Of a stretch of 64,000 bases of DNA, positions 1-64,000 are shown piece by piece. Source of the stretch: Fictibacillus arsenicus (GTDB taxonomy: Bacteria > Bacillota > Bacilli > Bacillales > Fictibacillaceae). Below the pieces are notes generated by a model. That model was not told where the DNA came from, ran no database searches, and worked only from the letters and a program-made list of their open reading frames with translations. The DNA is taken from contig NZ_CP016761.1 of assembly GCF_001642935.1 (NCBI RefSeq), positions 930,001-994,000 of the forward strand, in the 5' to 3' direction. Both the position numbers and the translations under genes were made by a program. Each line of letters begins with the position of its first letter. Within the stretch, counting starts at the first letter, position 1.

Positions 1-9
1 GAGGTCAAG

Positions 10-336
10 ATGTTTGCTGCCATTTTTTTATTTATAATTGCTGGAATTGCCGAGATTGGCGGAGGATATCTCGTATGGCTTTGGCTCCGCGAATCAAAGC
101 CGATTACATATGGAATAGCTGGAAGTTTAATTTTAGTCGCCTATGGCGTGATCCCCACTTTACAGAATTTCCCGACGTTCGGAAGGGTCTATGCTGCATA
201 TGGCGGTGTATTTATCATATTAGCGGTACTATGGGGCTGGCTGATAGACAAGAAAACACCAGATATGTATGACTGGCTTGGTGCAGGAATCTGCTTAATA
301 GGAGTTTCTGTCATGCTTTGGGCACCGAGGAGTTAG
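10..336 (+). CDS. ynfA: YnfA/UPF0060 family small membrane protein
   Basis: The 108-residue product is almost entirely hydrophobic, with four predicted transmembrane helices (about 2-24, 33-50, 60-78 and 86-105). It shows the family signature of a glycine-rich first helix ([10 protein letters not shown]), a central [16 protein letters not shown] stretch and a C-terminal [13 protein letters not shown]-like end. Length and layout match UPF0060/YnfA proteins, which resemble half-size small multidrug resistance transporters; the substrate is not established. A GAGGT site sits directly before the ATG. The gene is complete, but what lies upstream is outside the window. Confidence 0.9.
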
Positions 337-433
337 CTTTTTTGTATATATATTAAAACACTGGGCCGTTTCATTGGGCATTTTTCACAAAAAAGCAGAT
401 AATATAGAAAAAGCGTGAAAGAAGGTTTTATAG

Positions 434-1405
434 ATGGAACTAAAAGGAATTCACCACGTCTCAGCGCTTACGGCAAATGCTCCTGAGAATTTTAAGTTTT
501 ATACAGAAGTGATGGGGCTCAGACTGATCAAGAAAACCGTGAACCAGGATGACACGAGTGTTTATCATTTATTTTATGGTGATGAAAAAGGAAATCCAGG
601 AACGGAGCTTACGTTTTTTGAGATACCGATGGCTGGCCGCAACCATGATGGAAACAATTCGATTTCTGCGATCTCACTTCGTGTAAAAGATGATGCATCA
701 TTAAATTACTGGGAAAATCGATTAAAAGAACATGGAATTGAAACAGAAGGGATCAAAGACCGTGCAGGACGGCAGACTCTCGCGTTTCGTGATTTTGAAG
801 GGCAGCGTCTTATCTTAGTTTCTGATGAAAATAACAAAGGTGTAGCAGGCGGAACTCCTTGGAGTAAAAGTACAACTCCAGAAGAAACAGCGATTATTGG
901 ACTTGGTCCTGTTCGATTAACTGTTCCTGCAGCTGAGCCAACCATACAAGTGTTAACAGAACTTTTAGGGTTCCGTAAAAGAGGATCATACTCTGCAGAA
1001 ATTTCTGGTCAGCCTGATATTATTGTTTTAGAAACTGGAGAAGGCGGATCTGGGGCTGAGATTCATATTGAAGAACGGACAGATCTGCCGCAGGAACGTC
1101 TTGGCCGCGGGGGAGTGCATCATGTCGCATTCCGTGTAGATAATGAAGATGAACTGCGTGAATGGATTGAAAAAGTAAGAACATCCAGATTCCCTAACTC
1201 TGGATTCGTTGATCGTTTCTATTTTAAATCACTTTATTTCCGGGAGCCTAATCGCATTCTTTTCGAGCTTGCGACAGACGGACCAGGTTTTGATACAGAC
1301 GAGGAATTAGAGCATCTTGGAGAATCATTGGCACTCCCGCCGTTTCTAGAACCGCAGCGTGAAGAAATAGAAGCACGGCTTAAACCGCTGAATACAAAAG
1401 CTTAA
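434..1405 (+). CDS. Ring-cleaving dioxygenase of the VOC superfamily (MhqO/MhqA-like)
   Basis: The 323-residue cytoplasmic protein contains two vicinal-oxygen-chelate modules, about 3-145 and 152-305. Likely metal ligands are the histidines of GIHHVSAL (H7/H8) and of GGVHHVAFRV (H229/H230) and the glutamate of ILFELATDGPGF (E278). That layout is typical of Bacillus MhqO/MhqA/MhqE proteins, which open hydroquinone or catechol rings during quinone stress. An AAAGAAGG site precedes the ATG. The gene is monocistronic with its own terminator. I see no clear MhqR operator upstream, so regulation by MhqR is not supported here. Confidence 0.88.
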   Translation: MELKGIHHVSALTANAPENFKFYTEVMGLRLIKKTVNQDDTSVYHLFYGDEKGNPGTELTFFEIPMAGRNHDGNNSISAISLRVKDDASLNYWENRLKEHGIETEGIKDRAGRQTLAFRDFEGQRLILVSDENNKGVAGGTPWSKSTTPEETAIIGLGPVRLTVPAAEPTIQVLTELLGFRKRGSYSAEISGQPDIIVLETGEGGSGAEIHIEERTDLPQERLGRGGVHHVAFRVDNEDELREWIEKVRTSRFPNSGFVDRFYFKSLYFREPNRILFELATDGPGFDTDEELEHLGESLALPPFLEPQREEIEARLKPLNTKA

Positions 1406-1414
1406 ATAAGGAAT

Positions 1415-1455
1415 GACGCTTGAATCAAACTTGATGATTCAGGCGTTTTTTTTTT
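1415..1455 (+). terminator. Intrinsic terminator of the dioxygenase gene
   Basis: A 12-bp stem (ACGCTTGAATCA paired with TGATTCAGGCGT, one G-T pair) closes a short loop and is followed by ten T residues. It begins ten bases after the stop codon. Confidence 0.9.
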
Positions 1456-1514
1456 AAATCTGTAATAAAAACTGCAAATTAGGAAAAAGTAAAAAACGCT
1501 AGGTATGACTTATA

Positions 1515-1734
1515 TAACCTTTTCTAAAAGATTGTTGTTTTGGGTGGTTTTTTGTAATTTGCCTCCATTGGCACGTTGATTGGAGTGTAAGGTGCGAGAC
1601 TCCTGCGGGATCAGTGTGACAGGTGAGACCACTCATGGTGCAAAAGCACCGAGAGGGCTCACCGCACACCCCGCGGAAAGCGAGCATCCTGAAACGGAGA
1701 TCAACTTCTTTCAAAAACAACAACGAAAACAGCC
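1515..1734 (+). mobile_element. MITE-like structured repeat, copy 1 (+ orientation)
   Basis: About 220 bp, non-coding. The left end is degenerate (CCTTTTCTAAAAGATTGTTG); the right end CAACAACGAAAACAGCC matches the family consensus. The core has the family landmarks: GTTGATTGGAG, GAGACTCCTGCGGGATCAG, a hairpin GGTGAGACCACTC...GAGAGGGCTCACC capped by GGTGC-AAAA-GCACC, then CCCCGCGGAAAGCGAGCATCCTG and GGAGATCAAC. No clear target duplication is left. It lies between the dioxygenase terminator and the VanW gene. Confidence 0.85.
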
Positions 1735-1760
1735 TATTTAAAAGAGTGGAGGAGAACTAA

Positions 1761-2699
1761 ATGTTCCTAAAGTGGTTAACTGGATTGTTATTAATCGCAC
1801 ACCCCGTCAATCAGCCTGATAGCTTAACAGTGAGCCAGCAAGGGAAAATAATCGCCGAGGTGAATCGCACTCAATTTTCTGCCTCGATTCCAGGCATACC
1901 TATGATCGATGATGAAAAATACGACCGATTTGTAGATAAGCTCGAGAAACAAACCTACAAAGCCCCTGTTAACGCCAAGATCAATGATGTCGGAGGTGTC
2001 GTTCCTGGAGAAGTAGGCTACAGATTAAATCGGCTCATGTTTAAAGAAAGCTTTTACACCTATTTTTTCAGTAAAGGCTCCACGAAGATAGATGTTCCCG
2101 AGGTTAATATTTATCCAAAGGTGGATACAGAGCTCCTTGCACATATTAAAACTCAGCAGATTGGACAATACATAACCTACTTTAATTCTAACAATAAAAG
2201 CCGTTCCAACAATATTGAACTAGCTTCAAAAGCATTAGACAGCCATGTCGTTTTCCCTGGCGAAACCTTTTCTTTTAATCAAGTTGTTGGAAATCGAACA
2301 ATAGCTAAAGGGTATATGCGTGCCCCTATTATTGTCAGGGGTGAATTATCTGAAGGTGTTGGCGGAGGAATATGCCAGGTATCCTCTACTCTTTTTAATG
2401 CTGTTGATCGGGCAGGATTAAAGATCGTGCAGCGTTATTCTCACAGCAAGAGGGTTCCGTATGTTCCTTCTGGCAGAGATGCAACGGTCAGCTGGTACGG
2501 TCCTGATTTTCAATTTAAGAATCAATACAATCAGCCTATTTTAATTAGAGCTAAGAGATATGGCGGAAGTATGATGGTCAAGCTCTATTCCTCTGATGTG
2601 ATCAATATGAAAACAAGAAAAGTACCAAATGCACCAACCAGTCTTCCGAAAGAAATCCATATCGAGCAGAATGTGCATTTTTCTAACCCAGAGAGATAA
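1761..2699 (+). CDS. VanW family protein (YoaR/VanW domain), probably cell-envelope associated
   Basis: The 312-residue protein has a short hydrophobic N-terminus (about 1-17) and a VanW domain at about 140-285. The domain is recognisable by FNQVVGNRT, then the signature GVGGGICQVSSTLFNA and SHSKRVPYVPSGRDATVSW. VanW proteins accompany vanB-type glycopeptide resistance clusters and occur alone in many Bacilli; the biochemical role is unknown. No resistance genes surround this one, so glycopeptide resistance should not be inferred. A strong GGAGGAG site lies 7 bases before the ATG. The promoter must lie within or beside repeat copy 1. Confidence 0.85.
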   Translation: MFLKWLTGLLLIAHPVNQPDSLTVSQQGKIIAEVNRTQFSASIPGIPMIDDEKYDRFVDKLEKQTYKAPVNAKINDVGGVVPGEVGYRLNRLMFKESFYTYFFSKGSTKIDVPEVNIYPKVDTELLAHIKTQQIGQYITYFNSNNKSRSNNIELASKALDSHVVFPGETFSFNQVVGNRTIAKGYMRAPIIVRGELSEGVGGGICQVSSTLFNAVDRAGLKIVQRYSHSKRVPYVPSGRDATVSWYGPDFQFKNQYNQPILIRAKRYGGSMMVKLYSSDVINMKTRKVPNAPTSLPKEIHIEQNVHFSNPER

Positions 2700-2742
2700 T
2701 AAAAATGTACAATAATGTAATTAGAGATCGTGATTTGGGGAG

Positions 2743-3609
2743 TTGAAGGTATTGCAAACGTTAGAGAAATTAAGCGAAAGATTCTGGTATCAAACACCTG
2801 TCTCTGAAACAGACAGACCGATTTTAGGAGCAGTAGTTGGAGACAATATGACGCTGATGATCGATGCTGGGAACTCAGAAAATCATGCAAAATACTTTTT
2901 AAAAGAATTAAGCAAAAACGGTATACGCAAGCCGGGTCTTGCTGTTATTACGCATTGGCACTGGGATCACATTTTTGGGATGTCAGCCTTAGACTTTCCG
3001 TCAATTGCCTTCAGCCAAACAAAAGCTAAAATGAAAGAACTTAAACCTTTTTCTTGGGATGATGCAGCGCTGGATGAGAGGGTAAAGCAAGGAATTGAAA
3101 TTGAGTTTTGTGCAACCGCTATCAAAAAAGAATTCCAAGAACACCGAAAGATTAATATAAAGCTTCCAACAATTACGTTTGATGAAAAAATAGACATTGA
3201 CCTTGGCGGTGTGACCTGTATCGTGCAGCATGTTGGGGGAGATCATACGGCGGATTCTTCAATCGTTTACATAAAGGAAGAGAAGATTTTATTTTTGGCA
3301 GATTGCATATATGCGAACATGTACGCACCGCAAAATAACTACACGGTATCGAATACACTTAAGCTTTTGGATGTAATCGATACGTTTGATGCAGAAACGT
3401 ATATTCTATCTCATTGGAAACCAGTTTCAAAATCAGAGTACAGCCAAGAGGCGAAGACATTAAGAAGTGTGGCAAATCTTACTGAAAAATTTAAAGGGGA
3501 AAAGCAAGCCATTACAGAAGCCTATAGAGAGTGGATAGGCCGGGAACTGAATGGAAATGAAATCGAGACGATTCAGTTTTTTGTGAATGGCTATGAGTTA
3601 TATCAATAA
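2743..3609 (+). CDS. MBL-fold metallo-hydrolase
   Basis: The 288-residue cytoplasmic protein carries the metallo-beta-lactamase zinc motif HWHWDH at residues 71-76, followed by a GGDHTADSSIVY histidine segment (about 165), a LFLADCIY aspartate segment (about 184) and a C-terminal LSHWKPV. The TTG start is preferred because a GGGGAG site sits just before it and no in-frame ATG precedes the conserved region. The fold supports hydrolysis of a small ester, thioester or lactam-type substrate, but the substrate cannot be read from the sequence. Confidence 0.85.
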   Translation: MKVLQTLEKLSERFWYQTPVSETDRPILGAVVGDNMTLMIDAGNSENHAKYFLKELSKNGIRKPGLAVITHWHWDHIFGMSALDFPSIAFSQTKAKMKELKPFSWDDAALDERVKQGIEIEFCATAIKKEFQEHRKINIKLPTITFDEKIDIDLGGVTCIVQHVGGDHTADSSIVYIKEEKILFLADCIYANMYAPQNNYTVSNTLKLLDVIDTFDAETYILSHWKPVSKSEYSQEAKTLRSVANLTEKFKGEKQAITEAYREWIGRELNGNEIETIQFFVNGYELYQ

Positions 3610-3629
3610 CTTACAGCAACTTTTCTAAA

Positions 3630-3939
3630 GGCTGTTTTCTAAAAGATTGGTAGGTACCTTGGTGTATATTTGTTATCTATCTCCATTGACTAGTTGATTT
3701 GAGAGCAAGGTACGAGACTCCTGCGTGCCAACCACCTGAAGATACTTCTTGCAAGGCATGCGACGAGGAACGCACTTCGTAAGGATTTGCTTGTAGACGC
3801 AGGAGCACACATACTTCCTTGAAGGTGAGACTTCTAAAGGCGCAAAGCGCGAGAAGGCTCACCGCCCGCCCCGCGGAAAGCGAGCATCCTGGAGCGGAAA
3901 TCAACCACTTCCAAAGGCATCAATGATTGCGAAATAAGA
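3630..3939 (+). mobile_element. MITE-like structured repeat, copy 2 (+ orientation, long variant)
   Basis: About 310 bp. The left end GGCTGTTTTCTAAAAGATTG is perfect; the right end is worn (GCGAAATAAG instead of GCGAAAACAGCC). Compared with the short form it has an extra module of about 90 bp after GACTCCTGCG, containing CTTGCAAGGCATGCGACGAG and GACGCAGGAGCAC. The same module is in copy 3. The GGTGAGAC...GGCTCACC hairpin with its GGCGC-AAA-GCGC cap follows. The element separates the MBL gene from the esterase operon; no target duplication is visible. Confidence 0.85.
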
Positions 3940-3961
3940 AAATCAAGATTAGGAGAATAAG

Positions 3962-4732
3962 ATGATACAAGAATTTAAGATTATGATAGAACAGCTTGGT
4001 GGTATTGAAAGACAGATCCGGGTCTTCCTCCCAGCTGGGTATGAGGAAACTGAAGAAACCTATCCGGTTTTGTATATGCATGACGGACAAAATCTTTTTC
4101 GTGATGAAGATGCTAGTTATGGCGTATCTTGGGGTCTTGCTGACTATCTGGAAGAAAGTAAAACACCGCTTATAATTGTAGGGATTGACTGCAATCATGA
4201 AGGATTTGAGCGCCTTAATGAATATGGTCCTTGGGAAAACCCGACTGTAGGACCAGAACTGCTTCAGATAGATGGTGTTTTTGGAGGAAAAGGGGAAGCG
4301 TATCTTGAATTTTTGCTTTATACATTAAAGCCGTTCATTGATGAAAAGTACCGAACGAAACCCGAAGTGACTTTAATGGCAGGGAGTTCAATGGGCGGGC
4401 TGATTTCAACCTATGCAGCATGCCGATATCCGCACATTTACAGCAGAATAGCAAGCTTGTCGTCTGCGTTTTGGTTCAACCAGCAGGAAATTGAAAGCTT
4501 CATAGAGGAAAGTGACTTGAGTGCTGTAGAAAAGTTTTATATGGACATAGGAACAGATGAAGATACTTCAAAAGTCGATGCAGGACATTACATTCGTTCT
4601 TCAGAAAAAGTATATGAAAAGCTCAAGGAAAAGGGTATTGAAGTACGCTTTGAAGTAGCAGAGGGCGGAAAGCATCATGAATCAGCTTGGCGTGAAAGAA
4701 TGCCGGAAATCATTGATTACTTGATGAAATAA
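3962..4732 (+). CDS. Alpha/beta-hydrolase esterase (esterase D/enterochelin esterase-like)
   Basis: The 256-residue cytoplasmic protein has a PVLYMHDGQNLF strand-turn region (about 36-47), a nucleophile elbow GSSMGG (Ser143) and a C-terminal GGKHHESAW histidine region (about 238-246). This is the typical order of the putative esterase family of alpha/beta-hydrolases. An AGGAGAATAAG site precedes the ATG. It is the first gene of a same-strand run reaching about 8567 with gaps of 4-36 bases, so cotranscription is likely. The substrate is unknown; siderophore or glucosyl esters are possibilities from the family only. Confidence 0.85.
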   Translation: MIQEFKIMIEQLGGIERQIRVFLPAGYEETEETYPVLYMHDGQNLFRDEDASYGVSWGLADYLEESKTPLIIVGIDCNHEGFERLNEYGPWENPTVGPELLQIDGVFGGKGEAYLEFLLYTLKPFIDEKYRTKPEVTLMAGSSMGGLISTYAACRYPHIYSRIASLSSAFWFNQQEIESFIEESDLSAVEKFYMDIGTDEDTSKVDAGHYIRSSEKVYEKLKEKGIEVRFEVAEGGKHHESAWRERMPEIIDYLMK

Positions 4733-4745
4733 GGAGCTGGAAGTA

Positions 4746-5200
4746 TTGATCACATTTGAAAAAATGAGCAATAAAGAATTTAAGAGCTACATAGAGTTTA
4801 TGATTCCGGATTACGCAAAAGATACGGCTGAGCACTATCTGATGTCGATGGAAGAGGCAAACGAAAAAGCAGAAAAGCAGATCGAAAGCCTGCAGATCAA
4901 GAGAATACAGAGGGACAAAATCTTTATCATATTAAGAATGAAGAAAGACTCGCAGGCTACCTTTGGTTTCATGTTATGAAAGAGGAGAAAAAAGCATTTC
5001 TCTATCATATTTACATCCTTGACGCTTTTAGAAAACAGGGAATTGCACGTGAAGCGCTGCGTTTTTTTGAAGAAGAAGCCAGAAAGCTTGGTGCAGCGTC
5101 ACTAGGTTTACATGTATTCGGAAGCAACGAAAATGCGATAGAACTTTATAGAAAGCTAGGGTTTAAGCAGGCATCTGTTTCGATGAACAAAATTTTGTAA
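4746..5200 (+). pseudogene. GNAT N-acetyltransferase interrupted by a one-base frameshift
   Basis: Frame 1 from the TTG at 4746 (good AAGGAGCTGG site) encodes a GNAT-like N-terminus up to QIESL. From about 4896 a second frame encodes NTEGQNLYHIKNEERLAGYLWFHV and then KKAFLYHIYILDAFRKQGIA and LHVFGSNENAIELYRKLGF, the acetyl-CoA-binding loop and C-terminal motifs. Restoring one base near 4892-4895 would join both into a full protein of about 151 residues. Left as is, frame 1 ends at 4979 after 77 residues and lacks the CoA site. Either the gene is broken or the base is a sequencing error. Confidence 0.8.
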
Positions 5201-5225
5201 CCGTTTAAAAAAGGAGAGGGTAAAC

Positions 5226-5978
5226 ATGCGCAAAATTGGATTACAGCTATACTCCATACAAACAGAGGCTGAAAAAGATCTGCTTGGAACTTTGGAAAAA
5301 GTTAGTGACATGGGCTATGACAGTGTTCAGTTTGCCGGACTTTTCGGAATATCAGCCAAAGAAGTGAAGAAAGTGCTCGACTCAACAGGCCTGACCGTTG
5401 CGGGCGCACATATTCCTTTGGAACGTTTTTCAGGAGATGCTTTTAAGCGGCAACTGGAAGAACAGATGGTGCTCGGAAATGACTTGATGATCATGCCATA
5501 TTTAACAGAAGAACAGAGACAGTCGATTGATGATTATAAGCGCGTAGCTGATACGCTTAACGAAGCAGGCGTTAGAAGCAAAGAGTATGGGATAAGGGTG
5601 GCTTATCATAATCATGATTTCGAGTTTTATAAGTTAGAAGGAAAACTGCCGTTTGATGTTATTTTTCAAGAAACCGATTCTGAACTTGTAAAAATGGAGC
5701 TTGATACATACTGGGCAAAGTATGCAGGATTTGAACCGGAAGAACTATTAAACAAATATAAATATCGCTGTGTTTCCTTTCACTTAAAAGATATGACAAC
5801 AAAAGACGATAAGAAAGTAAGTACGATCGCGGGTTCAGGCATTTTGGACATGAGGGGATTTCTAGAGATTGCGGATGAAGAAAGAATTGATTACTGCGTT
5901 ATCGAACAGGAGTATTTTGAAGGAAATCCGCTTATGGAAGTAGAAAAAGGGGTTCAGAACATTAAAGCACTTTTATAA
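5226..5978 (+). CDS. Sugar phosphate isomerase/epimerase family TIM-barrel protein
   Basis: The 250-residue protein starts MRKIGLQLYSIQ and has barrel-strand landmarks SVQFAGLFG, GAHIPLE, YHNHDFEF (about 121-128), MELDTYWAKYAG, CVSFHLKDM (about 184-192) and VIEQEYFEG. These place it in the xylose-isomerase-like TIM-barrel family, with the histidines, glutamates and aspartates of these motifs as likely divalent-metal ligands. The usual role is isomerisation or epimerisation of a sugar or inositol derivative; the substrate is not identifiable. An AAAAGGAGAGG site lies seven bases before the ATG. Confidence 0.85.
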   Translation: MRKIGLQLYSIQTEAEKDLLGTLEKVSDMGYDSVQFAGLFGISAKEVKKVLDSTGLTVAGAHIPLERFSGDAFKRQLEEQMVLGNDLMIMPYLTEEQRQSIDDYKRVADTLNEAGVRSKEYGIRVAYHNHDFEFYKLEGKLPFDVIFQETDSELVKMELDTYWAKYAGFEPEELLNKYKYRCVSFHLKDMTTKDDKKVSTIAGSGILDMRGFLEIADEERIDYCVIEQEYFEGNPLMEVEKGVQNIKALL

Positions 5979-5990
5979 GGAGATAGATTA

Positions 5991-6389
5991 GTGGAAGAAC
6001 TAAAGATTGTACCTTTTTCTGAAAAATACTTTTCGGAAATACAGGAACTGAACAAAAAGGAAGGCTGGAATCAGCTTGTTGAGCGTTATAAAGAAACATT
6101 TGATGCATGGAAAAATTCAAATGCAGCGTATGTCGTAATCGGACCGAACGAAAAAGCAGCAGGTTATATTCGTGGTCTGACAGACAAGAATGTCACGATT
6201 TATATTTGTGAAATGCTTGTTTCAGAAGAGTTTAGAGGCAAAGGGTTAGGCGGAAAGCTTTTAAAGTATGTGCATAGTTTGTATCCGCGGGCAAGAATGG
6301 AAATGCTCGCATCAAGTACATCGCATACTTTCTATGAAGCTAAGAATTTCAGACCTTTTTACGGTTTTCGCAAAACGTATGAGGAATAA
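5991..6389 (+). CDS. GNAT family N-acetyltransferase
   Basis: The 132-residue protein starts at a GTG with an AAGGAGATAG site. Its acetyl-CoA-binding motif is MLVSEEFRGKGLGGKLL (about 75-91), followed by MLASSTSHTFYEAKNFRPFYGF, where GNATs usually have their C-terminal NxxxxxFYxKxGF signature. It would transfer an acetyl group to an amine; the acceptor is unknown. It starts 12 bases after the isomerase-like gene and is likely in the same operon. Confidence 0.85.
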   Translation: MEELKIVPFSEKYFSEIQELNKKEGWNQLVERYKETFDAWKNSNAAYVVIGPNEKAAGYIRGLTDKNVTIYICEMLVSEEFRGKGLGGKLLKYVHSLYPRARMEMLASSTSHTFYEAKNFRPFYGFRKTYEE

Positions 6390-6412
6390 CAAATTATTAG
6401 GAGGCGTTTGCT

Positions 6413-6805
6413 ATGAGTGAAAAAGTAACGAGTATTGCTCCGATTCAAAGTCACATTAATAATGTTTTTGTTCACGTGTCTGATCTGAAAAAATCAGTAG
6501 AGTGGTATGCGAAGCTGCTCAGAATCACGATTGAAATGGATAAAGTACAGTCACCTGTTCATAACATCCCTGTCACTGGTCAAACCGGTTTATCACTTGA
6601 TGATCACACGTTTGATCCGACGTTTCATCGCACGCCAGGAACAGGGCCGATGTTTAATTTATTTGCTCCAGACATCGATGCTGCTTATGCCGATATAAAA
6701 GAAAAAAACATCAAGGTCATCCGTGAGATCGAGTGGCATGTGGAAGTCGCTTGGTTCAATGTGGAAGATCCGGATGGTAATGTTGTCATGATATGTAACT
6801 GCTAA
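6413..6805 (+). CDS. VOC (glyoxalase/bleomycin-resistance fold) family protein
   Basis: The 130-residue single-module VOC protein shows HINNVFVHVSDLKKSVEWYAKLL at the N-terminus and NVEDPDGNVVMIC at the C-terminus, the standard betaalphabetabetabeta landmarks. Family members include glyoxalase I, fosfomycin-resistance enzymes and dioxygenases, and nothing here selects one. A TAGGAGGCG site lies upstream of the ATG. It is part of the 3962-8567 run. Confidence 0.82.
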   Translation: MSEKVTSIAPIQSHINNVFVHVSDLKKSVEWYAKLLRITIEMDKVQSPVHNIPVTGQTGLSLDDHTFDPTFHRTPGTGPMFNLFAPDIDAAYADIKEKNIKVIREIEWHVEVAWFNVEDPDGNVVMICNC

Positions 6806-6824
6806 CAAAAACGGGGGTTGTTTT

Positions 6825-8231
6825 ATGAAAGAAACGCTGACGATTCTTCACACAAATGATTTGCACGGACATTATGAACATGCTTCAAGACAGTCTGCTT
6901 TTATTAAGAAAAGAAAACAGGAACTATTGAGTCAAAATCAAAACGTTATCGTTGTGGATGGCGGTGATCATATGGACATGAGCATGAATGAGTGCCTTGC
7001 AACGGATGGATACATCCATCTCGATATGGTCTCAGCTACGGGCTATGACGCGATGTCAGTTGGTAATAATGAGCTGCTTCGTCTGCCAAAAGAAAAAATC
7101 AGGCAGTTAAGCTTGGATTCAAAAGTACCATGGCTGCTGCTTAATCTTGAAGAAGCCGATGGTTCACAAATTGGCGGCACGAAAAAATCGATGATGCTTG
7201 AAGCGGGAGAACATCTGAAAATCGGTTTATTTGGTGCGACTGATCTGTTTGAAGATCTTTATGAGAGAAAACATGGCTTTAAAAACCGGGAGACGTTAAC
7301 AGAAATAAAAAATGAAGTTGCACATCTAAGAAATGAAGGAGCAAATCTAATTGTTTTCCTTTCTCATTTGGGACTTGAAGCTGACCGAGAACTAGCTAAG
7401 GAACTATCTGGATTAGTAGATGTAATAGTCGGTGCCCACACGCATAACATCTTGCTTCAGCCAGAGACCGTTTCAGATGTAATCATCGTACAAGCAGGCT
7501 GTTACGGTCAATATGTTGGAGAACTAACGATAACTGTGGATCTTGAAACTAAGAAAGTTACCGATCATTATGGCAAGTTAGCAGAGATAAGCCTGGATGA
7601 TGAATCGGATGCTGAATTAGAAGAAGTGCTGAAGAACGGGAGAATGAAAGCTGAACAATTCTTATCAGAAGTCCTTATAGAATCTGAGGATGATCTTTCA
7701 CACGAACAGCTTGTGATGATGACAGCTCATAGTTTAAAAGAGTATTGGGATGCAGATGCAGGAATCATGTATGGCGGCGGATTTATTGATGGCTTAAGCT
7801 GCGGGAAGATAACAAAGAGAAGTGTTCTGAACGTTTGTAAAAGCATGCATACACCAATCATCATGGAGCTAACCGGGAAACAGCTTGCTGGTCTCATCAA
7901 AGAGACATATATCGAGGATGTGACGAACAAACGCGTTTACGGAGGCGGTTTTCGTCCTCATGGAATTCCAATTGGAAAGCTTCAGTTTTCAGGAATAAGC
8001 TGGAACAGTGAGGCTGAAAATGTGTCGGACATCCGTGTGGACGGAGAAGAGATCGATTTTACAAAAACGTATAAAATCGGGACGGGGACACCGCTCTTGT
8101 ATGAAGAGGTCTGCGGTTATCCGAGTGTTGAAGGAAACAAACTGATCGAACTCGGTAAAGATATCATGATAAAAGATGTACTTATGGATTATATGAAAAA
8201 ACAATCTGAAGCAAAAAAAACGACGGTGTGA
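6825..8231 (+). CDS. YunD-like metallophosphoesterase (5'-nucleotidase/UDP-sugar hydrolase family), cytoplasmic
   Basis: The 468-residue protein has an N-terminal calcineurin-type phosphoesterase domain (motifs LHTNDLHGHYEH, VVDGGDHMD, SVGNNELL, FLSHLGLEADRE, GAHTHN) and a C-terminal 5'-nucleotidase domain from about 270. There is no signal peptide, unlike secreted UshA-type enzymes. The usual GNHE motif reads GNNE (about residue 82); I recall the same change in Bacillus subtilis YunD, which supports assignment to that subgroup. Family activity is hydrolysis of nucleotides or nucleotide sugars. It sits 19 bases after the VOC gene. Confidence 0.87.
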   Translation: MKETLTILHTNDLHGHYEHASRQSAFIKKRKQELLSQNQNVIVVDGGDHMDMSMNECLATDGYIHLDMVSATGYDAMSVGNNELLRLPKEKIRQLSLDSKVPWLLLNLEEADGSQIGGTKKSMMLEAGEHLKIGLFGATDLFEDLYERKHGFKNRETLTEIKNEVAHLRNEGANLIVFLSHLGLEADRELAKELSGLVDVIVGAHTHNILLQPETVSDVIIVQAGCYGQYVGELTITVDLETKKVTDHYGKLAEISLDDESDAELEEVLKNGRMKAEQFLSEVLIESEDDLSHEQLVMMTAHSLKEYWDADAGIMYGGGFIDGLSCGKITKRSVLNVCKSMHTPIIMELTGKQLAGLIKETYIEDVTNKRVYGGGFRPHGIPIGKLQFSGISWNSEAENVSDIRVDGEEIDFTKTYKIGTGTPLLYEEVCGYPSVEGNKLIELGKDIMIKDVLMDYMKKQSEAKKTTV

Positions 8232-8234
8232 TGT

Positions 8235-8567
8235 GTGAGAAAACTCATTTTTATTGTCATAACAATCATTGCGATGATTTTTGTGATTCGCTCATGCAGT
8301 GATAATAATGAGAAAATTGGGAGCTCTATTCCAGAAGCGGTATTAAACATTGTTAATAAAGACGAAAAAAATACCGTAAAACTAGCAATTTCTTCTGATG
8401 ATAAACCGGAGTATACAATAGCTGACAAAGACTTGTATAAAATCTTCAACATGAATGGAAGTTACATTGTACAAGAGTTTGAAGATTATAAAAACGATGA
8501 GAAAATTGATTTTCAATACGAAATAAACATATTTGAATACGGGATCTTATCGTGGTATTTAGACTAA
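8235..8567 (+). CDS. Small membrane-anchored hypothetical protein
   Basis: The 110-residue product starts at a GTG only three bases after the YunD-like gene, so coupling is likely. Residues 2-20 form one hydrophobic helix followed by RSCSDNN; the cysteine could be lipidated, although the -3 to -1 residues are a poor lipobox. The rest is charged and soluble. I recognise no family. It closes the run that starts at 3962 and is followed by a strong terminator. Confidence 0.6.
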   Translation: MRKLIFIVITIIAMIFVIRSCSDNNEKIGSSIPEAVLNIVNKDEKNTVKLAISSDDKPEYTIADKDLYKIFNMNGSYIVQEFEDYKNDEKIDFQYEINIFEYGILSWYLD

Positions 8568-8573
8568 CGATTC

Positions 8574-8620
8574 TAAGCTAACTCAAAAAGGCAGTTTTGA
8601 TGCTGAAGAGTTAGCTTTTC
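8574..8620 (+). terminator. Terminator ending the 3962-8567 operon
   Basis: A perfect 10-bp stem (AAGCTAACTC with GAGTTAGCTT) encloses a loop of about 23 bases and is followed by TTTTC. Confidence 0.8.
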
Positions 8621-8694
8621 TTCATACTTCGTAATTACATATTTTACCTTCTATGTGATAAAGTGATAAATAGAATGACTTGGGAGGGATTAGG

Positions 8695-10365
8695 TTGAAC
8701 GAGTTAAACCTTGAAAGTTTAAAGGTAGAGTTTGATAGCCTTGTAAACGTGCAAATCGGTTCTGCTGAAGACTTGAAAGCTTTTTTGTCTGATCAAAAGA
8801 AACTGTACGAAAAAGTTGAAGAAAAAATGATGAGGCATTACATCGCCTTTCAATGTCAGAGTGATGATGAGGAGAACAAAAGGAAGTATGAGTTCGATCA
8901 GCAGCATATAAAGCCGCTTTACAAAAAGTATCAATCTTTACTAGATGAGAAGCTGTTAGAATCACCTTTCTTAAGCGATCTTCCGGACAATGAATATGGG
9001 GAATTTAAAAAGAAGCTGCGTGTACAGTTTGCACTTTTTCAGGAAGCGAACCTCGAGATTGAAAAGCATGAAGATGCCCTGGTCAATCAGTATTTCGAGA
9101 TTGCAGGGAGCTTGACCGCAAATTGGGAAGGCGAAGAGGTAACGTTAAGTGACATATATGTGCATGCTAGAGATTCCAATCGGGATACGAGAGAAAAAGC
9201 CTGGGATGCAATGTACACTCCAATTTTGAAGGAAGAAGAAAAGGTTCAAAAAATCTTGGATGAACTGATTCAGCTTCGTGTGAAAAAAGCAGAGAACGCT
9301 GGCCTTCCAAACTTTACAGAGTATATGTTTAAGAAATACAACCGTTTTGATTACACGCCAGAGGATTGCAATCAGCTTGCTGAATCGATCAGAGAAAATG
9401 TCGTGCCCCTTACCTTGCAGTTAGAAAAGGAGCATAAGCAAGAACTGAATGTAGAGTTATATAGACCGTGGGATGTTACGGGTGTATCTGACAGCAAAAA
9501 GCCTTTGAAACCCGTAGATTCTGCTGAAGATTTAATAGGAAAATCAGCCAAAGTTCTAGGTGAACTTCATCCGTCTTTTGGTTCCCTCGTACATGAGATG
9601 AATGAAAAGGGACTTCTGGATTTAACGAGCAGAAAGGGGAAAACACAAGGGGGTTTTTGTGAATCGTTGCCGGAAACAGGACTTTCTTTTATCTTTATGA
9701 ACCTGTCGAACACAGACAGTGATTTAATTGTCTTCATGCATGAGATGGGGCATGGCATTCATGATATGCTGAAAAGAGATCAGGAAGTTTATGCGAACAA
9801 ACAAATACCGATGGAGTCAGCTGAACTCGCAAGTATGAGTATGGAGTTGCTGACAGCAAACCGCTGGAATGAATTTTATAAAAGTGAAGAAGAACTGAAG
9901 CGTTCAAAAAAAGAACATTTAAAATCAGCAGTGATGCTTCTTCCTTATATCATGGTAGTTGACCAGTTCCAGCATTGGCTCTACAAAAATCCGAGTCATT
10001 CATGGGAAGAGCGAAATAAGAAATTCGGTGAGATACAGGATAGATACGCTGCTTCGATTGTCCAATGGGATGGCTATGAGGATTGGAAAGAAAAGAACTG
10101 GCTGAAAATCCTTCATATCTTTGAGGTTCCTTTTTATTTTATTGAGTATGCAATCGCACAGCTTGGTGCACTGCAATTGTATAAACAATACAAAGAGAAC
10201 CCTGAAAAAACAATAGAGAATTATATAGAAGCACTGAGGCTTGGAAGTTCCAAGTCTTTGCCTGAAGTGTATGAGGCCGCAGGGGTGAAATTTGACTTTT
10301 CATCAAAAACAATAGCGGAACTAATGGAATTTGTAGCTAAGGAATTAGATCTCCTGACTGTGTAA
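8695..10365 (+). CDS. M3 family oligoendopeptidase (PepF-like)
   Basis: The 556-residue cytoplasmic zinc peptidase has HEMGHGIHDML with the HExxH zinc motif at H349/E350/H353 and the third ligand glutamate in PMESAELASMSMELL about 25 residues later. Length and order match M3 oligoendopeptidases, which cut short peptides. I place the start at the TTG at 8695, six bases after GGGAGGG. An upstream in-frame TTG at 8680 would put the ribosome site inside the gene. The gene stands alone with a long AT-rich region after it. Confidence 0.88.
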   Translation: MNELNLESLKVEFDSLVNVQIGSAEDLKAFLSDQKKLYEKVEEKMMRHYIAFQCQSDDEENKRKYEFDQQHIKPLYKKYQSLLDEKLLESPFLSDLPDNEYGEFKKKLRVQFALFQEANLEIEKHEDALVNQYFEIAGSLTANWEGEEVTLSDIYVHARDSNRDTREKAWDAMYTPILKEEEKVQKILDELIQLRVKKAENAGLPNFTEYMFKKYNRFDYTPEDCNQLAESIRENVVPLTLQLEKEHKQELNVELYRPWDVTGVSDSKKPLKPVDSAEDLIGKSAKVLGELHPSFGSLVHEMNEKGLLDLTSRKGKTQGGFCESLPETGLSFIFMNLSNTDSDLIVFMHEMGHGIHDMLKRDQEVYANKQIPMESAELASMSMELLTANRWNEFYKSEEELKRSKKEHLKSAVMLLPYIMVVDQFQHWLYKNPSHSWEERNKKFGEIQDRYAASIVQWDGYEDWKEKNWLKILHIFEVPFYFIEYAIAQLGALQLYKQYKENPEKTIENYIEALRLGSSKSLPEVYEAAGVKFDFSSKTIAELMEFVAKELDLLTV

Positions 10366-10774
10366 TAAATATACACTTGTAAATAATTAAAGAATTTAAA
10401 TGTTTTTAAAGGTATTCAATAGACTTAGTAGAACTATAAAGAGTGAGGTACCCATTTTTTTACAAAATTCTTGTTTGTTTTTATATTAAAATTTTGAAGA
10501 GGTGCCCATAAATTCTTGTCAAAACCGGTTGGTGAGAGAGTTTCGTTCTGTTACACCGACATACCTTTTCCGATATTGAGCCGGATTCTATTTCCAGTGC
10601 CTAAAGAAGAGTGTACACTGGATTTCTCAATAACGAGACGTAAATTATGCATCATTAGACTTAAATGTTAAGTTTGACGGTTATTTTTCCTTTGAAGAGG
10701 GAAAATAGGGAAAAAGATGTTGTCTTGCATATTTACAGAGGCTATTTATTCGGAAGATTGAGGGGTGAAGGGTA
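10366..10774. other. 409-bp intergenic region with direct and inverted repeats
   Basis: No gene is recognisable. GAGGTACCCAT at 10445 and GAGGTGCCCAT at 10499 are near-identical direct repeats 54 bases apart, each followed by an AAATTCTTGT motif. CCAGTG and CACTGG around 10597-10623 form a six-base stem. The leader of the next small gene lies at the right end, where GAGGGGTGAAGGG is its ribosome site. Confidence 0.4.
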
Positions 10775-10960
10775 ATGAGAAAACAGGATGACGAGAAGAT
10801 CTGGGATACTGGTACATCTGATTTTGAAGAGGGCGATAAAATAACCTTTCACAATACCGAACAAGGTGTTGAGAAGACATATATCGTCAAAAGTGTTAAA
10901 GAGAACGGTGACATTGAATTAGTATATTCAGCAAATAAAAATCAAACTCACATGCAATAA
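10775..10960 (+). CDS. Small hypothetical protein, 61 residues
   Basis: The 61-residue acidic soluble protein has an EEGDKITFHN...EKTYIVKSVKENGDIELVYS core that reads as alternating beta strands, possibly a small beta-barrel. I recognise no family. A strong GGGGTGAAGGG site precedes the ATG and a textbook terminator follows the stop by about 22 bases, which supports a real gene. Confidence 0.6.
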   Translation: MRKQDDEKIWDTGTSDFEEGDKITFHNTEQGVEKTYIVKSVKENGDIELVYSANKNQTHMQ

Positions 10961-10982
10961 TGGGTTCTGATAAGAACAAGCA

Positions 10983-11017
10983 AAAACAGCTCACGCGGGT
11001 GAGCTGTTTTTCTTTTT
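10983..11017 (+). terminator. Terminator of the 61-residue gene, T-tract adjoining repeat copy 3
   Basis: A perfect 12-bp stem (AAAACAGCTCAC with GTGAGCTGTTTT) with a GCGG loop is followed by TCTTTTT. The T-tract at 11010-11017 is also the left target copy of repeat copy 3. Confidence 0.9.
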
Positions 11018-11285
11018 GGCTGTTAGATGTGGTTGATTTCTGCTCCAGGATGCTCGCTTTCCGCGTGGCGTGCGGTGAGTCTCATTCAAGGAAGCATTTG
11101 TGCTCCTGCGTATGCGGGCAAATCCTGCCGAGGTGGGATTCCTCGTCGCATGCCTTGCAAGAAGAATACTCAAGTAGCTGGCACGCTGCTCCCGCAGGAG
11201 TCTCGCACCTTCCGCTCCAATCAACTTGTCTACGAAGGGTCTAAACAAAAACGAATCGAAAGGAATATACTTTTAGAAAATAGCC
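11018..11285 (-). mobile_element. MITE-like structured repeat, copy 3 (- orientation, long variant)
   Basis: 268 bp, from GGCTGTTAG to CTTTTAGAAAATAGCC. It is flanked by TTCTTTTT (11010-11017) and TTCTTATT (11286-11293), a 7/8 target duplication. It carries the same long module as copy 2 (CTTGCAAGGCATGCGACGAG in the element's own orientation) and the GTTGATTTCTGCTCC/GGATGCTCGCTTTCCGC landmarks. It landed in the terminator T-tract of the preceding gene. Confidence 0.9.
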
Positions 11286-11449
11286 TTCTTATTGGTTTGA
11301 GAATTGTGGCTAGAAAATATAGTTCATTTTGATGATTTATTATGGCATAAATATATACTCACCATTGGAATGATAAATAATGGGTGTTTAGTAACCGGTC
11401 AAAAGGGATACATATGAGGAAGTAATACAAATTGAGAGGAAGTATAACG

Positions 11450-12202
11450 ATGAACAAGAAACCATTGATAGGACTTACAAGTACTGTTATGTCTATAAAT
11501 ACAATTGAAACACAGAATGAAAATGTAGATACAATCGTTGTTTATAATAAATTTGCGGAAACAGTCAGAGATGCTGGAGGAGTCCCTGTAGTAATTCCGA
11601 TGGGAAAACCTGAGGAAGCTGATTACTATGCAAAACTATGTGACGGAATTATTTTTACAGGCGGTGAGGATATCAGTTCCATAACGTATGGGGAAGAGCC
11701 ACATCCTAAAGTAAAAAAAGTGAATAAACATCGTGATGATTTTGAAATTGAATTAGTAAAAAAAGCACGGGAAAATGAAAGAGCGATTTTGGCGATGTGC
11801 CGAGGGTATCACTTATTGAATGTCTCTTATGGCGGTACGATAGTTCAGGATGTCGTAAGTGAATTCGAGGACAGCATCAACCACTTCCAATCATCTGCAA
11901 CAAGAACTGAGCCATCTCACACTGTGACGATCGATGAAAATAGTAAACTTTATAAAATAGTTGGTGAGAAGGAAGTAGCGGTTAATAGCTTCCACCACCA
12001 GGCGATTGGAGAAGTAGGTAAAGGCTTGCGCGTAGCAGCAAGAGCTGCAGACGGTATAATTGAAGCGCTGGAGCTTGAAGACGAAAAGGCTACATTCTTG
12101 CTTGGAACACAATGGCATCCAGAAGAACTAAGACATGAAAACAAAAACATGATGGCGATTATCACAACCTTTATTGAAGCAGCAAGTAAGACTAAGAAAT
12201 AA
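11450..12202 (+). CDS. Gamma-glutamyl-gamma-aminobutyrate hydrolase family protein (peptidase C26)
   Basis: The 250-residue class I glutamine-amidotransferase-fold protein has IIFTGGEDISSITYGEEP, the nucleophile elbow AMCRGYHLLNVSYGGT (Cys117), a FHHQAI loop and the histidine-glutamate pair in GTQWHPEEL. This is the PuuD-like hydrolase pattern, which cleaves gamma-glutamyl amides. The ATG at 11450 is preferred, with GAGAGGAAG nine bases upstream; the TTG at 11432 overlaps that site. It is monocistronic with its own terminator. Confidence 0.88.
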   Translation: MNKKPLIGLTSTVMSINTIETQNENVDTIVVYNKFAETVRDAGGVPVVIPMGKPEEADYYAKLCDGIIFTGGEDISSITYGEEPHPKVKKVNKHRDDFEIELVKKARENERAILAMCRGYHLLNVSYGGTIVQDVVSEFEDSINHFQSSATRTEPSHTVTIDENSKLYKIVGEKEVAVNSFHHQAIGEVGKGLRVAARAADGIIEALELEDEKATFLLGTQWHPEELRHENKNMMAIITTFIEAASKTKK

Positions 12203-12206
12203 ATTT

Positions 12207-12238
12207 TACAAAAACCTCCAATTGTTGGGGGTTTTTTG
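12207..12238 (+). terminator. Terminator of the C26 hydrolase gene
   Basis: AAAACCTCCAA pairs with TTGGGGGTTTT around a TTG loop, followed by TTTTTTG. Confidence 0.85.
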
Positions 12239-12382
12239 TTACGAAGAAAAGAAAACAGGGTAGTAACATCACAGAACATATATTGAAATGATTGTTTTGA
12301 AAAATTGCTAAATTTTTGCAAAAAGAAACTTTTTCTGTTGTAAGCCGTAAAATAGGATAGAAATTATTGAGGAGGTTGTCTC

Positions 12383-12706
12383 ATGAATATATCGAGACTT
12401 TTGAAATGGGTAACAGGCGGAATTGAAGCGTTCCTTGGAATTCCCTTCTTAGGAGGCCTTATCATTGTAGGTTCTGGCTGGGCTCCGCTTCAGTTTATGT
12501 TCGTTCTCCACTTGGTTACATTGATAATTTGTGTTGTGCAAAAAGAAAGATTTTACGGCAGCGTTTTAGGATTAATAACATCTGTTGTAGGTTTTATACC
12601 AATTTTGGGAATGATCATGCACATCGTAACAGCTCTTGTCTTGTTTGTGGATGCTGCACGAGGCGGTCGTAAAAAGAAGAATGAACATATAATTGATGCG
12701 AAATAG
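12383..12706 (+). CDS. Small integral membrane protein, function unknown
   Basis: The 107-residue protein has three to four hydrophobic segments (about 13-31, 35-52, 57-77 and 79-91) and a basic C-terminal tail (RGGRKKKNEH). A GAGGAGG site lies upstream of the ATG. I recognise no characterised family; short glycine-rich proteins of this type are common in Bacilli. Confidence 0.7.
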   Translation: MNISRLLKWVTGGIEAFLGIPFLGGLIIVGSGWAPLQFMFVLHLVTLIICVVQKERFYGSVLGLITSVVGFIPILGMIMHIVTALVLFVDAARGGRKKKNEHIIDAK

Positions 12707-12773
12707 AGATTTTCCAGTTCGGAGTTCCCACACAGCTGACTATTTTACAGCCTAAATAGAATATAATGAAATG

Positions 12774-12806
12774 AACCTTGAACATGGAATGTGTTTGAGG
12801 TTTTTG
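12774..12806 (+). terminator. Probable terminator of the small membrane-protein gene
   Basis: AACCTTGAACAT pairs with ATGTGTTTGAGGTT (two mismatched positions) and is followed by TTTTTG. Confidence 0.6.
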
Positions 12807-12870
12807 TATGTGCGGGGTATTCTTGACGGAAAAGGTTTTGGCTGGTGTCGAAAAGTCTATATAAGATTAT

Positions 12871-12945
12871 TTACGGCTTAAAAAATAAAATTACAGCTTA
12901 AAAAATAAAATTACGGCTTATAAATTTTTTTTACAGCTTATAAAA
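12871..12945. repeat. Phased repeat array, TTACRGCTTA core, 4 units
   Basis: TTACGGCTTA or TTACAGCTTA begins at 12871, 12891, 12911 and 12931, exactly 20 bases apart. The A/T-rich spacers are similar at first (AAAAATAAAA twice) and then diverge. It has the same period as the five other arrays in this window but a different core, and it has no ACACGT tail. It lies just upstream of the gamma-glutamylcyclotransferase gene. Confidence 0.8.
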
Positions 12946-13008
12946 GATATTCTCAACTCGTAGATACCTTTGGGGGTATAGACAATGGCCAAGGAGGTTT
13001 CTGTAAAA

Positions 13009-13395
13009 ATGAAAGATCATCTTGTATTTGTGTATGGAACTTTGCGAAAAGGTGAGAAATATTCATATTACTTGAACAAAGCGGAGTGTTTAGAAGAGAA
13101 TTGTACGATCGAAGGACAGCTTTATGATACTGGCTGGGGCTACCCGGCATTATTATTAGAAAGCGGTATAGTTCCTGTGAAAGGTGAGCTTTATAGAGTA
13201 TCATCTGAACAGTTAAAAGAACTCGATAGGCTTGAAGATTATGAAGAGTATGGTGCAAATAATTTGTATGAGCGGATAATAACCAAAGTTACAACGGAAA
13301 AAGGAGAACAAGAAGCAATTGTTTATGTGATGGCTTCAATAAAAGACCATTTTAACAAGATAGACGGGAATGACTGGATTTTACGCAAAAAATAA
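13009..13395 (+). CDS. Gamma-glutamylcyclotransferase (AIG2/GGCT-like) family protein
   Basis: The 128-residue protein begins MKDHLVFVYGTLRKGEKYSYYL, the YGTLRxG phosphate-type loop of the GGCT fold. It continues with GQLYDTGWGYPAL, KGELYRVS and LDRLEDYEEYG, whose glutamate is the usual catalytic acid position. The ATG at 13009 is chosen because AAGGAGG (12991-12997) lies upstream of it and inside any protein started at 12985. The spacing of 11 is slightly long. Family members cyclise gamma-glutamyl amines to 5-oxoproline. Confidence 0.82.
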   Translation: MKDHLVFVYGTLRKGEKYSYYLNKAECLEENCTIEGQLYDTGWGYPALLLESGIVPVKGELYRVSSEQLKELDRLEDYEEYGANNLYERIITKVTTEKGEQEAIVYVMASIKDHFNKIDGNDWILRKK

Positions 13396-13408
13396 AACGA
13401 CAAACAAA

Positions 13409-13441
13409 AAAGAGGCTGCCATAAATCATGGTAACCTCTTT
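13409..13441. terminator. Bidirectional terminator between convergent genes
   Basis: AGAGGCTGCCAT pairs with ATGGTAACCTCT around AAATC. It has A-rich sequence on the left and TTTAAT on the right, so it can serve both the cyclotransferase gene and the minus-strand gene at 13469. Confidence 0.75.
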
Positions 13442-13468
13442 AATATGAAAGGTAAATCAACTGCTTTT

Positions 13469-13696
13469 CTATTTGATAATCATTGTGCTAATGGACTGAA
13501 CGGCAGATTCTACGTCTTTAAACTTCTCTAGGGAGTTAGTCTCAATCTGAATAATCTCGAAAGTATTCTCGTTCTTGGAGTACTTGACAGAAAAAACGGC
13601 ATTATTGTTTTCGCTAAAGGTGTGTGTAATATCAGATTCAATATATTGTTTGTTCTGCAAGTTTAAAAGTATAGCTTTCACATCTTGTTGGTTCAT
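13469..13696 (-). CDS. Small hypothetical protein, weakly YkuJ-like
   Basis: The 75-residue soluble protein reads NNAVFSVKYSKNENTFEIIQIE in the middle and ends in a helix with FKDVESAVQSISTMI. The SVKY-x-NxTFE pattern recalls Bacillus YkuJ (DUF1797), but the match is short and from memory. An AGGAAGGGG site lies upstream of the ATG. It ends at the bidirectional terminator. Confidence 0.65.
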   Translation of the reverse strand: MNQQDVKAILLNLQNKQYIESDITHTFSENNNAVFSVKYSKNENTFEIIQIETNSLEKFKDVESAVQSISTMIIK

Positions 13697-13828
13697 GATA
13701 CATCGTCCCCTTCCTATTATGGGGGATCACCTAAGAACCCAAATAATAAAATATTTTCCTTGATTAACTTTTATGGTATCATAGTAAATTTTGAAAGTAC
13801 AGGTAACACAAGACCTATTCTCCATGAT

Positions 13829-14275
13829 TTACTGGGTTTTTATCGTCAAAATCGCTTCTACTTCGACATTACCTTTCAATGCTCGTGAAATCATACACGA
13901 ATGCTCAGCCTTTATAGCGAGTTTTTGCAGCAATGTCGAAAATTTTTTTAACTGCTCTTCTTTGATGGTGACGACTGGTCTATGAGTGATCTTTTCATAA
14001 GTGATTACACCATCCGTAACATCTACAAATCCCTCTGATTCCATCGTTAAATCTATTTTATCCACCTTGCTTCGCTCTATCATGGCAGCAAGTGTGATGA
14101 TATAGCAAGTTGCAGCAGCTCCTAATAGCATTTCGTCTGGGTTTGTACCAATTCCAGGACCGTCCATTTCTGGCGGGATCGATACAATCGTTTTAAGATT
14201 CTTCGTTGCAATCGATCCAGTGTCATTACGACCTCCAGGCCAATGTGCTTTTAAATGAAAAACATGTTGAGCCAT
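13829..14275 (-). CDS. OsmC family peroxiredoxin-like protein
   Basis: The 148-residue protein shows the OsmC/Ohr fold order: MAQHVFHLKAHWPGGRNDTG, IPPEMDGPGIGTNPDEMLLGAAATCYIITLA with the first active cysteine, a central helix, and KAEHSCMISRAL with the second. OsmC-type proteins reduce organic peroxides or other electrophiles through this cysteine pair. The start is the ATG at 14275, behind AAAGAGGGTGGG; further upstream in-frame codons lack a site. It is divergent from the MFS gene. Confidence 0.87.
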   Translation of the reverse strand: MAQHVFHLKAHWPGGRNDTGSIATKNLKTIVSIPPEMDGPGIGTNPDEMLLGAAATCYIITLAAMIERSKVDKIDLTMESEGFVDVTDGVITYEKITHRPVVTIKEEQLKKFSTLLQKLAIKAEHSCMISRALKGNVEVEAILTIKTQ

Positions 14276-14533
14276 CCGATATCCCACCCTCTTTAACATA
14301 TCTCTAGTGTAAAGCATATTAACTTACACGTCACATTTGCTGATTATGGAGAAATATTTTTCGTGAAATGTTTAGCTTGAATGGCTGGAAAATAAAACTG
14401 AGGTCTAAATGTGTGTGAAATGGAGCAAACACCCTAAGCAAAAACTTAAAAACAGAGTGGGAAATAAATTGTTGGGGGTCAGTCCCTCATGTATACTTAA
14501 GCTTATTAAGGATAATTTAGGAGATGGCAAGAG

Positions 14534-16057
14534 ATGGTACATAAGGAAAGCAATCTAAAATTGGTTGTTGCTGGTTTATTGCTGGGTATTTTAATGGCTG
14601 CCATGGACAACACGATCGTTGCTACCGCCATGGGGACGATTGTTGCAGATCTTGGGGGCTTTGATAAATTTGTTTGGGTAACAGGAGCTTATATGGTTGC
14701 TGTTATGGCAGGAATGCCGATCTACGGCAAGCTTTCAGATATGTATGGAAGAAAGCGGTTCTTTATCTTTGGACTTGTGGTATTCCTCCTGGGCTCTATG
14801 CTTTGCGGACTTGCTCAAAGTATGGAGCAGCTTATCGCGTTCCGTGCCATTCAGGGAATTGGCGGCGGGGCACTGATGCCGATCGCTTTTACCATTGTTT
14901 TTGACATCTTTCCACCTGAGAAAAGGGGGAAGATGACAGGGCTTCTGGGAGCTGTTTTTGGAACTTCAAGTGTCCTTGGTCCTTTGCTAGGAGCGTTCAT
15001 TACGGATGCCATCAGCTGGCATTGGGTGTTTTATATTAATGTTCCGATTGGTGCAGCATCTTTTTATCTCATTTACCGTTATTATAGTGAAACCCTTGAA
15101 CACCGCGAACAAAAAATTGACTGGTGGGGTGCAATCACTCTTGTTGTTGCGGTTGTTAGTTTAATGTTCGCCCTTGAACTTGGAGGGAAAGCATATGCAT
15201 GGGACTCAACGCCAATCGTTGCTTTGTTCACGATCTTTACCGTCTTTTTTATCGTGTTTTTTGCAGTGGAGCAAAAAGCGACTGAGCCGATTATATCTTT
15301 TTGGATGTTTAAAAGACGCCTTTTTGCAACTTCTCAAATTCTAGGTTTTTTATATGGCAGCACATTTATAATTTTGGCGGTATTTATCCCGATCTTTGTT
15401 CAGGCAGTTTATGGCGGGTCAGCAACGAGTGCTGGAATGATTCTTACGCCAATGATGCTGGGATCTGTAGCGGGAAGTATGGTGGGTGGTATCTTCCAGA
15501 CCAAGACAACCTTCCGAAATCTTATGATTGTTTCTGTCATTGCTTATTTCACAGGGATGTACTTGCTTAGTGGTATAACACCTGATACTACAAGGTTGAT
15601 GCTTACCTTATTTATGATACTTGTTGGTTTTGGAATGGGCTTTTCGTTTTCATTGCTGCCTACCGCAACGATCAATGGTATGGAGTTCCGTCACCGCGGA
15701 TCTGCCAACTCAACAAACGCATTCCTTCGTTCTTTAGGGATGACGATAGGTGTAACAATCTTTGGAGCACTTCAGAACCGCGTTTTCTATGAAAAATTAA
15801 GTGAGAACCTGCAAGGGCAGGGGGAAGCAGCGGAAGGAACATTCAGCAGCATAGATCCTCAAAAGGTATTCCAACCCGAAGAGAGATCCAAAATACCTGC
15901 CGATATACTTGAAGGTATAACTGCTTCGGTGTCAGATTCGATCGCTGCTGTTTTCACGTATGCACTTATTCCGATTGCTATATCAGCCGTTGTGATTTTG
16001 TTAATGGGGAATGAGCGAGTGAAAATCTCTGCAAAAGAAAAGATAAAATCTGAATAG
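14534..16057 (+). CDS. MFS drug exporter, DHA2 (EmrB/QacA) family
   Basis: The 507-residue membrane protein has 14 predicted helices. It shows the DHA2 motif C region (GLLGAVFGTSSVLGPLLGAFI), the A-motif loop GKLSDMYGRKRFF after helix 2 and the D1 motif MDNTIVATAMGTI in helix 1. This family exports hydrophobic compounds using the proton gradient. A TAGGAGATGG site precedes the ATG. The 5' region (14318-14533) shows no recognisable repressor gene or operator. Confidence 0.9.
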   Translation: MVHKESNLKLVVAGLLLGILMAAMDNTIVATAMGTIVADLGGFDKFVWVTGAYMVAVMAGMPIYGKLSDMYGRKRFFIFGLVVFLLGSMLCGLAQSMEQLIAFRAIQGIGGGALMPIAFTIVFDIFPPEKRGKMTGLLGAVFGTSSVLGPLLGAFITDAISWHWVFYINVPIGAASFYLIYRYYSETLEHREQKIDWWGAITLVVAVVSLMFALELGGKAYAWDSTPIVALFTIFTVFFIVFFAVEQKATEPIISFWMFKRRLFATSQILGFLYGSTFIILAVFIPIFVQAVYGGSATSAGMILTPMMLGSVAGSMVGGIFQTKTTFRNLMIVSVIAYFTGMYLLSGITPDTTRLMLTLFMILVGFGMGFSFSLLPTATINGMEFRHRGSANSTNAFLRSLGMTIGVTIFGALQNRVFYEKLSENLQGQGEAAEGTFSSIDPQKVFQPEERSKIPADILEGITASVSDSIAAVFTYALIPIAISAVVILLMGNERVKISAKEKIKSE

Positions 16058-16067
16058 TATTAAAAAT

Positions 16068-16093
16068 GACGCTTGGATTCGATACCAAGCGTC
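16068..16093. terminator. Bidirectional terminator between the MFS gene and the DUF3784-like gene
   Basis: A perfect 9-bp stem (GACGCTTGG with CCAAGCGTC) around ATTCGATA lies between convergent genes, with AAAAAT upstream and TTCTTATTT downstream. Confidence 0.85.
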
Positions 16094-16100
16094 TTCTTAT

Positions 16101-16379
16101 TTATTTAACCATTTTTGTATTTACATAACCTAAAAGGATTACGTAACCGATTACCATAACAGGAAACAGAATTTGTGTATTAGGATGATCAATGAAAGCA
16201 CCGACTAACATGGCTAGACCAATAATAAAAGTATAAGAACCTACAAGCTTAGCCAGCCGGTCTTGATCATGTACTCTTCGCTGATTAAAGCCAGATAAAA
16301 TCCATGTTTGTTTCTTTACGCCTATCAGAAAGGCTAATACCAACAGAACAGCGGCAGTAATTAATAAAGTATTGTTCAT
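16101..16379 (-). CDS. DUF3784-like small membrane protein
   Basis: The 92-residue protein has three hydrophobic helices (about 4-21, 47-64 and 69-86). Between the first two lies the cytoplasmic-type segment GVKKQTWILSGFNQRRVHDQDRLAKLVG, which is characteristic of DUF3784 proteins. The function is unknown. It is the last gene of a three-gene operon (HTH regulator, membrane protein, this gene) with gaps of about 20 bases. Confidence 0.78.
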   Translation of the reverse strand: MNNTLLITAAVLLVLAFLIGVKKQTWILSGFNQRRVHDQDRLAKLVGSYTFIIGLAMLVGAFIDHPNTQILFPVMVIGYVILLGYVNTKMVK

Positions 16380-16398
16380 CTTTTAATCCCCTCATTTT

Positions 16399-16770
16399 TT
16401 ATCGTTTTCTAACAATAGAAGGTCCAATAAAAAAGCTAATCATGAAAGTTAAACTGATATAAATAATTAAGTAGTCAACTTGAATCAAGTGTTGTTTAAA
16501 CAGAAGCTGGGAGACTAGTAAATAAACAAGAAGAATTAAATTGGAAAAAGCAAAAGATTGAAGGGTGAACTTTCTGAGGTTGTCATTGACTCTTTCGTCA
16601 TACTCGATTTCATCATTTGCGTTTCTTTTTTGAACGCGGAAGTATTTTATCCCGCCAACTAAAACAACTAGACCTGCAAGAAAGCCCCAGCGTAAATCAG
16701 AGGTTACTAAACTCATTAAACTAAAGCAGACAACCGCTGAGATAAAAACATTAAAATAGTTTACGTTCAT
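16399..16770 (-). CDS. Four-helix membrane protein, DUF2178-like
   Basis: The 123-residue protein has helices at about 5-21, 27-44, 73-92 and 98-115. A charged loop NDEIEYDERVNDNLRKFT follows the second helix; the DERxxxN pattern after helix 2 is typical of DUF2178-type proteins found beside HTH regulators. The function is unknown. It sits in the middle of the minus-strand operon, 21 bases after the regulator. Confidence 0.7.
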   Translation of the reverse strand: MNVNYFNVFISAVVCFSLMSLVTSDLRWGFLAGLVVLVGGIKYFRVQKRNANDEIEYDERVNDNLRKFTLQSFAFSNLILLVYLLVSQLLFKQHLIQVDYLIIYISLTFMISFFIGPSIVRKR

Positions 16771-16791
16771 ACCAAGACACCCCTTTTTGTA

Positions 16792-17004
16792 TCATTCTTC
16801 AATCCAAAACAATTCATCTACTGGTGTTTCTAAGTACTTGCTTATGAGCAAACATACACGGATCGTCGGATTGTACTTCTGTGCTTCAATTAAATTCATC
16901 GTTTGCCGTGTGACTCCAACAAGTTTAGCAAAATCACCTTGAGTTAAGTTTTCTTTTTCAATTCGAACGATTTTTACTTTGTTTTTTATTGTGAACTCAC
17001 TCAA
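16792..17004 (-). CDS. Xre-type helix-turn-helix regulator
   Basis: The 70-residue protein is essentially one Cro/C1 HTH: KVKIVRIEKENLTQGDFAKLVGVTRQTMNLIEAQKYNPTIRVCLLISKYLETPVDELFWIEE. The recognition helix is VTRQTMNLIEAQ. No ATG exists near the expected start. The TTG at 17004 (12 bases after AAAGGA) gives the usual family length, while GTG codons at 17013 and 17034 are alternatives. A palindromic operator lies directly upstream, so it probably represses its own operon. Confidence 0.78.
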   Translation of the reverse strand: MSEFTIKNKVKIVRIEKENLTQGDFAKLVGVTRQTMNLIEAQKYNPTIRVCLLISKYLETPVDELFWIEE

Positions 17005-17040
17005 GAAAAACACCAATCCTTTCCAATTATACACTTTAAA

Positions 17041-17078
17041 TGTAATATATATATTAAAAATATCAATTATATATTACA
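17041..17078. promoter_or_regulatory. 11-bp inverted repeat upstream of the HTH operon, probable operator
   Basis: TGTAATATATA (17041-17051) is perfectly mirrored by TATATATTACA (17068-17078) with a 16-base centre. It ends about 35 bases upstream of the proposed start of the HTH gene and overlaps the region expected to hold its promoter. Confidence 0.6.
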
Positions 17079-17102
17079 GTGTAAACAATAAAACTTTTGC
17101 TA

Positions 17103-17323
17103 AACTCTTTTCTAAAAGATTGTTGCCACTGAGAGATTTTGCCCGAAAATCTTCATTGCATAGTTAATTGGAGCGAAAGGACGAGACTCCTGCAGGATGA
17201 GTGGTACAGGTGAGACCACTCAATGTCGCGAGGCGACGAGGGGGCTCACCGGCCACCCTACGGAAAGCGAGTCCTGTAGCGGAAATTAACCTCTTACATA
17301 CAACAAAGTTTACAAAAACAGCT
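17103..17323 (+). mobile_element. MITE-like structured repeat, copy 4 (+ orientation)
   Basis: About 221 bp, from CTCTTTTCTAAAAGATTGTTG to ACAAAAACAGCT. The apical hairpin reads GTCGC-GAG-GCGAC rather than GGTGC/GCACC, a compensated change. GGTGAGACCACTC pairs with GAGGGGGCTCACC. The right end abuts the A-tract that is the T-tract of the minus-strand terminator at 17324-17354. No target duplication is recognisable. Confidence 0.85.
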
Positions 17324-17354
17324 AAAAAAATACACCTCAGAAGAGATGCATTTT
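17324..17354 (-). terminator. Terminator of the minus-strand membrane gene at 17353
   Basis: Read on the minus strand, ATGCATCTC pairs with GAGGTGTAT (two G-T pairs) around TTCT and is followed by seven Ts. The T-tract touches repeat copy 4. Confidence 0.75.
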
Positions 17355-18015
17355 AAGCTGAATGTGTAAGTTGTTTTTCTTTTTTCGGAAATATGGTATA
17401 CGACAATGAAATGACAAAATCAATGGCAAGAATGAGAGCCCATATACGGGTAACGTTATTGGCTGTATCATTTTTATAGAACAAATCTGTCTCCTCCTGG
17501 TCATACCAATCTTCAAACAGGGTATCGAGCTGAATAGATGAAACAGCATCAGATAAACCAAACATAAAAAAGAACAATACCTGGAAAGCTGTGAAAACAA
17601 GTAAATGTCCAAATAAGTTTTTTCTTTCTTGTTTAGCATGTTCTACTCCATAAAGCGGTTTTACGCTCGCTATTTCAGGTTCTGACAGCCCGCGCCAATT
17701 TGCCACTTTTCGCTGTATAAAACTATCAAGTTTTTGAAAATCACTTTTTCCATAAAGAAATGCATACGCGATTACAATTAAAATGATGATTTGATAAGCA
17801 GAAAATTCGCCTGTCCTCAAATAATCGAAATAACCCATCGTAGCAATCCATAAATCATTTACGATAAATAATACAAAGAAAGCGGTGCTCAGTCTTTTCA
17901 GGTTAAACCAGTATCTTACAACCAAAAACGAAAGAGTAGATACCCAGAAAATGACTTCTGCTAGAATAAGAAACGCCCACTTATTGTCCAAAACAAAATC
18001 CACTGAAGTCCGCAT
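17353..18015 (-). CDS. Integral membrane protein, function unknown
   Basis: The 220-residue protein has six likely transmembrane segments (about 13-33, 38-57, 72-89, 136-155 and 190-207, plus a weaker one). A long cytoplasmic loop carries KLDSFIQRKVANWRGLSEPEIASVKPLYG. I recall similar uncharacterised Bacillus proteins but no function. It is monocistronic and divergent from the gene at 18249, with a 230-bp AT-rich spacer holding both promoters. Confidence 0.7.
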   Translation of the reverse strand: MRTSVDFVLDNKWAFLILAEVIFWVSTLSFLVVRYWFNLKRLSTAFFVLFIVNDLWIATMGYFDYLRTGEFSAYQIIILIVIAYAFLYGKSDFQKLDSFIQRKVANWRGLSEPEIASVKPLYGVEHAKQERKNLFGHLLVFTAFQVLFFFMFGLSDAVSSIQLDTLFEDWYDQEETDLFYKNDTANNVTRIWALILAIDFVISLSYTIFPKKEKQLTHSA

Positions 18016-18248
18016 CCTCTCAAATATGGTATTTAATTTCCAATAATCAGAATACCACTTCTAAATGGATAAGTCTCCTATCAAATGTATCAAATTATAA
18101 AAAGTCATGTAACAAACTGATTGTATATAAGCACTTTTTTAATTAATATCATACAAATGCTCTTCTTCTTATAAGGTTAAAATAACAAGTTTATTCTAAA
18201 TTCCTTTTTATGGTAAAATGAAAAGAGCAAAGAAAAGAGGGGACATGC

Positions 18249-18560
18249 ATGTATTCTGACTTTAGTGATGAGCTTCGCAGGATTCGGATCACATTAATCG
18301 TGATTGCGATAATAATGGTATTCTTACCGGGCAGCAGCAATGTCACAGTTGACCATAATTACGACGATATGTCATACCAAGGAAGTAAATTTCATAAAAA
18401 CCTTGTTCCGCTTGGAAATGGGTATTTTGGTTTGTTTAGCGGAGATACGGAATTGAAGGATGACAATGAAATGAAAGTCTATTTCTATGATGAAAAAGAA
18501 AACAAAATGATGCTTATGAGAGAGGTGAATCTGGATACGGTAGAATTGGCTGCAGAATAA
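18249..18560 (+). CDS. Small membrane-anchored hypothetical protein
   Basis: The 103-residue protein has one hydrophobic helix at about 13-27 (ITLIVIAIIMVFLPG) and a soluble remainder rich in acidic residues. A GAGGGG site lies eight bases before the ATG, and a strong terminator follows at once. I recognise no family. Confidence 0.6.
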   Translation: MYSDFSDELRRIRITLIVIAIIMVFLPGSSNVTVDHNYDDMSYQGSKFHKNLVPLGNGYFGLFSGDTELKDDNEMKVYFYDEKENKMMLMREVNLDTVELAAE

Positions 18561-18562
18561 AA

Positions 18563-18594
18563 AAAGTGCTTGAGAACACTTTCTCAAGCACTTA
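18563..18594. terminator. Bidirectional terminator before uppP
   Basis: AAGTGCTTGAGAA pairs perfectly with TTCTCAAGCACTT around CACT. A-tracts and T-rich flanks on the two sides suit both converging genes. Confidence 0.88.
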
Positions 18595-18598
18595 TATT

Positions 18599-19408
18599 TT
18601 AGAAATACAACACAATAAACAATCCAGCGACAAGACAATATAAAGCAAAATAACCAAGGTTGCCGCGCTTCATAATCCCCATGAACCACTTTAGTGAAAA
18701 GTAGGAGAAGATGAGAGATGCAATAAATGCACCTGCATAAGGCAATGCCATCTCACTGAAGTTAGATGATCCAGCGATGTCTCCTATAGATAATAAAAAG
18801 GTTCCAAGACTTACAGGTATATATAAGAAGAAGGAGAAACGAAGGGCTGTATCCTGTTTCATGCCGAGCGCCATACAGGCTACAATCGTTGCTCCTGAAC
18901 GGCTGATTCCGGGAATCAACGCAACAGCTTGTGCGAATCCAACGATAACAGCATCTTTTACAGTCAGGCTTTTATCTCCCTTATATCCTTTTAAATTTCG
19001 AATTAAATACAATGCAACTGCTGTTGCAAGCAGGGCAAAGCCAACTTGCTGGATTCCTTTTAAATGTTCTCCAATCATTTCTTCAAAAAGAATACCGAGA
19101 ACCGCAACTGGAATGGTCGCAAGTACTAAATAAACAGAGAACATAAAATCCGATTTATATTCTTCCTTACGAGTGGATAAATAAGCGAACGTATTCTTAA
19201 TAAGCTCATATAGGTCATGTTTATAAACAAGCAGAACAGCCAGAAAGGAAGCGAAGTTAACAAGCACCTCAAAGTTTAAGTCCTTCACTTCAATACCCAT
19301 AAAGTATTGAACGATTACGAGATGGCCGCTTGAAGATACAGGGATAGGTTCAGTGAAACCTTGAACCATACCGAAAAAAATGTAAATCAATAGTTCTTTT
19401 AAATCCAT
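18599..19408 (-). CDS. uppP: Undecaprenyl-diphosphatase (BacA/UppP type)
   Basis: The 269-residue polytopic membrane protein carries the two BacA signatures: GMVQGFTEPIPVSSSGHL (about 12-29) and ALIPGISRSGATI (about 161-173). It dephosphorylates undecaprenyl pyrophosphate to recycle the lipid carrier of wall synthesis, and members confer bacitracin tolerance. The ATG at 19408 gives the usual N-terminus (MDLKELLIYIFFG); the GTG at 19420 overlaps the AAAGGTGA ribosome site. It is monocistronic. Confidence 0.93.
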   Translation of the reverse strand: MDLKELLIYIFFGMVQGFTEPIPVSSSGHLVIVQYFMGIEVKDLNFEVLVNFASFLAVLLVYKHDLYELIKNTFAYLSTRKEEYKSDFMFSVYLVLATIPVAVLGILFEEMIGEHLKGIQQVGFALLATAVALYLIRNLKGYKGDKSLTVKDAVIVGFAQAVALIPGISRSGATIVACMALGMKQDTALRFSFFLYIPVSLGTFLLSIGDIAGSSNFSEMALPYAGAFIASLIFSYFSLKWFMGIMKRGNLGYFALYCLVAGLFIVLYF

Positions 19409-19604
19409 ATGTAAGTTCACCTTTCAATCTTAGAAATCAACGTAAATATAACATTTAAAAAAAAGAAAAGAAAATGTGACCTCTAATTTTTTCGGGAAAA
19501 ATTTTGGCTGAAAGATATGGAAAGTCGTTTTTTCAGTCAGTTCCTGTATTTTATGATATACTTTTCTAAATAAATAAAATTTATAAACCCTAGGAGGTGA
19601 CAAC

Positions 19605-19631
19605 TTATATTCCAGAGTGTTTGGGGTATAA
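19605..19631 (+). promoter_or_regulatory. Hairpin next to the ribosome site of the CorC-type gene
   Basis: TTATATTCC (19605-19613) can pair with GGGGTATAA (19623-19631) across a nine-base loop, ending at the AAGGAG ribosome site. A second AGGAGGTG sits just upstream (19592-19599) with no start codon at usable spacing. It could modulate translation. I do not recognise a known riboswitch. Confidence 0.3.
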
Positions 19632-19640
19632 GGAGTCTTT

Positions 19641-20999
19641 TTGGACAGTTTGACCTTATTGAAATTATTTGCAGTAGCCGTATTAATTCTACTAACAGCT
19701 TTTTTCGTAGCAGCAGAGTTTGCGATCGTAAAGATCCGGAAATCACGGATCGATCAGCTAGCCGAAGAAGGAAACAAGCGTGCGATTGCCGCCCAGAAGG
19801 TCATTGAGAACCTGGATGGGTCACTATCAGCGTGTCAGCTAGGGATTACAATCACAGCTTTAGGACTTGGCTGGTTGGGTGAACCAACTGTAGAAGCCAT
19901 ACTCGGTCCGGTATTTAAAAGCATGGAATTAAGCTCGGCAGTTGTTCATACTCTGTCATTTGCTATTGCCTTTTCATCTATTACTTTTTTACATGTGGTT
20001 CTTGGTGAACTAGCACCAAAAACGGTAGCGATTCAAAAAGCTGAGTCAATTAGCTTGATGCTATCACCTGCTTTGATTGGTTTCTACAGAGTGATGTATC
20101 CATTCATTTGGTTCTTAAATGGCAGTGCACAGCTTCTAGTGAGAATGTTTGGTTTGAAGCCAGCTTCAGAACATGACATGGCACATACAGAAGAAGAGCT
20201 CCGTTTAATTTTGAGTGAGAGCTACAAAAGTGGTGAAATCAACAAGTCTGAATTCAGCTATGTAGAAAAAGTATTTGAATTTGATGACAGAACTGCAAAA
20301 GAGATTATGGTCCCTCGTACAGAGATGGTTTGTATGTATCTTGATAATACAATGCAGGAAAACATCGACATCATTGCTGAAGAAAAATATACACGTTACC
20401 CAGTCGTGGGTGAAGATAAAGATAATGTGCTTGGTATGGTTAATGCAAAAGAAGTATTCTTTGATCTGATTAAAGGAAAGGAATATCCACTTGAGCATTA
20501 TATAAGGCCAACACTTAGCGTTTTTGAAAATACACCAATTAAAGAAACATTGTTAAAGCTACAGAAAAAAGGCTTTCATATGGCTGTCCTTGTTGATGAA
20601 TATGGAGGTACAGCAGGTATCGTAACCATTGAAGATATTTTGGAAGAACTTGTCGGTGAAATTCGAGATGAGTTTGACGAAGATGAATCTCCTATGATTC
20701 AAGCTATAAGCCCGAATGTGAAACACTTTGACGGAAAAGTGCTGATATCAGAAGTAAATGATATTTATGGACTTCAAATGGATGATAGTGAACTGGACAC
20801 GATTGGCGGATGGGTGCTGTCTCAGAATTCCGAGATTCAAGAACAGCAAGTTATCATATATGAAGGTTATGATTTCAAAGTAATTGAACTTGATGGACAC
20901 CAAGTTAAGAAAATTGAAATTTCTAAAAGAGACGTGGATCAAGAAAGTGATGCGTCAGTTAAAGATGCTGAACATACACTAATTGAAAAAGAAGCTTAA
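19641..20999 (+). CDS. CorC/HlyC (CNNM-type) transporter, MpfA/YhdP-like
   Basis: The 452-residue protein has an N-terminal DUF21 membrane domain (about 1-190, four helices, with the SACQLGITITALGLGWLGEP signature) and paired CBS domains (about 205-335, including KEIMVPRTEMV and VDEYGGTAGIVTIEDILEELVGEIRDE). A C-terminal CorC_HlyC domain follows (about 350-430). Bacillus relatives such as MpfA act in Mg2+ efflux. The start is a TTG behind AAGGAG. The gene is monocistronic with its own terminator. Confidence 0.9.
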   Translation: MDSLTLLKLFAVAVLILLTAFFVAAEFAIVKIRKSRIDQLAEEGNKRAIAAQKVIENLDGSLSACQLGITITALGLGWLGEPTVEAILGPVFKSMELSSAVVHTLSFAIAFSSITFLHVVLGELAPKTVAIQKAESISLMLSPALIGFYRVMYPFIWFLNGSAQLLVRMFGLKPASEHDMAHTEEELRLILSESYKSGEINKSEFSYVEKVFEFDDRTAKEIMVPRTEMVCMYLDNTMQENIDIIAEEKYTRYPVVGEDKDNVLGMVNAKEVFFDLIKGKEYPLEHYIRPTLSVFENTPIKETLLKLQKKGFHMAVLVDEYGGTAGIVTIEDILEELVGEIRDEFDEDESPMIQAISPNVKHFDGKVLISEVNDIYGLQMDDSELDTIGGWVLSQNSEIQEQQVIIYEGYDFKVIELDGHQVKKIEISKRDVDQESDASVKDAEHTLIEKEA

Positions 21000-21005
21000 G
21001 CCTTA

Positions 21006-21037
21006 AAAGATCAGTCAGAATTGACTGGTCTTTTTGT
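21006..21037 (+). terminator. Terminator of the CorC-type gene
   Basis: AAAGATCAGTCA pairs with TGACTGGTCTTT around GAAT, followed by TTTTTG. Confidence 0.88.
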
Positions 21038-21086
21038 TTACAAATCTCGTAGTCGGGTACGAATGTATAAAAGGAGGAGATGTACA

Positions 21087-21320
21087 ATGAAATCAATTAC
21101 TGTCGAGCTTGAATATGATGAAAGAGTATTGCATGAAGGGCGAGAAGTAGAATCAAAACTTAACGAGCAGCTGTATGGCACGGGCTTCCAAGTTATATCT
21201 GTGTCACACCATTCCTCTAATAAAGAACGTGAGAATCCGCCTATTAAAGATGATAAGGATTCATCTGGAGCAGGTGGACAGGCATCACCTGACAATGAAA
21301 AACCGCCAAATAAAAATTAA
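21087..21320 (+). CDS. Small hypothetical protein, 77 residues
   Basis: The soluble N-terminal half (KSITVELEYDERVLHEGREVESKLNEQLYG) suggests a small alpha/beta domain. The C-terminal half is disordered, rich in K, D, S, N and P. The ATG at 21087 is preceded by AAAGGAGGAGA, an excellent site, and a terminator follows three bases after the stop. I recognise no family. Confidence 0.65.
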   Translation: MKSITVELEYDERVLHEGREVESKLNEQLYGTGFQVISVSHHSSNKERENPPIKDDKDSSGAGGQASPDNEKPPNKN

Positions 21321-21322
21321 TA

Positions 21323-21348
21323 AAAGACGGGCATTGTCCGTCTTTTAT
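21323..21348 (+). terminator. Terminator of the 77-residue gene
   Basis: AAAAGACGG pairs with CCGTCTTTT around a seven-base loop, followed by ATCCTTTTTT. Confidence 0.8.
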
Positions 21349-21513
21349 CCTTTTTTATCGAAAATATTACAAAATAGCACAACTAATTTCCCAGGAAATC
21401 GACTAAAATTGACAGAATTTATTGATAAATCAACCGGCAAATTTATTATTTAGTTAATAAAACTTTTAAATACAAGTCATATAACTTGAAAAAATATAAA
21501 GGGGTTGAAGAAG

Positions 21514-21765
21514 ATGAAAAGTTCCCCGCATTACCGTTTTTTTCGAGTGATTTCAGGAGGTGATTTACTAGACATTGAAATATTCCAATATCCCCACAAA
21601 ACTACAGTGATTATCAGCATGCTCTACTATAAACAAGAGCACATCCTCATGGTCTCGCAAACAAATCCAGACAGAAGAACCGCAATAAGACTCGCGAGTT
21701 TTTCCTTTCTAAAAAGTAAGAACCTATACGAAAAAAAACTTAACATTCCTCCAGTACTTAGTTAA
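21514..21765 (+). CDS. Small hypothetical protein, 83 residues
   Basis: The basic soluble protein has a FRVISGGDLLDIEIFQYPHKTTVIISMLYYKQEHILMVSQTN core that reads as beta strands. The ATG at 21514 lies nine bases after AAAGGGG; the TTG at 21505 directly abuts that site. I recognise no family. The 21361-21497 region before it is AT-rich with no recognisable gene. Confidence 0.55.
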   Translation: MKSSPHYRFFRVISGGDLLDIEIFQYPHKTTVIISMLYYKQEHILMVSQTNPDRRTAIRLASFSFLKSKNLYEKKLNIPPVLS

Positions 21766-21870
21766 CTCTCCGGTATTTTCTGATTGTAATTTTTTTCAAC
21801 TTTAAGGAAATCATGTAAAAATTTCTTTATTTATAAAAGAACATAGGCTTATAATTTAGTTGATTAAATA

Positions 21871-21894
21871 AACGTCTATTGGAACAGACGTTTT
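21871..21894 (+). terminator. Terminator-like hairpin immediately upstream of the PAS kinase
   Basis: AACGTCT pairs with AGACGTT around ATTGGAAC, followed by TTTTG. It ends six bases before the kinase ribosome site GGAGGG, so it either ends the previous gene or lies in the kinase leader. Confidence 0.55.
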
Positions 21895-21910
21895 GCGACG
21901 GAGGGTGGAT

Positions 21911-23749
21911 ATGAGAATTCCAGAAGGTCATCCAGCAGCAGACGTACTAATTAGCCAAATTAAAAGATATGCAAAGAATTTTGAGCATTCTGAGACTCCT
22001 TTTCTAATCCAGGAAGACCGTAAGTGGATTTATGTAAACCCCGCAGCAACAAAGATTTTAGAAGCAGAAGAAGACATCATCGGTAAGCCAATCTGGGACT
22101 ATCTCCCCTCAGAAATACATGGTTTAGTCGAAGAAAGAATTCAGTCTTGTAAAAGTGGCGTTGTACCTATGCCTAGTGAACAGACATGGATTACTCAAAA
22201 AGGAAACCGTATTATCTTAGAAGTGATTGGATTCCCGCTCATGTTTTCATCAGATGCTACACAAATCATTATCCGGGATATCACGAAGCAAAAGCTTGAG
22301 AAGAAAGAAGCTTTAGATCACTTAAACCTAATTACAGAGAATATGATTGATATCATTGGACTGGTCAACGATAAGGGTGTTTTCACTTACTTGACCCCTT
22401 CTTATGAATGGGTTACTGGTTACTCACAAACTGAAGCAATCGGTACAACTCCTTTTACTTTAGTGCATTCTGAGGACCGTACATACGTGATCTCGGAATT
22501 TATGAGAATGATTTCTGAACAATCTCCTCTGACTGTAGAATACCGTTATCAGAAAAAAGATGGCTCATATATTTGGCTCGAATCACAGGGAACCCCAGTA
22601 AATGAAGAGAACTCCGTCCGATATGCCGTTGTGGCTACAAGGGATATTACAAAACGTAAAGAGGCAGAGTATGCCTTGAAAAAGAGTGAACATACTCACC
22701 GTATTATCCTTGAGCATAGCAACGATTTAATCTGTTTAATTGATTCTGAAGGAAAGTATATGTTTGCATCTCTTTCATATCAGAACATATTAGGCATCGA
22801 CCCGAAAACTTTACTTGGACTAGACGCATTTAAGTTTATTCATTGTGAAGATCATGCTTCCGTTCAGAAGTATATAGAACGTCTTGCTGCTTCAGAGGAT
22901 CTGCAACCGCTTGTATATCGGAAAATACATGCATCCGGAAAGGAAATTTTCCTTGAAGGTAAAGGGATGCCGATGCTTTCCGAAAACGGACAAGTTGAAG
23001 GGATTGTGTTTATTTCCAGAGATATCACGGAAAAGAAAAGGGCTGAAGAATATATACGCAACAGTGAAAAACTGGCTGTGTTAGGTGAACTTGCAGCAGG
23101 TGTAGCACACGAAATTCGTAATCCCCTCACATCTATCAAAGGGTTATTCAGCTTATTAAAGGACAGTGAGGTTGAAAAAGAGAAACAGTATTTTTATCAA
23201 GAAGTGATTTATGATGAATTGAACCGAATTGAACAGATTGTCAATGAATTTATGGCACTGGCAAAACCAGATGCACTTCAAATAGAGAAAGAAGTAAATC
23301 TTGTCCAGCTCCTGCAGGATACTGTCATGCTCCTGGCAACAGAAGCTAATCTATACAATGTTGAGATCCGTCTTTTATTCAAAGAGAAGACGTTGTTTGT
23401 ATCGTGTGAAAAGAATCAAATTAAACAAGTGTTTATAAACATCATAAAAAACGCGATTGAAGCGATGAGCAGTGGCGGAGTTTTAACGATCGGTATTGAA
23501 GAGGAGAAGGATGGAGCTGTTAAACTTATCTTTGCTGATACTGGAGTCGGTATTGAAGAAGAACGCCTGAAAACGATTGGTGTACCGTTCTTTACGAACA
23601 AAGAAAAAGGTATAGGTCTCGGTCTTACAATCAGTAATAAGATTATTACGGAACACCAAGGGAGTTTAAAAGTTGAAAGCATTCCTGGTCAAGGTACAAC
23701 TGTAGCTGTAACGCTAAAGAAAAATGCAAATAATAAAAAGCTGGTGTAA
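21911..23749 (+). CDS. Cytoplasmic sensor histidine kinase with three PAS domains (sporulation kinase-like)
   Basis: The 612-residue protein has no membrane segment. PAS domains lie at about 25-135, 145-260 and 268-385; each is followed by an xxRDITxxK linker (IIRDITKQK, ATRDITKRK, ISRDITEKK). HisKA follows with phospho-acceptor His400 in VAHEIRNPLTS. The ATPase domain has NIIKNAIEAM, FADTGVGI and GLGLTI. The architecture matches Bacillus soluble sporulation kinases that feed the Spo0F/Spo0A phosphorelay. No response regulator is adjacent, as is usual for such orphan kinases. The ATG at 21911 follows GGAGGG. Confidence 0.88.
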   Translation: MRIPEGHPAADVLISQIKRYAKNFEHSETPFLIQEDRKWIYVNPAATKILEAEEDIIGKPIWDYLPSEIHGLVEERIQSCKSGVVPMPSEQTWITQKGNRIILEVIGFPLMFSSDATQIIIRDITKQKLEKKEALDHLNLITENMIDIIGLVNDKGVFTYLTPSYEWVTGYSQTEAIGTTPFTLVHSEDRTYVISEFMRMISEQSPLTVEYRYQKKDGSYIWLESQGTPVNEENSVRYAVVATRDITKRKEAEYALKKSEHTHRIILEHSNDLICLIDSEGKYMFASLSYQNILGIDPKTLLGLDAFKFIHCEDHASVQKYIERLAASEDLQPLVYRKIHASGKEIFLEGKGMPMLSENGQVEGIVFISRDITEKKRAEEYIRNSEKLAVLGELAAGVAHEIRNPLTSIKGLFSLLKDSEVEKEKQYFYQEVIYDELNRIEQIVNEFMALAKPDALQIEKEVNLVQLLQDTVMLLATEANLYNVEIRLLFKEKTLFVSCEKNQIKQVFINIIKNAIEAMSSGGVLTIGIEEEKDGAVKLIFADTGVGIEEERLKTIGVPFFTNKEKGIGLGLTISNKIITEHQGSLKVESIPGQGTTVAVTLKKNANNKKLV

Positions 23750-23778
23750 CCATAGTGTGGTTAATCCAGCTTTATTTT
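23738..23778 (+). terminator. Terminator of the PAS kinase gene
   Basis: AAAGCTGG pairs with CCAGCTTT, and TAACCA with TGGTTA inside it, followed by ATTTTTTCC. The left arm overlaps the last codons of the kinase. Confidence 0.85.
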
Positions 23779-23781
23779 TTC

Positions 23782-24489
23782 CTAACAGATGGCGGTTTTC
23801 TTTTTTTGACCAAGTTTGCCTCGAGCTATAGCTTTTTCAATATACTCAGGCGCATACGGGACTTTGCAGGCTGTATTGCCGACATCAACATGCACTTTGC
23901 CTACATGCTCTGCGACTCTTCTTGCTTCTTCACTCAATGATGTTGTACAAATTCCTGCCGCCATTACAAAACTGTTCATCGTATAGCGGACACGATTTTG
24001 TTGTGTGTGGATTGTTTCTTCAACTTTCTTGAGGAGCTTCTGGATCTCTTTTAGATCAAGTTTGTCATCAGGAGTAATGGTCACATAATTTGCAAAGGTG
24101 CTCCAACCGCATGTGGCAATCATTTCATCATCAGACTTTATCCATTCACGGGCAAGTTCCAATGCATATTCACTTTCAGAGGCCACACCTGCAACCGTAT
24201 ATTCAGCCAGCATGTACCAATTTGCTTTTTTCACCCATTCTTGCAGCGTTTCTTTTTCTATTTTTTTAGGGTCTACGGTAAGACCTGCTAAATACATCGC
24301 GTCAAAATTACCAGTTTCATATAGTGAGAGGGCAAGTTCCTGATTCTTCTTCACATGTTTTACGAGTTTCTTCATGTCTCCGATCTTCACACCGTAAACG
24401 GACCCTTGTGCTCCATGACGTATCCAAGTGCTGCGGGTCTGTTCATTGCTCATTTCTTCAAGTTTAGTCATTACTTCTTCGAGTTTCAT
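23782..24489 (-). CDS. DNA alkylation repair protein (AlkD-like HEAT-repeat fold)
   Basis: The 235-residue, all-helical protein has landmarks RHGAQGSVYGVKIGDMKKLVK, LAGLTVDPKKIEKETLQEWVKKANWYMLAEYTVAGVASES and MIATCGWSTFANYV. These fit the AlkD-like family of HEAT-repeat alkylpurine glycosylases. Not every member is active, and the catalytic Asp/Trp/Arg set cannot be assigned safely from sequence alone. The ATG at 24489 follows GGGGTG at good spacing. It is monocistronic and converges on the kinase terminator. Confidence 0.82.
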   Translation of the reverse strand: MKLEEVMTKLEEMSNEQTRSTWIRHGAQGSVYGVKIGDMKKLVKHVKKNQELALSLYETGNFDAMYLAGLTVDPKKIEKETLQEWVKKANWYMLAEYTVAGVASESEYALELAREWIKSDDEMIATCGWSTFANYVTITPDDKLDLKEIQKLLKKVEETIHTQQNRVRYTMNSFVMAAGICTTSLSEEARRVAEHVGKVHVDVGNTACKVPYAPEYIEKAIARGKLGQKKKTAIC

Positions 24490-24611
24490 CGATTCACACC
24501 CCATTCAATTCCATTTTATCATTTTAAAAGTCTTCCACAATATGTTACGATTTTCCTGTTTAGGGGAATGGATGAAACGGTATAATTTCTGTGAATAATT
24601 AGGGGGTTCAT

Positions 24612-26027
24612 ATGAACGGAAAAATACATATGATGGCTGTGCTCTTGTTTTTATCATTAGCAATGCTTGCCGGATGTTCTGAATCAGAAGAAAAGGCTTC
24701 TGAAAAAGAGATTAATATTAAAACAGAAAAAACATCAGAAAAGAAAGAGCCAGAAAAGATTCCCGATGCGCCAAAAGAGCTGGAGGATATGATCAAACAA
24801 CAACCGGGTGTTTTGATGGAAAAATATATGGAACCTAAGCTGGAAGGATTAAGCGGCTGGGCAGGCTATGACTATATCAATTTCTATAAGGACGAGTTCC
24901 AGCCGTTAGCAGAAAAAGAGATTAAAAGTTACTTTTCAAAAAATAAAGATCTATCAAGTCAGGAGATTTACAATTATTTAGTCTATCAACTGGCATCAGG
25001 CCAGTATGAGTCTTATTATGAGCAATTGCTGTCTTATGAACACGGATACGAAATGCCCGAACTGCCATCTGGACCTGATGAAATTGAAGAAGAAAAGAAA
25101 CCTAAGAAAACGAATGTTGTCATTCTAGTTGATGCCAGCGGAAGTATGAAAGCGGAAGTTGATGGCGGGGTAAAGATGGACCTCGCAAAAGAAACGATAA
25201 AAAAGTTCACGAATGACCTTCCTGATGATACAAGTGTTTCACTATTTGCCTATGGACACATAGGGTCAGGGGATGATTCAGACAAAGCGAAATCGTGTGA
25301 GGGCATTGAGGAAGTATATCCGTTAAAAGTATATGAAGCAGCAGCGTTAGATGCATCGTTGAATTCTTTTAAAGCGAGTGGATGGACACCTCTAGCAGGA
25401 GCGATTGAAAAAGCAAATGAGCTGTTAAGCAAATATCCTGAGAGTGAGTACGAAAATATTGTTTATATCGTCAGTGATGGGGTGGAAACGTGCGGCGGAG
25501 ATCCAGTTGCAGCGGCAAATAAGCTGACAGACAAAAATACTAAAGCAAAGTTGAACATTATCGGCTTTGACGTTGATGATAAAGGTCAGCAGCAACTAAT
25601 GAAAGTAGCGGATGCAGGTAATGGAAAGTATGCCTCTGTTCGTGATAAAGCATCTCTCGAAGATCAGGTTCTGAAGAAATGGCGCCCGACGATCGGCCAG
25701 CTCGTTTGGACGCAGGGAGTAAGCGGTCAGGACTATATTGATGCACAAAAACGAATGAATGATATTTATAACCCTTTATTTCATATCTCTACGAACGAAG
25801 GAAATCGCATAAGAAATGCTGTATACTTTCTTCAGCAGAATAACCTTATTCCACGGGAGAAAGGGAATGAAGTTATTGATCTTGCAGACGCCAGCGCAGA
25901 ATTAAGAAATGAACATTTTAAGAAAATTAAAGAAGAAAAACAAGCTGAAGCTGAGCGTGTACAAAAAGACATTAACGCCAAAGTTGAGGCGTGGAAACAG
26001 CAATGGCGCGATGAAATTAATGAATAA
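24612..26027 (+). CDS. von Willebrand factor A domain lipoprotein
   Basis: The 471-residue protein has a lipoprotein signal peptide with lipobox LAGC (Cys22). A charged linker follows, then a VWA domain at about 168-350 with a complete-looking MIDAS start VDASGSM (Asp174, Ser176, Ser178), SGWTPLAGAI and IVSDGVETCGGD. A lysine- and glutamate-rich helical C-terminus ends the protein. It should sit on the outer face of the membrane and bind a partner or ligand through a divalent metal. The partner is unknown. It is a single gene with its own terminator. Confidence 0.87.
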   Translation: MNGKIHMMAVLLFLSLAMLAGCSESEEKASEKEINIKTEKTSEKKEPEKIPDAPKELEDMIKQQPGVLMEKYMEPKLEGLSGWAGYDYINFYKDEFQPLAEKEIKSYFSKNKDLSSQEIYNYLVYQLASGQYESYYEQLLSYEHGYEMPELPSGPDEIEEEKKPKKTNVVILVDASGSMKAEVDGGVKMDLAKETIKKFTNDLPDDTSVSLFAYGHIGSGDDSDKAKSCEGIEEVYPLKVYEAAALDASLNSFKASGWTPLAGAIEKANELLSKYPESEYENIVYIVSDGVETCGGDPVAAANKLTDKNTKAKLNIIGFDVDDKGQQQLMKVADAGNGKYASVRDKASLEDQVLKKWRPTIGQLVWTQGVSGQDYIDAQKRMNDIYNPLFHISTNEGNRIRNAVYFLQQNNLIPREKGNEVIDLADASAELRNEHFKKIKEEKQAEAERVQKDINAKVEAWKQQWRDEINE

Positions 26028-26028
26028 T

Positions 26029-26068
26029 AAAATGGACCGAATTTCTTATGAAATCCGGTCCATTTATA
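26029..26068. terminator. Bidirectional terminator after the VWA gene
   Basis: AAATGGACCG and CCGGTCCATTT pair, with TTTC/GAAA extending the stem. It overlaps the stop codon of the small minus-strand gene at 26064. Confidence 0.85.
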
Positions 26069-26219
26069 TGCCGTCAAACATTTTCCAAATGCCTCTTCCA
26101 AGCAATCGGATCATCCCAATCAACAACTCTGGAACAAAGAACAATACATCACATAAGAAATCAAACCAAGTGTAATGCTGGTACTGTTCCTTTCTTTTTT
26201 TCCTTCGCTTAAAAGCCAT
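26064..26219 (-). CDS. Small membrane-associated protein, 51 residues, unrecognised
   Basis: A complete 51-codon frame starts MAFKRRKKRKEQYQ, a strongly basic N-terminus. A hydrophobic segment follows (FDFLCDVLFFVPELLIGMI, about 19-37) and then LGRGIWKMFDGI. AAGGAACAGGTG provides a ribosome site, and a second ATG directly precedes this one (26222). The stop lies in the bidirectional terminator, so the frame is bounded like a real gene. The basic/hydrophobic layout suggests an inner-membrane peptide. The function is unknown. Confidence 0.6.
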   Translation of the reverse strand: MAFKRRKKRKEQYQHYTWFDFLCDVLFFVPELLIGMIRLLGRGIWKMFDGI

Positions 26220-26296
26220 CATGATCACCTGTTCCTTTGAAGGTATATGACTAATTATATCAATTTCCTGTAGAAAATATCTCTTGTTTTTTGTTT

Positions 26297-26506
26297 AGTG
26301 TCTTTTCTAATAAATAGTTGCTTAAAAAACATCACTGACAAGTTGATAGGAGCGTAAGACGCGAGATTCCTGGGGGATCAGTGTGACAGGTGAGACACCT
26401 AATGGCCCAAAGTGCCGAGGTGGCTCACCGCACGTCCCCCCGGAAAGCGAGTACCTGAAACGGAGATCAACTACTTCCAAGAGCAACAAAGCTTGCGAAA
26501 ACAGCC
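26297..26506 (+). mobile_element. MITE-like structured repeat, copy 5 (+ orientation), perfect 8-bp duplication
   Basis: 210 bp, from AGTGTCTTTTC to GCGAAAACAGCC, flanked on both sides by TTTTGTTT (26289-26296 and 26507-26514). The core hairpin stem reads GACACCT/AGGTGGC where other copies read GACTCCT/AGGAGGC, a compensated pair of changes. It lies between the 51-residue gene and the phoD promoter. Confidence 0.93.
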
Positions 26507-26665
26507 TTTTGTTTAAAGGAATTGTTAAAAAAAATAAGCCGAAAGTGTCGATGCTTTTTAATCTTTTACTGGTGATTTCTTATTCTTTCATTCGATTTTC
26601 AATTCTTCTTATAAAAAAAGTAATGAAAAAGTCCCAGCTATTTCTTTTTCATATTTTTTTTTCGG

Positions 26666-26706
26666 TTTACAAAGGAAATGGTTTCTTAACAAACCATCTA
26701 TATAAT
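26666..26706 (+). promoter_or_regulatory. Probable phoD promoter region
   Basis: TATAAT at 26701-26706 is a perfect -10 hexamer 39 bases before the phoD ATG. The -35 position (26678-26683, ATGGTT) is poor, as expected for an activator-dependent promoter. TTTACA (26666) and TTAACA (26686) resemble PhoP half sites but are 20 rather than 11 or 22 bases apart, so PhoP control is only a suggestion. Confidence 0.45.
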
Positions 26707-26745
26707 GAGTGTTGTTTGAAAATTCATTTTGAAAGGGGAAACATC

Positions 26746-28494
26746 ATGAAAGATGAAAGACCAATGGATGAATGGATTAAGAAGCTGACAGAAGACAGCT
26801 TGGAGAAGCGAAAGCTGGACCGCCGAAAATTTTTAGCAGGTGCTGGAAAAATTGCTGGTCTCTCATTAGGGTTGACGATTGCACAATCAATTGGGGCGTT
26901 TGAAGTGAATGCAGCACCTAGGTTCAAAAACTATCCATTTACACTAGGAGTTGCCTCAGGTGATCCGTTATCAGACAGTGTTGTGCTCTGGACAAGACTT
27001 GCCCCAGATCCGCAGAATGGCGGAGGAATGCCAGATCAGGCATTTCCTGTGAAATGGGAGATAGCCAATGACGAAAATTTTACAAAGGTCATTCAACATG
27101 GGACAGAATTAGCACAGCCGAATCTTGCCCATTCTGTTCATGTAGAAGTAGAGGGATTAAAGCCGAATAAAGTTTATTATTATCGTTTCAGAAGCGGAAG
27201 TGAAAACAGTCCGATAGGTAAGACAAAAACTCTTCCTGAAAAAGGGGCCGAAGTTTCCAGCATGACTTTTGCATTTGCATCCTGCCAGCAATATGAACAC
27301 GGTTATTACACGGCATTTCAGCACATGGCTGAGGAAGAACTGGATCTTGTCATTCATCTCGGTGATTATATTTACGAATATGGACCAAATGAATATGTAT
27401 CTCCATCAGGAAATGTTCGCGCACATAGCGGGCCAGAAATTATCACACTAGAAGATTACCGTAACCGTCATGCGCAATATCGCTCAGATGCTAACCTAAA
27501 AGCTGCACATGCTGCTTTTCCTTGGGTGGTGACGTGGGATGATCATGAGGTGGAAAACAACTATGCAAATATGATTCCCGAAAAAGGACAGTCTGCAGAA
27601 GCATTCGTGAAACGCCGTGCGGCTGCCTATCAAGCCTATTACGAACATATGCCGCTGCGACGATCGTCATTGCCGCACGGTGCGGACATGTTATTGTATC
27701 GTGATTTCACCTACGGAAATTTAGCGGCGTTCAATGTCATGGACACGCGTCAATACCGTGATGATCAGGCGAACGGGGACGGAAGTAAACCGCCATCAGA
27801 GGAATCAATGGATCCAAACAGAACTCTGACCGGTCAAGAGCAGGAAGATTGGCTGCTTTCTAATCTAGGTAACTCAAAAACACATTGGAACATTCTCGCC
27901 CAGCAAGTCTTTTTTGCGCAGCGCAACTATGGAACAAGTACTGCACCTCGATACAGCATGGATGCTTGGGACGGATATACTGCTTCTCGCCAGCGCATCA
28001 CAGATTTTGTTCAATCTAAAGATATGAATAATATCATCGTATTAACAGGGGATGTGCATGCGAGCTGGGCATGTGATTTGAAAGCAGACTATAATGATTC
28101 GGCTTCAAAAGTAATCGGGGCAGAATTCGTCGGCACTTCCATCACTTCTGGCGGTAATGGAGCTGATAAGCGTGCGGATACAGATAAGATCTTGGGATTA
28201 AACCCGCACATCAAGTTTTTTAATGATTATCGCGGATACGTTCGCTGCACGGTAACACCAGAAGAGTGGCGTGCAGATTATCGGGTATTGCCGTTTGTTA
28301 CCTCGCCTGGAGCGGATATTTCAACCCGAGCATCTTTTGTGTATCAAAAGGATCAAACAGGGTTGAAACAAGTGGATTCAAATGTGGTGCCAGCTGGTGT
28401 TAAGTTATCAGCAGAAGTAGAAGAAGACCGCAACCGTGCACATGGAAAAGCGCATGAAAAGCAGATGAAGAAGAACGGAATACTGGTACAATAA
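26746..28494 (+). CDS. phoD: PhoD family alkaline phosphatase/phosphodiesterase, Tat-exported
   Basis: The 582-residue protein has a twin-arginine signal DRRKFLAGAGK (Arg26/Arg27) and a hydrophobic core ending near NAAP (about 57). An N-terminal PhoD domain follows, then the metallophosphatase domain with ASCQQYEHGYYTAF, IHLGDYIYEYG, WDDHEVENNYAN and LTGDVHASWACD. These are the metal-ligand segments of PhoD enzymes, which use Ca2+ and Fe3+ in Bacillus. It releases phosphate from phosphodiesters, including teichoic acid, outside the cell. The ATG at 26746 follows GAAAGGGG. A tatAC pair, often adjacent, is not present here. Confidence 0.93.
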   Translation: MKDERPMDEWIKKLTEDSLEKRKLDRRKFLAGAGKIAGLSLGLTIAQSIGAFEVNAAPRFKNYPFTLGVASGDPLSDSVVLWTRLAPDPQNGGGMPDQAFPVKWEIANDENFTKVIQHGTELAQPNLAHSVHVEVEGLKPNKVYYYRFRSGSENSPIGKTKTLPEKGAEVSSMTFAFASCQQYEHGYYTAFQHMAEEELDLVIHLGDYIYEYGPNEYVSPSGNVRAHSGPEIITLEDYRNRHAQYRSDANLKAAHAAFPWVVTWDDHEVENNYANMIPEKGQSAEAFVKRRAAAYQAYYEHMPLRRSSLPHGADMLLYRDFTYGNLAAFNVMDTRQYRDDQANGDGSKPPSEESMDPNRTLTGQEQEDWLLSNLGNSKTHWNILAQQVFFAQRNYGTSTAPRYSMDAWDGYTASRQRITDFVQSKDMNNIIVLTGDVHASWACDLKADYNDSASKVIGAEFVGTSITSGGNGADKRADTDKILGLNPHIKFFNDYRGYVRCTVTPEEWRADYRVLPFVTSPGADISTRASFVYQKDQTGLKQVDSNVVPAGVKLSAEVEEDRNRAHGKAHEKQMKKNGILVQ

Positions 28495-28497
28495 TGT

Positions 28498-28536
28498 TAA
28501 AAGTGACCAAGAGGCAGCTCTTCTTGGTCACTTTTT
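28498..28536 (+). terminator. Terminator of phoD
   Basis: AAAAGTGACCAAGA pairs with TCTTGGTCACTTTT, followed by TC. It starts four bases after the stop codon. Confidence 0.9.
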
Positions 28537-28553
28537 CATGTCTTTGATCGATG

Positions 28554-28695
28554 TTGAGCGAAAAACAATGATTTTGAGCGAAACGACAAGTAGTTTGAGT
28601 GAAGATAGAGATTTTTGAGCGTACAAAGAGTTTTCTGAGCGAAGAACAAACTTTTTGAGCGAACGTGTAATAAATATAAGAACACGTACCGTAAA
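28554..28695 (+). repeat. Phased repeat array, TTTTTGAGCG core, 6 units plus ACGTGT/ACACGT tail
   Basis: The GAGCG core (GAGTG once) begins at 28556, 28576, 28597, 28617, 28637 and 28657, giving intervals of 20, 21, 20, 20 and 20. Each core is preceded by a T-run, and the ~13 bases between cores are not conserved. The array ends in a tail (28663-28695) where ACGTGT and ACACGT form an inverted repeat around AATAAATATAAGA, followed by ACCGTAAA. The same core and the same tail occur at 55825-55965. Confidence 0.9.
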
Positions 28696-28715
28696 TTAGT
28701 TCTCTTCCAATAATA

Positions 28716-28746
28716 AAGGCCGGCTAAATTCTTGTTAGCCGGCCTT
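28716..28746. terminator. Terminator belonging to topB, displaced by repeat copy 6
   Basis: A perfect 12-bp stem (AAGGCCGGCTAA with TTAGCCGGCCTT) has a seven-base loop. If the 278-bp element and one target copy are removed, it lies about five bases past the topB stop on the minus strand, where TTATTA follows it. It can also stop transcription from the left. Confidence 0.75.
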
Positions 28747-28759
28747 CCTGTTTATTTTT

Positions 28760-29037
28760 AGCTCTTTTCTAAAGCATTGTTGCTTTAGGCTTTTTCTATT
28801 CTCATCATTGCAAGTTGATTGGAGCGCAAGGTTGCCGACTCCTCGAAAATGAAAATCACATTTTCTTCGTGCGATGAAACGCTGTCGAAGCCTTCCTTGT
28901 CCTACGGGACGAGCGGTCAGGTGGAGACTCCTAATGGCGCAAAGCGGCAGGAGGCTCACCGCATGCCCCGTGGAAAGCGAGCAGCCTGGAGCGGAAATCA
29001 ACTACTTTTAAAAGCAACAATGTATGCGAAAACAGCC
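28760..29037 (+). mobile_element. MITE-like structured repeat, copy 6 (+ orientation), perfect 8-bp duplication at the topB stop codon
   Basis: 278 bp, from AGCTCTTTTC to GCGAAAACAGCC, flanked by TTATTTTT at 28752-28759 and 29038-29045. The right copy contains the topB stop codon. It has a distinct inserted module of about 60 bases with a GAAAATG...CATTTTC hairpin before the usual GGTGGAGACTCCT...AGGAGGCTCACC stem. Confidence 0.93.
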
Positions 29038-31134
29038 TTATTTTTTATCCTTCATCGCAGCTTTCAAAGCATCAGCTAAACTGTTGCCAAAACCTTCGTC
29101 TTCTTTGTTGTTTGCACTGTATTTTTTCATAAGCTGCCGTTCTTCACGCTTTGTGACTTTCTTTTTCATTCCATCTGCTTTTTCAACGACGTTACATGGC
29201 TTGCACTGGAAGTACGTGCCGGCCTTTCCGTTATGCAACTCCATCTTTTTCTTGCACTGTGGACAGCGTCGGTTAGAAAGCTTCGGATCCTTACGGCGGC
29301 GGTATGAACATTCACGATCAGAGCATACGAGCACCTTGCCGTCATGCCCTTTAACTTCTTTAAGAAGCTTGCCGCAATCTGGACACTTTGAGCCTGTTAA
29401 GTTATGAGCACGGTATTCGTGTGAACTCGTTTTGATTTCCATTACCAGCTGCTTCGTCTGCTTGCGGATATTTTCTAAAAACTCTTTCGGATTGCCATTA
29501 CCGCGTGCAATGGCTTCAAGCTGTTGTTCCCATTTAGCTGTCAGCTCTGGTGATTTCAACTCATCGTTCACAAGTTCAATGAGCTGTTTTCCTTTCGGAG
29601 TAGGGTGCAGCTTATTGTTTTTACGATCCAAAACTTCAGAACCAAGCAAGCGTTCGATAATATCAGCACGTGTGGCTGGCGTTCCCAGGCTGTATTTTTC
29701 CATTCGTGATAAAAGGTCAGCTTCAGTAAAGCGTGCAGGCGGTTCAGTCAGCTTCTTCTCCAGATTAACGTCTTTTACAGATAACGTTTGACCTTCTTTT
29801 AAACTAGCTAAAGCTCTAGGAGATTCTTCTTCTTTGCCTGATAATACTTTAAAACCTGCATCAACCACTAAAGTTTCTCTCGCGATAAATGATTCACCCG
29901 CAATGTTTAACGTAGCCGTTAACGTTTCGGACTTATATGCCGGGTAAAAGAGAGCAAGGAACCGGCGTGCGATCAGATCATACAATTTTCGCTCGTCATT
30001 ATCTAGATCACCGAGGTGAAGCGGTTCGTCTGTCGGAATAATCGCATGGTGATCCGTAACTTTTGCGTCGTTAAAAACTTTCTTCGCAACGACTTTCCCT
30101 TTTTGCTTCAAAAGAGGCTGAACTTCTTCACGGTATCCACCCGATATTCCCTGAAGACGATCGTACATCGTGTTTTCCATGTCTTTTGTTAAGTAGCGCG
30201 AGTCGGTTCTTGGATACGTAACAAGTTTGTATTGTTCATAAAGTTTCTGCAGAACAGAAGATGTCTTCTTAGCTGAGAAACCAAATCGGCGGTTTGCATC
30301 TCGCTGCAGTTCTGTCAGGTCATATGGCATCGGGTGAGCTTCTGTTTTTTCTTTCTTTATAAGTGACTCAACAGTTGCTGACTGCTCCTTCACCTTTTTC
30401 ACGATTTCTGCTGTTTTTTTCTCATCAAAGAGACGTTTTTCTCCGTTTCGTTCCCAGGAGGCTTTTAATATACCGACTGTCGCATCAATTGTCCAAAAGT
30501 CCTTCGGCTGAAATGAGTTGATTTCTTGCTCACGTTCTAGAATCATCGCAAGGGTAGGTGTCTGTACTCGGCCAGCAGACAATGGATCATTATATTTAGT
30601 TGTAAGTGCACGCGTCACATTAAGCCCGATCAGCCAATCGGCTTCTGAACGACAGACCGCAGATTGATACAAGTTGTCATATTGTTTTGCCGGCTTTAAC
30701 TGGTTGAATCCATCACGAATCGCTTTATCTGTCTGCGATGATATCCAAAGACGCTTCACCGGCTTTTGCCATCTTACTTTTTCCATGATCCACCGGGCGA
30801 CGAGTTCACCTTCACGCCCTGCATCAGTTGCGATAACAAGCTCATTTAGATCTTTTCTTTTGGCAAGCTGTTCAATCGACCGGAACTGGTGACTAACCTG
30901 GCGGATGATCTTCAATCCCATATGCTTCGGTATGATCGGCAGATCCTCTAAACGCCATTGCTTATACTGTTTGTCATAGTCCTCAGGCATCTTTAATTCT
31001 ACAAGGTGTCCGAGTGCCCACGTTACAATGTGTTTCGGTCCTTCAATATAGCTTTTATTTTGTTGCTTGCATCCGAGAACACGGGCAAGATCACGCGCCA
31101 CACTCGGCTTTTCAGCAAGAATCAGTTGTTTCAT
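29038..31134 (-). CDS. topB: DNA topoisomerase III (type IA)
   Basis: The 698-residue protein has an N-terminal Toprim domain starting MKQLILAEKPSVARDLARVLG, with NELVIATDAGREGELVARWIM carrying the metal-binding acidic residues. The type IA core includes the YPRTDSRYL segment with the catalytic tyrosine. The C-terminus has two zinc-ribbon-like motifs (CPDCGK...CSDREC and CPQCKK...CKPC) and a lysine-rich tail. It relaxes negative supercoils and decatenates DNA. The ATG at 31134 follows GGAAAGGGG. Its stop codon lies inside the target duplication of repeat copy 6. Confidence 0.94.
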   Translation of the reverse strand: MKQLILAEKPSVARDLARVLGCKQQNKSYIEGPKHIVTWALGHLVELKMPEDYDKQYKQWRLEDLPIIPKHMGLKIIRQVSHQFRSIEQLAKRKDLNELVIATDAGREGELVARWIMEKVRWQKPVKRLWISSQTDKAIRDGFNQLKPAKQYDNLYQSAVCRSEADWLIGLNVTRALTTKYNDPLSAGRVQTPTLAMILEREQEINSFQPKDFWTIDATVGILKASWERNGEKRLFDEKKTAEIVKKVKEQSATVESLIKKEKTEAHPMPYDLTELQRDANRRFGFSAKKTSSVLQKLYEQYKLVTYPRTDSRYLTKDMENTMYDRLQGISGGYREEVQPLLKQKGKVVAKKVFNDAKVTDHHAIIPTDEPLHLGDLDNDERKLYDLIARRFLALFYPAYKSETLTATLNIAGESFIARETLVVDAGFKVLSGKEEESPRALASLKEGQTLSVKDVNLEKKLTEPPARFTEADLLSRMEKYSLGTPATRADIIERLLGSEVLDRKNNKLHPTPKGKQLIELVNDELKSPELTAKWEQQLEAIARGNGNPKEFLENIRKQTKQLVMEIKTSSHEYRAHNLTGSKCPDCGKLLKEVKGHDGKVLVCSDRECSYRRRKDPKLSNRRCPQCKKKMELHNGKAGTYFQCKPCNVVEKADGMKKKVTKREERQLMKKYSANNKEDEGFGNSLADALKAAMKDKK

Positions 31135-31324
31135 AACGTACCCCTTTCCAACTTCTACTTTAGTCATTATAACAGAGTATAAAAAGAGGAAAGAAATGAG
31201 TAGAATTTTCACGCCGGTTTTTCAAAATACTGGTATACTAAAACAAGAATACTTAACTTTGTTGAGTACTTTTCAAAGATGTTTTTTTATAGCAGTTTCG
31301 GTGGGCTGAGAGGGGAAAGTGAAC

Positions 31325-32542
31325 ATGTGGAGAAACCGGAATTTTTTAATTTTGATGTTTGGTCTGGCTGTATCGAGTACAGGATTGTGGGTTGGGATTA
31401 TTGGCAATCTTGAATTTTTGCAAAAGAATGTGGAGTCGTCCTTCTTGCAAGCTCTCATTATTTTAGCTGGATTTCTTGTAGGGATTTTTCTGGCACCGAT
31501 GGCGGGCAGGATTATCGACCGCAGCAATAAGAGGAAGATCCTCATTTATGCTGGGTTTGCGAGATGCGCAGCTATCTTTTTTATGTATTTGGCAATCGCC
31601 TACAATAATGTATGGTGGATGGTTGTTTATACGCTCGTTATCGGAATATCAGGCACCTTTTCGCAGCCTGCTATGCAGACGATGCTTCCATTAATCGTGA
31701 AAAAAGAAGAACTTTTAGATGCAAACGGCGTGAACATGAATATATTCACAGCTTCTAGAATCGTAGGAACAGCGCTCGGTGGTGTTATGTTAGTTGGAAT
31801 GTCACTTTTTGCTGTATACACGGTAACGTTAATTTCCTATGTCATTCTTTTAATCTCAACTTTCTTTCTTAATGTAGAGGAAAAGCCGAAAGAAACAGAT
31901 AAGAGTGGCAGAAAGGAAAACTTTTTCAGAACGCTTGGTGAGCTGTATCCAATCGTGAAGAAGCAGCCGAAAGTGGTTTATGGAATCTTTTTATTGATTC
32001 CTGCTTATCTATTTTTGGCAGGATTTAATTTGATGGTTATTGAAATCAGTGACCTGCAGGACAATCCAGGGATAAAAGGGATTCTTTATACGACAGAAGG
32101 GGTTTGTGTATTCATAGGAACGTTCTTGTCTAAGAAGTTCTTCCGTGATAACCCAAAGCTTTCATATATGTTTGCGATTACGTTTATCATCGCGACAGCA
32201 CATACATCTTTGTACTTAGCGGATCATCCGGTCATGTCAATTCTGTCATTCGGACTGTTCGGTCTTGCTGCAGGAACACTTTTTCCAGTTGTTACAACGA
32301 TCTTCCAAACGGAAGTACCATCTGACTATCATGGAAGGTTCTTCTCCATCAAAGGGATGGTCGATAATATTATCTTCCAGGCATTGATGCTTTTAACAGG
32401 ACTGTTCCTGGATACGATCGGCTTCTTTAACATGGTGATCGGGTTTGGGATCACATCGTTTATTATCGCATCTGTCATACTTCTTCAATACATGGCTAAG
32501 GGGAACCGTAATAAGCGTGGACCTGTTGCAGTAACAAAATAA
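31325..32542 (+). CDS. MFS transporter (12 helices)
   Basis: The 405-residue membrane protein has twelve predicted helices and a long middle loop (EEKPKETDKSGRKENFFRTLGELYP, about 180-204). The motif A-like loop is GRIIDRSNKRKILIYAG. It resembles the 12-helix drug or metabolite exporters of the YfiS/YkuC type, and the substrate is unknown. The ATG at 31325 lies nine bases after GAGGGG; the in-frame GTG at 31319 would be too close to that site. It is monocistronic. Confidence 0.85.
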   Translation: MWRNRNFLILMFGLAVSSTGLWVGIIGNLEFLQKNVESSFLQALIILAGFLVGIFLAPMAGRIIDRSNKRKILIYAGFARCAAIFFMYLAIAYNNVWWMVVYTLVIGISGTFSQPAMQTMLPLIVKKEELLDANGVNMNIFTASRIVGTALGGVMLVGMSLFAVYTVTLISYVILLISTFFLNVEEKPKETDKSGRKENFFRTLGELYPIVKKQPKVVYGIFLLIPAYLFLAGFNLMVIEISDLQDNPGIKGILYTTEGVCVFIGTFLSKKFFRDNPKLSYMFAITFIIATAHTSLYLADHPVMSILSFGLFGLAAGTLFPVVTTIFQTEVPSDYHGRFFSIKGMVDNIIFQALMLLTGLFLDTIGFFNMVIGFGITSFIIASVILLQYMAKGNRNKRGPVAVTK

Positions 32543-32552
32543 TTTGTAATGA

Positions 32553-32599
32553 TGCTGACTCTAATGGCCATAAATCGGCTTTATGGAGTCAGTTTTTTC
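32553..32599 (+). terminator. Terminator of the MFS gene at 31325
   Basis: CTGACTC pairs with GAGTCAG, and CCATAAA with TTTATGG inside it, followed by TTTTTTCG. Confidence 0.85.
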
Positions 32600-32668
32600 G
32601 TTATTTTAGATATCTCGCTTTTTTACTAGCCAAGCATCCTTTTGGGAGGAAAGATGAGAGGTCATTAA

Positions 32669-32812
32669 GCGAGATTTTGCCATGTTTGCGTGGAACTGCA
32701 TATCTACCGCGGGAAACTGGCTATGATCTGCGTGGAATACTATGTGTACCGCGTGAACTGATAGTTGAATGCGTGCAACTCTATCTTTTTGCGTGATCGT
32801 GTAATAAATAAA
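32669..32812 (+). repeat. Phased repeat array, GCGTGRAA core, 7 units, tail split by a MITE
   Basis: The GCG of each core lies at 32669, 32688, 32709, 32730, 32751, 32771 and 32791 (intervals 19, 21, 21, 21, 20 and 20); most cores read TGCGTGGAA or CGCGTGAAC. The tail begins CGTGTAATAAATAAA at 32798, is interrupted by repeat copy 7, and resumes with TAAATAAAAGAACACG at 33038 through ACCGTAAA at about 33063. The array core matches that of the array at 53985. Confidence 0.85.
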
Positions 32813-33037
32813 GGCTGTTTTCGCAAGCTTTGTTGCTCTTGTAAGTAGTTGATTTCCGTTCCAGGTTGCTTCGCTTTCCGCGGGGCGTGCGGTGAGCCCC
32901 CTCGCCGCTTCGCGCCTTTGAGTGGTCTCACCTGACCGCTCGTCCCGCAGGAGTCTCGCACCTTCCACTCCAATCAACTTGTCAGTGAAGGGAATGAACA
33001 AAATTATTTAAAAGCAACAATCTTTTAGAAAACAGCC
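32813..33037 (-). mobile_element. MITE-like structured repeat, copy 7 (- orientation), perfect 8-bp duplication
   Basis: 225 bp, from GGCTGTTTTCGCAAGC to TTTTAGAAAACAGCC, flanked by TAAATAAA at 32805-32812 and 33038-33045. Removing the element and one copy restores the tail sequence found uninterrupted at 54089-54120, so this is a filled site with a known empty form. It is the clearest proof of transposition in the window. Confidence 0.95.
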
Positions 33038-33156
33038 TAAATAAAAGAACACGTACCGTAAAACTGCAGTAAGTAAGCAAGGAAACTAAAAATTTCTCTT
33101 ACGACCATAACAGCAAGATTGAGGACGATTTTTGAAGAATGTACTGATAAAATTAA

Positions 33157-33183
33157 GATAAACAAGATAAACAAGATAAACAA
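33157..33183 (+). repeat. Tandem AAGATAAAC x3 upstream of adaA
   Basis: Three perfect head-to-tail copies of the nonamer AAGATAAAC end just before the adaA ribosome site. They would lie in the 5' untranslated leader or around the promoter. Copy number may vary by slippage. Confidence 0.8.
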
Positions 33184-33201
33184 GCGGATGGAGGGATGAA
33201 G

Positions 33202-33786
33202 TTGAATCATGTAAATATGTCATTTGATGAAATGTGGGATAAGATCATGGAATGTGACAGGTCTTATGACGGGTTGTTCTACACTGCTGTTAAAACAACC
33301 AAGATTTATTGCCGGCCATCCTGCAGGTCCCGTAAGCCGAAAAAAATCAATGTGGAGTTTTATGAGACGATTACAGAATGTCTAGAGTCAGGTTACCGCG
33401 CTTGCAAGAGGTGCCAGCCTGAGATTGAGCACTGTCCACAGATTGATTTGATTCGAAAAACAACCGCTTATTTGGTAAACAACTATAATCAAAAGATCAA
33501 TCTGCAAAATATAGCTGACCATGTTGGTGTAAGTGCGTTTTATTTGGAGCGGCTTTTTAAAGAAGAGATGAGCGAAACACCGCGTGAATATCTTGAAAAA
33601 ATCCGAGTAGATAAGGCTTCCTATCTTTTAAAGAAAACAAATCGAACAAATTTGGAAATCGCTCTTGAGTCAGGTTTCCATAGTTCTTCTAATTTTTACA
33701 AAGCATTTCGCCGTGTGAAAAAATGCTCACCGAGCGATTACAGGAAATCTGCAGGATTATCGGAGTCTAAAAATGCAGTGGATTGA
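33202..33786 (+). CDS. adaA: AdaA: methylphosphotriester-DNA methyltransferase and transcription activator
   Basis: The 194-residue protein has an N-terminal Ada metal-binding domain with four cysteines: YCRPSC (Cys37, Cys41) and CKRC (Cys68, Cys71). The spacing is the same as in E. coli Ada, so Cys37 should be the methyl acceptor. An AraC-type HTH domain follows (about 90-185, INLQNIADHVGVSAFYLERLFKEEM). After accepting a methyl group from DNA phosphotriesters it activates the repair genes downstream. The TTG at 33202 has ideal spacing from GGAGGG; the ATG at 33196 touches that site. It overlaps alkA by 14 bases. Confidence 0.93.
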   Translation: MNHVNMSFDEMWDKIMECDRSYDGLFYTAVKTTKIYCRPSCRSRKPKKINVEFYETITECLESGYRACKRCQPEIEHCPQIDLIRKTTAYLVNNYNQKINLQNIADHVGVSAFYLERLFKEEMSETPREYLEKIRVDKASYLLKKTNRTNLEIALESGFHSSSNFYKAFRRVKKCSPSDYRKSAGLSESKNAVD

Positions 33787-34681
33787 TCACGGAAACCATA
33801 TCGAGATAATACTGCCTGAGGGATTTAATTATAGAGAATGTCTTGTTTTTCTTGGAAGGTCTGATCTGGAACTGTTGCATCATATTCATGATCAGTATCT
33901 GATGAAACTAGTAGACACAAGTGAAGAAGAGGTACTGCTGAAGATAAACAGCCGGAAGAGAAATCTTACCATAGAGTTTCCGTTCGGCGCGCCCTCAGAC
34001 AGAAGCAAAGATGATGTTGCTCATTACATCTATGATTGGTTTGACCTTAAAAGAGACCTGAGCGCGTTTTATCAGATGGCTTCTAATGATGTTATTCTTC
34101 AGCCGTTGGCGGAAAAGTATAACGGATTGCGCATTATCGGCATTCCGGATTTGTTTGAAGCACTTACATGGGCAATTATGGGTCAGCAGATTAATTTGAA
34201 GTTCGCCTACACATTAAAGAAGCGTTTTATAGAGAACTTTGGTGAAAAGCGGGAATATAAGGACACGTCTTATTGGCTGTATCCCTCACCTGAAAAAATC
34301 GCAAATCTTAATACAGACGATTTAAGAAAATTGCAATTTACAAGCCGCAAAGCTGAGTATGTGATCGGTGCAGCTAAAGAGATGGCTTCAGGAAAGTTAT
34401 CGAAAGGGATGTTGATGGATATCCGTGATCCAAAGAAACAGCATGAAACCCTTCTGTCTTTAAAAGGGGTTGGCGCATGGACCGCAGACTACGTTATGAT
34501 GAAATGCCTGCTAGAGACAACGGCTTTTCCTATCGCGGATGCAGGGATTCATAATGCGATAAAAAAGCAATTGAATCTGGCTGCTAAACCGAAACAAGAT
34601 GAAATTATTGAATTGGCGAAAAATTGGAGTGGCTGGGAGGCATATGTCACTTTTTATCTTTGGAGGTCATTGTATGAATAA
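33773..34681 (+). CDS. alkA: AlkA-type DNA-3-methyladenine glycosylase II
   Basis: The 302-residue protein of the HhH-GPD superfamily has ALTWAIMGQQINLKFAYTLKKRF, the helix-hairpin-helix SLKGVGAWTADYVMMKC and the catalytic aspartate segment TTAFPIADAGIHNAI (Asp256). It removes 3-methyladenine and other alkylated bases from DNA. It overlaps adaA by 14 bases and adaB by 8, so all three are translationally coupled, whereas in Bacillus subtilis alkA is transcribed apart from adaAB. Confidence 0.92.
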   Translation: MQWIDHGNHIEIILPEGFNYRECLVFLGRSDLELLHHIHDQYLMKLVDTSEEEVLLKINSRKRNLTIEFPFGAPSDRSKDDVAHYIYDWFDLKRDLSAFYQMASNDVILQPLAEKYNGLRIIGIPDLFEALTWAIMGQQINLKFAYTLKKRFIENFGEKREYKDTSYWLYPSPEKIANLNTDDLRKLQFTSRKAEYVIGAAKEMASGKLSKGMLMDIRDPKKQHETLLSLKGVGAWTADYVMMKCLLETTAFPIADAGIHNAIKKQLNLAAKPKQDEIIELAKNWSGWEAYVTFYLWRSLYE

Positions 34682-35159
34682 GGGATATAAGCTAGACTAT
34701 CAATCTCCTATAGGAGTCATTGAGATCATAGGCAGTGAAGAATGTATTCAATCTATTATGTTTGTTGATAGAGATTTATCGATGGGGCATCAGGCTGACA
34801 TTCCAAGGGTATTAAGAGATTGCTATAACCAGCTCGACGAATATTTTAAAGGGGAGCGTCAAATATTTACGTTTCCTTATGAACAGAGAGGAACTTTATT
34901 TCAGCAAACAGTCTGGAATGCGCTTATTAATATTCCTTTTGCAGAGACGGCATCTTATCGTGACATCGCAAACTCTCTTCAAAACGAGAAAGCGATCAGA
35001 GCGGTAGGGAACGCGAACGGTAAAAATAAGTTGAGTATCATCATACCCTGTCATAGAATTATAGGTTCAAATGGAAGTTTAACGGGTTATGCAGGAGGAC
35101 TTTGGAGAAAAAAATGGCTGTTAAATCACGAAAGGGAAATTAAGAAGATTACTTTATAA
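34674..35159 (+). CDS. adaB: AdaB/Ogt: O6-methylguanine-DNA methyltransferase
   Basis: The 161-residue suicide enzyme has the acceptor motif IIIPCHRIIGS (Cys126), NANGKNKL before it and LTGYAGGLWRKKWLL after it, the standard MGMT order. It transfers the methyl of O6-methylguanine to its cysteine. The ATG at 34674 overlaps the alkA stop and has TGGAGGTC as its site. It is the last gene of the inducible alkylation operon. No clear terminator follows; the next 190 bases are AT-rich. Confidence 0.93.
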   Translation: MNKGYKLDYQSPIGVIEIIGSEECIQSIMFVDRDLSMGHQADIPRVLRDCYNQLDEYFKGERQIFTFPYEQRGTLFQQTVWNALINIPFAETASYRDIANSLQNEKAIRAVGNANGKNKLSIIIPCHRIIGSNGSLTGYAGGLWRKKWLLNHEREIKKITL

Positions 35160-35352
35160 TTATAGTGATAAAACTTTTAATTATAAATCAAGATTATTTA
35201 AAATAGTCCGATAATTCAATCATATTAAGCTTTAAGAGTGCTTTTTAAAAACTTTTATAAAAGTCGAAACTTTAATATTTACAATAGTAAGAAAAAGTAT
35301 TAAAATGATAAAGTTCCAAAAAATAGAAATATAGATATAGGGGGCATTCTCA

Positions 35353-35892
35353 ATGAAAAAATTCTTAGCAGTAACAGCAGCTGCAGTTCTAGCACTTAGC
35401 GTAGGTTGCAGCAAGGAAGAAGAAAAGCCGAAAGAAGAAGCGAAACCAGCGGCAGCTACAGAGAAAAAGGAAAATGATAATACAGAAAAAATCACTCTTC
35501 TAAACTTTGAAGGTGAATTGATGCAGCAGCTTAGAGAGTATCATGCAGCATTCAATGCATATGCGGCAGGTGCAGCAAAAGAAGGCGAAGAAGCACTTCC
35601 GAAAGAAGAGCTTGATAAGCTGAAAGCTGATGCAAAAGCAGCTGGAGAAAAAGCGGTAGCTGAAATTCCATCAGTTGAAGTTCCAGCTGAATTATCAGAA
35701 GAAAACCAAGCAACGGTTAAAGGTGCTTTAGAAGAGCTGAAGAAGTCATATGAAGCAAAAGTTGCCGGTTTAGAAGACGAAGCAAAAGCAACAGAAGCTG
35801 ACGAGTTGTTCACAGCTTTTGAAGAGAAGTTAAACACGATTCATGAAGACTTAAAATTAATTCCTGGAAAATTCATCAACGAACTACAATAA
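35353..35892 (+). CDS. Lipoprotein of unknown function, alanine/glutamate-rich
   Basis: The 179-residue protein has a signal peptide MKKFLAVTAAAVLALSVGC with a plausible lipidated Cys19. The body is a charged K/E/A-rich helical domain (about 45-175) that could form a helical bundle. I recognise no domain. A GGGGGC site lies before the ATG, and the upstream region has TTACAAT- and TAAAAT-like promoter elements. It is a single gene with its own terminator. Confidence 0.78.
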   Translation: MKKFLAVTAAAVLALSVGCSKEEEKPKEEAKPAAATEKKENDNTEKITLLNFEGELMQQLREYHAAFNAYAAGAAKEGEEALPKEELDKLKADAKAAGEKAVAEIPSVEVPAELSEENQATVKGALEELKKSYEAKVAGLEDEAKATEADELFTAFEEKLNTIHEDLKLIPGKFINELQ

Positions 35893-35902
35893 TAGAAGTA
35901 AC

Positions 35903-35936
35903 TGAACTGCTGTCTCACATGAGGGAGCAGTTCTTT
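35903..35936 (+). terminator. Terminator of the alanine-rich lipoprotein gene
   Basis: AACTGCT pairs with AGCAGTT, with GTCTC/GAGGG extending the stem, followed by CTTTCTG. Confidence 0.7.
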
Positions 35937-35961
35937 CTGTCTAAAGGAGGTTATATTTTGC

Positions 35962-36480
35962 ATGATACAAATTAGAGCAGAAAGAAGCGGAGACCAAAAA
36001 GCCATTTGCCAAATAAACGATGCGGCTTTTAATGGTGACAATGAATCAAGATTAATAGATGCGATTAGGAATTCAGAGCTGTTCGTGCCAGAGTTGTCCT
36101 TAGTTGCTGTAGCTGATGGAAAGCTGATCGGGCATATTCTTTTCAGTATCGTTACGATTAAATCAGGTGAGAATGATGTCCCGACTTTGGCACTTGCACC
36201 TATGGCTGTTGTTCCTGAACAACAGAACAAAGGTGTCGGATCATTGTTAGTAGAAGAGGGGCTAAAGAGGGCAAAGGATCAAGGATTCGAGCATGCAGTT
36301 GTGTTAGGTCATCCAGAATTTTATCCGAGGTTCGGCTTTGTACCAGCATCAACTAAAGGAATTGAAGCACCATTCCCAGTTCCGGATGAAGTGTTTATGG
36401 CAATAGAGCTTAAAGAAGAGTCTTTAGATCAAATCAAAGGAAAAATTGTATATCCGTCTGCTTTTGATACGGTTTCATAG
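35962..36480 (+). CDS. GNAT family N-acetyltransferase (YhbS-like)
   Basis: The 172-residue protein begins MIQIRAERSGDQKAICQINDAAF. It has the acetyl-CoA loop LAPMAVVPEQQNKGVGSLLVEEGLKRA (about 75-101) and VVLGHPEFYPRFGFVPAS, the hallmark of YhbS/predicted N-acetyltransferase proteins. The acceptor is unknown. An AAAGGAGG site lies 11 bases before the ATG. Confidence 0.87.
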   Translation: MIQIRAERSGDQKAICQINDAAFNGDNESRLIDAIRNSELFVPELSLVAVADGKLIGHILFSIVTIKSGENDVPTLALAPMAVVPEQQNKGVGSLLVEEGLKRAKDQGFEHAVVLGHPEFYPRFGFVPASTKGIEAPFPVPDEVFMAIELKEESLDQIKGKIVYPSAFDTVS

Positions 36481-36537
36481 GATTTTTAAGACAAAAGCAG
36501 AAATAGATAAGAGATTCTATCTGTAAAGGAGCTGTGT

Positions 36538-37050
36538 ATGATGAGTCTTGCTAAAACGGATGTTTCGTCTGAGTATATGCGTTCTGTAAAGACGCGTTTT
36601 CTGGATGCGAAAAACTATGTGGAAAAGACGTTTGATCAGCTTTCGGAAGAACAATTATTTTGGTACCCGAATGAAGATTCCAACAGTGTTGCAGTAATCG
36701 TTAAACACATGAGCGGAAACATGATCTCCAGATGGACAGACATTTTTGACACGGACGGAGAAAAACCTGACCGCAACCGTGACGGTGAATTCGAAAACAC
36801 GATGTCTAACCGCGAAGAAATGAAAGTGTTGTGGAACAAAGGGTGGGAAGTATTCTTTGAAACACTAAACGGTTTGAAAGAAGAAGATCTTCTTCGTAAA
36901 ATCTATATCCGAAATGAGCCTCACTCTGTCATGGATGCGATCGAGCGGCAGATGTATCACTATTCGTATCACATTGGCCAAATTGTTTATATTGCAAAAA
37001 TGCTAAAGTCGGATCAATGGCAAACATTAACAATTCCTAGAAAAAAATAA
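36538..37050 (+). CDS. DUF1572 (DinB/YfiT superfamily) protein
   Basis: The 170-residue four-helix protein has a metal-ligand pattern in VAVIVKHMSGNM, with a histidine at about 59, and in MYHYSYHIGQIVYIAK, with histidines at about 143 and 147. This matches DUF1572 members of the DinB superfamily, which includes bacillithiol transferases and mycothiol-dependent enzymes. The reaction is unknown. It is one of three DinB-fold genes in the window (with 38991 and 50590). Confidence 0.82.
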   Translation: MMSLAKTDVSSEYMRSVKTRFLDAKNYVEKTFDQLSEEQLFWYPNEDSNSVAVIVKHMSGNMISRWTDIFDTDGEKPDRNRDGEFENTMSNREEMKVLWNKGWEVFFETLNGLKEEDLLRKIYIRNEPHSVMDAIERQMYHYSYHIGQIVYIAKMLKSDQWQTLTIPRKK

Positions 37051-37110
37051 TAGGAATTTTATAAAACATGGTTTATACTGGAAATATCAAATGAAAGGGG
37101 TGATGACAAA

Positions 37111-37173
37111 ATGATTAAGAAATTCAATAAGAACAGTCATATCTTGTCCTCGCCCAACGGTTATAAAAAATAA
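37111..37173 (+). CDS. Possible 20-residue leader peptide
   Basis: A 20-codon frame (MIKKFNKNSH... ending NGYKK, stop at 37171-37173) has a near-ideal GAAAGGGGTGATG ribosome site and a TTATACT promoter-like -10 about 35 bases upstream. Two terminator-like hairpins follow, and then the phosphotransferase gene. The arrangement resembles translation-controlled attenuators of antibiotic-resistance genes. No homology is claimed. Confidence 0.45.
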   Translation: MIKKFNKNSHILSSPNGYKK

Positions 37174-37188
37174 ACATTTAATCGGTGT

Positions 37189-37275
37189 GCTCTGGATTCA
37201 CTATGACTTCCAGGGGCTTTTTCTGATTAATAATGCTAAAGCCAAACGGGCATCCTGCTCTTTTGGCTTTTTCTT
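37189..37275 (+). terminator. Two tandem terminator-like hairpins before the phosphotransferase gene
   Basis: Hairpin 1 (37189-37222) pairs GCTCTGGA with TCCAGGGGC (one bulge), followed by TTTTTC. Hairpin 2 (37238-37275) pairs AGCCAAA with TTTTGGCT, followed by TTTTCTTTT. They lie between the leader peptide stop and the ATG at 37345, so full-length transcription of that gene needs readthrough or an internal promoter. Confidence 0.65.
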
Positions 37276-37344
37276 TTGCAGATATCTCTGGCTTATTGAA
37301 AGGTTTTAGTTTAAAAAATCTAATACAAGAGGTGCAATAAGCTA

Positions 37345-38355
37345 ATGATGAAACTTAGTACAATGTTGAAAGTGGCAAGCACGGTTGACAGTGAATGGCG
37401 CAGTTCTATAGCAGAGAAAATCCTTGAGCATTGGGATTATGATGAAGGAAGTGTTTATGCTTTTCGTTACAGTGCGAACTTTATTTTCGTTTTTAAGAAA
37501 GATGAAGAGACTCATTTTTTGCGTTTCAATGAAGTTTCTGAAAGAGAACTTTCATTAATTGAAGCAGAAATGGAAATCTTAGATTATTTAGCTGGAACAT
37601 CATTACGTACTGTTAGACCAGTCTTATCGTTGAACGGAAAAAAGATAGAGCGAATCGAAGCCGAGAACGGAATTTATTACGCTTCTGTATTTAAAGCTCT
37701 TCCAGGAAAACAGTATGAGATCAATGAACTTGAAAAATATCAGTTTTTTATATGGGGAATGACGCTAGGGAAACTCCACGGTGAAATGAAAAAATGCGAT
37801 GAATCTGTTCATTTCAACCGCCTAACCTGGAGGGATCATTTAAACAGTGTCGAAAAGTTACTTCCGAAGCAAGAGACTGCTGCGAAAAAAGAGCTTGCCA
37901 ATCTTGTAAGCTGGGCTGAATCATTGCCGGTTACTCGAGAAAACTTCGGATTGATTCATTATGATTTTGAATTAGACAATCAGTGCTGGGAAAATGACGT
38001 GGCAGGTATCCTGGATTTTGATGATTGTGCCTATTATTGGTATGCCGCTGATATCGCTTTTGCATTAAGAGATCTTGATGAGCAAAAGATGACGAACCCT
38101 TTGTTTGCTGAATTCGTTAATGGATATGAAAGCGAAACGACCTTGGATTCTGATTTAGTAGAGCAGTTACCGATGTTTAATAGACTTCATGAACTTACGA
38201 TGTTTGTTAAATTACTTCGTTCAGTTGATATTCCAGATTCAGCAGATCATCCGGAGTGGATGTCGAATTTAAGAAAAAAGCTGGTTGAAAAAATAGAAAA
38301 ATATCGTTTTTCCTTTGAACGATTACATGTTAATAATAAGGAGTTGTTAAAATGA
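37345..38355 (+). CDS. APH-fold phosphotransferase (aminoglycoside phosphotransferase family enzyme)
   Basis: The 336-residue protein kinase-like fold shows FGLIHYDFELDNQCW, the catalytic HxDxxxxN loop (about 207-215), and VAGILDFDDCAYYWYAADIAFAL, the metal-binding aspartate segment (about 223-231). Such enzymes phosphorylate small molecules such as aminoglycosides, choline, homoserine or fructosamine; the substrate is not identifiable. An AGAGGTG site precedes the ATG. It overlaps the next gene by four bases (ATGA), and the hairpins upstream suggest attenuated expression. Confidence 0.83.
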   Translation: MMKLSTMLKVASTVDSEWRSSIAEKILEHWDYDEGSVYAFRYSANFIFVFKKDEETHFLRFNEVSERELSLIEAEMEILDYLAGTSLRTVRPVLSLNGKKIERIEAENGIYYASVFKALPGKQYEINELEKYQFFIWGMTLGKLHGEMKKCDESVHFNRLTWRDHLNSVEKLLPKQETAAKKELANLVSWAESLPVTRENFGLIHYDFELDNQCWENDVAGILDFDDCAYYWYAADIAFALRDLDEQKMTNPLFAEFVNGYESETTLDSDLVEQLPMFNRLHELTMFVKLLRSVDIPDSADHPEWMSNLRKKLVEKIEKYRFSFERLHVNNKELLK

Positions 38356-38909
38356 AAAACGCACTATTAGTTATAGATGCTCAGCAGGAACTGATTGAAG
38401 GGAATAAAGAAGAACAAGCTGTTTTCAACAAAAATCATCTAATAAAGAATATTAACCTAGTAATTGAACAAGGAAAAGATGTGGGAGCGGAAATCATATT
38501 TGTTAGAGATCTGGACGTTGCAGAGGGTGAGGGAAAAGGTTTCGAAGTTCATTCGGAAATCCATGTACCTGAAGGAGCAGCATTTTTTAATAAAAAAGCC
38601 ACAAATGCCTTTTACGGTACTTCTCTATTAGACGATTTAAAAGAAAAAGAAATTAGTCATGTGGTGATTATGGGATGCAAAACAGAGCATTGCATTGATA
38701 CGGCAGTAAGAATGGCGACGGTAAACGGACTCGATGTGACATTAGTCGGCGATGGTCATTCAACGACAGACTCTGCTGTGTTAAAAGCTCAGCAGATCAT
38801 TGAACATCATAATAAAATTCTTCATGGCCATTATAACATTGATTATTTCTCGGTAGTCAGGAAGACAAGTGAAGATCTTTTCAGTCCGATTCATAATCAA
38901 TATCGATGA
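38352..38909 (+). CDS. Cysteine hydrolase, isochorismatase family
   Basis: The 185-residue protein has the isochorismatase-fold triad segments: LLVIDAQQEL (Asp9), FNKKATNAFYGTSL (Lys) and VVIMGCKTEHCIDTAVRMA (Cys at about 114). Proteins with this cysteine act as amidases, for example on nicotinamide, pyrazinamide or ureidoacrylate. The substrate is unknown. It is translationally coupled to the phosphotransferase by an ATGA overlap. The 66 bases after it lack a clear terminator. Confidence 0.87.
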   Translation: MKNALLVIDAQQELIEGNKEEQAVFNKNHLIKNINLVIEQGKDVGAEIIFVRDLDVAEGEGKGFEVHSEIHVPEGAAFFNKKATNAFYGTSLLDDLKEKEISHVVIMGCKTEHCIDTAVRMATVNGLDVTLVGDGHSTTDSAVLKAQQIIEHHNKILHGHYNIDYFSVVRKTSEDLFSPIHNQYR

Positions 38910-38990
38910 GCATCATTTTATTAGTCAACTGATTTTTCAGCTTGTATAATTAAAATTGAAATTGCTTTTAACTTTATGGGAGGCGTAAAG

Positions 38991-39464
38991 ATGAGTGAAT
39001 TAACATTTAAGAACTTTGAATTGTCACGAAGCTTTTTCCTGAAACATCTTGGGGAACTAGACAAAGAAACTGCAGAAGTTCAGCCAGAAGGATTCAACAA
39101 CAATATCCTTTGGCATGTTGGTCATGTTTTAACAACGGCTGAATATTTTATGTTTGGATATCCCGAAAAATCAAATCACCTTCCATTAAATTACATCGAT
39201 CTATTTAACAGAGGAACAAGTCCTGCTGACTGGAAAGGTGAAGTGCCATCCCTCTCTGAACTAACAGCACAACTGAAAGACCAAATGGCTCGAATAAAAG
39301 AAATTCCAGAAGACCGTTTGCAAGAAAAGTTAGAGAAACAATTTTTCGACTTCAAAACCTTCGGCGAATTGGTGAATTTCGCTGTGTTCCATGAAACGTA
39401 TCACCTTGGACAGATGCATGCGATGAAGAAAGTGATTGAAAAATCAAAAGTGCAACAAGGATAA
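38991..39464 (+). CDS. DinB superfamily protein
   Basis: The 157-residue four-helix protein has the three-histidine metal pattern in NNNILWHVGHVLTTAEYFM and FHETYHLGQMHAMKK. The family includes bacillithiol S-transferases (BstA-like) and many uncharacterised stress proteins. The ATG at 38991 follows GGGAGGCG at good spacing. TATAAT at 38945-38950 is a perfect -10 about 40 bases upstream. Repeat copy 8 separates the gene from its terminator. Confidence 0.83.
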   Translation: MSELTFKNFELSRSFFLKHLGELDKETAEVQPEGFNNNILWHVGHVLTTAEYFMFGYPEKSNHLPLNYIDLFNRGTSPADWKGEVPSLSELTAQLKDQMARIKEIPEDRLQEKLEKQFFDFKTFGELVNFAVFHETYHLGQMHAMKKVIEKSKVQQG

Positions 39465-39475
39465 AGATAATAAAA

Positions 39476-39698
39476 GGCTGTTTTCGCAAACTTGTTGCTC
39501 TTGAAAGTGGTTGATTTCCGCTCCAGGATGCTCGCTTTCCGCGGGGCGTGCGGTGAGCCTCCTCGGCGCTTTGCACCGTTAGGAGTCTCACCTGTCCCGC
39601 TGATCCCGCAGGAGTCTCGCACCTTGCACTCCAATCAACTTGCCAATGAAGAGAATGAAAGAAATAACCCAAAAGCAACAATCTTTTAGAGAAGAGCC
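39476..39698 (-). mobile_element. MITE-like structured repeat, copy 8 (- orientation), perfect 8-bp duplication
   Basis: 223 bp, from GGCTGTTTTCGCAAAC to TTTTAGAGAAGAGCC, flanked by TAATAAAA at 39468-39475 and 39699-39706. It sits three bases after the DinB stop and just before the DinB terminator. The apical hairpin is GGTGC-AAA-GCGCC in element orientation. Confidence 0.95.
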
Positions 39699-39703
39699 TA
39701 ATA

Positions 39704-39740
39704 AAAAGAGTGGTTCCTTAAATGGAAACCACTCTTTTTG
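39704..39740 (+). terminator. Terminator of the DinB gene, separated from it by repeat copy 8
   Basis: AAAGAGTGGTTCC pairs with GGAAACCACTCTTT around TTAAAT (one mismatch), followed by TTG. Confidence 0.85.
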
Positions 39741-39804
39741 AGTAAATAAGTTATGTACTTTTTGCACATGATTATGCTATTATATAAAAGACGCGCGTTA
39801 TTAT

Positions 39805-39848
39805 TTTTGTATATATATAATATCCCTTAATTATATTATATAACAAAA
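39805..39848. promoter_or_regulatory. AT-rich inverted repeat directly upstream of helD
   Basis: TTTTGTATATATATAATA is mirrored by TATTATATAACAAAA with a three-base length difference and an 11-base centre. It ends 44 bases before the helD ATG. It could be an operator or a leader hairpin. Confidence 0.45.
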
Positions 39849-39892
39849 TGGAAAAGCGTGTCAACAGAAAATTTATTTTAGGGAGAGATCGG

Positions 39893-42205
39893 ATGACGAC
39901 ATGGAATCGGGAGCAGCAGAATGAACAAGAAAGAGTAAATGAAGTAATCAAGGAACTTTCTCAAGCTACTTCTAGACTTCAAGAGCATTTAGGCGGAAAA
40001 CTATCTGATGTGGTCCAAATCCGAAAAAACTTTTGGTCGGACGTTACGGTGAACCTAGATGATCCTGATGATGCCATCGAAACAGCAGCAAGTATCAAAC
40101 AGCAATCTGAACTGTTATCTGAGATCGAGAGAAGTCATATTTCAGCGGAAAGCCGATTAAAAACATACGAAAAACTGAAGAATTCACCTTACTTTGGAAG
40201 AATTGATTTTAATGAAAATGGTGAAAGTGAAACGGAAAGAGTCTATCTTGGTATTGCTTCTTATTATGACGAAGCGACAAGTGAATTTTTAGTACATGAC
40301 TGGAGAGCGCCGATCTCAAGTTTGTATTATGATCACTCCCTGGGTGAGGCAAGCTTCAGGGCGCCAAGTGGTACGATAAAAGGCGATTTAGAATTAAAGC
40401 GGCAATTTATTATAAAAAACGGCCAGATTCAGGGGATGTTTGACACCGGAGAAGCGATTGGAGATGAACTTCTTCAGCAAGTCCTTGGTAATCAGGCGAA
40501 TACTCAAATGAAAAGTATAGTGGCGACCATTCAAAAAGAACAGAATGCCATTATACGAAACACGGAAAGTGATTTGCTTATCGTACAAGGAGCAGCAGGA
40601 TGCGGAAAAACATCTGCTGCACTGCAGCGTGTAGCCTATCTTTTATACCGTGACAGGGAAACCCTACAATCCCATCATATTGTTTTGTTTTCTCCAAATA
40701 ACATGTTCAATAGCTATGTCGCAAACGTCCTTCCTGAACTTGGGGAAGAAAATATGGAACAGACTACTTTTCAAGCTTATATCGATCACCATTTAGCCGA
40801 GGAATTTTCAGTTGAAACGCCATTTGAACAAATGGAGGCAATTCTTTCTGGTGTTGGTGAATCTTCACGGGTTGAAGGAATCAAATTTAAAGCGTCCGTT
40901 GATTTCTTAGAGGCCATCCATCAATATGTTGAAAAGCTAAGTGAATCTGGTATGCAATTTTTAGATGTTAAGTTTCGGGATAAAACAGTGATTCGAGCGA
41001 AACAGATCAGTGAATACTTTTATTCTTTAGACTCACGAGAAACAATTCCTTATCGCATGAAACAAACATCCCATTGGATTTTAAATGAATTGAAACTAGC
41101 TGAAAGAAAAGAACGCAAGAAACCATGGGTCGAAAAGGAAATTCAGTTTTTAGATAAGTCGGTCTACACAAAGCTTTATGAACAGCTGCAAAAACGAAAC
41201 AAATATGATGCTGATTCCTTTAACGACTTGGCGAGTGAACAGAAAGTCTTGTCAGCATATGTAACAAGACTGGCGTTTAAGTCACTTCGAAAATCTGTTG
41301 AAGAATGTACCTTTTTAGACATGAAGAGTTTATATGCTAAGCTGTTTCAAAAAAATAATAAATTATTGCAAGAGTACGATGTATGGAGTGAAATCTGTAA
41401 TCAAACGCTATTTAATCTAAAGCAAAACCATTTAGCAAATGAAGATGCTACACCATTTCTTTATGTAAAAGAGTTGTTGATTGGATTTCAAACAAATGCA
41501 GCTGTCAGACATGTTTTCATTGATGAAGCTCAGGACTTTTCGCCATTTCAATTTGCTTTTATACAGCGCATTTTTCCGAGAGCCAGATTAACTGTACTCG
41601 GTGATCTAAATCAATCCATCTATGCGCATGCTTCAGATCAGTCTTTTAGTATGCTGGAGAAATTATTAGACAAGAAGCATACGGAAACGATTACGCTTAC
41701 GAGAAGCTACCGTTCTACAAAAGAGATTGTAGATTTTACGAAAAGTCTTTTAAAAGATGATAGCGGAATTATTCCATTTAACAGACCGGGAGAAAAGCCA
41801 TCTGTTGTGAAGGTGGATGGAGAAGAGCAGATTCACGAGGAATTAGAAAGCCTTATTAATTCCTGGCTGAAAGACGGTCATGAAACGATTGCTGTCATTT
41901 GCAGGACTGCCAAAGAAAGTTTACATGTATATGAAAAACTAAAGTCAAAGTTAGATCTAAGACTAATGATTAATGAGGATGCAGCATTTCAAAAAGGCAT
42001 TATTATCATCCCTTCCTATTTGGCGAAGGGAATAGAGTTTGATGCAGCAGCTATTTACGACGCTTCAGGTTATCAAAAGGAACGCGAGCGAAAACTTTTC
42101 TATACGGTTTGTACACGTGCCATGCATGAGTTGACCGTTTTTTACAAAGGTTCACCTTGTCCATTTATTAAAGAAGCTCCGAAGACTCTATATAAAATCA
42201 ATTAA
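39893..42205 (+). CDS. helD: HelD: SF1 (UvrD-like) ATPase that recycles RNA polymerase
   Basis: The 770-residue protein starts with a coiled N-terminal arm (NEQERVNEVIKELSQATSRLQEHL, 8-31). It has a Walker A loop QGAAGCGKTSAALQR (Lys239/Thr240), a Walker B HVFIDEAQDFSPFQ, LGDLNQSIYAH and a C-terminal SF1 helicase half with IIPSYLAKGIEFDAAAIYDAS and YTVCTRAMHEL. Length and layout match Bacillus HelD, which pulls stalled RNA polymerase off DNA. The ATG at 39893 has a GGGAGAG site; ATG 39848 has none. Confidence 0.92.
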   Translation: MTTWNREQQNEQERVNEVIKELSQATSRLQEHLGGKLSDVVQIRKNFWSDVTVNLDDPDDAIETAASIKQQSELLSEIERSHISAESRLKTYEKLKNSPYFGRIDFNENGESETERVYLGIASYYDEATSEFLVHDWRAPISSLYYDHSLGEASFRAPSGTIKGDLELKRQFIIKNGQIQGMFDTGEAIGDELLQQVLGNQANTQMKSIVATIQKEQNAIIRNTESDLLIVQGAAGCGKTSAALQRVAYLLYRDRETLQSHHIVLFSPNNMFNSYVANVLPELGEENMEQTTFQAYIDHHLAEEFSVETPFEQMEAILSGVGESSRVEGIKFKASVDFLEAIHQYVEKLSESGMQFLDVKFRDKTVIRAKQISEYFYSLDSRETIPYRMKQTSHWILNELKLAERKERKKPWVEKEIQFLDKSVYTKLYEQLQKRNKYDADSFNDLASEQKVLSAYVTRLAFKSLRKSVEECTFLDMKSLYAKLFQKNNKLLQEYDVWSEICNQTLFNLKQNHLANEDATPFLYVKELLIGFQTNAAVRHVFIDEAQDFSPFQFAFIQRIFPRARLTVLGDLNQSIYAHASDQSFSMLEKLLDKKHTETITLTRSYRSTKEIVDFTKSLLKDDSGIIPFNRPGEKPSVVKVDGEEQIHEELESLINSWLKDGHETIAVICRTAKESLHVYEKLKSKLDLRLMINEDAAFQKGIIIIPSYLAKGIEFDAAAIYDASGYQKERERKLFYTVCTRAMHELTVFYKGSPCPFIKEAPKTLYKIN

Positions 42206-42212
42206 TCATTAC

Positions 42213-42244
42213 AAAAATTCGCTGTTCTGCTGAACAGCGGATTT
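42213..42244 (+). terminator. Terminator of helD
   Basis: AAATTCGCTGTTC pairs with GAACAGCGGATTT around TGCT, followed by TTT. Confidence 0.88.
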
Positions 42245-42298
42245 TTTATTTTGAATTTCTTGAAATGGGGTAAGGATAAGAAAGAAGGAGGGAAATCT

Positions 42299-42745
42299 GT
42301 GCCGTTTGATTATGACCTTGATTTTGAACATATCGATTTTAGAGAGAACCGAGACAAATATAGAGTTGGCCGCGGAGAACAAGGAGTGCTTCTTGTAGAG
42401 CCATATAAAAGTGAGATTCTTCCTCATTGGCGTTTTAAAACACCAGACGAAGCTAAAGAGTCATCAGAGAAAATCTATGAACAATTTTTGGAGTATAAAA
42501 AGAATAAAGATTTCGTTGGCGCTGATATGGCAAGGAAGTTTTTGCAGATGGGTTATACCCGTGCAAGGCGATACACCAATTACAAGGGTGGCAGAAAATA
42601 TGATGAAAACGATGAGGTCAATGAAAGACAGATCGATCCTGTCAAAGCAAAGTCAGCTGCGATTTTTGAAGAGAAGTGGAAACTCGCCAGAACAGATGAA
42701 GAGTATTTGAAGATGAAAAAGGCACATCAAAAAGAGTTTGGATAA
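42299..42745 (+). CDS. DUF4385 family protein
   Basis: The 148-residue protein begins VPFDYDLDFEHIDFRENRDKYRVGRGEQGVLLVEPYKSEILPHWRFKT, a block characteristic of DUF4385. GADMARKFLQMGYTRARRY follows. The function is unknown. The GTG at 42299 lies six bases after AAGGAGGG; longer starts would place that site inside the gene. A compact terminator follows the stop. Confidence 0.82.
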   Translation: MPFDYDLDFEHIDFRENRDKYRVGRGEQGVLLVEPYKSEILPHWRFKTPDEAKESSEKIYEQFLEYKKNKDFVGADMARKFLQMGYTRARRYTNYKGGRKYDENDEVNERQIDPVKAKSAAIFEEKWKLARTDEEYLKMKKAHQKEFG

Positions 42746-42776
42746 ACACCTCTATTCTTGTTAGAGGTGTTTGTTA
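42744..42776. terminator. Bidirectional terminator after the DUF4385 gene
   Basis: AAACACCTCTA pairs with TAGAGGTGTTT around TTCTTGT. It overlaps the stop codons of both convergent genes. Confidence 0.85.
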
Positions 42777-42959
42777 TTGTTCTCCGCCACCGCCAATTCC
42801 GCCGCCACCGCTTGTGAACCGATCACCCATCTGGTAGTTTGAATGTTCACCAGGTTTTGCTGAAGAATGATGGGAATGATTGTTGTTCTTTTTGCGCCGC
42901 CAATCTACAAAGAATGCAAACAATAGAATGAACCCAATAAAAAGAAAGAACCAAATCAT
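42774..42959 (-). CDS. Small single-pass membrane protein, 61 residues
   Basis: One N-terminal helix (MIWFFLFIGFILLFAFFVDW) is followed by RRKKNNNHSHHSS and a glycine-rich tail ending FTSGGGGIGGGGEQ. The ATG at 42959 follows CAAGGAGGTCTG, while the ATG at 42983 has no site. A His-rich patch after the helix might bind metal. I recognise no family. Confidence 0.65.
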   Translation of the reverse strand: MIWFFLFIGFILLFAFFVDWRRKKNNNHSHHSSAKPGEHSNYQMGDRFTSGGGGIGGGGEQ

Positions 42960-43037
42960 GACAGACCTCCTTGAAATATTCATATACTAATAAGCTATGG
43001 TTATCAGCATGAAGTGTTCTGTATTGTTTAAATAAAA

Positions 43038-43262
43038 GGCTCTCTCTGGAAAAGATTGTTGTTTTTGACGAATTTGTTTCCTACTCTTCTTTGACAAGTT
43101 GATTGGAGCGGAAAGACGCGAGACTCCTGCGGGATCAGCGGGACAGGTGAGACTCCTAAGGGCGCAAAGCGCCGAGGAGGCTCACCGCACGCCCCGCGGA
43201 AAGCGAGTGTCTTGGAGCGGAAATCAACAACTTTCAAGAGCTCAAATTTTGCATAAACAGCC
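43038..43262 (+). mobile_element. MITE-like structured repeat, copy 9 (+ orientation)
   Basis: 225 bp, from GGCTCTCTCTGGAAAAGATTGTTG to GCATAAACAGCC, flanked by AAATAAAA and GAACAAAA (6/8 identity, a worn duplication). It has the most consensus-like core: GGTGAGACTCCT, then GGCGC-AAA-GCGCC, then AGGAGGCTCACC. Its right end lies in the T-tract of the minus-strand terminator at 43263-43307. Confidence 0.9.
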
Positions 43263-43307
43263 GAACAAAAAAACAGCAAAGACTTTTCACTCGTGATGTC
43301 TTTACTG
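43263..43307 (-). terminator. Terminator of the coiled-coil gene at 43302
   Basis: On the minus strand CAGTAAAGAC pairs with GTCTTTGCTG and is followed by TTTTTTTGTTC. The stop codon lies within the first arm. Confidence 0.85.
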
Positions 43308-43604
43308 TCGGCTTTTTCCCTCTAATTCGGTTTCAACTTTAAATATCCGTTTATTTAATACTTGAGCTGTATCATCAAAGTGGTGAATAATCTTATCTGT
43401 ATAATCTCCCATACTTGTGATGACATTTGTATTGAGCTTGTCTAGCTTGTATTCGATCCGTTTTTGCCCAGCAATCAAAATGAATTGTTGTTTCTTGAAT
43501 TCTTCCTGATTAGAAGTTAAAGCACCTTGAACATTTTTAATATCGTTAATATCATTTCGAATTTCTTTCATTTCGGTAAGGATCAGTTTTAGAGTATCTT
43601 CCAT
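43302..43604 (-). CDS. Coiled-coil hypothetical protein, 100 residues
   Basis: The sequence is helical throughout, with heptad-like hydrophobic spacing (LKLILTEMKEIRNDINDIKNVQGALTSN and IEYKLDKLNTNVI), suggesting an oligomeric coiled coil. GAGGAGC precedes the ATG. I recognise no specific family; similar small proteins are common in Bacilli. Confidence 0.65.
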   Translation of the reverse strand: MEDTLKLILTEMKEIRNDINDIKNVQGALTSNQEEFKKQQFILIAGQKRIEYKLDKLNTNVITSMGDYTDKIIHHFDDTAQVLNKRIFKVETELEGKSRQ

Positions 43605-43784
43605 CTCAAATAGCTCCTCTTCAATAAAAATAGTATTTTCAGTATAACACCTGTTACTTTTTTATTGAGTACCTAAAATGCAGAAAATGTATGGTAAGTA
43701 TTGCAAGGTTGGACTTTGCACATGTTGTGGTTTGCTGAAAAAGGAGTCGATTTTTTTTAAGATTTCGTCAGAAGGGCATAATTA

Positions 43785-44159
43785 CTATCTCTTTATTGTA
43801 GTGTGCTCTGAAACAAACTCTCCAAACAAAATATGATCAAGAGGTGCAACATGGGCAACAAACTCGTTTAATAGTTCGTTCACTTCTTTGTCTGAATCAA
43901 AGTCTTCCATTGTAATGCGGACGTGTTCTTCTGATTGGAAGTGAAGCAACCCGATCCAGAGTTCCTCATCTTCTTTCACATCGAGTTTCTCTGGAATTAA
44001 TGAAATTCCATAGTTTTTTGAAGAGGGTGATAATTTAAAGATTTGCTCAGTCACGCCTCCATATTCCTGAAACTTTTTATTCGTTTTCGCAGATATCTCC
44101 AGGAACTTTTCCTTCGCTTCAGGTTTGATCTTATAAAGATAGACAAGCAAATGTGCCAT
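43785..44159 (-). CDS. Hypothetical protein, possibly ferredoxin-like (DUF1428/dimeric alpha-beta barrel type)
   Basis: The 124-residue protein opens AHLLVYLYKIKPEAKEKFLEISAKTNKKFQEYGG, a beta-helix start like that of dimeric alpha-beta barrel proteins. A DEELWIGLLHFQSEEHVRITMEDF segment follows, which may be a second such unit. The assignment is tentative. The AGGAGGTTAG site is good. It lies 18 bases after the GNAT gene on the same strand, so both are probably cotranscribed. Confidence 0.6.
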   Translation of the reverse strand: MAHLLVYLYKIKPEAKEKFLEISAKTNKKFQEYGGVTEQIFKLSPSSKNYGISLIPEKLDVKEDEELWIGLLHFQSEEHVRITMEDFDSDKEVNELLNEFVAHVAPLDHILFGEFVSEHTTIKR

Positions 44160-44177
44160 TTTCTAACCTCCTGATTT

Positions 44178-44642
44178 TTATATCATTTCTTTATGTACGA
44201 CTTCACGGTTAATCACAAACCCCATTTTTTTATAGAAGTTTCTAGCAATCGTATTGTTAATCCAATAATCTAGCTCAAGCTTAGTGGCACCAAGCTCTAT
44301 TCCCAATTGTTCGATATAAGCTATTACTTGTGAACCAGCGCCTTTGTTGCTGCTGTTTTTCTCTATGCTGATCTGATGTATGTATAAGGATCTGGAAGCT
44401 TTTTTGAAGGGTGTTTCTGCTGAATCACGAAGTGTCATCCATACATAACCGATTGGGTTTGAACCTTCTTCTACAAGTAAGAAGATTTGTTTCGGATCCT
44501 TCATGATTTCTTTATAAAAATCTCGAATCGGTTCATAGTTATAAGGTGTAAAGTATTCAGGGAAAAGTTCAACATGTACATCCTGAACGTTTTTATTAAG
44601 TTTTGCAATAGCCTCATAATCTTGTGTTTTAATAATTTCCAT
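44178..44642 (-). CDS. GNAT family N-acetyltransferase
   Basis: The 154-residue protein has the central SLYIHQISIEKNSSNKGAGSQVIAYIEQ acetyl-CoA loop (about 86-113) and LELDYWINNTIARNFYKKMGFVINREVVHKEM at the C-terminus, the classic GNAT ending. The substrate is unknown. It is the first gene of a two-gene minus-strand unit and is divergent from hmp. Confidence 0.86.
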   Translation of the reverse strand: MEIIKTQDYEAIAKLNKNVQDVHVELFPEYFTPYNYEPIRDFYKEIMKDPKQIFLLVEEGSNPIGYVWMTLRDSAETPFKKASRSLYIHQISIEKNSSNKGAGSQVIAYIEQLGIELGATKLELDYWINNTIARNFYKKMGFVINREVVHKEMI

Positions 44643-44714
44643 AAGAGTTTTCCTTTCAATTGCTGTAAGTCTTTTTCCAATTTTATCATATTGAGTGGTA
44701 CAACTAACACCAAA

Positions 44715-44728
44715 TTTTGTTCACAAAA
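44715..44728. promoter_or_regulatory. Palindrome TTTTGTTCACAAAA upstream of hmp, ResD-like
   Basis: TTTTGT and ACAAAA are mirrored around TC. The minus-strand reading TTTTGTGAAC is close to the ResD site TTTGTGAAT. It lies 13 bases upstream of the Fnr-type box, where ResDE control of hmp would be expected. Confidence 0.4.
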
Positions 44729-44741
44729 CGTCCAAAGGAAA

Positions 44742-44757
44742 TGTGATTTAAATCACA
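44742..44757. promoter_or_regulatory. Fnr/CRP-type box TGTGATTTAAATCACA upstream of hmp
   Basis: A perfect TGTGA-N6-TCACA palindrome, extended to AATGTGATTTAAATCACATT. A weak -10 candidate (TACGAT, 44779-44784) puts the start site near 44791 and the box centre at -41.5, the usual class II activator position. Confidence 0.7.
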
Positions 44758-44816
44758 TTCCTCCTTCTTAAATTCTTTTACGATAGAGTTGTAAAAAGAA
44801 CTGAGGGGGAATTGAC

Positions 44817-46043
44817 ATGTTACAAGCAAAAACGATTGAGATCATTAAGTCAACCGTACCTGTACTAGAAGTCTACGGAGAAGCGATTACTTCCCGTTTT
44901 TATCAACTGCTCTTTACGAAGCATCCAGAACTTTTGAATATTTTTAACCACGCGAATCAGAAAAAAGGACGCCAGCAAGCAGCACTTGCAAATGCAGTTT
45001 ACGCTGCAGCTGCTAACATTGATAAGCTCGAAATGATTATTCCAGTTGTAAAGCAAATCGCACACAAACATAGAAGTTTAGGTGTAAAACCAGAACATTA
45101 TCCAGTTGTTGGTGAAAACTTGTTAGAAGCGATTAAAGACGTACTAGGTGATGCTGCAACAGACGAAATTATTAACGCTTGGGCCGAAGCATACGGCGTG
45201 ATCGCTGATGCATTTATCGGAGTTGAGCGTGACATGTATGAAGCAGCTGAACAGCAAAACGGCGGATGGGAAGGATTCAGAGCATTTGTTGTTGCTGAAA
45301 AGAAAGCAGAGAGCAGTGTAATCACGTCATTCTACTTAATACCTCAAGATGGAGGACCGATTGCGGAATTCAATCCTGGGCAATACGTAAGTGTAAGAAT
45401 GGAAATCCCAGGGGAAAAGAACACGCATATTCGCCAGTACAGTTTATCTGATGCGCCAGGAAAAGAGCATTACAGAATTTCTGTTAAAAAAGAAGCAGGA
45501 TTAAATTCTCCAGACGGTATTGTATCTGTTTACTTACATGAAGGTGTAAAAGCAGGAGATGTTCTATTTTTAAGTGCGCCAGCAGGAGATTTTTACTTAG
45601 ACACAGAGAGTGCGAAACCAGCAGTTCTTATCAGCGGGGGAGTAGGTCTTACCCCAATGGTAAGTATGCTGAAAACAGCGGCAGAAGAGCAGCCTGAACG
45701 TGAAATGACGTTCATTCATTCGGCAATCAACGGCCAGACACATGCATTAAAAGATGAAGTTAAAAAAGTGGCAGAAGATGCTGAAAACATCTCAACTTAT
45801 TTTGTTTATGAAAAACCATTAGAAGACGATTTCGGATACGATCAAACGGGTTATATTGATGAAGCATTGCTTCGCAAAGTATTACCATTAAATAAAGAAG
45901 CAGAATATTATTTCTGCGGTCCAGTTCCTTTCATGAAAGCTATCAACCATGCACTGCAAGAGTTAAACATCAAAAAAGAAAACATCCATTTTGAATTCTT
46001 CGGTCCTGCAAGTGATCTGGAAAAAGAAAAAGTAAACGCATAA
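44817..46043 (+). CDS. hmp: Flavohemoglobin, nitric oxide dioxygenase
   Basis: The 408-residue protein has an N-terminal globin domain (1-140) with proximal haem His85 in IAHKHRSLGV. The FAD-binding domain (about 150-255) has RQYSLSDAPG, and the NAD-binding domain (about 265-400) has ISGGVGLTPMVSML and FCGPVPFMKA. It converts NO and O2 to nitrate using NAD(P)H. A GAGGGGG site precedes the ATG. The palindromes upstream suggest activation under low oxygen or NO stress. It is monocistronic. Confidence 0.96.
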   Translation: MLQAKTIEIIKSTVPVLEVYGEAITSRFYQLLFTKHPELLNIFNHANQKKGRQQAALANAVYAAAANIDKLEMIIPVVKQIAHKHRSLGVKPEHYPVVGENLLEAIKDVLGDAATDEIINAWAEAYGVIADAFIGVERDMYEAAEQQNGGWEGFRAFVVAEKKAESSVITSFYLIPQDGGPIAEFNPGQYVSVRMEIPGEKNTHIRQYSLSDAPGKEHYRISVKKEAGLNSPDGIVSVYLHEGVKAGDVLFLSAPAGDFYLDTESAKPAVLISGGVGLTPMVSMLKTAAEEQPEREMTFIHSAINGQTHALKDEVKKVAEDAENISTYFVYEKPLEDDFGYDQTGYIDEALLRKVLPLNKEAEYYFCGPVPFMKAINHALQELNIKKENIHFEFFGPASDLEKEKVNA

Positions 46044-46051
46044 AAATAAAC

Positions 46052-46088
46052 GAAACACCTTCCTGAATTGTATGGAGGGTGTTTTTTT
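46052..46088. terminator. Terminator of hmp
   Basis: AACACCTTCC pairs with GGAGGGTGTT (one G-T pair), followed by TTTTT. It overlaps the stop of the convergent gene at 46087. Confidence 0.85.
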
Positions 46089-46419
46089 ATGATGTGATCC
46101 AGTGTTCAAAGCTTTTTAATAAGGCTCTTCTTTTTAACAATAGCATGGTTATTAATAGGATTAAGCTAAAAGCGGTTATCCATGCTCCCAGATAAATTCC
46201 GCCCAGCGTAAAATAAATACTGATCGTTGGCGCGAAAAAAATCCATCCAACGATGCCGAGGATCCCAACGCATAGATTCAACATCATACCTATAAAAAAA
46301 TGAGGGGCAACCATTCCTGTATGTTTAACCATAAAAACAGCATATTTGTAGCTGAGAGGCAGACCAGATATAAGGAACAAGATATAGAAGATAATGTTTA
46401 AATCGGCTTCACTGAGCAA
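46087..46419 (-). CDS. Integral membrane protein, function unknown
   Basis: The 110-residue protein has three to four hydrophobic helices (about 7-25, 38-65, 67-77 and 80-95) and the tail KRRALLKSFEHWITS. I recognise no family. An AAGGAGTG site lies before the ATG. Confidence 0.65.
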   Translation of the reverse strand: MLSEADLNIIFYILFLISGLPLSYKYAVFMVKHTGMVAPHFFIGMMLNLCVGILGIVGWIFFAPTISIYFTLGGIYLGAWITAFSLILLITMLLLKRRALLKSFEHWITS

Positions 46420-46536
46420 GAAATCACTCCTTTTGTATTCTATTTATTCCACTTTCGAGAGGAACATTCCTCTGTTTTTCTGGATTGAAACGCATTTGGA
46501 AATCATATCGTCTAACGTTAAAAGGGGAGCTGAGGG

Positions 46537-47016
46537 ATGAAGAAAAGATTTTTAGTAATCATGATGACGGTTTGTTCAGTAATTCTGTTTACAGGATGTT
46601 CTGCCAAAAAAGAACCTATTGATGGTAAGGTCTCTGGTGCGGTATTTGAAAGTGTACATTCGTTAATCGGGAGTAAGCCAATTGGTTTTGACTTAAAGGA
46701 TATGAGTATTGATTGGGTGGAGGGTTCGTATAATGAAATTCAAACACTAGCTGATCCGTGGCTTGAAACGTTAACGCCTGCACATGAAATAAACAAATTT
46801 CCATTGAAAAGATACATTCATATTTACTACAGTGATCCTTATGATAAGAATGAAAACACTGATTTGTTCATACCGTATCCGAACGATAGAGAAGCTCATA
46901 AAAATATAATTCTTAAAGGGAAAGACAATGGAATGACGAAATATTACGTGTTTGAGGGCGGAGAGAAAGAGACGGCTGCATTAGTAGACTGGATGAAAGA
47001 TCACGAACCGAATTAA
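46537..47016 (+). CDS. Small lipoprotein, function unknown
   Basis: The 159-residue protein has a signal peptide ending in lipobox LFTGC (Cys21). The mature part is a small mixed domain (IDWVEGSYNEIQTLADPWLETL, FIPYPNDREAHKNIIL). I recognise no family. AAAGGGGAGCTGAGGG provides the ribosome site. A long terminator follows directly. Confidence 0.72.
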   Translation: MKKRFLVIMMTVCSVILFTGCSAKKEPIDGKVSGAVFESVHSLIGSKPIGFDLKDMSIDWVEGSYNEIQTLADPWLETLTPAHEINKFPLKRYIHIYYSDPYDKNENTDLFIPYPNDREAHKNIILKGKDNGMTKYYVFEGGEKETAALVDWMKDHEPN

Positions 47017-47017
47017 G

Positions 47018-47075
47018 TAGGGGCTGTCCCAAAAGTAAGGTAAACTTACTTTTGGCAGCCCCAATTTTTTATTTT
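47018..47075 (+). terminator. Long terminator of the small lipoprotein gene
   Basis: GGGGCTG pairs with CAGCCCC and CCAAAAGTAAG with CTTACTTTTGG, giving an 18-bp stem with a TC bulge, followed by AATTTTTTATTTTT. Confidence 0.9.
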
Positions 47076-47223
47076 TACAAAATAAAAAATATAGACCCTC
47101 GATTTGCACCTTATCAGGAATTTTAGATAACTTACATCTTAGAATTAGGATATTCTCGAGAAAGGTTGAATCAGAAATGACCTGAAAAGTTTTTATGCTT
47201 TTGAGTCATTTCCTTTTTCTTTT

Positions 47224-47547
47224 TTATACAGTGTATGGTGCAAAGTTAGGAAACGGATGATTCGCTTCACCTAAGGATGAGAGACTTTTGATTTCAGCGA
47301 TTTCCATAATTTCATTCCAGACCCTCATCACGCCCGGGGATTCGTGAGCAGCATCTTTTGCTTGCTCCGATCTCCACTCGAAGATCTCAATGACCGTGCC
47401 ATTTGCTGCTCGAGCACGGATCGGTTCACGTGAAGTAATAAGATTTTCTGCTTCTAGCGTTTTGATATGGTTCCTTAAGACTTCATTAAGCTGTTCTTCT
47501 TTTCCCTCGTGTGGCTGGTAGAGCGCCATTGTTATTAGTGCAGACAT
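47224..47547 (-). CDS. Antibiotic biosynthesis monooxygenase-like (ABM fold) protein
   Basis: The 107-residue protein begins SALITMALYQPHEGKEEQLNEVLRNHIKTLEAE and continues TVIEIFEWRSEQAKDAAHESPGVMRVWNEI, the beta-alpha-beta pattern of dimeric alpha-beta barrel ABM proteins. The reaction is unknown. AGGAGGAAG lies before the ATG. A hairpin at 47177-47218 follows the stop. Confidence 0.75.
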   Translation of the reverse strand: MSALITMALYQPHEGKEEQLNEVLRNHIKTLEAENLITSREPIRARAANGTVIEIFEWRSEQAKDAAHESPGVMRVWNEIMEIAEIKSLSSLGEANHPFPNFAPYTV

Positions 47548-47688
47548 TACGCTTCCTCCTAAGAAAGGCAGATTTCTTTACGGTTTGTTTATTCCTATTT
47601 TATCATAGGGAACATGTCTTAAAGAGGGTTAATCAGCCTCTCTTAAGTGAAGACTGTTTTACAGACTAGCAATAAAAGGAGAGATAAG

Positions 47689-48180
47689 ATGAGATACCCG
47701 CGTTCTTTTTCACATATCGGACTATCCGTACCTGATGTAGAAAAAGCAGTGAAATTTTATGAAGATGTAATGGGCTGGTACACAATTATGCAGCCGACTA
47801 TGATAGAAGAAGATAACAGTCCGATCGGTGAAATGTGTACCGATGTTTTCGGTCCCGGCTGGAAGAAGTTCCGAATCGCTCACATGGCTACATCCGATAA
47901 GATCGGAATCGAGCTGTTTGAATTCGAAAACAATGAAAAGCCTGAGAATAACTTTGAATATTGGAAAACAGGAATCTTCCATTATTGCGTGCAAGATCCA
48001 GATGTTGAAGGACTTGTTGAAAAAATTGTTGCTCATGGCGGAAAGCAGCGCATGCCGATTCGCGAATACTATCCTGGAGAAAAGCCGTACCGAATGGTTT
48101 ATTGTGAGGACCCATTCGGCAACCTGGTCGAAATCTACAGCCATAGCTATGAACTGACCTATTCAGATGGTGCATATTAA
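47689..48180 (+). CDS. VOC family protein (lactoylglutathione lyase-like)
   Basis: The 163-residue protein begins MRYPRSFSHIGLSVPDVEKAVKFYEDVMGWY. HMATSDKIGIELFEF, HYCVQDPDVEGLVEKI and MVYCEDPFGNLVEIYSHSYE follow. Histidines and glutamates at the usual metal positions (H9, E76, H115, E154 by eye) are present. The substrate is unknown. The ATG at 47689 follows AAAGGAGAG. Confidence 0.85.
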   Translation: MRYPRSFSHIGLSVPDVEKAVKFYEDVMGWYTIMQPTMIEEDNSPIGEMCTDVFGPGWKKFRIAHMATSDKIGIELFEFENNEKPENNFEYWKTGIFHYCVQDPDVEGLVEKIVAHGGKQRMPIREYYPGEKPYRMVYCEDPFGNLVEIYSHSYELTYSDGAY

Positions 48181-48183
48181 GCA

Positions 48184-48218
48184 AAAAAAGGATGATTCCG
48201 GATGGGGTCATCCCTTTT
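48184..48218 (+). terminator. Terminator of the VOC gene at 47689
   Basis: AAAGGATGA pairs with TCATCCCTT around a 10-base loop, followed by TTTTT. Confidence 0.85.
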
Positions 48219-48320
48219 TTTGATGGAATTTGTTTTTTAATTCTTTCGTGTCTTTTTGAGAAAGACAATTGAATGAAAAAGACTAAATAAATAGACATGG
48301 AAAAGGTAATAAATGGTTAA

Positions 48321-48391
48321 TCCCACGTTGATTTCAAAATACCCACGTTATTTTAAATAATCCCACGTTAAGTGACCAAAATCCCACGTTA
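48321..48391. repeat. Phased repeat array, TCCCACGTTA core, 4 units
   Basis: CCCACGTT begins at 48322, 48342, 48362 and 48383 (intervals 20, 20 and 21), with unrelated A/T-rich spacers. On the minus strand the core reads AACGTGGGA, close to the GCGTGGAA core of two other arrays, so this one may be in the opposite orientation. No ACACGT tail is found. It lies between convergent units. Confidence 0.82.
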
Positions 48392-48433
48392 ATTTTTATT
48401 TATCGAATTTTCGACATCTGCAGATAAAGTACA

Positions 48434-48474
48434 GGCAAAAAAGAGACTCATGCAGGTCAAACCGACCGCATGAG
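48434..48474 (-). terminator. Terminator of the minus-strand permease pair
   Basis: On the minus strand CTCATGC pairs with GCATGAG and GGTC with GACC inside it, followed by TCTCTTTTTTGCC. Confidence 0.82.
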
Positions 48475-48483
48475 CCATCAACT

Positions 48484-49515
48484 TTATCCATCTGTCCCGG
48501 TCTTTATGATCTTCTCAAATTGTTCCTGGGTAAGCTTTTTTGCCGGAACAGGCTGTTTCTTCTTTAGACGGCTGGAACGTCTTGTTTTTGTATATGAACC
48601 TTGAGCAAGATACTGTTGTTTCATTGCTTCAACCATAAAGTTTAGAGCGAGAATCGAAATGGCAAATGCAGCTAGCGGCGTGTAAATTACCCATAGATTA
48701 CCTCGAATCTCATAAATATAAGCACCGATCATACTGGACCATTCGTTAATCATAGAAACGGGCAGCGTATTATTGCTTAGTGGTTCAAGAGTGATAATAT
48801 CCATTCCGCCGATAAAAACCTTTAAAACTCCTAAATGAGCTACGAGCAAAAGAGTAGAAATTAATTGCTGGCTGTACAAGATGCCTAGGCGAGGTCTTAG
48901 AAATGGCAGTACATGTTTAAAGAGTGTATGAAATCTACCGCCTCCGAGTACTTTTACAGATGAGATAAATTCATTTTCTAAGAACTTTTTTGTCTCGCTC
49001 GCAACGGTAATCATGAGCGGTGGGACAGCAATTACAACAAGTATTGTTATTGCAAAAATCGTTTGTTCATCACGAGGGAGGGACCACGTGAATATCTGCA
49101 GCACTGGAAAGAGTATTAGATATGCAATGATTGTTGCCGGAGCATAATAGAATGCTTCGAAAAGTTTGTTAAACATTCTAAGTATTGATTTAGGCAGCTG
49201 ACTAAACAGAAGGCCAAGCATGGTTCCGATTAAAAGTCTTGCGAATGCGATCAAAAAGGCAAAACTTAGAGTGTACTTTGCACCATCCAACACTTTATGA
49301 AGCATACTTACCCCAAAGCGGTCTGTGCCAAGGGGCATATCTTTAAATGGTGCAATCGGTACAGAATCAATGGGCTTATTATTTTCATCATAACGAATTT
49401 GCAAGACAGGCTTTTCTTTGTCGGGTACATAATAAGAATAGATAATGCTCCCGAAAAAAAGTGCGATAATAATAAGGAATCCTGTTAAGAATAAGGGGCT
49501 TTTCCATATAGACAT
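48484..49515 (-). CDS. Oligopeptide-type ABC transporter permease (OppC-like)
   Basis: The 343-residue membrane protein has about six helices. An extracytoplasmic loop after helix 1 ends in the OppC-type PLGTDRFGVSMLHKVLDGAKYTL, and the EAA loop is SSVKVLGGGRFHTLFKHVLPFLRP (about 183-206). The C-terminus is an unusually long basic tail (TKTRRSSRLKKKQPVPAKK). Its ATG directly follows the stop of the upstream permease (TAGATG). No ATPase or binding-protein gene is adjacent, so the complex must borrow them. Confidence 0.84.
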   Translation of the reverse strand: MSIWKSPLFLTGFLIIIALFFGSIIYSYYVPDKEKPVLQIRYDENNKPIDSVPIAPFKDMPLGTDRFGVSMLHKVLDGAKYTLSFAFLIAFARLLIGTMLGLLFSQLPKSILRMFNKLFEAFYYAPATIIAYLILFPVLQIFTWSLPRDEQTIFAITILVVIAVPPLMITVASETKKFLENEFISSVKVLGGGRFHTLFKHVLPFLRPRLGILYSQQLISTLLLVAHLGVLKVFIGGMDIITLEPLSNNTLPVSMINEWSSMIGAYIYEIRGNLWVIYTPLAAFAISILALNFMVEAMKQQYLAQGSYTKTRRSSRLKKKQPVPAKKLTQEQFEKIIKTGTDG

Positions 49516-50469
49516 CTATGCCGCCTCCTCTTCATTACGGCCAAGTTTAAAGTTAATCGAATAAGAGATGGCTGTAAAAATAATATAGAAAGGAACGAAC
49601 ATTAATAAGACACTTACTGTCACTACATCGGGCGTTGTTGGCCCATTATTCAGCATGAATTTCGTGATACCCGGGATCGCCATTATATATTCGACAATAA
49701 AGAGTGTTGATATCATTAGCCAATAGATTGTTTTTGTATGATAAAAAAGGCTGATCAAGGAATTCCTTAACATGTGAACATAAAGGATTAATGAATATTT
49801 TATTCCTTTTGCACGAGCAAACTCAACATATATTTTGGAATCTTCATCATCAAGCAAAAAGAGCAAAGTCCTCACGATAAACAATGTTGGCAGTATGGCT
49901 AAACAAAGAACAGGCAGAAAGAAAATAGGTTCTTGATTACTATGAACGATAGGCATGAGGAGTTCTCCGGTGTTTCGGTAGATAAGGATAATCATATATT
50001 GAATCATGGTTATTAAAAAAATATCCGGTAAAGATTCTAGTGAAAAGAAGAAAAAGCGCACTGCTTTTTGGATTCTGCCGGGTAAGCTTTTTATAAGGAG
50101 AGCAAATACAACAGCTGAACCAATAGCTAAGAAAAAAGCACTGACAACCAGTTTAAGTGAAAAATAAAAGTAAGGCAGTATAGTAGGGAACATGTATTTT
50201 AACTGCTGGCTTTCGTAGTATTCTACATTTGAAAAAGTCATAATCTTAACCATTAACACGCCAATTTTATGGATATAGGCATCAAAGTAAAATCCTAAGT
50301 CCTGGTTTAAAAATAGTGCGTTTTTAAGAGCTCCTGATTGCAATAACCGGGCTACAGCCTCAATGCCTTGTACATTGCTGAAAAACAGATATGGCAATGC
50401 CCCAATAAAAAATACACCGATAATAGGCAGCGAGAAATTAAGCCCATGCCGCAGGACAGAGACAACCAT
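49516..50469 (-). CDS. Oligopeptide-type ABC transporter permease (OppB-like)
   Basis: The 317-residue membrane protein has six predicted helices and an EAA-type loop YVEFARAKGIKYSLILYVHMLRNSLISL (about 219-246), typical of OppB/DppB permeases. It is the first gene of a two-gene unit with the OppC-like gene. The large loop after helix 1 (about 33-105) faces outside. The 120 bases upstream are AT-rich and should hold the promoter. Confidence 0.82.
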   Translation of the reverse strand: MVVSVLRHGLNFSLPIIGVFFIGALPYLFFSNVQGIEAVARLLQSGALKNALFLNQDLGFYFDAYIHKIGVLMVKIMTFSNVEYYESQQLKYMFPTILPYFYFSLKLVVSAFFLAIGSAVVFALLIKSLPGRIQKAVRFFFFSLESLPDIFLITMIQYMIILIYRNTGELLMPIVHSNQEPIFFLPVLCLAILPTLFIVRTLLFLLDDEDSKIYVEFARAKGIKYSLILYVHMLRNSLISLFYHTKTIYWLMISTLFIVEYIMAIPGITKFMLNNGPTTPDVVTVSVLLMFVPFYIIFTAISYSINFKLGRNEEEAA

Positions 50470-50556
50470 GAAATTTTCCCCCTCAATCTTTTTATCTATA
50501 TCTCTCTTTTATCTAATAAAGTTTCGATAAAAACCATAATTTACCTTTTAAGTATA

Positions 50557-50587
50557 TAAAAAAAAGCTGCCCCATTGACAGCGTTCT
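50557..50587 (-). terminator. Terminator of the three-gene unit 52293-50590
   Basis: On the minus strand AACGCTG pairs with CAGCTTT around TCAATGGGG and continues into a T-run. Confidence 0.65.
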
Positions 50588-50589
50588 TC

Positions 50590-51108
50590 TTATTTCAAAA
50601 TGCTTAAATACGATTGCCACGGCCCAACGTCTTTTTTATAACGTTTTGCCATGATTCTTGTAATCTGTGAGATGTGGGTTAAGTCATGAACGGCCCAAGT
50701 CGAAAGCAATTCTCTTAATCTAACAGAACCAAATTCAGGATGAAGAGCAGATTGTTCATAATCGTTTATGGCATTAAGCTCATTTTTCAGTAATGCGAGA
50801 CTCTCTTCCCGGCATTGTTTAAACTCCTGCAATAGCTGCTCAATGTCTTTTTCGCTATTAGATAAATGAGCAAAACGGTCAAATGGTGGAAAGGTATAAT
50901 TCTCGCCTTTTGTCAGAATCATATTTATACGCGGGATCCAGTTCACCTTTTCTCCTTCAATAAGATGAGCTACAACCTCAAGGACGTTCCATGTGTCACC
51001 GCCTTCGTTGCACGTTAACCAGCCAGGAGAAAGGCCGGTTAAAAGGCGGGAGAGCGTTTCAGGTGTACGTTCCAATAGCTCAATAGCTTCATTGATTTTG
51101 AAATTCAT
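50590..51108 (-). CDS. DinB superfamily protein
   Basis: The 172-residue four-helix protein has metal-ligand histidines in LEVVAHLIEGE (H48) and WAVHDLTHISQITRIM (H137, H141), the DinB-type triad. The function is unknown; DinB-fold proteins include thiol-dependent transferases. It lies 18 bases after the alpha/beta hydrolase gene and is the last gene of its unit. Confidence 0.83.
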   Translation of the reverse strand: MNFKINEAIELLERTPETLSRLLTGLSPGWLTCNEGGDTWNVLEVVAHLIEGEKVNWIPRINMILTKGENYTFPPFDRFAHLSNSEKDIEQLLQEFKQCREESLALLKNELNAINDYEQSALHPEFGSVRLRELLSTWAVHDLTHISQITRIMAKRYKKDVGPWQSYLSILK

Positions 51109-51125
51109 AGTAGGTATCCTTTCTA

Positions 51126-51767
51126 TTAAAATTCATTGATCATTTTTACAACTCTTTTTACCAAATCAATCGATTCAAGTGTTTGTCCATCGATCTCTAA
51201 AGCGTGATTCGCCCCAGGGGGAATAAAGTAATCTATATTTTTGTTTGTCTGTAATTGTTCAAGGCTTTCTTTATTGTAAAAAGAATCCCTGTCTCCGATC
51301 ATACATAATCCTTTATTTTGACTGTTCAGCATTTCTTCGAATACATTCTTTGCTCTTAATTGTGGTGTTAACCAAACCGTCTTCGCATTACGCAAAGGAT
51401 AAAAGTTTAACGCTTCTGGCATCGCCAAACATCCAAAGGATTTCCCTACGAGGTAATAAGATTCAAAATCAGCGTCACGTAAAGTTTCATGAAGCACTGT
51501 CATCACATCTGCTGCCACTGCGCTTTTTAATTCCTCATATGTAAAATGGTCATAGTGATCTGTGTGGTATTCATAGTTTATATGCAGGACTTCATAACCC
51601 CTATTTAAATATGCCCCTGTGGCAAAGTGGAGTATAGGTGATCTAACGGTATAGCTTATACCTGGAAGAATGATTGCCAATCCTTTTGGTTTTTCGGTTT
51701 TATTTAAAAACGCATAAGGAACTTTCATCTCCTTGTAGCCCTTTACACTTCCTTCAAGTACGTTCAT
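51126..51767 (-). CDS. Alpha/beta-hydrolase family protein
   Basis: The 213-residue protein has GLAIILPGISYTVRSPI (oxyanion region), the nucleophile elbow YYLVGKSFGCLAM (serine in GKSFG), CMIGDRDSFYN (acid) and PPGANHALEID (histidine). It is a small cytoplasmic hydrolase of unknown substrate. The second ATG (51767) is the start because TGGAGGC lies seven bases before it and overlaps the first ATG. Confidence 0.8.
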   Translation of the reverse strand: MNVLEGSVKGYKEMKVPYAFLNKTEKPKGLAIILPGISYTVRSPILHFATGAYLNRGYEVLHINYEYHTDHYDHFTYEELKSAVAADVMTVLHETLRDADFESYYLVGKSFGCLAMPEALNFYPLRNAKTVWLTPQLRAKNVFEEMLNSQNKGLCMIGDRDSFYNKESLEQLQTNKNIDYFIPPGANHALEIDGQTLESIDLVKRVVKMINEF

Positions 51768-51813
51768 TCCTGTTGCCTCCATTAGGTTAAATAAAAGTAA
51801 AAAAAAATTTTAA

Positions 51814-52293
51814 TTATAATATCGTATCGAACAGCTGAACCTTTAGTTGATTTTTGTTCTCATAATTAAGAAACCGTTCAATATGCCATTTGTTAAGTGC
51901 CCTTGAATAGTTATTTTTCATAATCCATTCATGCAGCCTTTCATAGCTGTTTCTGATGTCATGGTTAGATCCTTCATGCGTGATCATTGCATATTTTTGC
52001 GGCGGAACAGTGAGCGAAATCATGTCTTCTGGAATGTCCTCATATTTATCGACCTGAACACAAACCCAATAACCATCTTCTGTTTCAGAAGTGGCATCAA
52101 CGATAAAGGCTCCAATTTGCTGATCAGGTGAGATGACTTGTTTAATATCCATTATCCGATCCTGTAATGCGAGAGATGCTTTCGGAATCTCATTTATGTA
52201 TTGATCACCATCACACAGTACTCTAAAACCAACTAACTTTAATTCTTCTAACTGTCGAATGCTGATTTTATCTTGAAGAATATTTCTGTTCAT
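51814..52293 (-). CDS. GyrI-like small-molecule-binding (effector-binding) domain protein
   Basis: The 159-residue protein reads SIRQLEELKLVGFRVLCDGDQY, IGAFIVDATSETEDGYWVCVQVD, TVPPQKYAMITHEGS and YERLHEWIMKN. This is the order of GyrI-like/AraC effector-binding (SOUL-type) domains without a DNA-binding part. Such proteins bind or hydrolyse hydrophobic cations and drugs. The ATG at 52293 follows AAAGGAGT. It is probably the first gene of the unit ending at 50590. Confidence 0.78.
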   Translation of the reverse strand: MNRNILQDKISIRQLEELKLVGFRVLCDGDQYINEIPKASLALQDRIMDIKQVISPDQQIGAFIVDATSETEDGYWVCVQVDKYEDIPEDMISLTVPPQKYAMITHEGSNHDIRNSYERLHEWIMKNNYSRALNKWHIERFLNYENKNQLKVQLFDTIL

Positions 52294-52508
52294 AAAAAAA
52301 ACTCCTTTCAAAGGTCTGCTTATTCTCTTCTATAAAAATGGCTCTCATCCTTTATTTTCCTTCTAGTAGCTTAAATCATAGGATTCCTTCCTTATTTTTT
52401 CATTTTAATATTACTTTTTACCTGTAAGTGTCAGAATCATATACACCAAATGACCGAATCTAGTGAAAGGTACTTATTTTGGTTAACGGTAAATGTTAAA
52501 ATGTTGGT

Positions 52509-52518
52509 GAAACGTTTC
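52509..52518. promoter_or_regulatory. LacI-type operator GAAACGTTTC before the GH144-like gene
   Basis: This is the same palindrome, with the same CGAT extension, as at 59216 and 59402. A TAAAAT (52497-52502) directly upstream could be the -10 box, so the site would block transcription start or elongation. Confidence 0.75.
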
Positions 52519-52557
52519 GATTGACGATGATTAAAAAACTGAAAGGGGCAGCATTTT

Positions 52558-53910
52558 ATGAAACCAGCAAAATTAATAAGCTTTCTTTTAATGTTTAGTC
52601 TTTTTGCGAACTTGTTTGTAACACCGAAAGCCACAGCGTCTGATCTCGGAGAAGACCTTGCTTTTCAGGTTGAATTGAAAGCGATTGCAAAGAAAACGTA
52701 TAAATTTTATCAGGACCATACAGATCCTGTTACAGGATTGACGTATGACGAAACGCGTTATACAGCGGAAGGAAAGAAGGATGCAACTCACACATCTCCA
52801 ACGAATATCGGGATGTACATGATGAGTACGGTTTCTGCCCAGCAGTTAGGAATTATTACAAAGGATGAGGCAATAAAAAGAATTCAAGTTACGTTGAATA
52901 CACTTGAAAAACTAGAAAAATGGAATGGATTATTTTATAACTGGTACAACACGAAAGACGGATCGATCAAAAAAGATTGGGGACAATTCATCTCTCAAGT
53001 GGATAACGGGTGGCTGTCGTCTGGACTAATTGTTGTCGGACAAGCATACGATGAACTCAATCCTCAAACGAGCAAGCTGGTTGAGAACATGAACTACACA
53101 ACTCTATATGACCCTGAAGTAGGTCAGTTCCGTGGTGGATATGACGTCGCTCAAGGTAAGCTAACGGATCACCATTACGGATTGTTCAATACTGAACCGC
53201 GTGTGGCGAGCTATATCTCTATCGGAAAAGGTGATGTTCCAAGTGAGCACTGGTGGAAGATGTACCGTACGATGCCGGCAAGCTGGGATTGGCAGGCTCA
53301 AACTCCAGAGGGACATGATGCTGTTTATGATGGAGTAACTGTATTTGAAGGGCATTATGAATATAACGGAGTAAAATTTGTACCGAGCTGGGGCGGAAGC
53401 ATGTTTGAAAGCCTTATGCCGGGAATCGTTTTAAAAGAGAAGGATTTAGGCAAGAATGCATTAGGCTTAAACAACAAGCGTCATGTTGAACTTCAGCAGG
53501 CATTTGCAGAAGAAAAAGGGTATCCTGCATGGGGCTTCTCACCGGCAGCAACTCCTGACGGATATAGTGAATTTGCAGCAACACCGCTTGGTACATCTGG
53601 ATACAAAGATGGCGCAACAGTAACAGCTCATGCTTCTTTCCTCGCACTTGATTATGATCCAGCAGCGGTTCGGGAAAATATCAAGGCATTAAAAGAGCTA
53701 GACACATACAGCACATATGGTTTTTACGATTCAGTAAACGTAGAAACGGGCGAGATCGCAAAAGCATATCTTGCACTGGATCAGGGGATGATCATGGTAT
53801 CCATCGCTAACTATTTAAAAGATGGCGTAATCCGTGACTACTTCCACCAAGATCCAATCGGTAAAAAACCAGAAGAATTACTTGAAAAAGAAGTGTTTTC
53901 GATTCAATAG
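52558..53910 (+). CDS. Secreted glycoamylase-fold glycoside hydrolase (GH144-like, possible endo-beta-1,2-glucanase)
   Basis: The 450-residue protein has a Sec signal peptide (MKPAKLISFLLMFSLFANLF, cleavage near ATAS, about 27) and a glycoamylase-type (alpha/alpha)6 domain. Motifs include THTSPTNIGMYMMSTVSAQQLG, DNGWLSSGLIVVGQAYDE, WGGSMFESLMPG and YPAWGFSPA. The family includes GH144 endo-beta-1,2-glucanases. A shared operator with the sugar importer and GH3 gene supports a role in releasing sophoro-oligosaccharides from beta-1,2-glucan. The enzyme could also act on another beta-glucan. GAAAGGGGC precedes the ATG. Confidence 0.82.
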   Translation: MKPAKLISFLLMFSLFANLFVTPKATASDLGEDLAFQVELKAIAKKTYKFYQDHTDPVTGLTYDETRYTAEGKKDATHTSPTNIGMYMMSTVSAQQLGIITKDEAIKRIQVTLNTLEKLEKWNGLFYNWYNTKDGSIKKDWGQFISQVDNGWLSSGLIVVGQAYDELNPQTSKLVENMNYTTLYDPEVGQFRGGYDVAQGKLTDHHYGLFNTEPRVASYISIGKGDVPSEHWWKMYRTMPASWDWQAQTPEGHDAVYDGVTVFEGHYEYNGVKFVPSWGGSMFESLMPGIVLKEKDLGKNALGLNNKRHVELQQAFAEEKGYPAWGFSPAATPDGYSEFAATPLGTSGYKDGATVTAHASFLALDYDPAAVRENIKALKELDTYSTYGFYDSVNVETGEIAKAYLALDQGMIMVSIANYLKDGVIRDYFHQDPIGKKPEELLEKEVFSIQ

Positions 53911-53916
53911 CTAATG

Positions 53917-53955
53917 TGAGCACCCGAATCCCGTGTGGATGAGGGTGCTTTTTTA
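53917..53955 (+). terminator. Terminator of the GH144-like gene
   Basis: AGCACCC pairs with GGGTGCT at the base of a longer stem, followed by TTTTT. Confidence 0.8.
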
Positions 53956-53984
53956 AGTGAAAAAGCTGTTGGAGATCGTCTTGT

Positions 53985-54120
53985 GCGTGAAAGGAACAAG
54001 GTCTTGCGTGAAAAGTAGGAATTCTTGCGAGAAACTTTTTGCGTGGAAAGGATGAGATCGTGCGTGGAACGGAAGAATCTCTGCGTGAACGTGTAACAAA
54101 TAAAAGAACACGTACCGTTA
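53985..54120 (+). repeat. Phased repeat array, TTGCGTGRAA core, 6 units plus tail
   Basis: GCG of the core lies at 53985, 54006, 54027, 54041, 54062 and 54083 (intervals 21, 21, 14, 21 and 21). The single 14 keeps a multiple of seven. The tail (54089-54120) reads ACGTGTAACAAATAAAAG then ACACGTACCGTTA, an uninterrupted version of the one split by repeat copy 7. It lies between the GH144-like terminator and the acyl-CoA dehydrogenase gene. Confidence 0.9.
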
Positions 54121-54188
54121 ACAAAAGGGATAATGATAATTTAAGCGAAATAAATCATAAATACTACTAGCGATAAGGAGTGATTTTC

Positions 54189-55814
54189 ATGAACACGGCT
54201 TCACAAGAACAAACGAAAAAAGGGAAAAACACATATACATTTGAAGAGTTTCTGCAAAAGCGTCAAAGCCTCGATTGGTACCGCGATGAACCGTATTTAC
54301 AACAAGCGATGAAACATTTTACGGGGACGGAATTTGAATCCGTACATCATGCAGTCCTCTCTTTTTCTCCTGCCGTTTCTTTAAAGTGGAACCGTTTGGC
54401 AGAGCAGAATGCAAGGCCAGAGGTTCGGCCTTACATGCTTCATTATGATGCATTCAATAACCGCATTGATCGGATCGTACGCCCGATGGATTTGCATCAA
54501 CTCGAAAAAGAAGTGTTCGGAGAAGGTCTTTTTTCTGGCAAAACTGCACCATGGGAAAGCTTCGTGAAACGGATGCTGATCCATCAGCTCGGAGAAGCGG
54601 GTGTTGCCTGTCCGCTGACTTGTACGATTGGTCTTATTGCTTTACTCGAGGAATATCCAAATCAAGAGCATCCTGAACTTCAAAAGATTTTGCAGCACAC
54701 AAAAGAGGGTCTTGAAGGAGATTTTGCAATTGGTGCTCAGTTCATGAGTGAAATGCAGGGAGGATCCGACCTGCCAACAAATGTTCTTGAAGCAGTGCCT
54801 GACGGGAAGAACTATCGCTTGTACGGAAACAAGTTCTTCTGTTCTGTAGCACATGCAGATTATTCAGTGGTAACGGCTAAAATTACAGGGTCAGATAAAA
54901 TCTCAACTTTTATTGTTCCGTCGTGGCTGCCTGGCGATAAAGAGAATGAAAAAAGAAACGGCTATCAAGTTAACCGGATAAAATGGAAGATGGGAACAGC
55001 CGAGCTTCCGACAGGTGAGATTCAATATAATGGAGCGCTTGCTTATCCGGTAGGGCCAGAAGGTAAAGGAATTGCTGTAGCGGTGGGTATTGTGCTGACA
55101 CTATCGAGACTTGAGATCGGAATTGCCTGTGCTGGATTTATGCTTCGTGCTGCACGGGAGGCAAAGTTGTATGGAGATTTCCGGACGGTTTTTGGCAAGA
55201 AGGTGAAGGATTATCCTCTATCTGCTAGTACATTAAAACGAATCGAGAATGCTGCTGAACGGACGACCGCGGGTGCCTTTAAAATATACGACCTATTCCT
55301 GAAACTGGATCGGCCTTTAAATCCTGGCATACCAAAGGACCAGCCGATCGAATTAAGAAAACAGCTGTTCAACTTAAGAGAGCTCGTTTTATTGCAGAAA
55401 ATTTGTGCGACCAATGAGGGAGCAGAAGTGTTAAGGGATGCAATTTCAGTGTTTGGCGGACACGGAGTGATGGAGGAATTCTCGTCACTGCCGCGCATCT
55501 TCCGGGATGTTGTTGTGAACGAACAATGGGAAGGCCCTCGTAATCTGTTATTAACGCAAATATATCGAGACATTCAAAGAGTGGCAGACTGGTATTCACC
55601 GGCAGATTTTGTAGAAAGTGTGCTTCAAGGGGCATCGCAGGAAACAATAGAAGAATATGCAGAAAAATTAACTAATTTGATGCAAAAACCAGTATGCGGG
55701 GACGTTTCAGAGGAATCCATCGAGGCTGCAGAAGAATGGGATGCATTTTGTGATGGGTTTTATAAGGTTTATCAGACGGTAGCCCTTCAAGAAATTCATA
55801 CTGAAGCAAAATGA
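54189..55814 (+). CDS. Acyl-CoA dehydrogenase family protein (AidB-like)
   Basis: The 541-residue flavoprotein shows GDFAIGAQFMSEMQGGSDLPTN (FAD/substrate loop, about 178-199), KFFCSVAHADYSVVTAKITG, LTLSRLEIGIACAGFMLRAAREAKLYGDFRTVFGKKV and AISVFGGHGVMEEFSSLPRIFRDVVVNEQWEGPRNLL. The last segments are typical of AidB-like acyl-CoA dehydrogenases. The substrate is unknown. The ATG at 54189 follows AAGGAG. It lies inside the sugar locus but has no shared operator and is probably unrelated to it. Confidence 0.87.
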   Translation: MNTASQEQTKKGKNTYTFEEFLQKRQSLDWYRDEPYLQQAMKHFTGTEFESVHHAVLSFSPAVSLKWNRLAEQNARPEVRPYMLHYDAFNNRIDRIVRPMDLHQLEKEVFGEGLFSGKTAPWESFVKRMLIHQLGEAGVACPLTCTIGLIALLEEYPNQEHPELQKILQHTKEGLEGDFAIGAQFMSEMQGGSDLPTNVLEAVPDGKNYRLYGNKFFCSVAHADYSVVTAKITGSDKISTFIVPSWLPGDKENEKRNGYQVNRIKWKMGTAELPTGEIQYNGALAYPVGPEGKGIAVAVGIVLTLSRLEIGIACAGFMLRAAREAKLYGDFRTVFGKKVKDYPLSASTLKRIENAAERTTAGAFKIYDLFLKLDRPLNPGIPKDQPIELRKQLFNLRELVLLQKICATNEGAEVLRDAISVFGGHGVMEEFSSLPRIFRDVVVNEQWEGPRNLLLTQIYRDIQRVADWYSPADFVESVLQGASQETIEEYAEKLTNLMQKPVCGDVSEESIEAAEEWDAFCDGFYKVYQTVALQEIHTEAK

Positions 55815-55824
55815 AATTGCGTTT

Positions 55825-55965
55825 GAGCGAAAAGTGGTGCTTTTTGAGTGTAGCTAGCTCATTTTGAGCGAAACTCAACCACTTTTGAGCGCAGATTAGA
55901 GTTTTTGAGCGTAGGTCTGAATTTTTGAGCGTACGTGTAATAAATATAAGAACACGTACCGTAAA
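55825..55965 (+). repeat. Phased repeat array, TTTTTGAGCG core, 6 units plus tail
   Basis: GAGCG (GAGTG once) begins at 55825, 55846, 55866, 55887, 55907 and 55927 (intervals 21, 20, 21, 20 and 20), each preceded by a T-run. The tail (55933-55965) is identical over 31 bases to that at 28663. It begins 10 bases after the dehydrogenase stop with no terminator between, so it should be transcribed. Confidence 0.92.
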
Positions 55966-55984
55966 AGTAAAAGCTCCAATATAA

Positions 55985-56018
55985 AGGAAGGGCTGACATT
56001 GACAAGTCAGCCCTTCTT
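55985..56018. terminator. Bidirectional terminator between the dehydrogenase and importer units
   Basis: GGAAGGGCTGAC pairs with GTCAGCCCTTC around ATTGACAA, followed by TTTCTATTTC. On the minus strand TTTATATTGG follows the stem. Confidence 0.82.
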
Positions 56019-56019
56019 T

Positions 56020-56862
56020 CTATTTCATACCTGAAATGGTATAGCCTTCGATAATGTGCTTTTGGAAGATGATAAAGATAATTACGATCGGCACGACCAT
56101 GAAGGTTGAACCAGCCATCTGCAATGCAAAGTTTCCGCCGTATTGTCCCTTCAATAGACTCAAACCAACGGATAGTGTATATAGGCTTTCATCGTTCGCG
56201 ATAATCAATGGCCATAGGAAGCTGTTCCATCCAGCGATGAATGTCAGGATTCCTTGGACCGCCATAATTGGCTTTGAGATCGGAAGGATAAGCTGCATGA
56301 ACACGCGGAACTCACTTGCGCCATCCAGACGTGCAGCTTCAAGCAGTTCATCTGGAATCGTGGACATGAACTGTCTGAACAAGAAGATGCTGAACGCTCC
56401 AACCAATCCTGGAAGTACAACACCAGCCATCGTGTTCGTTAATCCCATCTGGTTCAAAATCAAGTAGACAGGAATCATCGTAACCTGGCCAGGGATCATC
56501 ATAGTCGCCAGCACGAGATAAAAGAGCTTGTCTCTGCCTTTGAACTTGTATTTTGCAAATGCATATCCAGCCATTGCGTTAAAGAAAAGTCCGACGAAAG
56601 AACAGAGGACAACGATAATTGTATTTTTCAAATAAACACCAAAGTTCATGTTCTCAAACAGATAGATGAAGTTTTCTGTTGTAAAGGTTTCAGGCCACAA
56701 GGTAGGCGTAAGCTGAAGTACTTCACTTTCAGGTTTGAAAGCGGAAAGGATCATCCAGATAAATGGAATGGCGACTAACAGACCGCCAAGTGTTAAAACG
56801 ATTCCTGCTATCCATTGTTGAGTTCTGTATGCTTTTTTAGCATCAGATACTTTTGTTTTCAT
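56020..56862 (-). CDS. Carbohydrate ABC transporter permease (MalG type)
   Basis: The 280-residue membrane protein has six helices and the CUT1 EAA loop EAARLDGASEFRVFMQLILPISKPIM (about 180-205). It pairs with the MalF-type permease 16 bases upstream to form the membrane channel. No ATPase gene is nearby, so a shared MsmK-type ATPase is likely. It closely fits the second permease of Listeria-type sophoro-oligosaccharide importers. GAGGTGAG lies before the ATG. Confidence 0.9.
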   Translation of the reverse strand: MKTKVSDAKKAYRTQQWIAGIVLTLGGLLVAIPFIWMILSAFKPESEVLQLTPTLWPETFTTENFIYLFENMNFGVYLKNTIIVVLCSFVGLFFNAMAGYAFAKYKFKGRDKLFYLVLATMMIPGQVTMIPVYLILNQMGLTNTMAGVVLPGLVGAFSIFLFRQFMSTIPDELLEAARLDGASEFRVFMQLILPISKPIMAVQGILTFIAGWNSFLWPLIIANDESLYTLSVGLSLLKGQYGGNFALQMAGSTFMVVPIVIIFIIFQKHIIEGYTISGMK

Positions 56863-56878
56863 GTTCTCACCTCACATC

Positions 56879-57763
56879 TTAAAAGTCGGTTTCTTTCTTT
56901 TGCAATCTGAACTGAATCATTGTAATGATAATAATTGCGATAAATAAGACAAATGATCCTGCAGCAGCATAACCAAAGTTGCTTAGCTGGAATCCGTTAC
57001 GGTAGATAAACAGGGCAACTGAAGTCGTACTGTCTAATGGTCCGCCTTTTGTCATAACAAATGGCTCTTCGAAAAATTGGATCCAGCCGATCATTGTCGT
57101 AATCGATACGAAGAAGATCGCATAACGCAGCAATGGAATCGTGATTTTCGTAAGCTGTTTCCAATTATTCGCACCATCTAGCTGTGCTGCTTCATAATAT
57201 GTTTTTGGAATTCCTTGCAGTGCAGCAAGGAAGATAATCATGTTAACTCCGATTGCGCGCCAGACAGCCAGGGCAATCAAAGAGCCTTTAGCGATCGTTG
57301 GATCTTGCAGCCAAGGAATAGCCGGTATGCCGACAAGTCCTAAAAGATAATTGAACAAACCGAATTGCGGGTTGTAAAGATACGTCCAAACAACAGCTAC
57401 AGCGACTACGTTCGTAATTGAAGGCATATAAAAAACGAGTCGAAAAGCTTTGAAAATTCGTGCTGTACCAAAGTTGATCAATAAGGCAATTCCAAGCGAA
57501 CATGCTATTACAAGCGGAACACCGAACACTACATAAAAGATGGTGTTTCCGATTGATTTTAAGAAGATCGGATCTTTAAATATATTTAAGTAATTTTCAA
57601 TTCCTATGAAGCTGATGTTCGAGTAATCAGCTAAACCAGCCAGGTCAATATCTGTAAAACTAATCACCAATGCAACCAGAATCGGGAATAGAGAAAATAA
57701 AGCCAATAGAATAAGTGCCGGTCCAATGAAGAGGTAAGGAGTTGATTTTGAATAGCTTTTCAT
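56879..57763 (-). CDS. Carbohydrate ABC transporter permease (MalF type)
   Basis: The 294-residue membrane protein has six helices and the EAA loop YYEAAQLDGANNWKQLTKITIPLLRYAI (about 191-218). It is the first permease of the importer, downstream of the binding protein. The ATG at 57763 lies eight bases after AAGGATG; the TTG at 57781 overlaps that region. It is the cotranscribed middle gene of three. Confidence 0.9.
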   Translation of the reverse strand: MKSYSKSTPYLFIGPALILLALFSLFPILVALVISFTDIDLAGLADYSNISFIGIENYLNIFKDPIFLKSIGNTIFYVVFGVPLVIACSLGIALLINFGTARIFKAFRLVFYMPSITNVVAVAVVWTYLYNPQFGLFNYLLGLVGIPAIPWLQDPTIAKGSLIALAVWRAIGVNMIIFLAALQGIPKTYYEAAQLDGANNWKQLTKITIPLLRYAIFFVSITTMIGWIQFFEEPFVMTKGGPLDSTTSVALFIYRNGFQLSNFGYAAAGSFVLFIAIIIITMIQFRLQKKETDF

Positions 57764-57806
57764 GTTTTTCACATCCTTCAAGGTTGCCCGAGTGTAACAA
57801 TAAAAA

Positions 57807-57838
57807 GGTAACGAGCAGGGTTAGCTGCTCGTTATACC
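57807..57838 (-). promoter_or_regulatory. Intercistronic stem-loop between binding protein and permease genes
   Basis: AACGAGCAG pairs perfectly with CTGCTCGTT around GGTTAG, with GGT/ACC extending the base. It has no T-run. Such hairpins often protect the 3' end of the binding-protein message so that it exceeds the permeases in amount. Confidence 0.6.
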
Positions 57839-57853
57839 TATGTTAGACCGGAC

Positions 57854-59104
57854 TTATTTCTTTAGAATCTCCTCAGACTTCTTGTCGAAAGCATCCATTT
57901 CTTTTTGAACATCTGCTCCGCCGCGATAAATTTTCTCGAAGCTCTTCAAGTACGTTTGAGCGATTTCTTCCCATTGTTTAATTACAGGCATCGGCTGTGA
58001 GTTTTCCATTTGCTCACCGAATGCTTTGTAATATTCGTTGCCAGTAAGCGACTCGTCTTCCCAAGATTTTTGGGCTGCAGGAAGAGAGTTAGTCATTTCC
58101 ATCCATTTTAATTGTGTTTCTGGTTTACTCATAAATGCTGCGAATTTCAATGCTTCTTTCTCATGCTTAGTGTGTTCAAATACAGATAAGTTAGATCCGC
58201 CAAGTGCAGAAATATTGTTTTCTTTTGTCGGAAGTACAGCTGTTGACCATTTTCCTTTTAGATCAGGTGCCTGGTCGTTGATCAGCTTGATCATCCATGG
58301 TCCGCTGATGAACATTGGCAGAATGCCGTCTCCACGGAAACCTTGGATGATGTCCATGCCAAGCTCTTCCTTAGGTGCAGCTCCGCTTTCATAGAAGCTG
58401 TTCAAATAATCTACGGCTTCAACAAACTTGGGTTCATTAAATTTAGGATCATTGTTTTCCCCTAGAAGTTCAGCTCCGTTTTGGCGAGCGAACATGAAGG
58501 ATAAACTTTGTTCTTTAGCATCAATAGAGATACCATATTTTCCTTCACCACGGTCAGCAAGCTTGTCCGCAGCATCTTTCAGCTCATCCCAAGTCTTTGG
58601 AGCTTCTTTATAACCTGCTTCTTCAAGCAAGTCAGTACGGTAGTAAAGTACACGTGTGTCAACGTACCAAGGTACACCAACCATTTTATCTTCGTATTTA
58701 GTCGTTTCAACAGAACCTTCAAAGAAGTTTTTCGGATCTAATTCAGGATAATCTTTTACGTGAGGCGTTAAGTCTTTTAAAGCTCCTGCTGAAGCGAATT
58801 CAGGAATCCATGTTGTTCCCATCTGAAGAACGTCTGGTCCTTTTTTAGATGCAACCGCTGTTAAAAGTTTATCGTGTGCTTGATCCCAAGGAAGAGCTTG
58901 CACTTTTACATCGATCTTTGGATTTTCTTTTTCAAATTCTTCTGCGATCTTAGGAAGGGATTTTGCTTCTTCTCCCATACCCCAGACTGTTAAAGTAGTC
59001 TTTCCTTCGCTTGAACCTTTTGAGCAGCCTGCAAGTGCACCAGAAAGTACTAATGCTCCAACCATTGAAGTAACCATTGACTTCTTAAACCAATGTTTTT
59101 TCAT
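57854..59104 (-). CDS. Extracellular sugar-binding lipoprotein (family 1 solute-binding protein)
   Basis: The 416-residue protein has a lipobox LAGC (Cys27). Two alpha/beta lobes follow with LTVWGMGEEAKSLPKIAEEFEKENPKIDVKVQALPWDQAHDKLLTA near the N-terminus and GVPWYVDTRVLYYRTDLLEEAGY (about 138-160). This is the standard CUT1 binding protein. It is the first gene of the importer operon. Family resemblance and context point to sophoro-oligosaccharides, but other beta-linked oligosaccharides are possible. AGGGGGA lies before the ATG. Confidence 0.9.
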   Translation of the reverse strand: MKKHWFKKSMVTSMVGALVLSGALAGCSKGSSEGKTTLTVWGMGEEAKSLPKIAEEFEKENPKIDVKVQALPWDQAHDKLLTAVASKKGPDVLQMGTTWIPEFASAGALKDLTPHVKDYPELDPKNFFEGSVETTKYEDKMVGVPWYVDTRVLYYRTDLLEEAGYKEAPKTWDELKDAADKLADRGEGKYGISIDAKEQSLSFMFARQNGAELLGENNDPKFNEPKFVEAVDYLNSFYESGAAPKEELGMDIIQGFRGDGILPMFISGPWMIKLINDQAPDLKGKWSTAVLPTKENNISALGGSNLSVFEHTKHEKEALKFAAFMSKPETQLKWMEMTNSLPAAQKSWEDESLTGNEYYKAFGEQMENSQPMPVIKQWEEIAQTYLKSFEKIYRGGADVQKEMDAFDKKSEEILKK

Positions 59105-59215
59105 AAGTGTTCCCCCTAAATTTGGCTTTTGATTAGCTGTAAAAATAAATTCCCAACTAATTGAAAAAGCAATCTCGTATTATTATTTTCTTTACTTCTT
59201 TTGAAAATTATTGTT

Positions 59216-59225
59216 GAAACGTTTC
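59216..59225. promoter_or_regulatory. LacI-type operator GAAACGTTTC at the importer promoter
   Basis: The palindrome extends to TTGAAACGTTTCGAT. It lies immediately downstream of the expected start of the minus-strand importer transcript (+3 to +12), a classic repression position. Confidence 0.8.
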
Positions 59226-59227
59226 GA

Positions 59228-59263
59228 TAAGCACATTATAATTCAAGTTGAAATCGTTTTCAA
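59228..59263 (-). promoter_or_regulatory. Sigma-A promoter of the importer operon with an embedded cre site
   Basis: On the minus strand TTGAAA (59263-59258) and a perfect TATAAT (59240-59235) are 17 bases apart. A perfect CcpA cre match, TTGAAATCGTTTTCA (59248-59262, plus strand), covers the -35 box. Catabolite repression by CcpA on top of LacI-type control is predicted. Confidence 0.82.
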
Positions 59264-59356
59264 CACCAGAATTCAAAAAAATATAAAACTTCCATTATTT
59301 GTTGAAAACAAAGGGTTTTAAAGGGGATTTTTATTTTATGCCAGGGTGAGAAGAAA

Positions 59357-59411
59357 TTGACACTCTCGCAAATACATCATATAATCGCCTTGAATTTAAT
59401 AGAAACGTTTC
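59357..59411 (+). promoter_or_regulatory. Sigma-A promoter and LacI-type operator of the GH3/phosphorylase operon
   Basis: Perfect TTGACA (59357-59362) and perfect TATAAT (59380-59385) are 17 bases apart. The operator GAAACGTTTC (59402-59411), extended to CGAT, lies at about +11 to +20. Confidence 0.85.
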
Positions 59412-59426
59412 GATGGCGTATGACTT

Positions 59427-59633
59427 CGTTCTTATTTAAAGATTGTTGTTTAATGGATTATTTTTTCTTTCTCCTTTCTCTTCATTGCAAGTTGATTGGA
59501 GTGAAAGGTGCGTGCCTACTACCTGAGAAGCTTCTCGCAAGGCATGCGACGAGGGGGCTCACCGCACACCCTGCGGAAAGCGAGCATCCTGAAATGGAAA
59601 TCAACCCTTTCAAATAACAACAAAGAAATAGCC
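59427..59633 (+). mobile_element. MITE-like structured repeat, copy 10 (+ orientation), in the GH3 leader
   Basis: About 207 bp, worn ends (CTTATTTAAAGATTGTTG left, AAAGAAATAGCC right). The core is shortened: after GGTGCGTGCCTACTACCTGAG it has the CTCGCAAGGCATGCGACGAG piece of the long variants, joined directly to GGGGGCTCACCGCAC. It has lost the left half of the main hairpin. It lies wholly within the transcribed leader between the operator and the GH3 ribosome site. Confidence 0.82.
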
Positions 59634-59669
59634 CTAAATTTTAATAAAACTTATAAGGAGCGCGGGTGA

Positions 59670-61835
59670 ATGAACAATAACCGGATTACATCGTTAATAG
59701 AAAAAATGACGGTTCACGAAAAGATCTCCCAGCTGATTCAGCTTGCAACGCCATTCTATGAAGGCGCTGCCAATGGAGGTCAGATTACTGGACCGATGCA
59801 GGAGCTTGGTATACAGAAGGAAGATGTTATAAATAGCGGATCTGTATTAGGGGCTTCAGGTGCAAAAGAAGTGAGAAGCATCCAGGAAGCTCATTTAAAG
59901 GAAAACAGACTTGGCATTCCGCTCTTAATGATGGCGGACATTGTTCATGGGTACAAAACCATTTTTCCCGTTCCTTTAGCGATTGGCTGTTCATGGGATT
60001 TAGAAGACGCTGAAAAAAGTGCTGAGATCGCAGCAAAAGAAGCATCAGTAAGCGGTGTTCATGTTACTTTTGCACCGATGGTTGATTTAGTACGCGACCC
60101 CCGCTGGGGAAGAGTTATGGAAAGCACCGGTGAAGATCCCTTCCTGAACAGCGAGTTTGCAAGAGCATTTGTTAGAGGCTTTCAGGGCAATGACCTCTCA
60201 AATGAGACAGACCGTGTAGCAGCGTGTGTGAAACACTTCGCAGCATATGGGGCAGCTGAAGGAGGCCGTGATTATAACACGGTAGATATGTCAGAGCGTC
60301 AGCTTCGCGAATCCTATCTTCCTGCATATAAAGCGGCACTTGATGAAGGCTGTGAGATGGTGATGACTGCTTTTAACACAGTAGATGGAATTCCTGCTAC
60401 AGGCAACAAAAGACTGATGCGAGACATGCTTCGCGAAGAGATGGGCTTCAACGGTGTATTGATTTCCGACTGGGGAGCTGTGAAAGAACAGATTCCGCAC
60501 GGTGTCGCGAGAGATGAAAAGGAAGCTGCTGAAAAAGCGATTCAGGCTGGAGTCGATATCGAAATGATGACTTCGTGCTATGCACATCACTTACAGTCAC
60601 TTATAGAAGAAGGAAAAGTTGAAGAAAAAACGGTAGATGAAGCTGTTTATCGTATTTTAGAGCTTAAGGAAAAGCTTGGACTCTTTGAAAATCCTTATCG
60701 CGGTGCAGATGAAGAGCGTGAGAAAGAAATCGTGCTTTCTGAAACACATCGTGAAGCTGCATACGAACTAGCAGTAAAATCAAGTGTGCTACTCAAGAAT
60801 GATGGAATTCTTCCTTTAAATAAAGAAAAGAAAATTGCGCTGATCGGACCATTTGCAAAAAGCGGAGATATTTTAGGGCCTTGGTCTTGGTTAGGCTCCA
60901 AAGATGAAGCGGTTACTTTATTTGACGGGATTTCCAAAAAAGTCAGCTCCGAAAATCTTTTAGTTGAAAAAGGCTGTAACGTTGAAACAGGATCTGAAGA
61001 ACTTTTTAATAAGGCGATCTCACAAGCAAAAAAAGCAGATGTCATCGTTCTCGCGCTTGGAGAAGATTCTGAAATGAGCGGTGAAGCAGGGTGTCGTGCA
61101 GACATTCGTTTGCCGGAAATTCAGCTGGAACTTATCTCAAAAATGAAAGAGCTTGGAAAACCTGTTGCATTCGTTCTATTTAACGGCCGGCCGCTTGATC
61201 TGACTGGAATCGAAGGGCAAGCGGATGCCATTTTAGAAGCTTGGTATCCGGGAACGGAAGGTGGAAATGCTGTTGCAGACCTTCTTTTTGGAGACCGTAA
61301 TCCATCTGGAAAACTGACGATGTCGTTTCCACATACAGTCGGACAGGTTCCTGTTTATTACAACAATTACAATACAGGACGTCCGAAAGATGCACCTGAT
61401 GCACAAATCCGTTATGTCTCTCAATACTTGGACATCCCAAATGAGCCATTATATCCGTTTGGTCATGGATTAAGTTATACGAACTATCAATACAGTGAAC
61501 TAAATCTTTCATCAAACACGATGACAACAGATCAATCACTGAATGTCTCTGTAAACGTGACGAATTCAGGTGATATAACTGGTGATGAGATCGTTCAATT
61601 ATACGTACGCGACATGGCAGGAGAAGTGGTCCGTCCTTTAAAAGAATTGAAAGCTTTTAAGAAGGTGACACTAGCACCTGGTGAAACAAAAACAGTAGAA
61701 TTCACGTTGACTGAGGAACAGCTTCGCTATCACCATGTTGACCTCACTTTTTCAAGTGACGCAGGAGAATTTACGGTATTTGTGGGCGGCAGCAGCCGTG
61801 ATGTATTGAGCGCAGAATTTGAACTTACCAAATAG
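59670..61835 (+). CDS. GH3 beta-glucosidase (sophorosidase/beta-1,2-oligoglucan-active candidate)
   Basis: The 721-residue protein without signal peptide is cytoplasmic. It has an N-terminal TIM barrel with MADIVHGYKTIFPVPL, KHFAAYGAAEGGRDYN and GVLISDWGA (nucleophile Asp267), then an alpha/beta sandwich with LALGEDSEMSGEAG, whose glutamate is a likely acid/base. A fibronectin-like domain ends it (about 610-715). Length and layout match BglX-type enzymes and Listeria Lin1840, which acts on sophoro-oligosaccharides. AAGGAGCGCGGG lies upstream. It is cotranscribed with the phosphorylase-like gene 18 bases on. Confidence 0.92.
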   Translation: MNNNRITSLIEKMTVHEKISQLIQLATPFYEGAANGGQITGPMQELGIQKEDVINSGSVLGASGAKEVRSIQEAHLKENRLGIPLLMMADIVHGYKTIFPVPLAIGCSWDLEDAEKSAEIAAKEASVSGVHVTFAPMVDLVRDPRWGRVMESTGEDPFLNSEFARAFVRGFQGNDLSNETDRVAACVKHFAAYGAAEGGRDYNTVDMSERQLRESYLPAYKAALDEGCEMVMTAFNTVDGIPATGNKRLMRDMLREEMGFNGVLISDWGAVKEQIPHGVARDEKEAAEKAIQAGVDIEMMTSCYAHHLQSLIEEGKVEEKTVDEAVYRILELKEKLGLFENPYRGADEEREKEIVLSETHREAAYELAVKSSVLLKNDGILPLNKEKKIALIGPFAKSGDILGPWSWLGSKDEAVTLFDGISKKVSSENLLVEKGCNVETGSEELFNKAISQAKKADVIVLALGEDSEMSGEAGCRADIRLPEIQLELISKMKELGKPVAFVLFNGRPLDLTGIEGQADAILEAWYPGTEGGNAVADLLFGDRNPSGKLTMSFPHTVGQVPVYYNNYNTGRPKDAPDAQIRYVSQYLDIPNEPLYPFGHGLSYTNYQYSELNLSSNTMTTDQSLNVSVNVTNSGDITGDEIVQLYVRDMAGEVVRPLKELKAFKKVTLAPGETKTVEFTLTEEQLRYHHVDLTFSSDAGEFTVFVGGSSRDVLSAEFELTK

Positions 61836-61853
61836 AGAATTGAGGGGTAACTT

Positions 61854-64000
61854 ATGAAAACTATGACGAAAGGAAACTTTGAAATTAAAGCTGGTGACTA
61901 TCGATTCGCTTTTCTGAACTCTGGTGATATTTTTGAAGTTTCTCATAATGATACGATGATCAATCAATGGATGAGCAACCCGGTCGACGGCGCTTTGAAT
62001 AACTTATATCTGCGCCTCTTTCAAAATAATGATATCAAAGTAACTCCGCTATTAGGTGTTCGTTCAAATAGTTCAGTTACTCATACAGACAGCCAAGTGT
62101 TCTGGAAAGGATCATTTGAAGGTGTTTCTTACACAGTTTCCTTTTCCTTATCAGAGAAAGGCATCTGGTTCTGGGATGTAGAGTTAGAAGGTTCTGATGT
62201 AAGAGCCGACCTCATCTACGGGCAAGACGTTGGTCTTGCTCACAGAGGGGCAGTCCGTACAAATGAGGCCTTCATCGCTCAATATGTTGATCATCGCGTT
62301 TTTGAAAAAGAAACATTAGGCTATGTAGTTTGTTCACGCCAGAACCAGCCGAACGGTACAGCATTTCCTTACCTGCAGCAAGGTTCACTGACAAAAGCAG
62401 CAGGATATGCGACTGATGGTTTTCAATTTTTTGGCCGCTCTTACAAAGAAACGGATGTACCTGAAGCATTATATAAAGAAAATCTTCCAAATGAAGTCTA
62501 TCAATACGAGTTTGCTTACATCGCTCTTCAGTCAGAAACGGTTGAACTGCAGGGGAAAGAGCAGTTTGTCTTTTATGGCTGCTTTAAGGAGGATCATCCA
62601 GAAGCGATTACTTCCGTTGAATATACTTCAGAAGTGCTTGATGCCTGGAAAGACGTGCAATCTCAAAGTGTAGAAGAAACGATTTCTCTTCCAAAAGTGA
62701 GCCTGAGCGAACAGTTTGCAGGAACATTAAAAACAGCAGATCTAACGATTGAAGAAGTAGATCAGCTATTCCCGGAAAGAATTTTAGAAGAATATGAAGG
62801 AGACACGTTGCTGTCTTTCTTCACACCTACTTATGAACATATTGTTTTAAAAGAGAAAGAAAGAATCGTAGAACGTCCGCATGGTCACATTCTAGTAACA
62901 GGCAACAACGTTCATTTAAAAGAAGATACGATCTCGACAACTTCATATATGTACGGAATCTTCAACTCTCAATTAGTTGTCGGAAACACTTCGTTTCATA
63001 AGATGATGACGAATGCCCGTAATGCACTAAATGTAATGAAAACTTCCGGTCAGCGTATTTACGTTGAATTCGAAGGCAAACTTCAACTGTTGACGATGCC
63101 ATCACTATTTGAAATGGGCTTCAACTATACACGCTGGTTGTATAAAACAGAAGATGAAATGTTTATCATCACAAACTTCACAACGGTTGATACACCTGAA
63201 GTAGAGCTGCAAGTGAAGTCAGAGAGCGGAAAGAAATACCGCTTCGTCGTTACAAATCAAGTATCCATGAACAATCAGGAATACGAAGTGCCGTTTAATA
63301 TGGAAAAAGAAGAGAATGTACTGACGTTCACTGCAGATTCTTCATCAGACAGCGCAAAAACATATGAAAACTTAAGCTATCGTATGAAAGTAACTGGGGC
63401 AGAAATGCAAGTGACGGATGAGACGATTTTCGGTGAGAACATCGAGTCTCTGTCAGCTTCGCTCGTTGTTTGTGATCTAGCTCCAGCAAGTGAATGGACG
63501 GTTACAGTTCAAGGACTCATTGACGGACAGGCGATTCCATTTACTGAAAAAGAAGCCGATATTGAAATTGAGCGATACCGTGAATTTATCCAAAATACGA
63601 ATCGCGGCTTCCATTTATCAAAGGGCGGGGAAGAAACAGCAGAACTTCAGAAGATGAACGCACTGGCACACTGGTATACGCATAACATGCTTATTCATTA
63701 TTCAGTTCCGCACGGATTGGAGCAATATGGCGGTGCAGCTTGGGGTACACGCGATGTTTGCCAGGGACCGACTGAATATTTCTTGGCCACACAGCATTAT
63801 GACGCAGTTAAAGAGATCTTGCTGACGGTATACTCACATCAATATGAAGAAACAGGGAACTGGCCGCAATGGTTCATGTTTGATCAGTATTTCAAGATTC
63901 AGCAGGAAGAATCCCATGGAGATATCATCGTTTGGCCGTTAAAAGCTGTGACTGATTATCTTGCAGCAACGCACGATTTTTCGATTTTAAATGAGGAGAT
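61854..64000 (+). CDS. 1,2-beta-oligoglucan phosphorylase-like protein (GH94 type), truncated by the window edge
   Basis: The frame is open from the ATG at 61854 (TTGAGGGGTAAC site) to the end, giving 715 residues of a family usually about 1,100 long. The N-terminal half is a beta-sandwich region. From about residue 580 the (alpha/alpha)6 domain begins, with SVPHGLEQYGGAAWGTRDVCQGPTEYFLA, where Asp634 is a plausible position for a catalytic or substrate-binding acid, then GNWPQWFMFDQY and HGDIIVWPLKAVTDYL. I assign it to the sophoro-oligosaccharide phosphorylase subgroup by these motifs and by the Listeria-like gene order. It would yield glucose 1-phosphate inside the cell. Confidence 0.8.
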   Translation, partial: MKTMTKGNFEIKAGDYRFAFLNSGDIFEVSHNDTMINQWMSNPVDGALNNLYLRLFQNNDIKVTPLLGVRSNSSVTHTDSQVFWKGSFEGVSYTVSFSLSEKGIWFWDVELEGSDVRADLIYGQDVGLAHRGAVRTNEAFIAQYVDHRVFEKETLGYVVCSRQNQPNGTAFPYLQQGSLTKAAGYATDGFQFFGRSYKETDVPEALYKENLPNEVYQYEFAYIALQSETVELQGKEQFVFYGCFKEDHPEAITSVEYTSEVLDAWKDVQSQSVEETISLPKVSLSEQFAGTLKTADLTIEEVDQLFPERILEEYEGDTLLSFFTPTYEHIVLKEKERIVERPHGHILVTGNNVHLKEDTISTTSYMYGIFNSQLVVGNTSFHKMMTNARNALNVMKTSGQRIYVEFEGKLQLLTMPSLFEMGFNYTRWLYKTEDEMFIITNFTTVDTPEVELQVKSESGKKYRFVVTNQVSMNNQEYEVPFNMEKEENVLTFTADSSSDSAKTYENLSYRMKVTGAEMQVTDETIFGENIESLSASLVVCDLAPASEWTVTVQGLIDGQAIPFTEKEADIEIERYREFIQNTNRGFHLSKGGEETAELQKMNALAHWYTHNMLIHYSVPHGLEQYGGAAWGTRDVCQGPTEYFLATQHYDAVKEILLTVYSHQYEETGNWPQWFMFDQYFKIQQEESHGDIIVWPLKAVTDYLAATHDFSILNEE

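Follow-up and report, generated by a model that had tools for sequence, protein, structure and literature searches.

Miniature transposons with IS1595-like ends in Fictibacillus arsenicus carry a hairpin-like core module of order-wide distribution

The window analysed here, a 64,000-nt stretch of Fictibacillus arsenicus (contig NZ_CP016761.1, positions 930,001–994,000), holds a family of non-coding elements of about 220 bp, mostly about 205–350 bp long and without a transposase gene. Scanned with a profile made from other copies, the window gives exactly ten of them, essentially where ten related non-coding elements had been proposed in the original prediction. They total 2380 bp or 3.7% of the window, against the 3.6% or so first estimated. 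On the minus strand they lie at 1515–1735 (profile match 1519–1734), 3630–3934, 17103–17323 (also a profile match), 26297–26506, 28760–29037, 43038–43262 and 59427–59634, the last being shortened. On the plus strand they lie at 11018–11285 and 32813–33037, and the remaining copy spans 39476–39698.

The copy under study, 32813–33037, has the inverted ends GGCTGTTTTC...GAAAACAGCC, as predicted, and sits within another repeat. The copy at 39476 is divided into a left IS1595-type end (GGCTGTTTTCGCAAACTTGTTGCT..., 39476–39509, plus), a conserved core (39510–39640, minus; GTTGATTGGAG...GGAAATCAAC) and a spacer with the right IS1595-type end (39641–39698, plus). Alternative inner modules occur in the core copies at 3630, where a different module interrupts the core, 11018, 28760 (a GAAAATG..CATTTTC variant) and 59427. 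A module like that of 28760 is also seen in a Bacillus subtilis plasmid copy (L105).

A second repeat family lies at 28613–28695, 54039–54121, 55883–55965 and 32700–32812 with 33038–33075. Its short tandem units vary between arrays (TTTTGAGCG.. or TGCGTGGAA..), and a nearly invariant CGTGTAATAAATAAAAGAACACGTACCGTAAA comes after them.

Perfect 8-bp duplications flank the copies at 28760 (TTATTTTT), 32813 (TAAATAAA), 39476 (TAATAAAA) and 26297 (TTTTGTTT, from sequence reading), and imperfect ones flank those at 11018 (7/8, TTCTTTTT/TTCTTATT) and 43038 (6/8). All six had been noted before and were found again. Across 864 kb of the genome both ends could be located in 36 of 78 elements, and the 8-bp flanks of these agree at 8/8 in five and at 7/8 in three, where shuffled right flanks give an expectation of 0.2 and 0.6, respectively. 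No duplication length other than 8 bp is enriched among these 36 elements. The 8-bp flanks are 86% A/T, compared with 66% in the next 12 bp.

Congeners differ in their insertions around 38352–43604. The site at 39476 is occupied here and also in G014, where the interior differs, while in G002 and G013 it is empty with one target copy. The site at 43038 is filled here and empty in G002 and G014. Conversely, the target TTTTATTT at 42244–42251 (plus) is empty here and holds a core-bearing copy in G002, between two TTTTATTT, and in G014. The copy at 32813 interrupts another repeat, which provides its empty counterpart within the window. The family is mobile and its insertion sites differ between species of the genus, with clean empty sites.

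The 864 kb comprise the window and 40 stretches of 20 kb, and the 78 copies in them correspond to about 366 per genome if they are typical of the rest. A first look at the whole genome gave 351 candidates, of which 40 were scored. Because each genome search scored a subset of its candidates (40 per genome, or 3 in the order-wide core search), copy numbers per genome are first-look counts. The element is present in all 18 genomes of the genus. Some copies adjoin one another (L085 5152–5549, L086 19452–19804 and L090 6481–6990), which suggests insertion beside older copies.

The mover was originally thought to be an ISL3-family transposase acting from elsewhere. A/T-rich duplications of 8 bp are indeed made by the order's ISL3 elements, some of which start with GGCTCTT, but such a duplication is common to ISL3 and IS1595 and so does not decide between them. 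The ISL3 domain PF01610 is absent from all 18 genus genomes, this one included, and from 33 of 34 family genomes; it occurs in one family genome and in 112 of 299 genomes of the order. Ends could be found in 12 of 30 ISL3 loci and are of kinds other than the MITE's, such as GGCTCTTCGCTATTTAG or GGTTCTAAGTCAAATGTTGGGG. Only one isolated end of the MITE type appears in those 30 loci (L149).

The IS1595 transposase (PF12762), found in 60 of 299 order genomes, fits better. Of 30 IS1595 loci, eight have on both sides of the transposase the 25-bp MITE-type ends, here T1, of the kind GGCTSTTTTC..TTGTTGCT (also given as GGCTSTTTTC..AGATTGTTGCT), and in 11 the two ends belong to a second type, T2 (GGCTNTGTTAAA..TGTTGAT). 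The ends of seven of the 12 ISL3 loci with ends found, and of six T1 and six T2 IS1595 loci, were compared on the MITE end profile. The T1 pairs score 28–34 bits, above the MITE's own median of 23.7, whereas the ISL3 ends score −13 to 7 bits (average −2.7) and the tested T2 ends 2.1 on average. L186 is not counted as a T1 pair, its second end being damaged (10.1 bits).

Several T1 loci have 8/8 duplications, such as L183 (TTATTTTT), where the 336-aa ORF between the ends is an IS1595 transposase (NF033547, E 2.7e-63; PF12762). In one genome (G159) a T1-type IS (L187) coexists with core-bearing MITEs that share its ends and have 8/8 duplications. By this likeness the elements are judged to have the ends of IS1595-family transposons and not of ISL3, and movement by an ISL3 transposase is highly improbable. 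Hence, the original interpretation stands as to a non-autonomous, mobile element with 8-bp A/T-rich duplications and a transposase from elsewhere, and falls as to the family of that transposase.

Neither PF12762 nor NF033547 has a match in this genome. No T1-type IS1595 was found in the genus, where two transposase matches over the cut-off and a fragment (L419) adjoin T2 ends, the type of all the genus matches whose ends could be read. As no IS1595 transposase is detectable in the genome, the family is probably stranded here. A search of the 864 kb for end-like sites outside the known elements revealed no autonomous element with these ends, only two strong solo matches, one in an element with a different interior (L097) and the other without a second end in the stretch inspected (L077).

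At L097 (about 3930–4145) the IS1595-type end pair apparently encloses a tandem array of the second repeat family and not the core, so the same ends may carry other interiors. Viral contigs gave one match with a single end (L176), and the phages searched gave none. IS1182 elements of the own genome were considered and rejected for their other ends. Four IS1182-family copies of this genome (L110, L111, L114 and L115) each have one arm of a terminator-like hairpin on either side, which suggests insertion into hairpin loops.

The original prediction overlooked that the greater part of the element forms a module of its own, distributed far more widely. The 131-bp core (39510–39640) is a discrete unit at whose borders matches stop. 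The core alone (query 39510–39642) has matches in 161 of the 249 order genomes searched and in 69 of 105 genera. Beyond the order it is rare: in a phylum-wide draw of 398 genomes, searched with strict filters, it matches in four including the own, and one of these lies outside the order, though within the same class. Carriers among the matches listed are Alkalihalobacillus macyae, Pseudalkalibacillus hwajinpoensis, Neobacillus, Psychrobacillus and Peribacillus. The core also appears in a record titled Pseudomonas sp. ISL-84 (L291, L307), which is probably a misassigned or contaminated assembly.

The core occurs between different ends. Strict T1 ends lie at 18 of 90 core loci (six families, nine genomes), with 8/8 duplications in 12 of the 18, and strict T2 ends at 10 (three families, five genomes), with 8/8 duplications in six; the other 62 have no strict end pair. 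A looser classification was dropped after its T1 pattern matched 19 of 180 reversed flanks. Plasmid matches cover the middle of the element only, and on the Peribacillus plasmid pA the core region lies directly upstream of an annotated IS1182 transposase. IS1182-type settings were seen at L104 and, with the transposase start recognised by eye from likeness to L104, at L102 and L416. Across the order the core thus behaves as a module in its own right, found within IS1595 ends of two types and in elements of the IS1182 type.

None of the 32 IS1595 loci examined contains the core. The element can accordingly be described from its sequence as a chimeric MITE, whose interior does not derive from the parent IS and whose filing as IS1595-derived rests on the ends and the duplication. 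An interior derived from the parent is a trait of deletion-derivative MITEs and not of all MITEs. The terminal repeat of the T2 elements already contains the first part of the core, which begins 19 bp from the end, so the shared GTTGATT may have been left by older T2 ends. A tree of cores clusters by host family (32 changes against 69.6 when shuffled), with most forks unresolved.

The window core folds better than all of 200 shuffles on either strand. In an alignment of 62 of the 90 cores, selected as the sequences most like the window core with near-duplicates left out, 97.4% of cells over 44 pairs of the minus strand are paired. Both sides change in 18 of the 44 pairs, giving 74 such cells against 13.6 when shuffled. 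Because structure and counts come from one and the same alignment, the slid-partner controls, in which pairing falls to 36–51%, and the own-copy controls matter most. Two mismatched GGA/GGA loops and a GA/GA loop are largely constant while the short helices between them swap pairs, although ordinary pairs replace the GA/GA step in some lineages. A divergent core (G114) is still found by the model, though several of its helices differ. As aligned, the two arms of the core covary strongly, in the manner of a hairpin whose internal loops are conserved.

Template switching or conversion between arms readily occurs in long hairpins, and such mutation mechanisms could keep the core palindromic without any function. 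This also accords with the own copies, paired at just 90.7% on average. However, such correction would remove the GGA/GGA and GA/GA mismatches, whose loops are kept throughout the order, and gives no reason for G-U to outnumber A-C. The mutational account is therefore improbable.

The G-U excess is seen between species on the minus strand, where G-U outnumbers A-C by 46 to 10 at the 37 pairs on which the foldings of the two strands agree. It persists with a single count for each genome and pair (41 to 10) or for each family (37 to 10). DNA hairpins also tolerate G-T better than A-C, so the asymmetry is no proof of RNA, and the hairpin could instead matter as single-stranded DNA, a one-strand signal in replication or transfer. 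IS1595 elements, on the other hand, are DDE transposons with no known single-stranded stage, and the copies have no replication-strand bias (plus/minus 21/17 and 15/12 in the two halves, with crude gene calls). We regard the DNA version as rather unlikely, if still a serious one, and retain RNA as the probable form of the hairpin.

Within the own genome the picture changes. Among the 46 full-length copies of 88 core matches, all changes give G-U 54 and A-C 27, so part of the G-U excess is inherited and not independent. Rare changes, present in five copies or fewer, give G-U 13 and A-C 18, and singletons 3 and 6. Singletons are evenly spread, at 11.6, 14.6 and 11.3 per 1000 in paired positions, conserved loops and variable loops, respectively. 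With no G-U excess in the rare changes and this even spread, the settled copies seem free to decay, and it would be the spreading lineage that keeps the fold.

The same data bear on a role for the host, the core acting as a terminator, an mRNA stabilizer or a binding site, much as REP or BIME sequences have been suggested to do. The copies are intergenic and could end or protect transcripts. Their private changes, however, fall evenly over paired, conserved and variable columns, and the insertions at the examined sites are not conserved between species. The gene settings, 43 co-directional, 14 divergent and 8 convergent, are near the background of 199, 88 and 57. By the same crude gene calls the copies have no orientation bias relative to co-directional genes (22 to 21). 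A host function is thus very doubtful, and the core is probably a one-strand hairpin, most plausibly RNA, selected during propagation and not at each insertion.

Taken together, we consider with good confidence that the elements are miniature IS1595-type transposons with an independent core hairpin selected on the spreading lineage. An IS1595-family transposase would have bound the MITE ends in trans and moved them, and would since have been lost from this genome. The core would have to fold as a one-strand hairpin, most likely RNA, for the element to propagate, and the selection would act on the spreading lineage and lapse after a copy settles. More tentatively, the core is possibly an undescribed transposon-borne RNA or one-strand hairpin, captured in turn by IS1595-type MITEs and IS1182 elements, that aids the spread of its carriers and outlives each end set.

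The part of a MITE between its ends is commonly regarded as filler that could be dispensed with. In this family the ends change whereas the interior stays conserved throughout an order, and the covariation of that interior indicates that the hairpin is selected during propagation and not on the settled copies. If confirmed, this would make a testable case of an RNA or a hairpin aiding transposon spread, and the core would serve as a marker present in roughly two thirds of the order genomes searched.

No description of the core or the element was found in the open literature, by sequence string or by topic. Rfam 15 gave no covariance-model match at gathering score in the window, and none of the weak E-value matches around the copy at 39476 falls on the core. 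In a review of prokaryotic MITEs a term search found none of IS1595, ISL3 and Bacillus. Among known families, the stem-loop repeat Bhal-1 of Bacillus halodurans is listed as 74 bp in 36 copies (PMC2267715). It resembles the core as a stem-loop repeat family in a Bacillus species, and the comparison is one of descriptions, so an overlap with the core is possible.

The bcr1–bcr3 repeats of the Bacillus cereus group are, like ours, high-copy, intergenic and MITE-like, and are often transcribed within UTRs (PMC3446304, PMC6542083). In the parts of these sources consulted their mobility is tied to a TTTAT motif and to the B. cereus group. Ours are set apart from them, by description and not by sequence, in the IS1595 ends, the 8-bp duplications and the order-wide core. 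BOX and RUP of Streptococcus pneumoniae are also mobile repeats with predicted RNA folds, and BOX shares with ours the optional internal modules (PMC3049150). They belong to another host group, and the portion of that account seen describes no single core common to unrelated transposon ends.

Likenesses also exist to the transposons themselves. The IS1595 family (ISXO2-like transposase, PF12762, NF033547) has in common with the MITE the terminal repeats and the 8-bp A/T-rich duplications; the MITE is without the transposase and the IS1595 loci examined are without the core. The IS1182-family elements L102, L104 and L416 have the same core upstream of their transposase, whereas their ends and transposase differ from those of the MITE. 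In them the core reads in the direction of the transposase, so that its G-U strand is antisense to the transposase.

Follow-up and report, generated by a model that had tools for sequence, protein, structure and literature searches.

Bacterial MITEs, a known kind of non-autonomous transposable element, have been reviewed with Correia/NEMIS, RUP, bcr1 and the QMITE of Coxiella among the examples (PMC10969869). The repeat described here resembles them in being short, non-coding and bounded by terminal inverted repeats (TIRs), in having target duplications, in occupying AT-rich intergenic sites and in forming a stable hairpin. It differs from them in its IS1595-type ends, its spread over a whole order and its GC-rich core, which is conserved like the TIRs and is found with several kinds of ends. 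The IS1595 type-A elements of other Bacillales (L190, L191, L193, L198, L201 and others) are autonomous insertion sequences that share its ends, of the form GGCTSTTTTC...GATTGTTGY, at 20-24 of 24 bases, together with the 8-bp duplications, whereas they encode a transposase of about 336 amino acids and lack the core. Bhal-1 of Bacillus halodurans, a stem-loop family of 74 bp with 36 copies (PMC2267715), is likewise an intergenic stem-loop repeat of a Bacillales genome; the comparison is one of description, not of sequence, and in the available part of that report Bhal-1 is described without TIRs, target duplication or wider spread. REP/REPIN sequences with their RAYT genes are also high-copy extragenic hairpins, and a RAYT-like gene, which scores below the family cut-off, is present in the genome analysed here, whereas the present repeat has TIRs and 8-bp duplications and shows no linkage to that gene. 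MITEs and IS1595 elements are known kinds, while the family, its spread and the covarying core common to different ends are new as far as the open-access literature and Rfam go. The open-access literature searched yielded neither an earlier description of the repeat nor its sequence strings, although an earlier description is possible.

Architecture of the repeat and its copies in the window

The window, the whole 64-kb stretch of Fictibacillus arsenicus DNA that was analysed (930001-994000 of the contig), contains about ten copies of the repeat, as found by BLAST and profile search. The hairpin at 43104-43228, which a preliminary description had delimited as the repeat core, is real and forms the inner part of copy 9, but these boundaries are too short: the whole unit occupies 43038-43262 and is flanked by an 8-bp target duplication. 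The unit is non-coding, about 220-230 bp long (216-232 bp in most two-ended copies), and has GGCT...AGCC TIRs. It is composed of a 24-nt TIR, a variable spacer, an imperfect hairpin core of about 130 nt, a short spacer and a second 24-nt TIR. When the flanks of 30 oriented copies are aligned, the sequence conserved outside the core is GGCTCTTTTCTAAAAGATTGTTGCTTTTGA on the left and TCAAGAGCAACAAAGTTTGCGAAAACAGCC on the right. The parts of copy 9 are as follows.

43030-43037, no strand: left copy of the target duplication, AAATAAAA, read in the sequence and matching the right copy at 6 of 8 positions
43038-43061, + strand: left TIR, GGCTCTCTCTGGAAAAGATTGTTG (family consensus GGCTCTTTTCTAAAAGATTGTTGC), matching IS1595-family ends
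43062-43097, + strand: variable AT-rich spacer
43098-43228, + strand: structured core, a long bulged hairpin
43229-43239, + strand: short right spacer
43240-43262, + strand: right TIR, ending in ...ACAGCC
43263-43270, no strand: right copy of the target duplication, GAACAAAA

The other copies in the window are distributed over both strands.

1517-1747, + strand: copy 1; site empty in relatives G002, G014 and G013
3625-3937, + strand: copy 2, containing an internal insert of about 95 bp; same site occupied in G002 and G014
11012-11289, - strand: copy 3, with a different internal domain
17100-17331, + strand: copy 4
26292-26522, + strand: copy 5, with TTTTGTTT as its target duplication; the site is empty in G002 and G007
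28759-29051, + strand: copy 6, longer by an internal segment of about 57 bp (about 28843-28900); present in G002 and G014 as well, in the latter without this segment
32800-33044, - strand: copy 7, perfect duplication TTTATTTA
39476-39698, - strand: copy 8, a full element with the perfect duplication TAATAAAA at 39468-39475 and 39699-39706; empty in G002 and G013
59430-59643, + strand: copy 10, with the left half of the core replaced; present in G002 as well

Searching the complete genome, a single contig of 4,055,461 bases, gives 334 first-look candidates. The window and twenty evenly spread 20-kb pieces together contain 38 copies in 464 kb, a density that corresponds to about 300-330 copies per 4.06-Mb genome.

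At orthologous sites, one species may have an internal segment of about 57-95 bp that the other lacks (28843-28900 of the window; L138, L134, L133, L137, L135 and L139). The presence and absence of these segments suggests exchange between copies, and not all similarity among the copies therefore reflects selection. The orthologous insertions are few and obscured by the swapped segments; among them, the core of copy 6 has diverged by 3.1% versus 8-10% in its flanks, and in the others the core is not less diverged than the flanks.

Ends, target sites and distribution

The flanks of the repeat show the length of the target duplication. Exact flank matches occur at a length of 8 in 8 of the 19 two-ended copies of this genome and at almost no other length, and in a larger set from several genera the duplication matches at seven or more of its eight positions in 55/69 two-ended copies. 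Related species provide the corresponding empty sites: each of copies 1, 5, 8 and 9 is missing from its site in at least one of them, and conversely relatives hold insertions where this genome has none. Particularly, the site of copy 9 is empty in G002 and G014, so that copy 9 is an insertion absent from these two relatives.

All 38 sampled copies are essentially intergenic. Among the 37 that could be placed, convergent gaps are over-represented (11 copies, versus 41 of 244 gaps) and divergent gaps are rare (4 copies, versus 59 of 244), while tandem gaps hold 22 copies in mixed orientation to the tandem genes, 14 opposite and 8 the same. In 21 of 69 elements the junction coincides with the end of a strict terminator-like hairpin and its T tract, compared with 111 of 1507 (7.4%) AT-rich intergenic controls (odds ratio 5.5, p = 4.5e-8). 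The element favours AT-rich DNA beside transcription terminators, and the target duplication can leave the terminator intact.

The ends point to the source of the mobility. Elements L190, L191, L193, L195, L198, L201, L206 and L212 possess inverted repeats such as GGCTGTTTTCGTATAGATTGTTGC, several of them with perfect 8-bp duplications, and their transposase is assigned to IS1595 by two libraries, with NF033547 at 208 bits (cut-off 75) and PF12762. In L193 (2102-2653, - strand) and L191 (945-2477), extra genes lie beside the IS1595 transposase, one of which resembles a 2'-5' RNA ligase by eye. The repeat has the features of an IS1595-family MITE, namely a short, non-coding unit, TIRs, an 8-bp duplication and the ends of autonomous IS1595 elements, and we assign it to the IS1595-type MITEs with a probability of about 0.8. 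As the ends, the duplications and the relatives suggest, the repeat would have been copied in trans by an IS1595-family transposase recognising GGCT...TTGTTG ends. Insertion at AT-rich intrinsic terminators would do little harm. The core is not contained in the autonomous IS1595 elements examined, and the repeat therefore did not arise from them by simple deletion. No IS1595 transposase is detectable in this genome, nor in most of the genus, and several relatives contain only fragments of one. This makes current activity less likely and leaves the assignment of origin unaffected, since a relic MITE does not need a resident transposase. An ISL3 origin, prompted by the GGCT ends and the 8-bp duplications, was also considered and rejected: the ISL3 transposase is found in 0 of 18 genomes of the genus, and the sampled ISL3 loci have other inverted repeats.

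Within the order Bacillales, 196 of 299 sampled genomes and 77 of 116 genera contain the repeat, and each copy-rich genome has hundreds of copies. A pattern scan of 84,980 species gives at least 120 loci, and among the matches listed all but one are from Bacillales; the lone exception is a record from Streptomyces sp. I6 (L327). Only 15 of 72,556 plasmids contain the repeat, and no match was found among 50,697 phage records or, by pattern search, in 2.9 million viral contigs. The plasmid copies inspected are core fragments rather than autonomous carriers, and one set lies inside a Tn3-borne formaldehyde gene cluster. In L145 and L146, gnd and a hypothetical gene flank the core fragment in a formaldehyde-assimilation cluster common to several plasmids, and in L146 it is adjoined by a Tn3 transposase. 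A comparison with Rfam, proposed in the preliminary description, matched no family: the window gives no match at gathering scores, the region around copy 9 gives only sub-threshold matches at chance level with E up to 10, and divergent cores give none with E up to 0.5.

Covariation in the hairpin core

The core of copy 9 (43098-43228) folds as a single long bulged hairpin with an RNA MFE of -66.2 kcal/mol, corresponding to z = -5.25 against 200 dinucleotide shuffles. The helices described earlier, CTCCT/AGGAG in copies 6, 8 and 9, CACCT/AGGTG in copy 5 and CCACTC/GAGGGG in copies 4 and 7, are found in the sequence, as are the caps GGTGC/GCACC, GTCGC/GCGAC and GGCGC/GCGCC. The GGTGAG/CTCACC stem is present as well, but in fewer copies than the nine of ten first reported: it is exact in seven of ten and nearly so in one (copy 6), while copies 3 and 10 contain another domain in its place.

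In 35 aligned copies of this genome, 11 of 38 pairs have changed on both sides. The resulting 27 both-side-changed cells compare with 5.2 +/- 1.8 in shuffles, and 0 of 500 shuffles reach 27; sliding the partners by 1-3 columns leaves 0-5 such cells. Standard pairs make up 97.9% of the pair cells. For 130 distinct cores drawn from many genera in a structure-blind alignment, there are 94 co-changing branch events versus 26 expected when column and branch rates are kept. Of these events 71 are compensatory; 1,000 partner shuffles average 4.5 and never exceed 17, and partners slid by 1-4 columns give 0-19, although the fold tested on these cores and on the distant families came from the same consensus, a circumstance that favours the fold and that the slid and shuffled controls limit without removing. 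The earlier proposal that paired changes preserve the fold is thereby borne out at the level of the structure. The statistically supported pairs envisaged as its check are seen as this structure-level excess and not one by one, as no single pair passed (best E 3.9) in a pair-by-pair covariation test of 67 sequences, which with its rate-uniform null had no power. One position of the central stem is occupied by TA (58), GC (15) or CG (6) pairs in the distant families and has undergone 8 compensatory events, and the families have the internal loops and a near-invariant T.G pair in common.

The covariation is real at the structure level, and it is well supported that the paired structure is under selection, or at least maintained. 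Regarding the original interpretation, selection on RNA or single-stranded DNA structure, the maintained pairing holds, whereas the place of the hairpin as the core of a TIR-bounded mobile element had been missed. Because this core belongs to a mobile element with 8-bp duplications, selection may act during propagation rather than on a host RNA. Changes on a single side comprise 77 events to G.T versus 59 to A.C (p = 0.14), with a mild excess of G.T on the + strand when cells are counted, and a search of the copy 9 element found no promoter-like site; with the two kinds of change nearly balanced and no such site, RNA and single-stranded DNA are not separable. Part of the covariation could originate from homogenisation of copies, as in the domain swaps at orthologous sites, or from quasi-palindrome correction.

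Possible roles of the conserved core

Conservation of the core equals that of the TIRs, and the spacers vary freely. Among 29 complete elements the identity is 0.81 in the TIRs, a value biased upward because the elements were picked by their TIRs, 0.79 in the core, and 0.31 and 0.37 in the two spacers. In Neobacillus, Metabacillus and Bacillus, the same core is located between IS1595 ends of a second type, GGCTNTGTTAA...TGTTGA, with perfect duplications in 3 of 5 cases (L227, L249 and L290). Moreover, further families (G043, G128, G203, G126, G070 and G132) contain the inner motif ACTCCTGCGGGA...GAGACCCCGCAG...GAGGAGGCTC...CCGCGGAAAGCGAG within other outer stems and flanks. In G126 and G128 the core is present in repeats without these TIRs, partly in tandem arrays, and IS1595 therefore cannot be the sole mover of the core. 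At L355 and L362 of G126 and at places in G128, cores without IS1595 ends are arranged head to tail at spacings of about 174-254 bp. With considerable reservation, we suggest that the core is a transferable structured module, apart from the transposon ends, which has become associated with two or more types of IS1595 ends and with other repeat vehicles in Bacillales and has a conserved role, as DNA or RNA, that would help unrelated non-autonomous elements to spread or be tolerated.

The most likely reading of that role, though one we hold at somewhat less than even odds, is that the core is maintained as a DNA hairpin while the element propagates. For instance, an extruded hairpin would draw both element ends together or bind a protein, and a role of this type would explain why the core is as conserved as the TIRs against drifting spacers and recurs with other ends. 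The conserved loops and the near-invariant T.G pair hint at recognition beyond what simple end pairing needs. Next in likelihood, if rather unlikely, is a role as RNA, in which the hairpin of a read-through transcript would be a target of binding or cleavage (by RNase III, for example) or would lend stability to adjacent mRNA ends, making insertions tolerable or useful. The strong covariation, the internal loops, the near-invariant U.G and the mild excess of G.T cells agree with such a role, as does the predominance of tandem and convergent gaps, which adjoin gene 3' ends; functions of this kind are reported for other bacterial MITEs (PMC10969869). However, copy 9 has no promoter-like site, the G.T bias does not reach significance when events are counted, placement just behind terminators implies little transcription, the orientation to tandem genes is mixed and no Rfam family matches. 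It is improbable that the fold is free of selection and that the paired changes stem from quasi-palindrome correction by template switching together with gene conversion among the hundreds of copies. Although the segments swapped at orthologous sites suggest that copies do exchange sequence, correction should erase mismatches and bulges, yet the same loops and T.G pair persist across families; conversion within a genome leaves the different pair types of the central stem in different families unexplained, and the spacers of the same elements are not homogenised.

A service of the core to the host chromosome, as a site for a nucleoid or replication protein or as a marker of own DNA, with the MITE as its vehicle, is quite improbable: about a third of the sampled Bacillales genomes lack the repeat and copies are polymorphic between close species. 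The presence of hundreds of copies on chromosomes throughout the order, the several vehicles with the core in common and the scarcity of the repeat in plasmids, phages and viral contigs would be in line with this service, but the plasmid and phage sets are expected to be poor in relevant hosts. Movement of the hairpin as single-stranded DNA by the REP-associated tyrosine transposase that the genus has in single copy (G000:C1:3685349-3685681) is highly improbable. A RAYT-like Y1 gene occurs once in every genome of the genus and is present in most repeat-bearing genomes of the family. Here the gene (L109 1459-2019) reaches 60 bits on NF047646, for which the cut-off is 80. Its candidacy as the mover was rejected on the TIRs and 8-bp target duplications of the elements, on the finding of no core within 1.5 kb of the 30 Y1 loci examined, and on G019, G020 and G126, which are rich in copies without a Y1 match.

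The repeat occurs in two thirds of the sampled Bacillales genomes, yet it has no Rfam family. With its targeting of sites beside terminators and its swapped segments, it is well suited as a natural system for studying how MITEs spread and how their copies exchange sequence. Should the core indeed be a module that several non-autonomous elements have in common, the covariation of its fold would offer a direct way into the question of why elaborate hairpins are retained in bacterial MITEs.

Follow-up and report, generated by a model that had tools for sequence, protein, structure and literature searches.

What are the arrays of short cores that recur every 20 or 21 bases between the genes of Fictibacillus arsenicus, and does their regularity point to a protein bound along the DNA? 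The question is raised by a locus at position 55825 of the window, the 64,000-nucleotide stretch analysed here, which corresponds to bases 930001-994000 of the 4.06-Mb single-contig F. arsenicus genome. A first-pass annotation had listed six such loci with 4-7 copies of a core each. All six arrays are present where it placed them, with four to six copies; no array of seven was seen. The spacing of 20 or 21 bases was confirmed at the six loci, with a single odd step of 14 bp in the 53985 array.

Six arrays in the window and their anchors

The 55825 array (55823-55933, plus strand) begins 9 bp past the stop codon of the gene at 54180-55814 and consists of six TTTTGAGCGWA units of the type that we call T1. 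Its cores start at 55824, 55845, 55865, 55886, 55906 and 55926, that is, in steps of 21, 20, 21, 20 and 20 bases. The T1 anchor follows at 55934-55962 on the same strand; its constant tail CGTGTAATAAATATAAGAACACGTACCGT, with the inverted repeat ACGTGT...ACACGT, is the one found behind 99 distinct arrays.

Three other arrays of the window, all on the plus strand, are also of the T1 type. The first (28554-28663, anchor at 28664-28692) is flanked by a terminator and a convergent topoisomerase gene and has six TTGAGCGWA units, with TGAGYGWA cores in steps of 20, 21, 20, 20 and 20. The second, at the 32669 locus (32686-32797), has six T/CGCGKGRAA units with a GCGTG core, and its T/CGCGKG cores, six when the one touching the tail is included, follow each other in steps of 20-21. 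Its anchor is split into a left part (32798-32810) and a right part (33039-33059), the latter including a copy of the AAATA target duplication, by a short element inserted at 32811-33038. This element has the ends AAGGCTGTTTT...AAAACAGCCT, contains the TTTCCGCGGGGCG repeat and is accompanied by an AAATA-like target duplication. The third (53984-54089, anchor at 54090-54118) has six TGCGTGRA units, with TGCGTG cores in steps of 21, 21, 14, 21 and 21; the step reduced to 14 bp apparently reflects a 7-bp deletion.

The remaining two arrays carry a different anchor, T2 (TGTCGAAAA). The 48321 array (48320-48390, minus strand, anchor at 48408-48416 on the same strand) holds four AACGTGGGATTA units, which read TCCCACGTTA on the plus strand; its four TCCCACGTTA cores (minus strand: AACGTGGG) lie in steps of 20, 20 and 21. 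It is kept in the genome G014, and G006, G011 and G016 have the same anchor with other cores. The 12871 array (12871-12940, plus strand) is preceded by its anchor at 12846-12854, also on the plus strand, which is followed by AGTCTATA; the array comprises four TTACRGCTTA units in steps of 20, 20 and 20, of which one remains at this locus in G014. The placement of the arrays between genes, usually after a gene end, holds for five of the six; the 12871 array lies about 165 bp behind the previous gene, and the next gene starts about 45 bp downstream of it.

In the 99 distinct T1 elements the tail CGTGTAATAAATAWAAGAACACGTACCGT, with the inverted-repeat arms ACGTGT and ACACGT, adjoins the array directly. 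Exactly six units are present in 67 of these 99, and 444 of 449 steps measure 20 or 21. Information content reaches 2 bits at core positions and is about 0.1 at most spacer positions. Within the T1 core, TGAGCGAA, G1, G3, G5 and A7 are nearly fixed, and positions 0, 2 and 4 are specific to the array, with 90.5% identity within arrays vs 78.1% between them; once the AGGTG arrays of other species are included, the T1 set shares GYGNA alone. All units of an array point in one direction and the cores are not palindromic.

The T2 anchor, TTGTCGA, starts about 20 of 77 sampled arrays, and the cores after it differ (GGCTCATAAA, TTACGGCTTA, AACGTGGGATTA). With both T1 and T2, then, one constant anchor serves several core types, and the T1 anchor is paired with differing cores even inside a single genome (G009, G011 and F. 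arsenicus). About half of the arrays have neither anchor. Outside the window the exact T1 tail was found in 69 stretches, all of them in Fictibacillus genomes among the named matches, and its number per genome varies, with none in G001, G006 and G017 and 28 in G007. The box recognised by Spo0A is TGNCGAA; we dropped the reading of TTGTCGA as such a box because the base after TCGA varies. In the T1 arrays of L102, L117 and L036 two unit types, TTGAGCGAAA and GGYGGTTCGACAAGC, alternate, still at steps of 20-21.

Abundance and genomic position

The arrays were searched for de novo as chains of 7-mers recurring at 19-22 bp, with block shuffles as controls; the F. arsenicus genome was sampled as 20-kb stretches rather than tiled. 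This search recovered five of the six window arrays and none in shuffles. It detected arrays of period 20/21 in F. arsenicus (28 in 394 kb), G014 (25 in 320 kb) and G017 (14 in 240 kb), and none in nine block shuffles of these three genomes. The comparison of regular spacing with shuffled DNA that the first-pass annotation had proposed thus came out in its favour, the 28 arrays in 394 kb of F. arsenicus against none being non-random and genome-wide. At other periods the same three genomes gave 0-5 arrays, mostly at the harmonic of 40, and in sampled F. arsenicus DNA every same-strand distance of up to 70 between TGAGCG cores falls near 20.5, 41 or 61. The repeat is a fixed unit of two turns. 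A larger sample gave ~55 arrays per Mb in F. arsenicus, or roughly 220 per genome. An array usually has 4-8 units, which measure 20 or 21 bp and combine a core of 8-12 bp with a largely free spacer. TRF at its default score picks up only parts of the arrays.

Only 6 of the 77 arrays of the larger sample lie within a long ORF, though coding DNA makes up 80% of the sequence. A small number of chains are coding repeats that do not belong to the group, such as the coding-like ones at F. arsenicus 1174617 and 1098596 and at G017 2973866. As a general reading, coding repeats are ruled out by the mixture of 20- and 21-base steps, which breaks any reading frame, so that the arrays are non-coding. Ordinary genes were found when ten neighbours were scanned around arrays.

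In gaps with both elements, the array lies beyond the terminator in 66 of 73 cases. Terminators are about as frequent at genes with arrays as at genes without them, which indicates that the arrays are no substitute for terminators. Of the 93 T1 arrays assigned to gaps, 57 are found between tandem genes, 31 between convergent and 5 between divergent ones; divergent, promoter-only gaps are avoided, since they make up ~22% of long gaps generally. The T1 tail is directed downstream in 47 of the 57 tandem gaps, and the TCCCACGTTA or GCTCATAAA cores behind genes occur on either strand. Of 56 exact AACACGTACCGT T1-tail sites of the F. arsenicus contig, the first half holds 30, of which 24 are on the plus strand, and the second half 26, of which 21 are on the minus strand; only 5 of the 56 fall between 1.6 and 2.7 Mb. 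This bias may represent co-orientation with replication, if the contig starts at the origin, or may be explained by gene orientation alone.

Divergence of cores and spacers, and turnover of arrays

Plain tandem duplication predicts that cores and spacers diverge equally. Between species, cores turned out to be 5-16 times less different than spacers. In the T1 array of the topoisomerase gap, compared among four species with a fixed motif, differences affect 3 of 240 core positions (1.3%) and 99 of 489 spacer positions (20%). Between F. arsenicus and G014, at 12 loci of several families (totals that include the coding-like repeat at F. arsenicus 1098596), they affect 23 of 553 positions in cores (4.2%), 112 of 557 in spacers (20.1%) and 152 of 997 in flanks (15.2%), a contrast somewhat exaggerated, and far more so than in the four-species test, by the picking of core positions according to their agreement inside one species. 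That selection could at most about halve the apparent core divergence, and the observed gap is larger. The conservation of cores and not of spacers, first noticed within the window, thus extends to comparisons between species, and the equal conservation of both that would speak against it was observed in neither. Array cores are under purifying selection and spacers are largely free to drift, and plain recent duplication is excluded for most arrays.

Orthologous gaps often retain an array whose core family differs from species to species, every unit being affected by the change. The topoisomerase gap holds T1/GAGCG arrays in G000, G002, G013 and G014; nine other species have TNATCTGTCCGATT arrays in it, G001 has a ATTTTTGYCCGYAAAT array, and G003, G006, G007 and G017 have nothing or a remnant. 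In the gap behind the gene at 48484 the core is AACGTGGGATTA in F. arsenicus and G014, AACGTGGGAATA in G006 and TACCGCGGAATTA in G016, always with the T2 anchor; most other species lack an array in this gap. Behind the gene at 54180-55814 three species have a T1 array and two have TTTATAGGCC with the T2 anchor. At F. arsenicus 927388 the core TTTTTGTYCGGT, shared with G014, is replaced by TTTTTGTTTGAT in every unit in G017. Since arrays are missing from given gaps in some species, no single array is indispensable.

How arrays arise is suggested by the youngest-looking ones. Arrays of 12-19 near-identical 20-bp units are present at F. arsenicus 3051695 and at G014 2934080 and 2971310, and the G014 array of 19 units occupies a gap in which F. 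arsenicus holds five diverged units; two-unit duplications were found in G004 and G012. These cases indicate that slippage makes and renews arrays and that selection then retains the cores. They also show that the earlier argument against recent tandem duplication, sound for most arrays as regards plain duplication, was too strongly worded.

The core families are unevenly distributed. Six Fictibacillus genomes contain 70-222 GAGCG pairs each, the other twelve 0-13. Of 200 Bacillales genomes, 22 from 17 genera have pairs of CTCATAAA at array spacing, with a maximum of 42 per genome; a phylum-wide sample searched for this pair alone gave isolated hits outside Bacillales, one per genome as in the control, which corresponds to chance level. 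De novo arrays are present in 80-kb samples of four other genera, and sixteen 20-kb samples, too small to show absence, gave none.

Known repeat classes and a candidate docking function

The arrays had been described as unlike known repeat classes, and this is where the first-pass annotation failed. Subirana and Messeguer reportedly described, in J Bacteriol in 2020 (10.1128/JB.00229-20), tandem repeats of Bacillus with a constant size of 20-21 nt and a variable sequence. According to their published text, most Bacillus tandem repeats measure 52 or 20-21 nt, with constant size and variable sequence; the 20-21 nt are equated with two helix turns, and a polymerising protein or small RNAs are proposed (PMC8161180). 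Their program SATFIND detects such repeats when four or more of regular length follow each other. The arrays match this description, published in 2020-2021 with the two-turn remark included: they are 20-21 nt in size and non-coding, form several families per genome that differ between species, share a short conserved sequence, have at least four repeats and show an uneven taxonomic distribution (PMC8161180). Fictibacillus arrays thus agree with the Bacillus class in constant size, family- and species-variable sequence, non-coding nature and a short conserved sequence; unlike in the class as published, their spacers have diverged to randomness. The text of PMC8161180 contains no Fictibacillus, no anchors, no analysis of terminators or intergenic position and no comparison of cores and spacers between species. 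Relative to that text, the new features are the two anchors, the T1 element with its six units, the selection measured on the cores, the position past the terminator and the exchange of cores in orthologous gaps; neither the anchors nor this exchange between species figured in the first-pass annotation. No later explanation of the 20-21-nt Bacillus repeats was found in the literature searched, and a search of literature text for the core sequences returned unrelated chance matches only.

Other systems share some of these properties. Iterons are direct repeats with a short core, about two-turn spacing and 3-7 copies that are cooperatively bound by one protein. The arrays resemble those of plasmid and phage origins in their direct repeats and in the spacing of their cores, but they occupy about 220 chromosomal sites, with no replication gene nearby and no plasmid or phage match. 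CRISPR and TIGR arrays likewise have constant repeats, variable spacers and a leader-like constant end, but their spacers are of guide length and turn over as units, and effector genes lie close by; the arrays differ from them by their ~10-nt spacers, point changes at about the flank rate, hundreds of loci and ordinary genes as neighbours. REP/BIME elements are 20-40-bp palindromes at the 3' ends of genes, often in convergent gaps, and bind DNA gyrase or other proteins of the chromosome. Like these enterobacterial elements, the arrays have hundreds of extragenic copies at 3' ends of genes, whereas their units are direct and non-palindromic, their cores vary between arrays and they show no RNA or hairpin signal. 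Roles reported for REP/BIME include DNA supercoiling, transcription termination and mRNA stabilisation (PMC3733652).

The two-turn step, the selected cores, the free spacers, the lack of RNA structure, the position beyond the terminator and the nucleation-like anchor together form a pattern that would suit protein sites on DNA. We tentatively propose, with a confidence somewhat short of even, that the arrays serve, outside genes, as docking sites for a DNA protein that binds cooperatively. Protein binding had already been argued from the spacing; conserved cores and free spacers fit that argument, although the shared helix face alone leaves the absence of one-turn and three-turn steps unexplained. 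The putative protein would nucleate at the anchor and form a row on one side of the helix, with a subunit or dimer every two turns, and would tolerate a family of related cores, such as the T1 set, in which GYGNA is common and the neighbouring positions vary by array. Slippage of two-turn units would homogenise an array and occasionally renew it with a new core variant, in which case a joint change of the cores would not in itself call for a multitude of proteins. Like cores within arrays and unlike cores between them would be explained most parsimoniously by one tolerant binder for each anchor class together with homogenisation by slippage. As for the role, the position of the arrays, comparable to that of REP/BIME, lets us hazard the guess of a boundary or topology site where transcription units end.

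A bolder version, which we consider doubtful, is that a hitherto undescribed Bacillales protein nucleates at a fixed anchor, polymerises on one DNA face in two-turn steps, reads the core loosely and marks the ends of hundreds of transcription units; array and protein specificity would drift together, and orthologous gaps would keep the device while its sequence is exchanged. If true, a protein that polymerises two turns at a time and is tolerant in its reading of the sequence would represent a novel type of DNA-coating factor in bacteria. The Bacillus 20-21-nt satellites have been a riddle, with no function assigned, since 2020. Across the 18 Fictibacillus genomes compared, the arrays keep their period, their location past the terminator, their anchor and, within a lineage, their core, and these conserved features make the riddle approachable by a bait experiment. 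Functional elements that change so fast elude ordinary motif searches.

Very different cores within one genome are hard to reconcile with a single binder. Several DNA-binding proteins, each with a core specificity of its own that changes between species, could be responsible instead, core switching being the outcome of gain, loss and drift of these proteins. Many specific binders are possible because the GAGCG pairs are abundant or nearly lacking in a genome, as if the specificity were present or absent, and the shift from AACGTGGGATTA to TACCGCGGAATTA in all units of one locus with an unchanged anchor fits them as well. The reading is nevertheless unlikely in our estimation: about a dozen proteins would be needed, and the pairing of the T1 anchor with different cores inside one genome (G009, G011, F. 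arsenicus) means that core type does not track the genome strictly.

It is likewise improbable that the arrays are functionless minisatellites, made by a slippage process that favours two-turn units, in DNA behind genes where they do no harm, and then left to decay. Such a process would produce the fresh 12-19-unit arrays and the two-unit duplications of G004 and G012, would allow array loss in some species and, as neutral insertions do, would avoid promoter-only gaps. Decay, however, should strike cores and spacers equally, which the divergence tests contradict, and it predicts neither constant anchors nor exactly six T1 units.

An element acting at the RNA level, with a transcript of the array whose repeated core binds a protein or another RNA, or which is processed to small RNAs as proposed in PMC8161180, is very unlikely. 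The downstream-pointing T1 tail in 47 of 57 tandem gaps and the transcription of the 52-nt satellites of B. coagulans (PMC8161180, PMC8625621) favour it, but in 66 of 73 cases a terminator lies ahead of the array, the TCCCACGTTA or GCTCATAAA cores occur on either strand, and a strict step of 20/21 is unnecessary for an RNA signal. Moreover, no excess of RNA structure was found on either strand (mean z of 0.02 and -0.13), and an Rfam search of the window gave no match at the gathering score.

Finally, anchored arrays could be short non-autonomous mobile elements or one end of a transposon inserting behind terminators, as two observations in F. arsenicus might suggest. Eight T1 arrays at different loci are almost identical and share their spacers, and a 280-bp stretch with an array at F. 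arsenicus 1019721 is missing in G014, where the empty site has a clean joint with short ATTTTT repeats. We give this reading little credence, for neither a pair of terminal inverted repeats nor a consistent target duplication was seen at the T1 copies, there is no phage or plasmid match, the T1 tail is absent from viral contigs, and spacers are unique in most arrays. The dispersed T1 copies are weakened as proof of mobility because several of the alike ones sit inside the larger TTTCCGCGGGGCG repeat, a possible carrier.

The TTTCC(G/A)CGGGG motif of a larger dispersed repeat has six copies in the window, at 1669, 3869, 28966, 32875, 39536 and 43192. Elsewhere, related copies of this repeat lie beside several T1 arrays that are almost identical and are their possible carriers. 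At 33155-33184, immediately upstream of an Ada-like regulator gene, AAGATAAAC forms a perfect tandem repeat of 9 bp in 3.3 copies. In another Bacillales genome (L181), around 1197-1700, the scan detected long arrays with a period of 22 bp, of 10 and 13 units.
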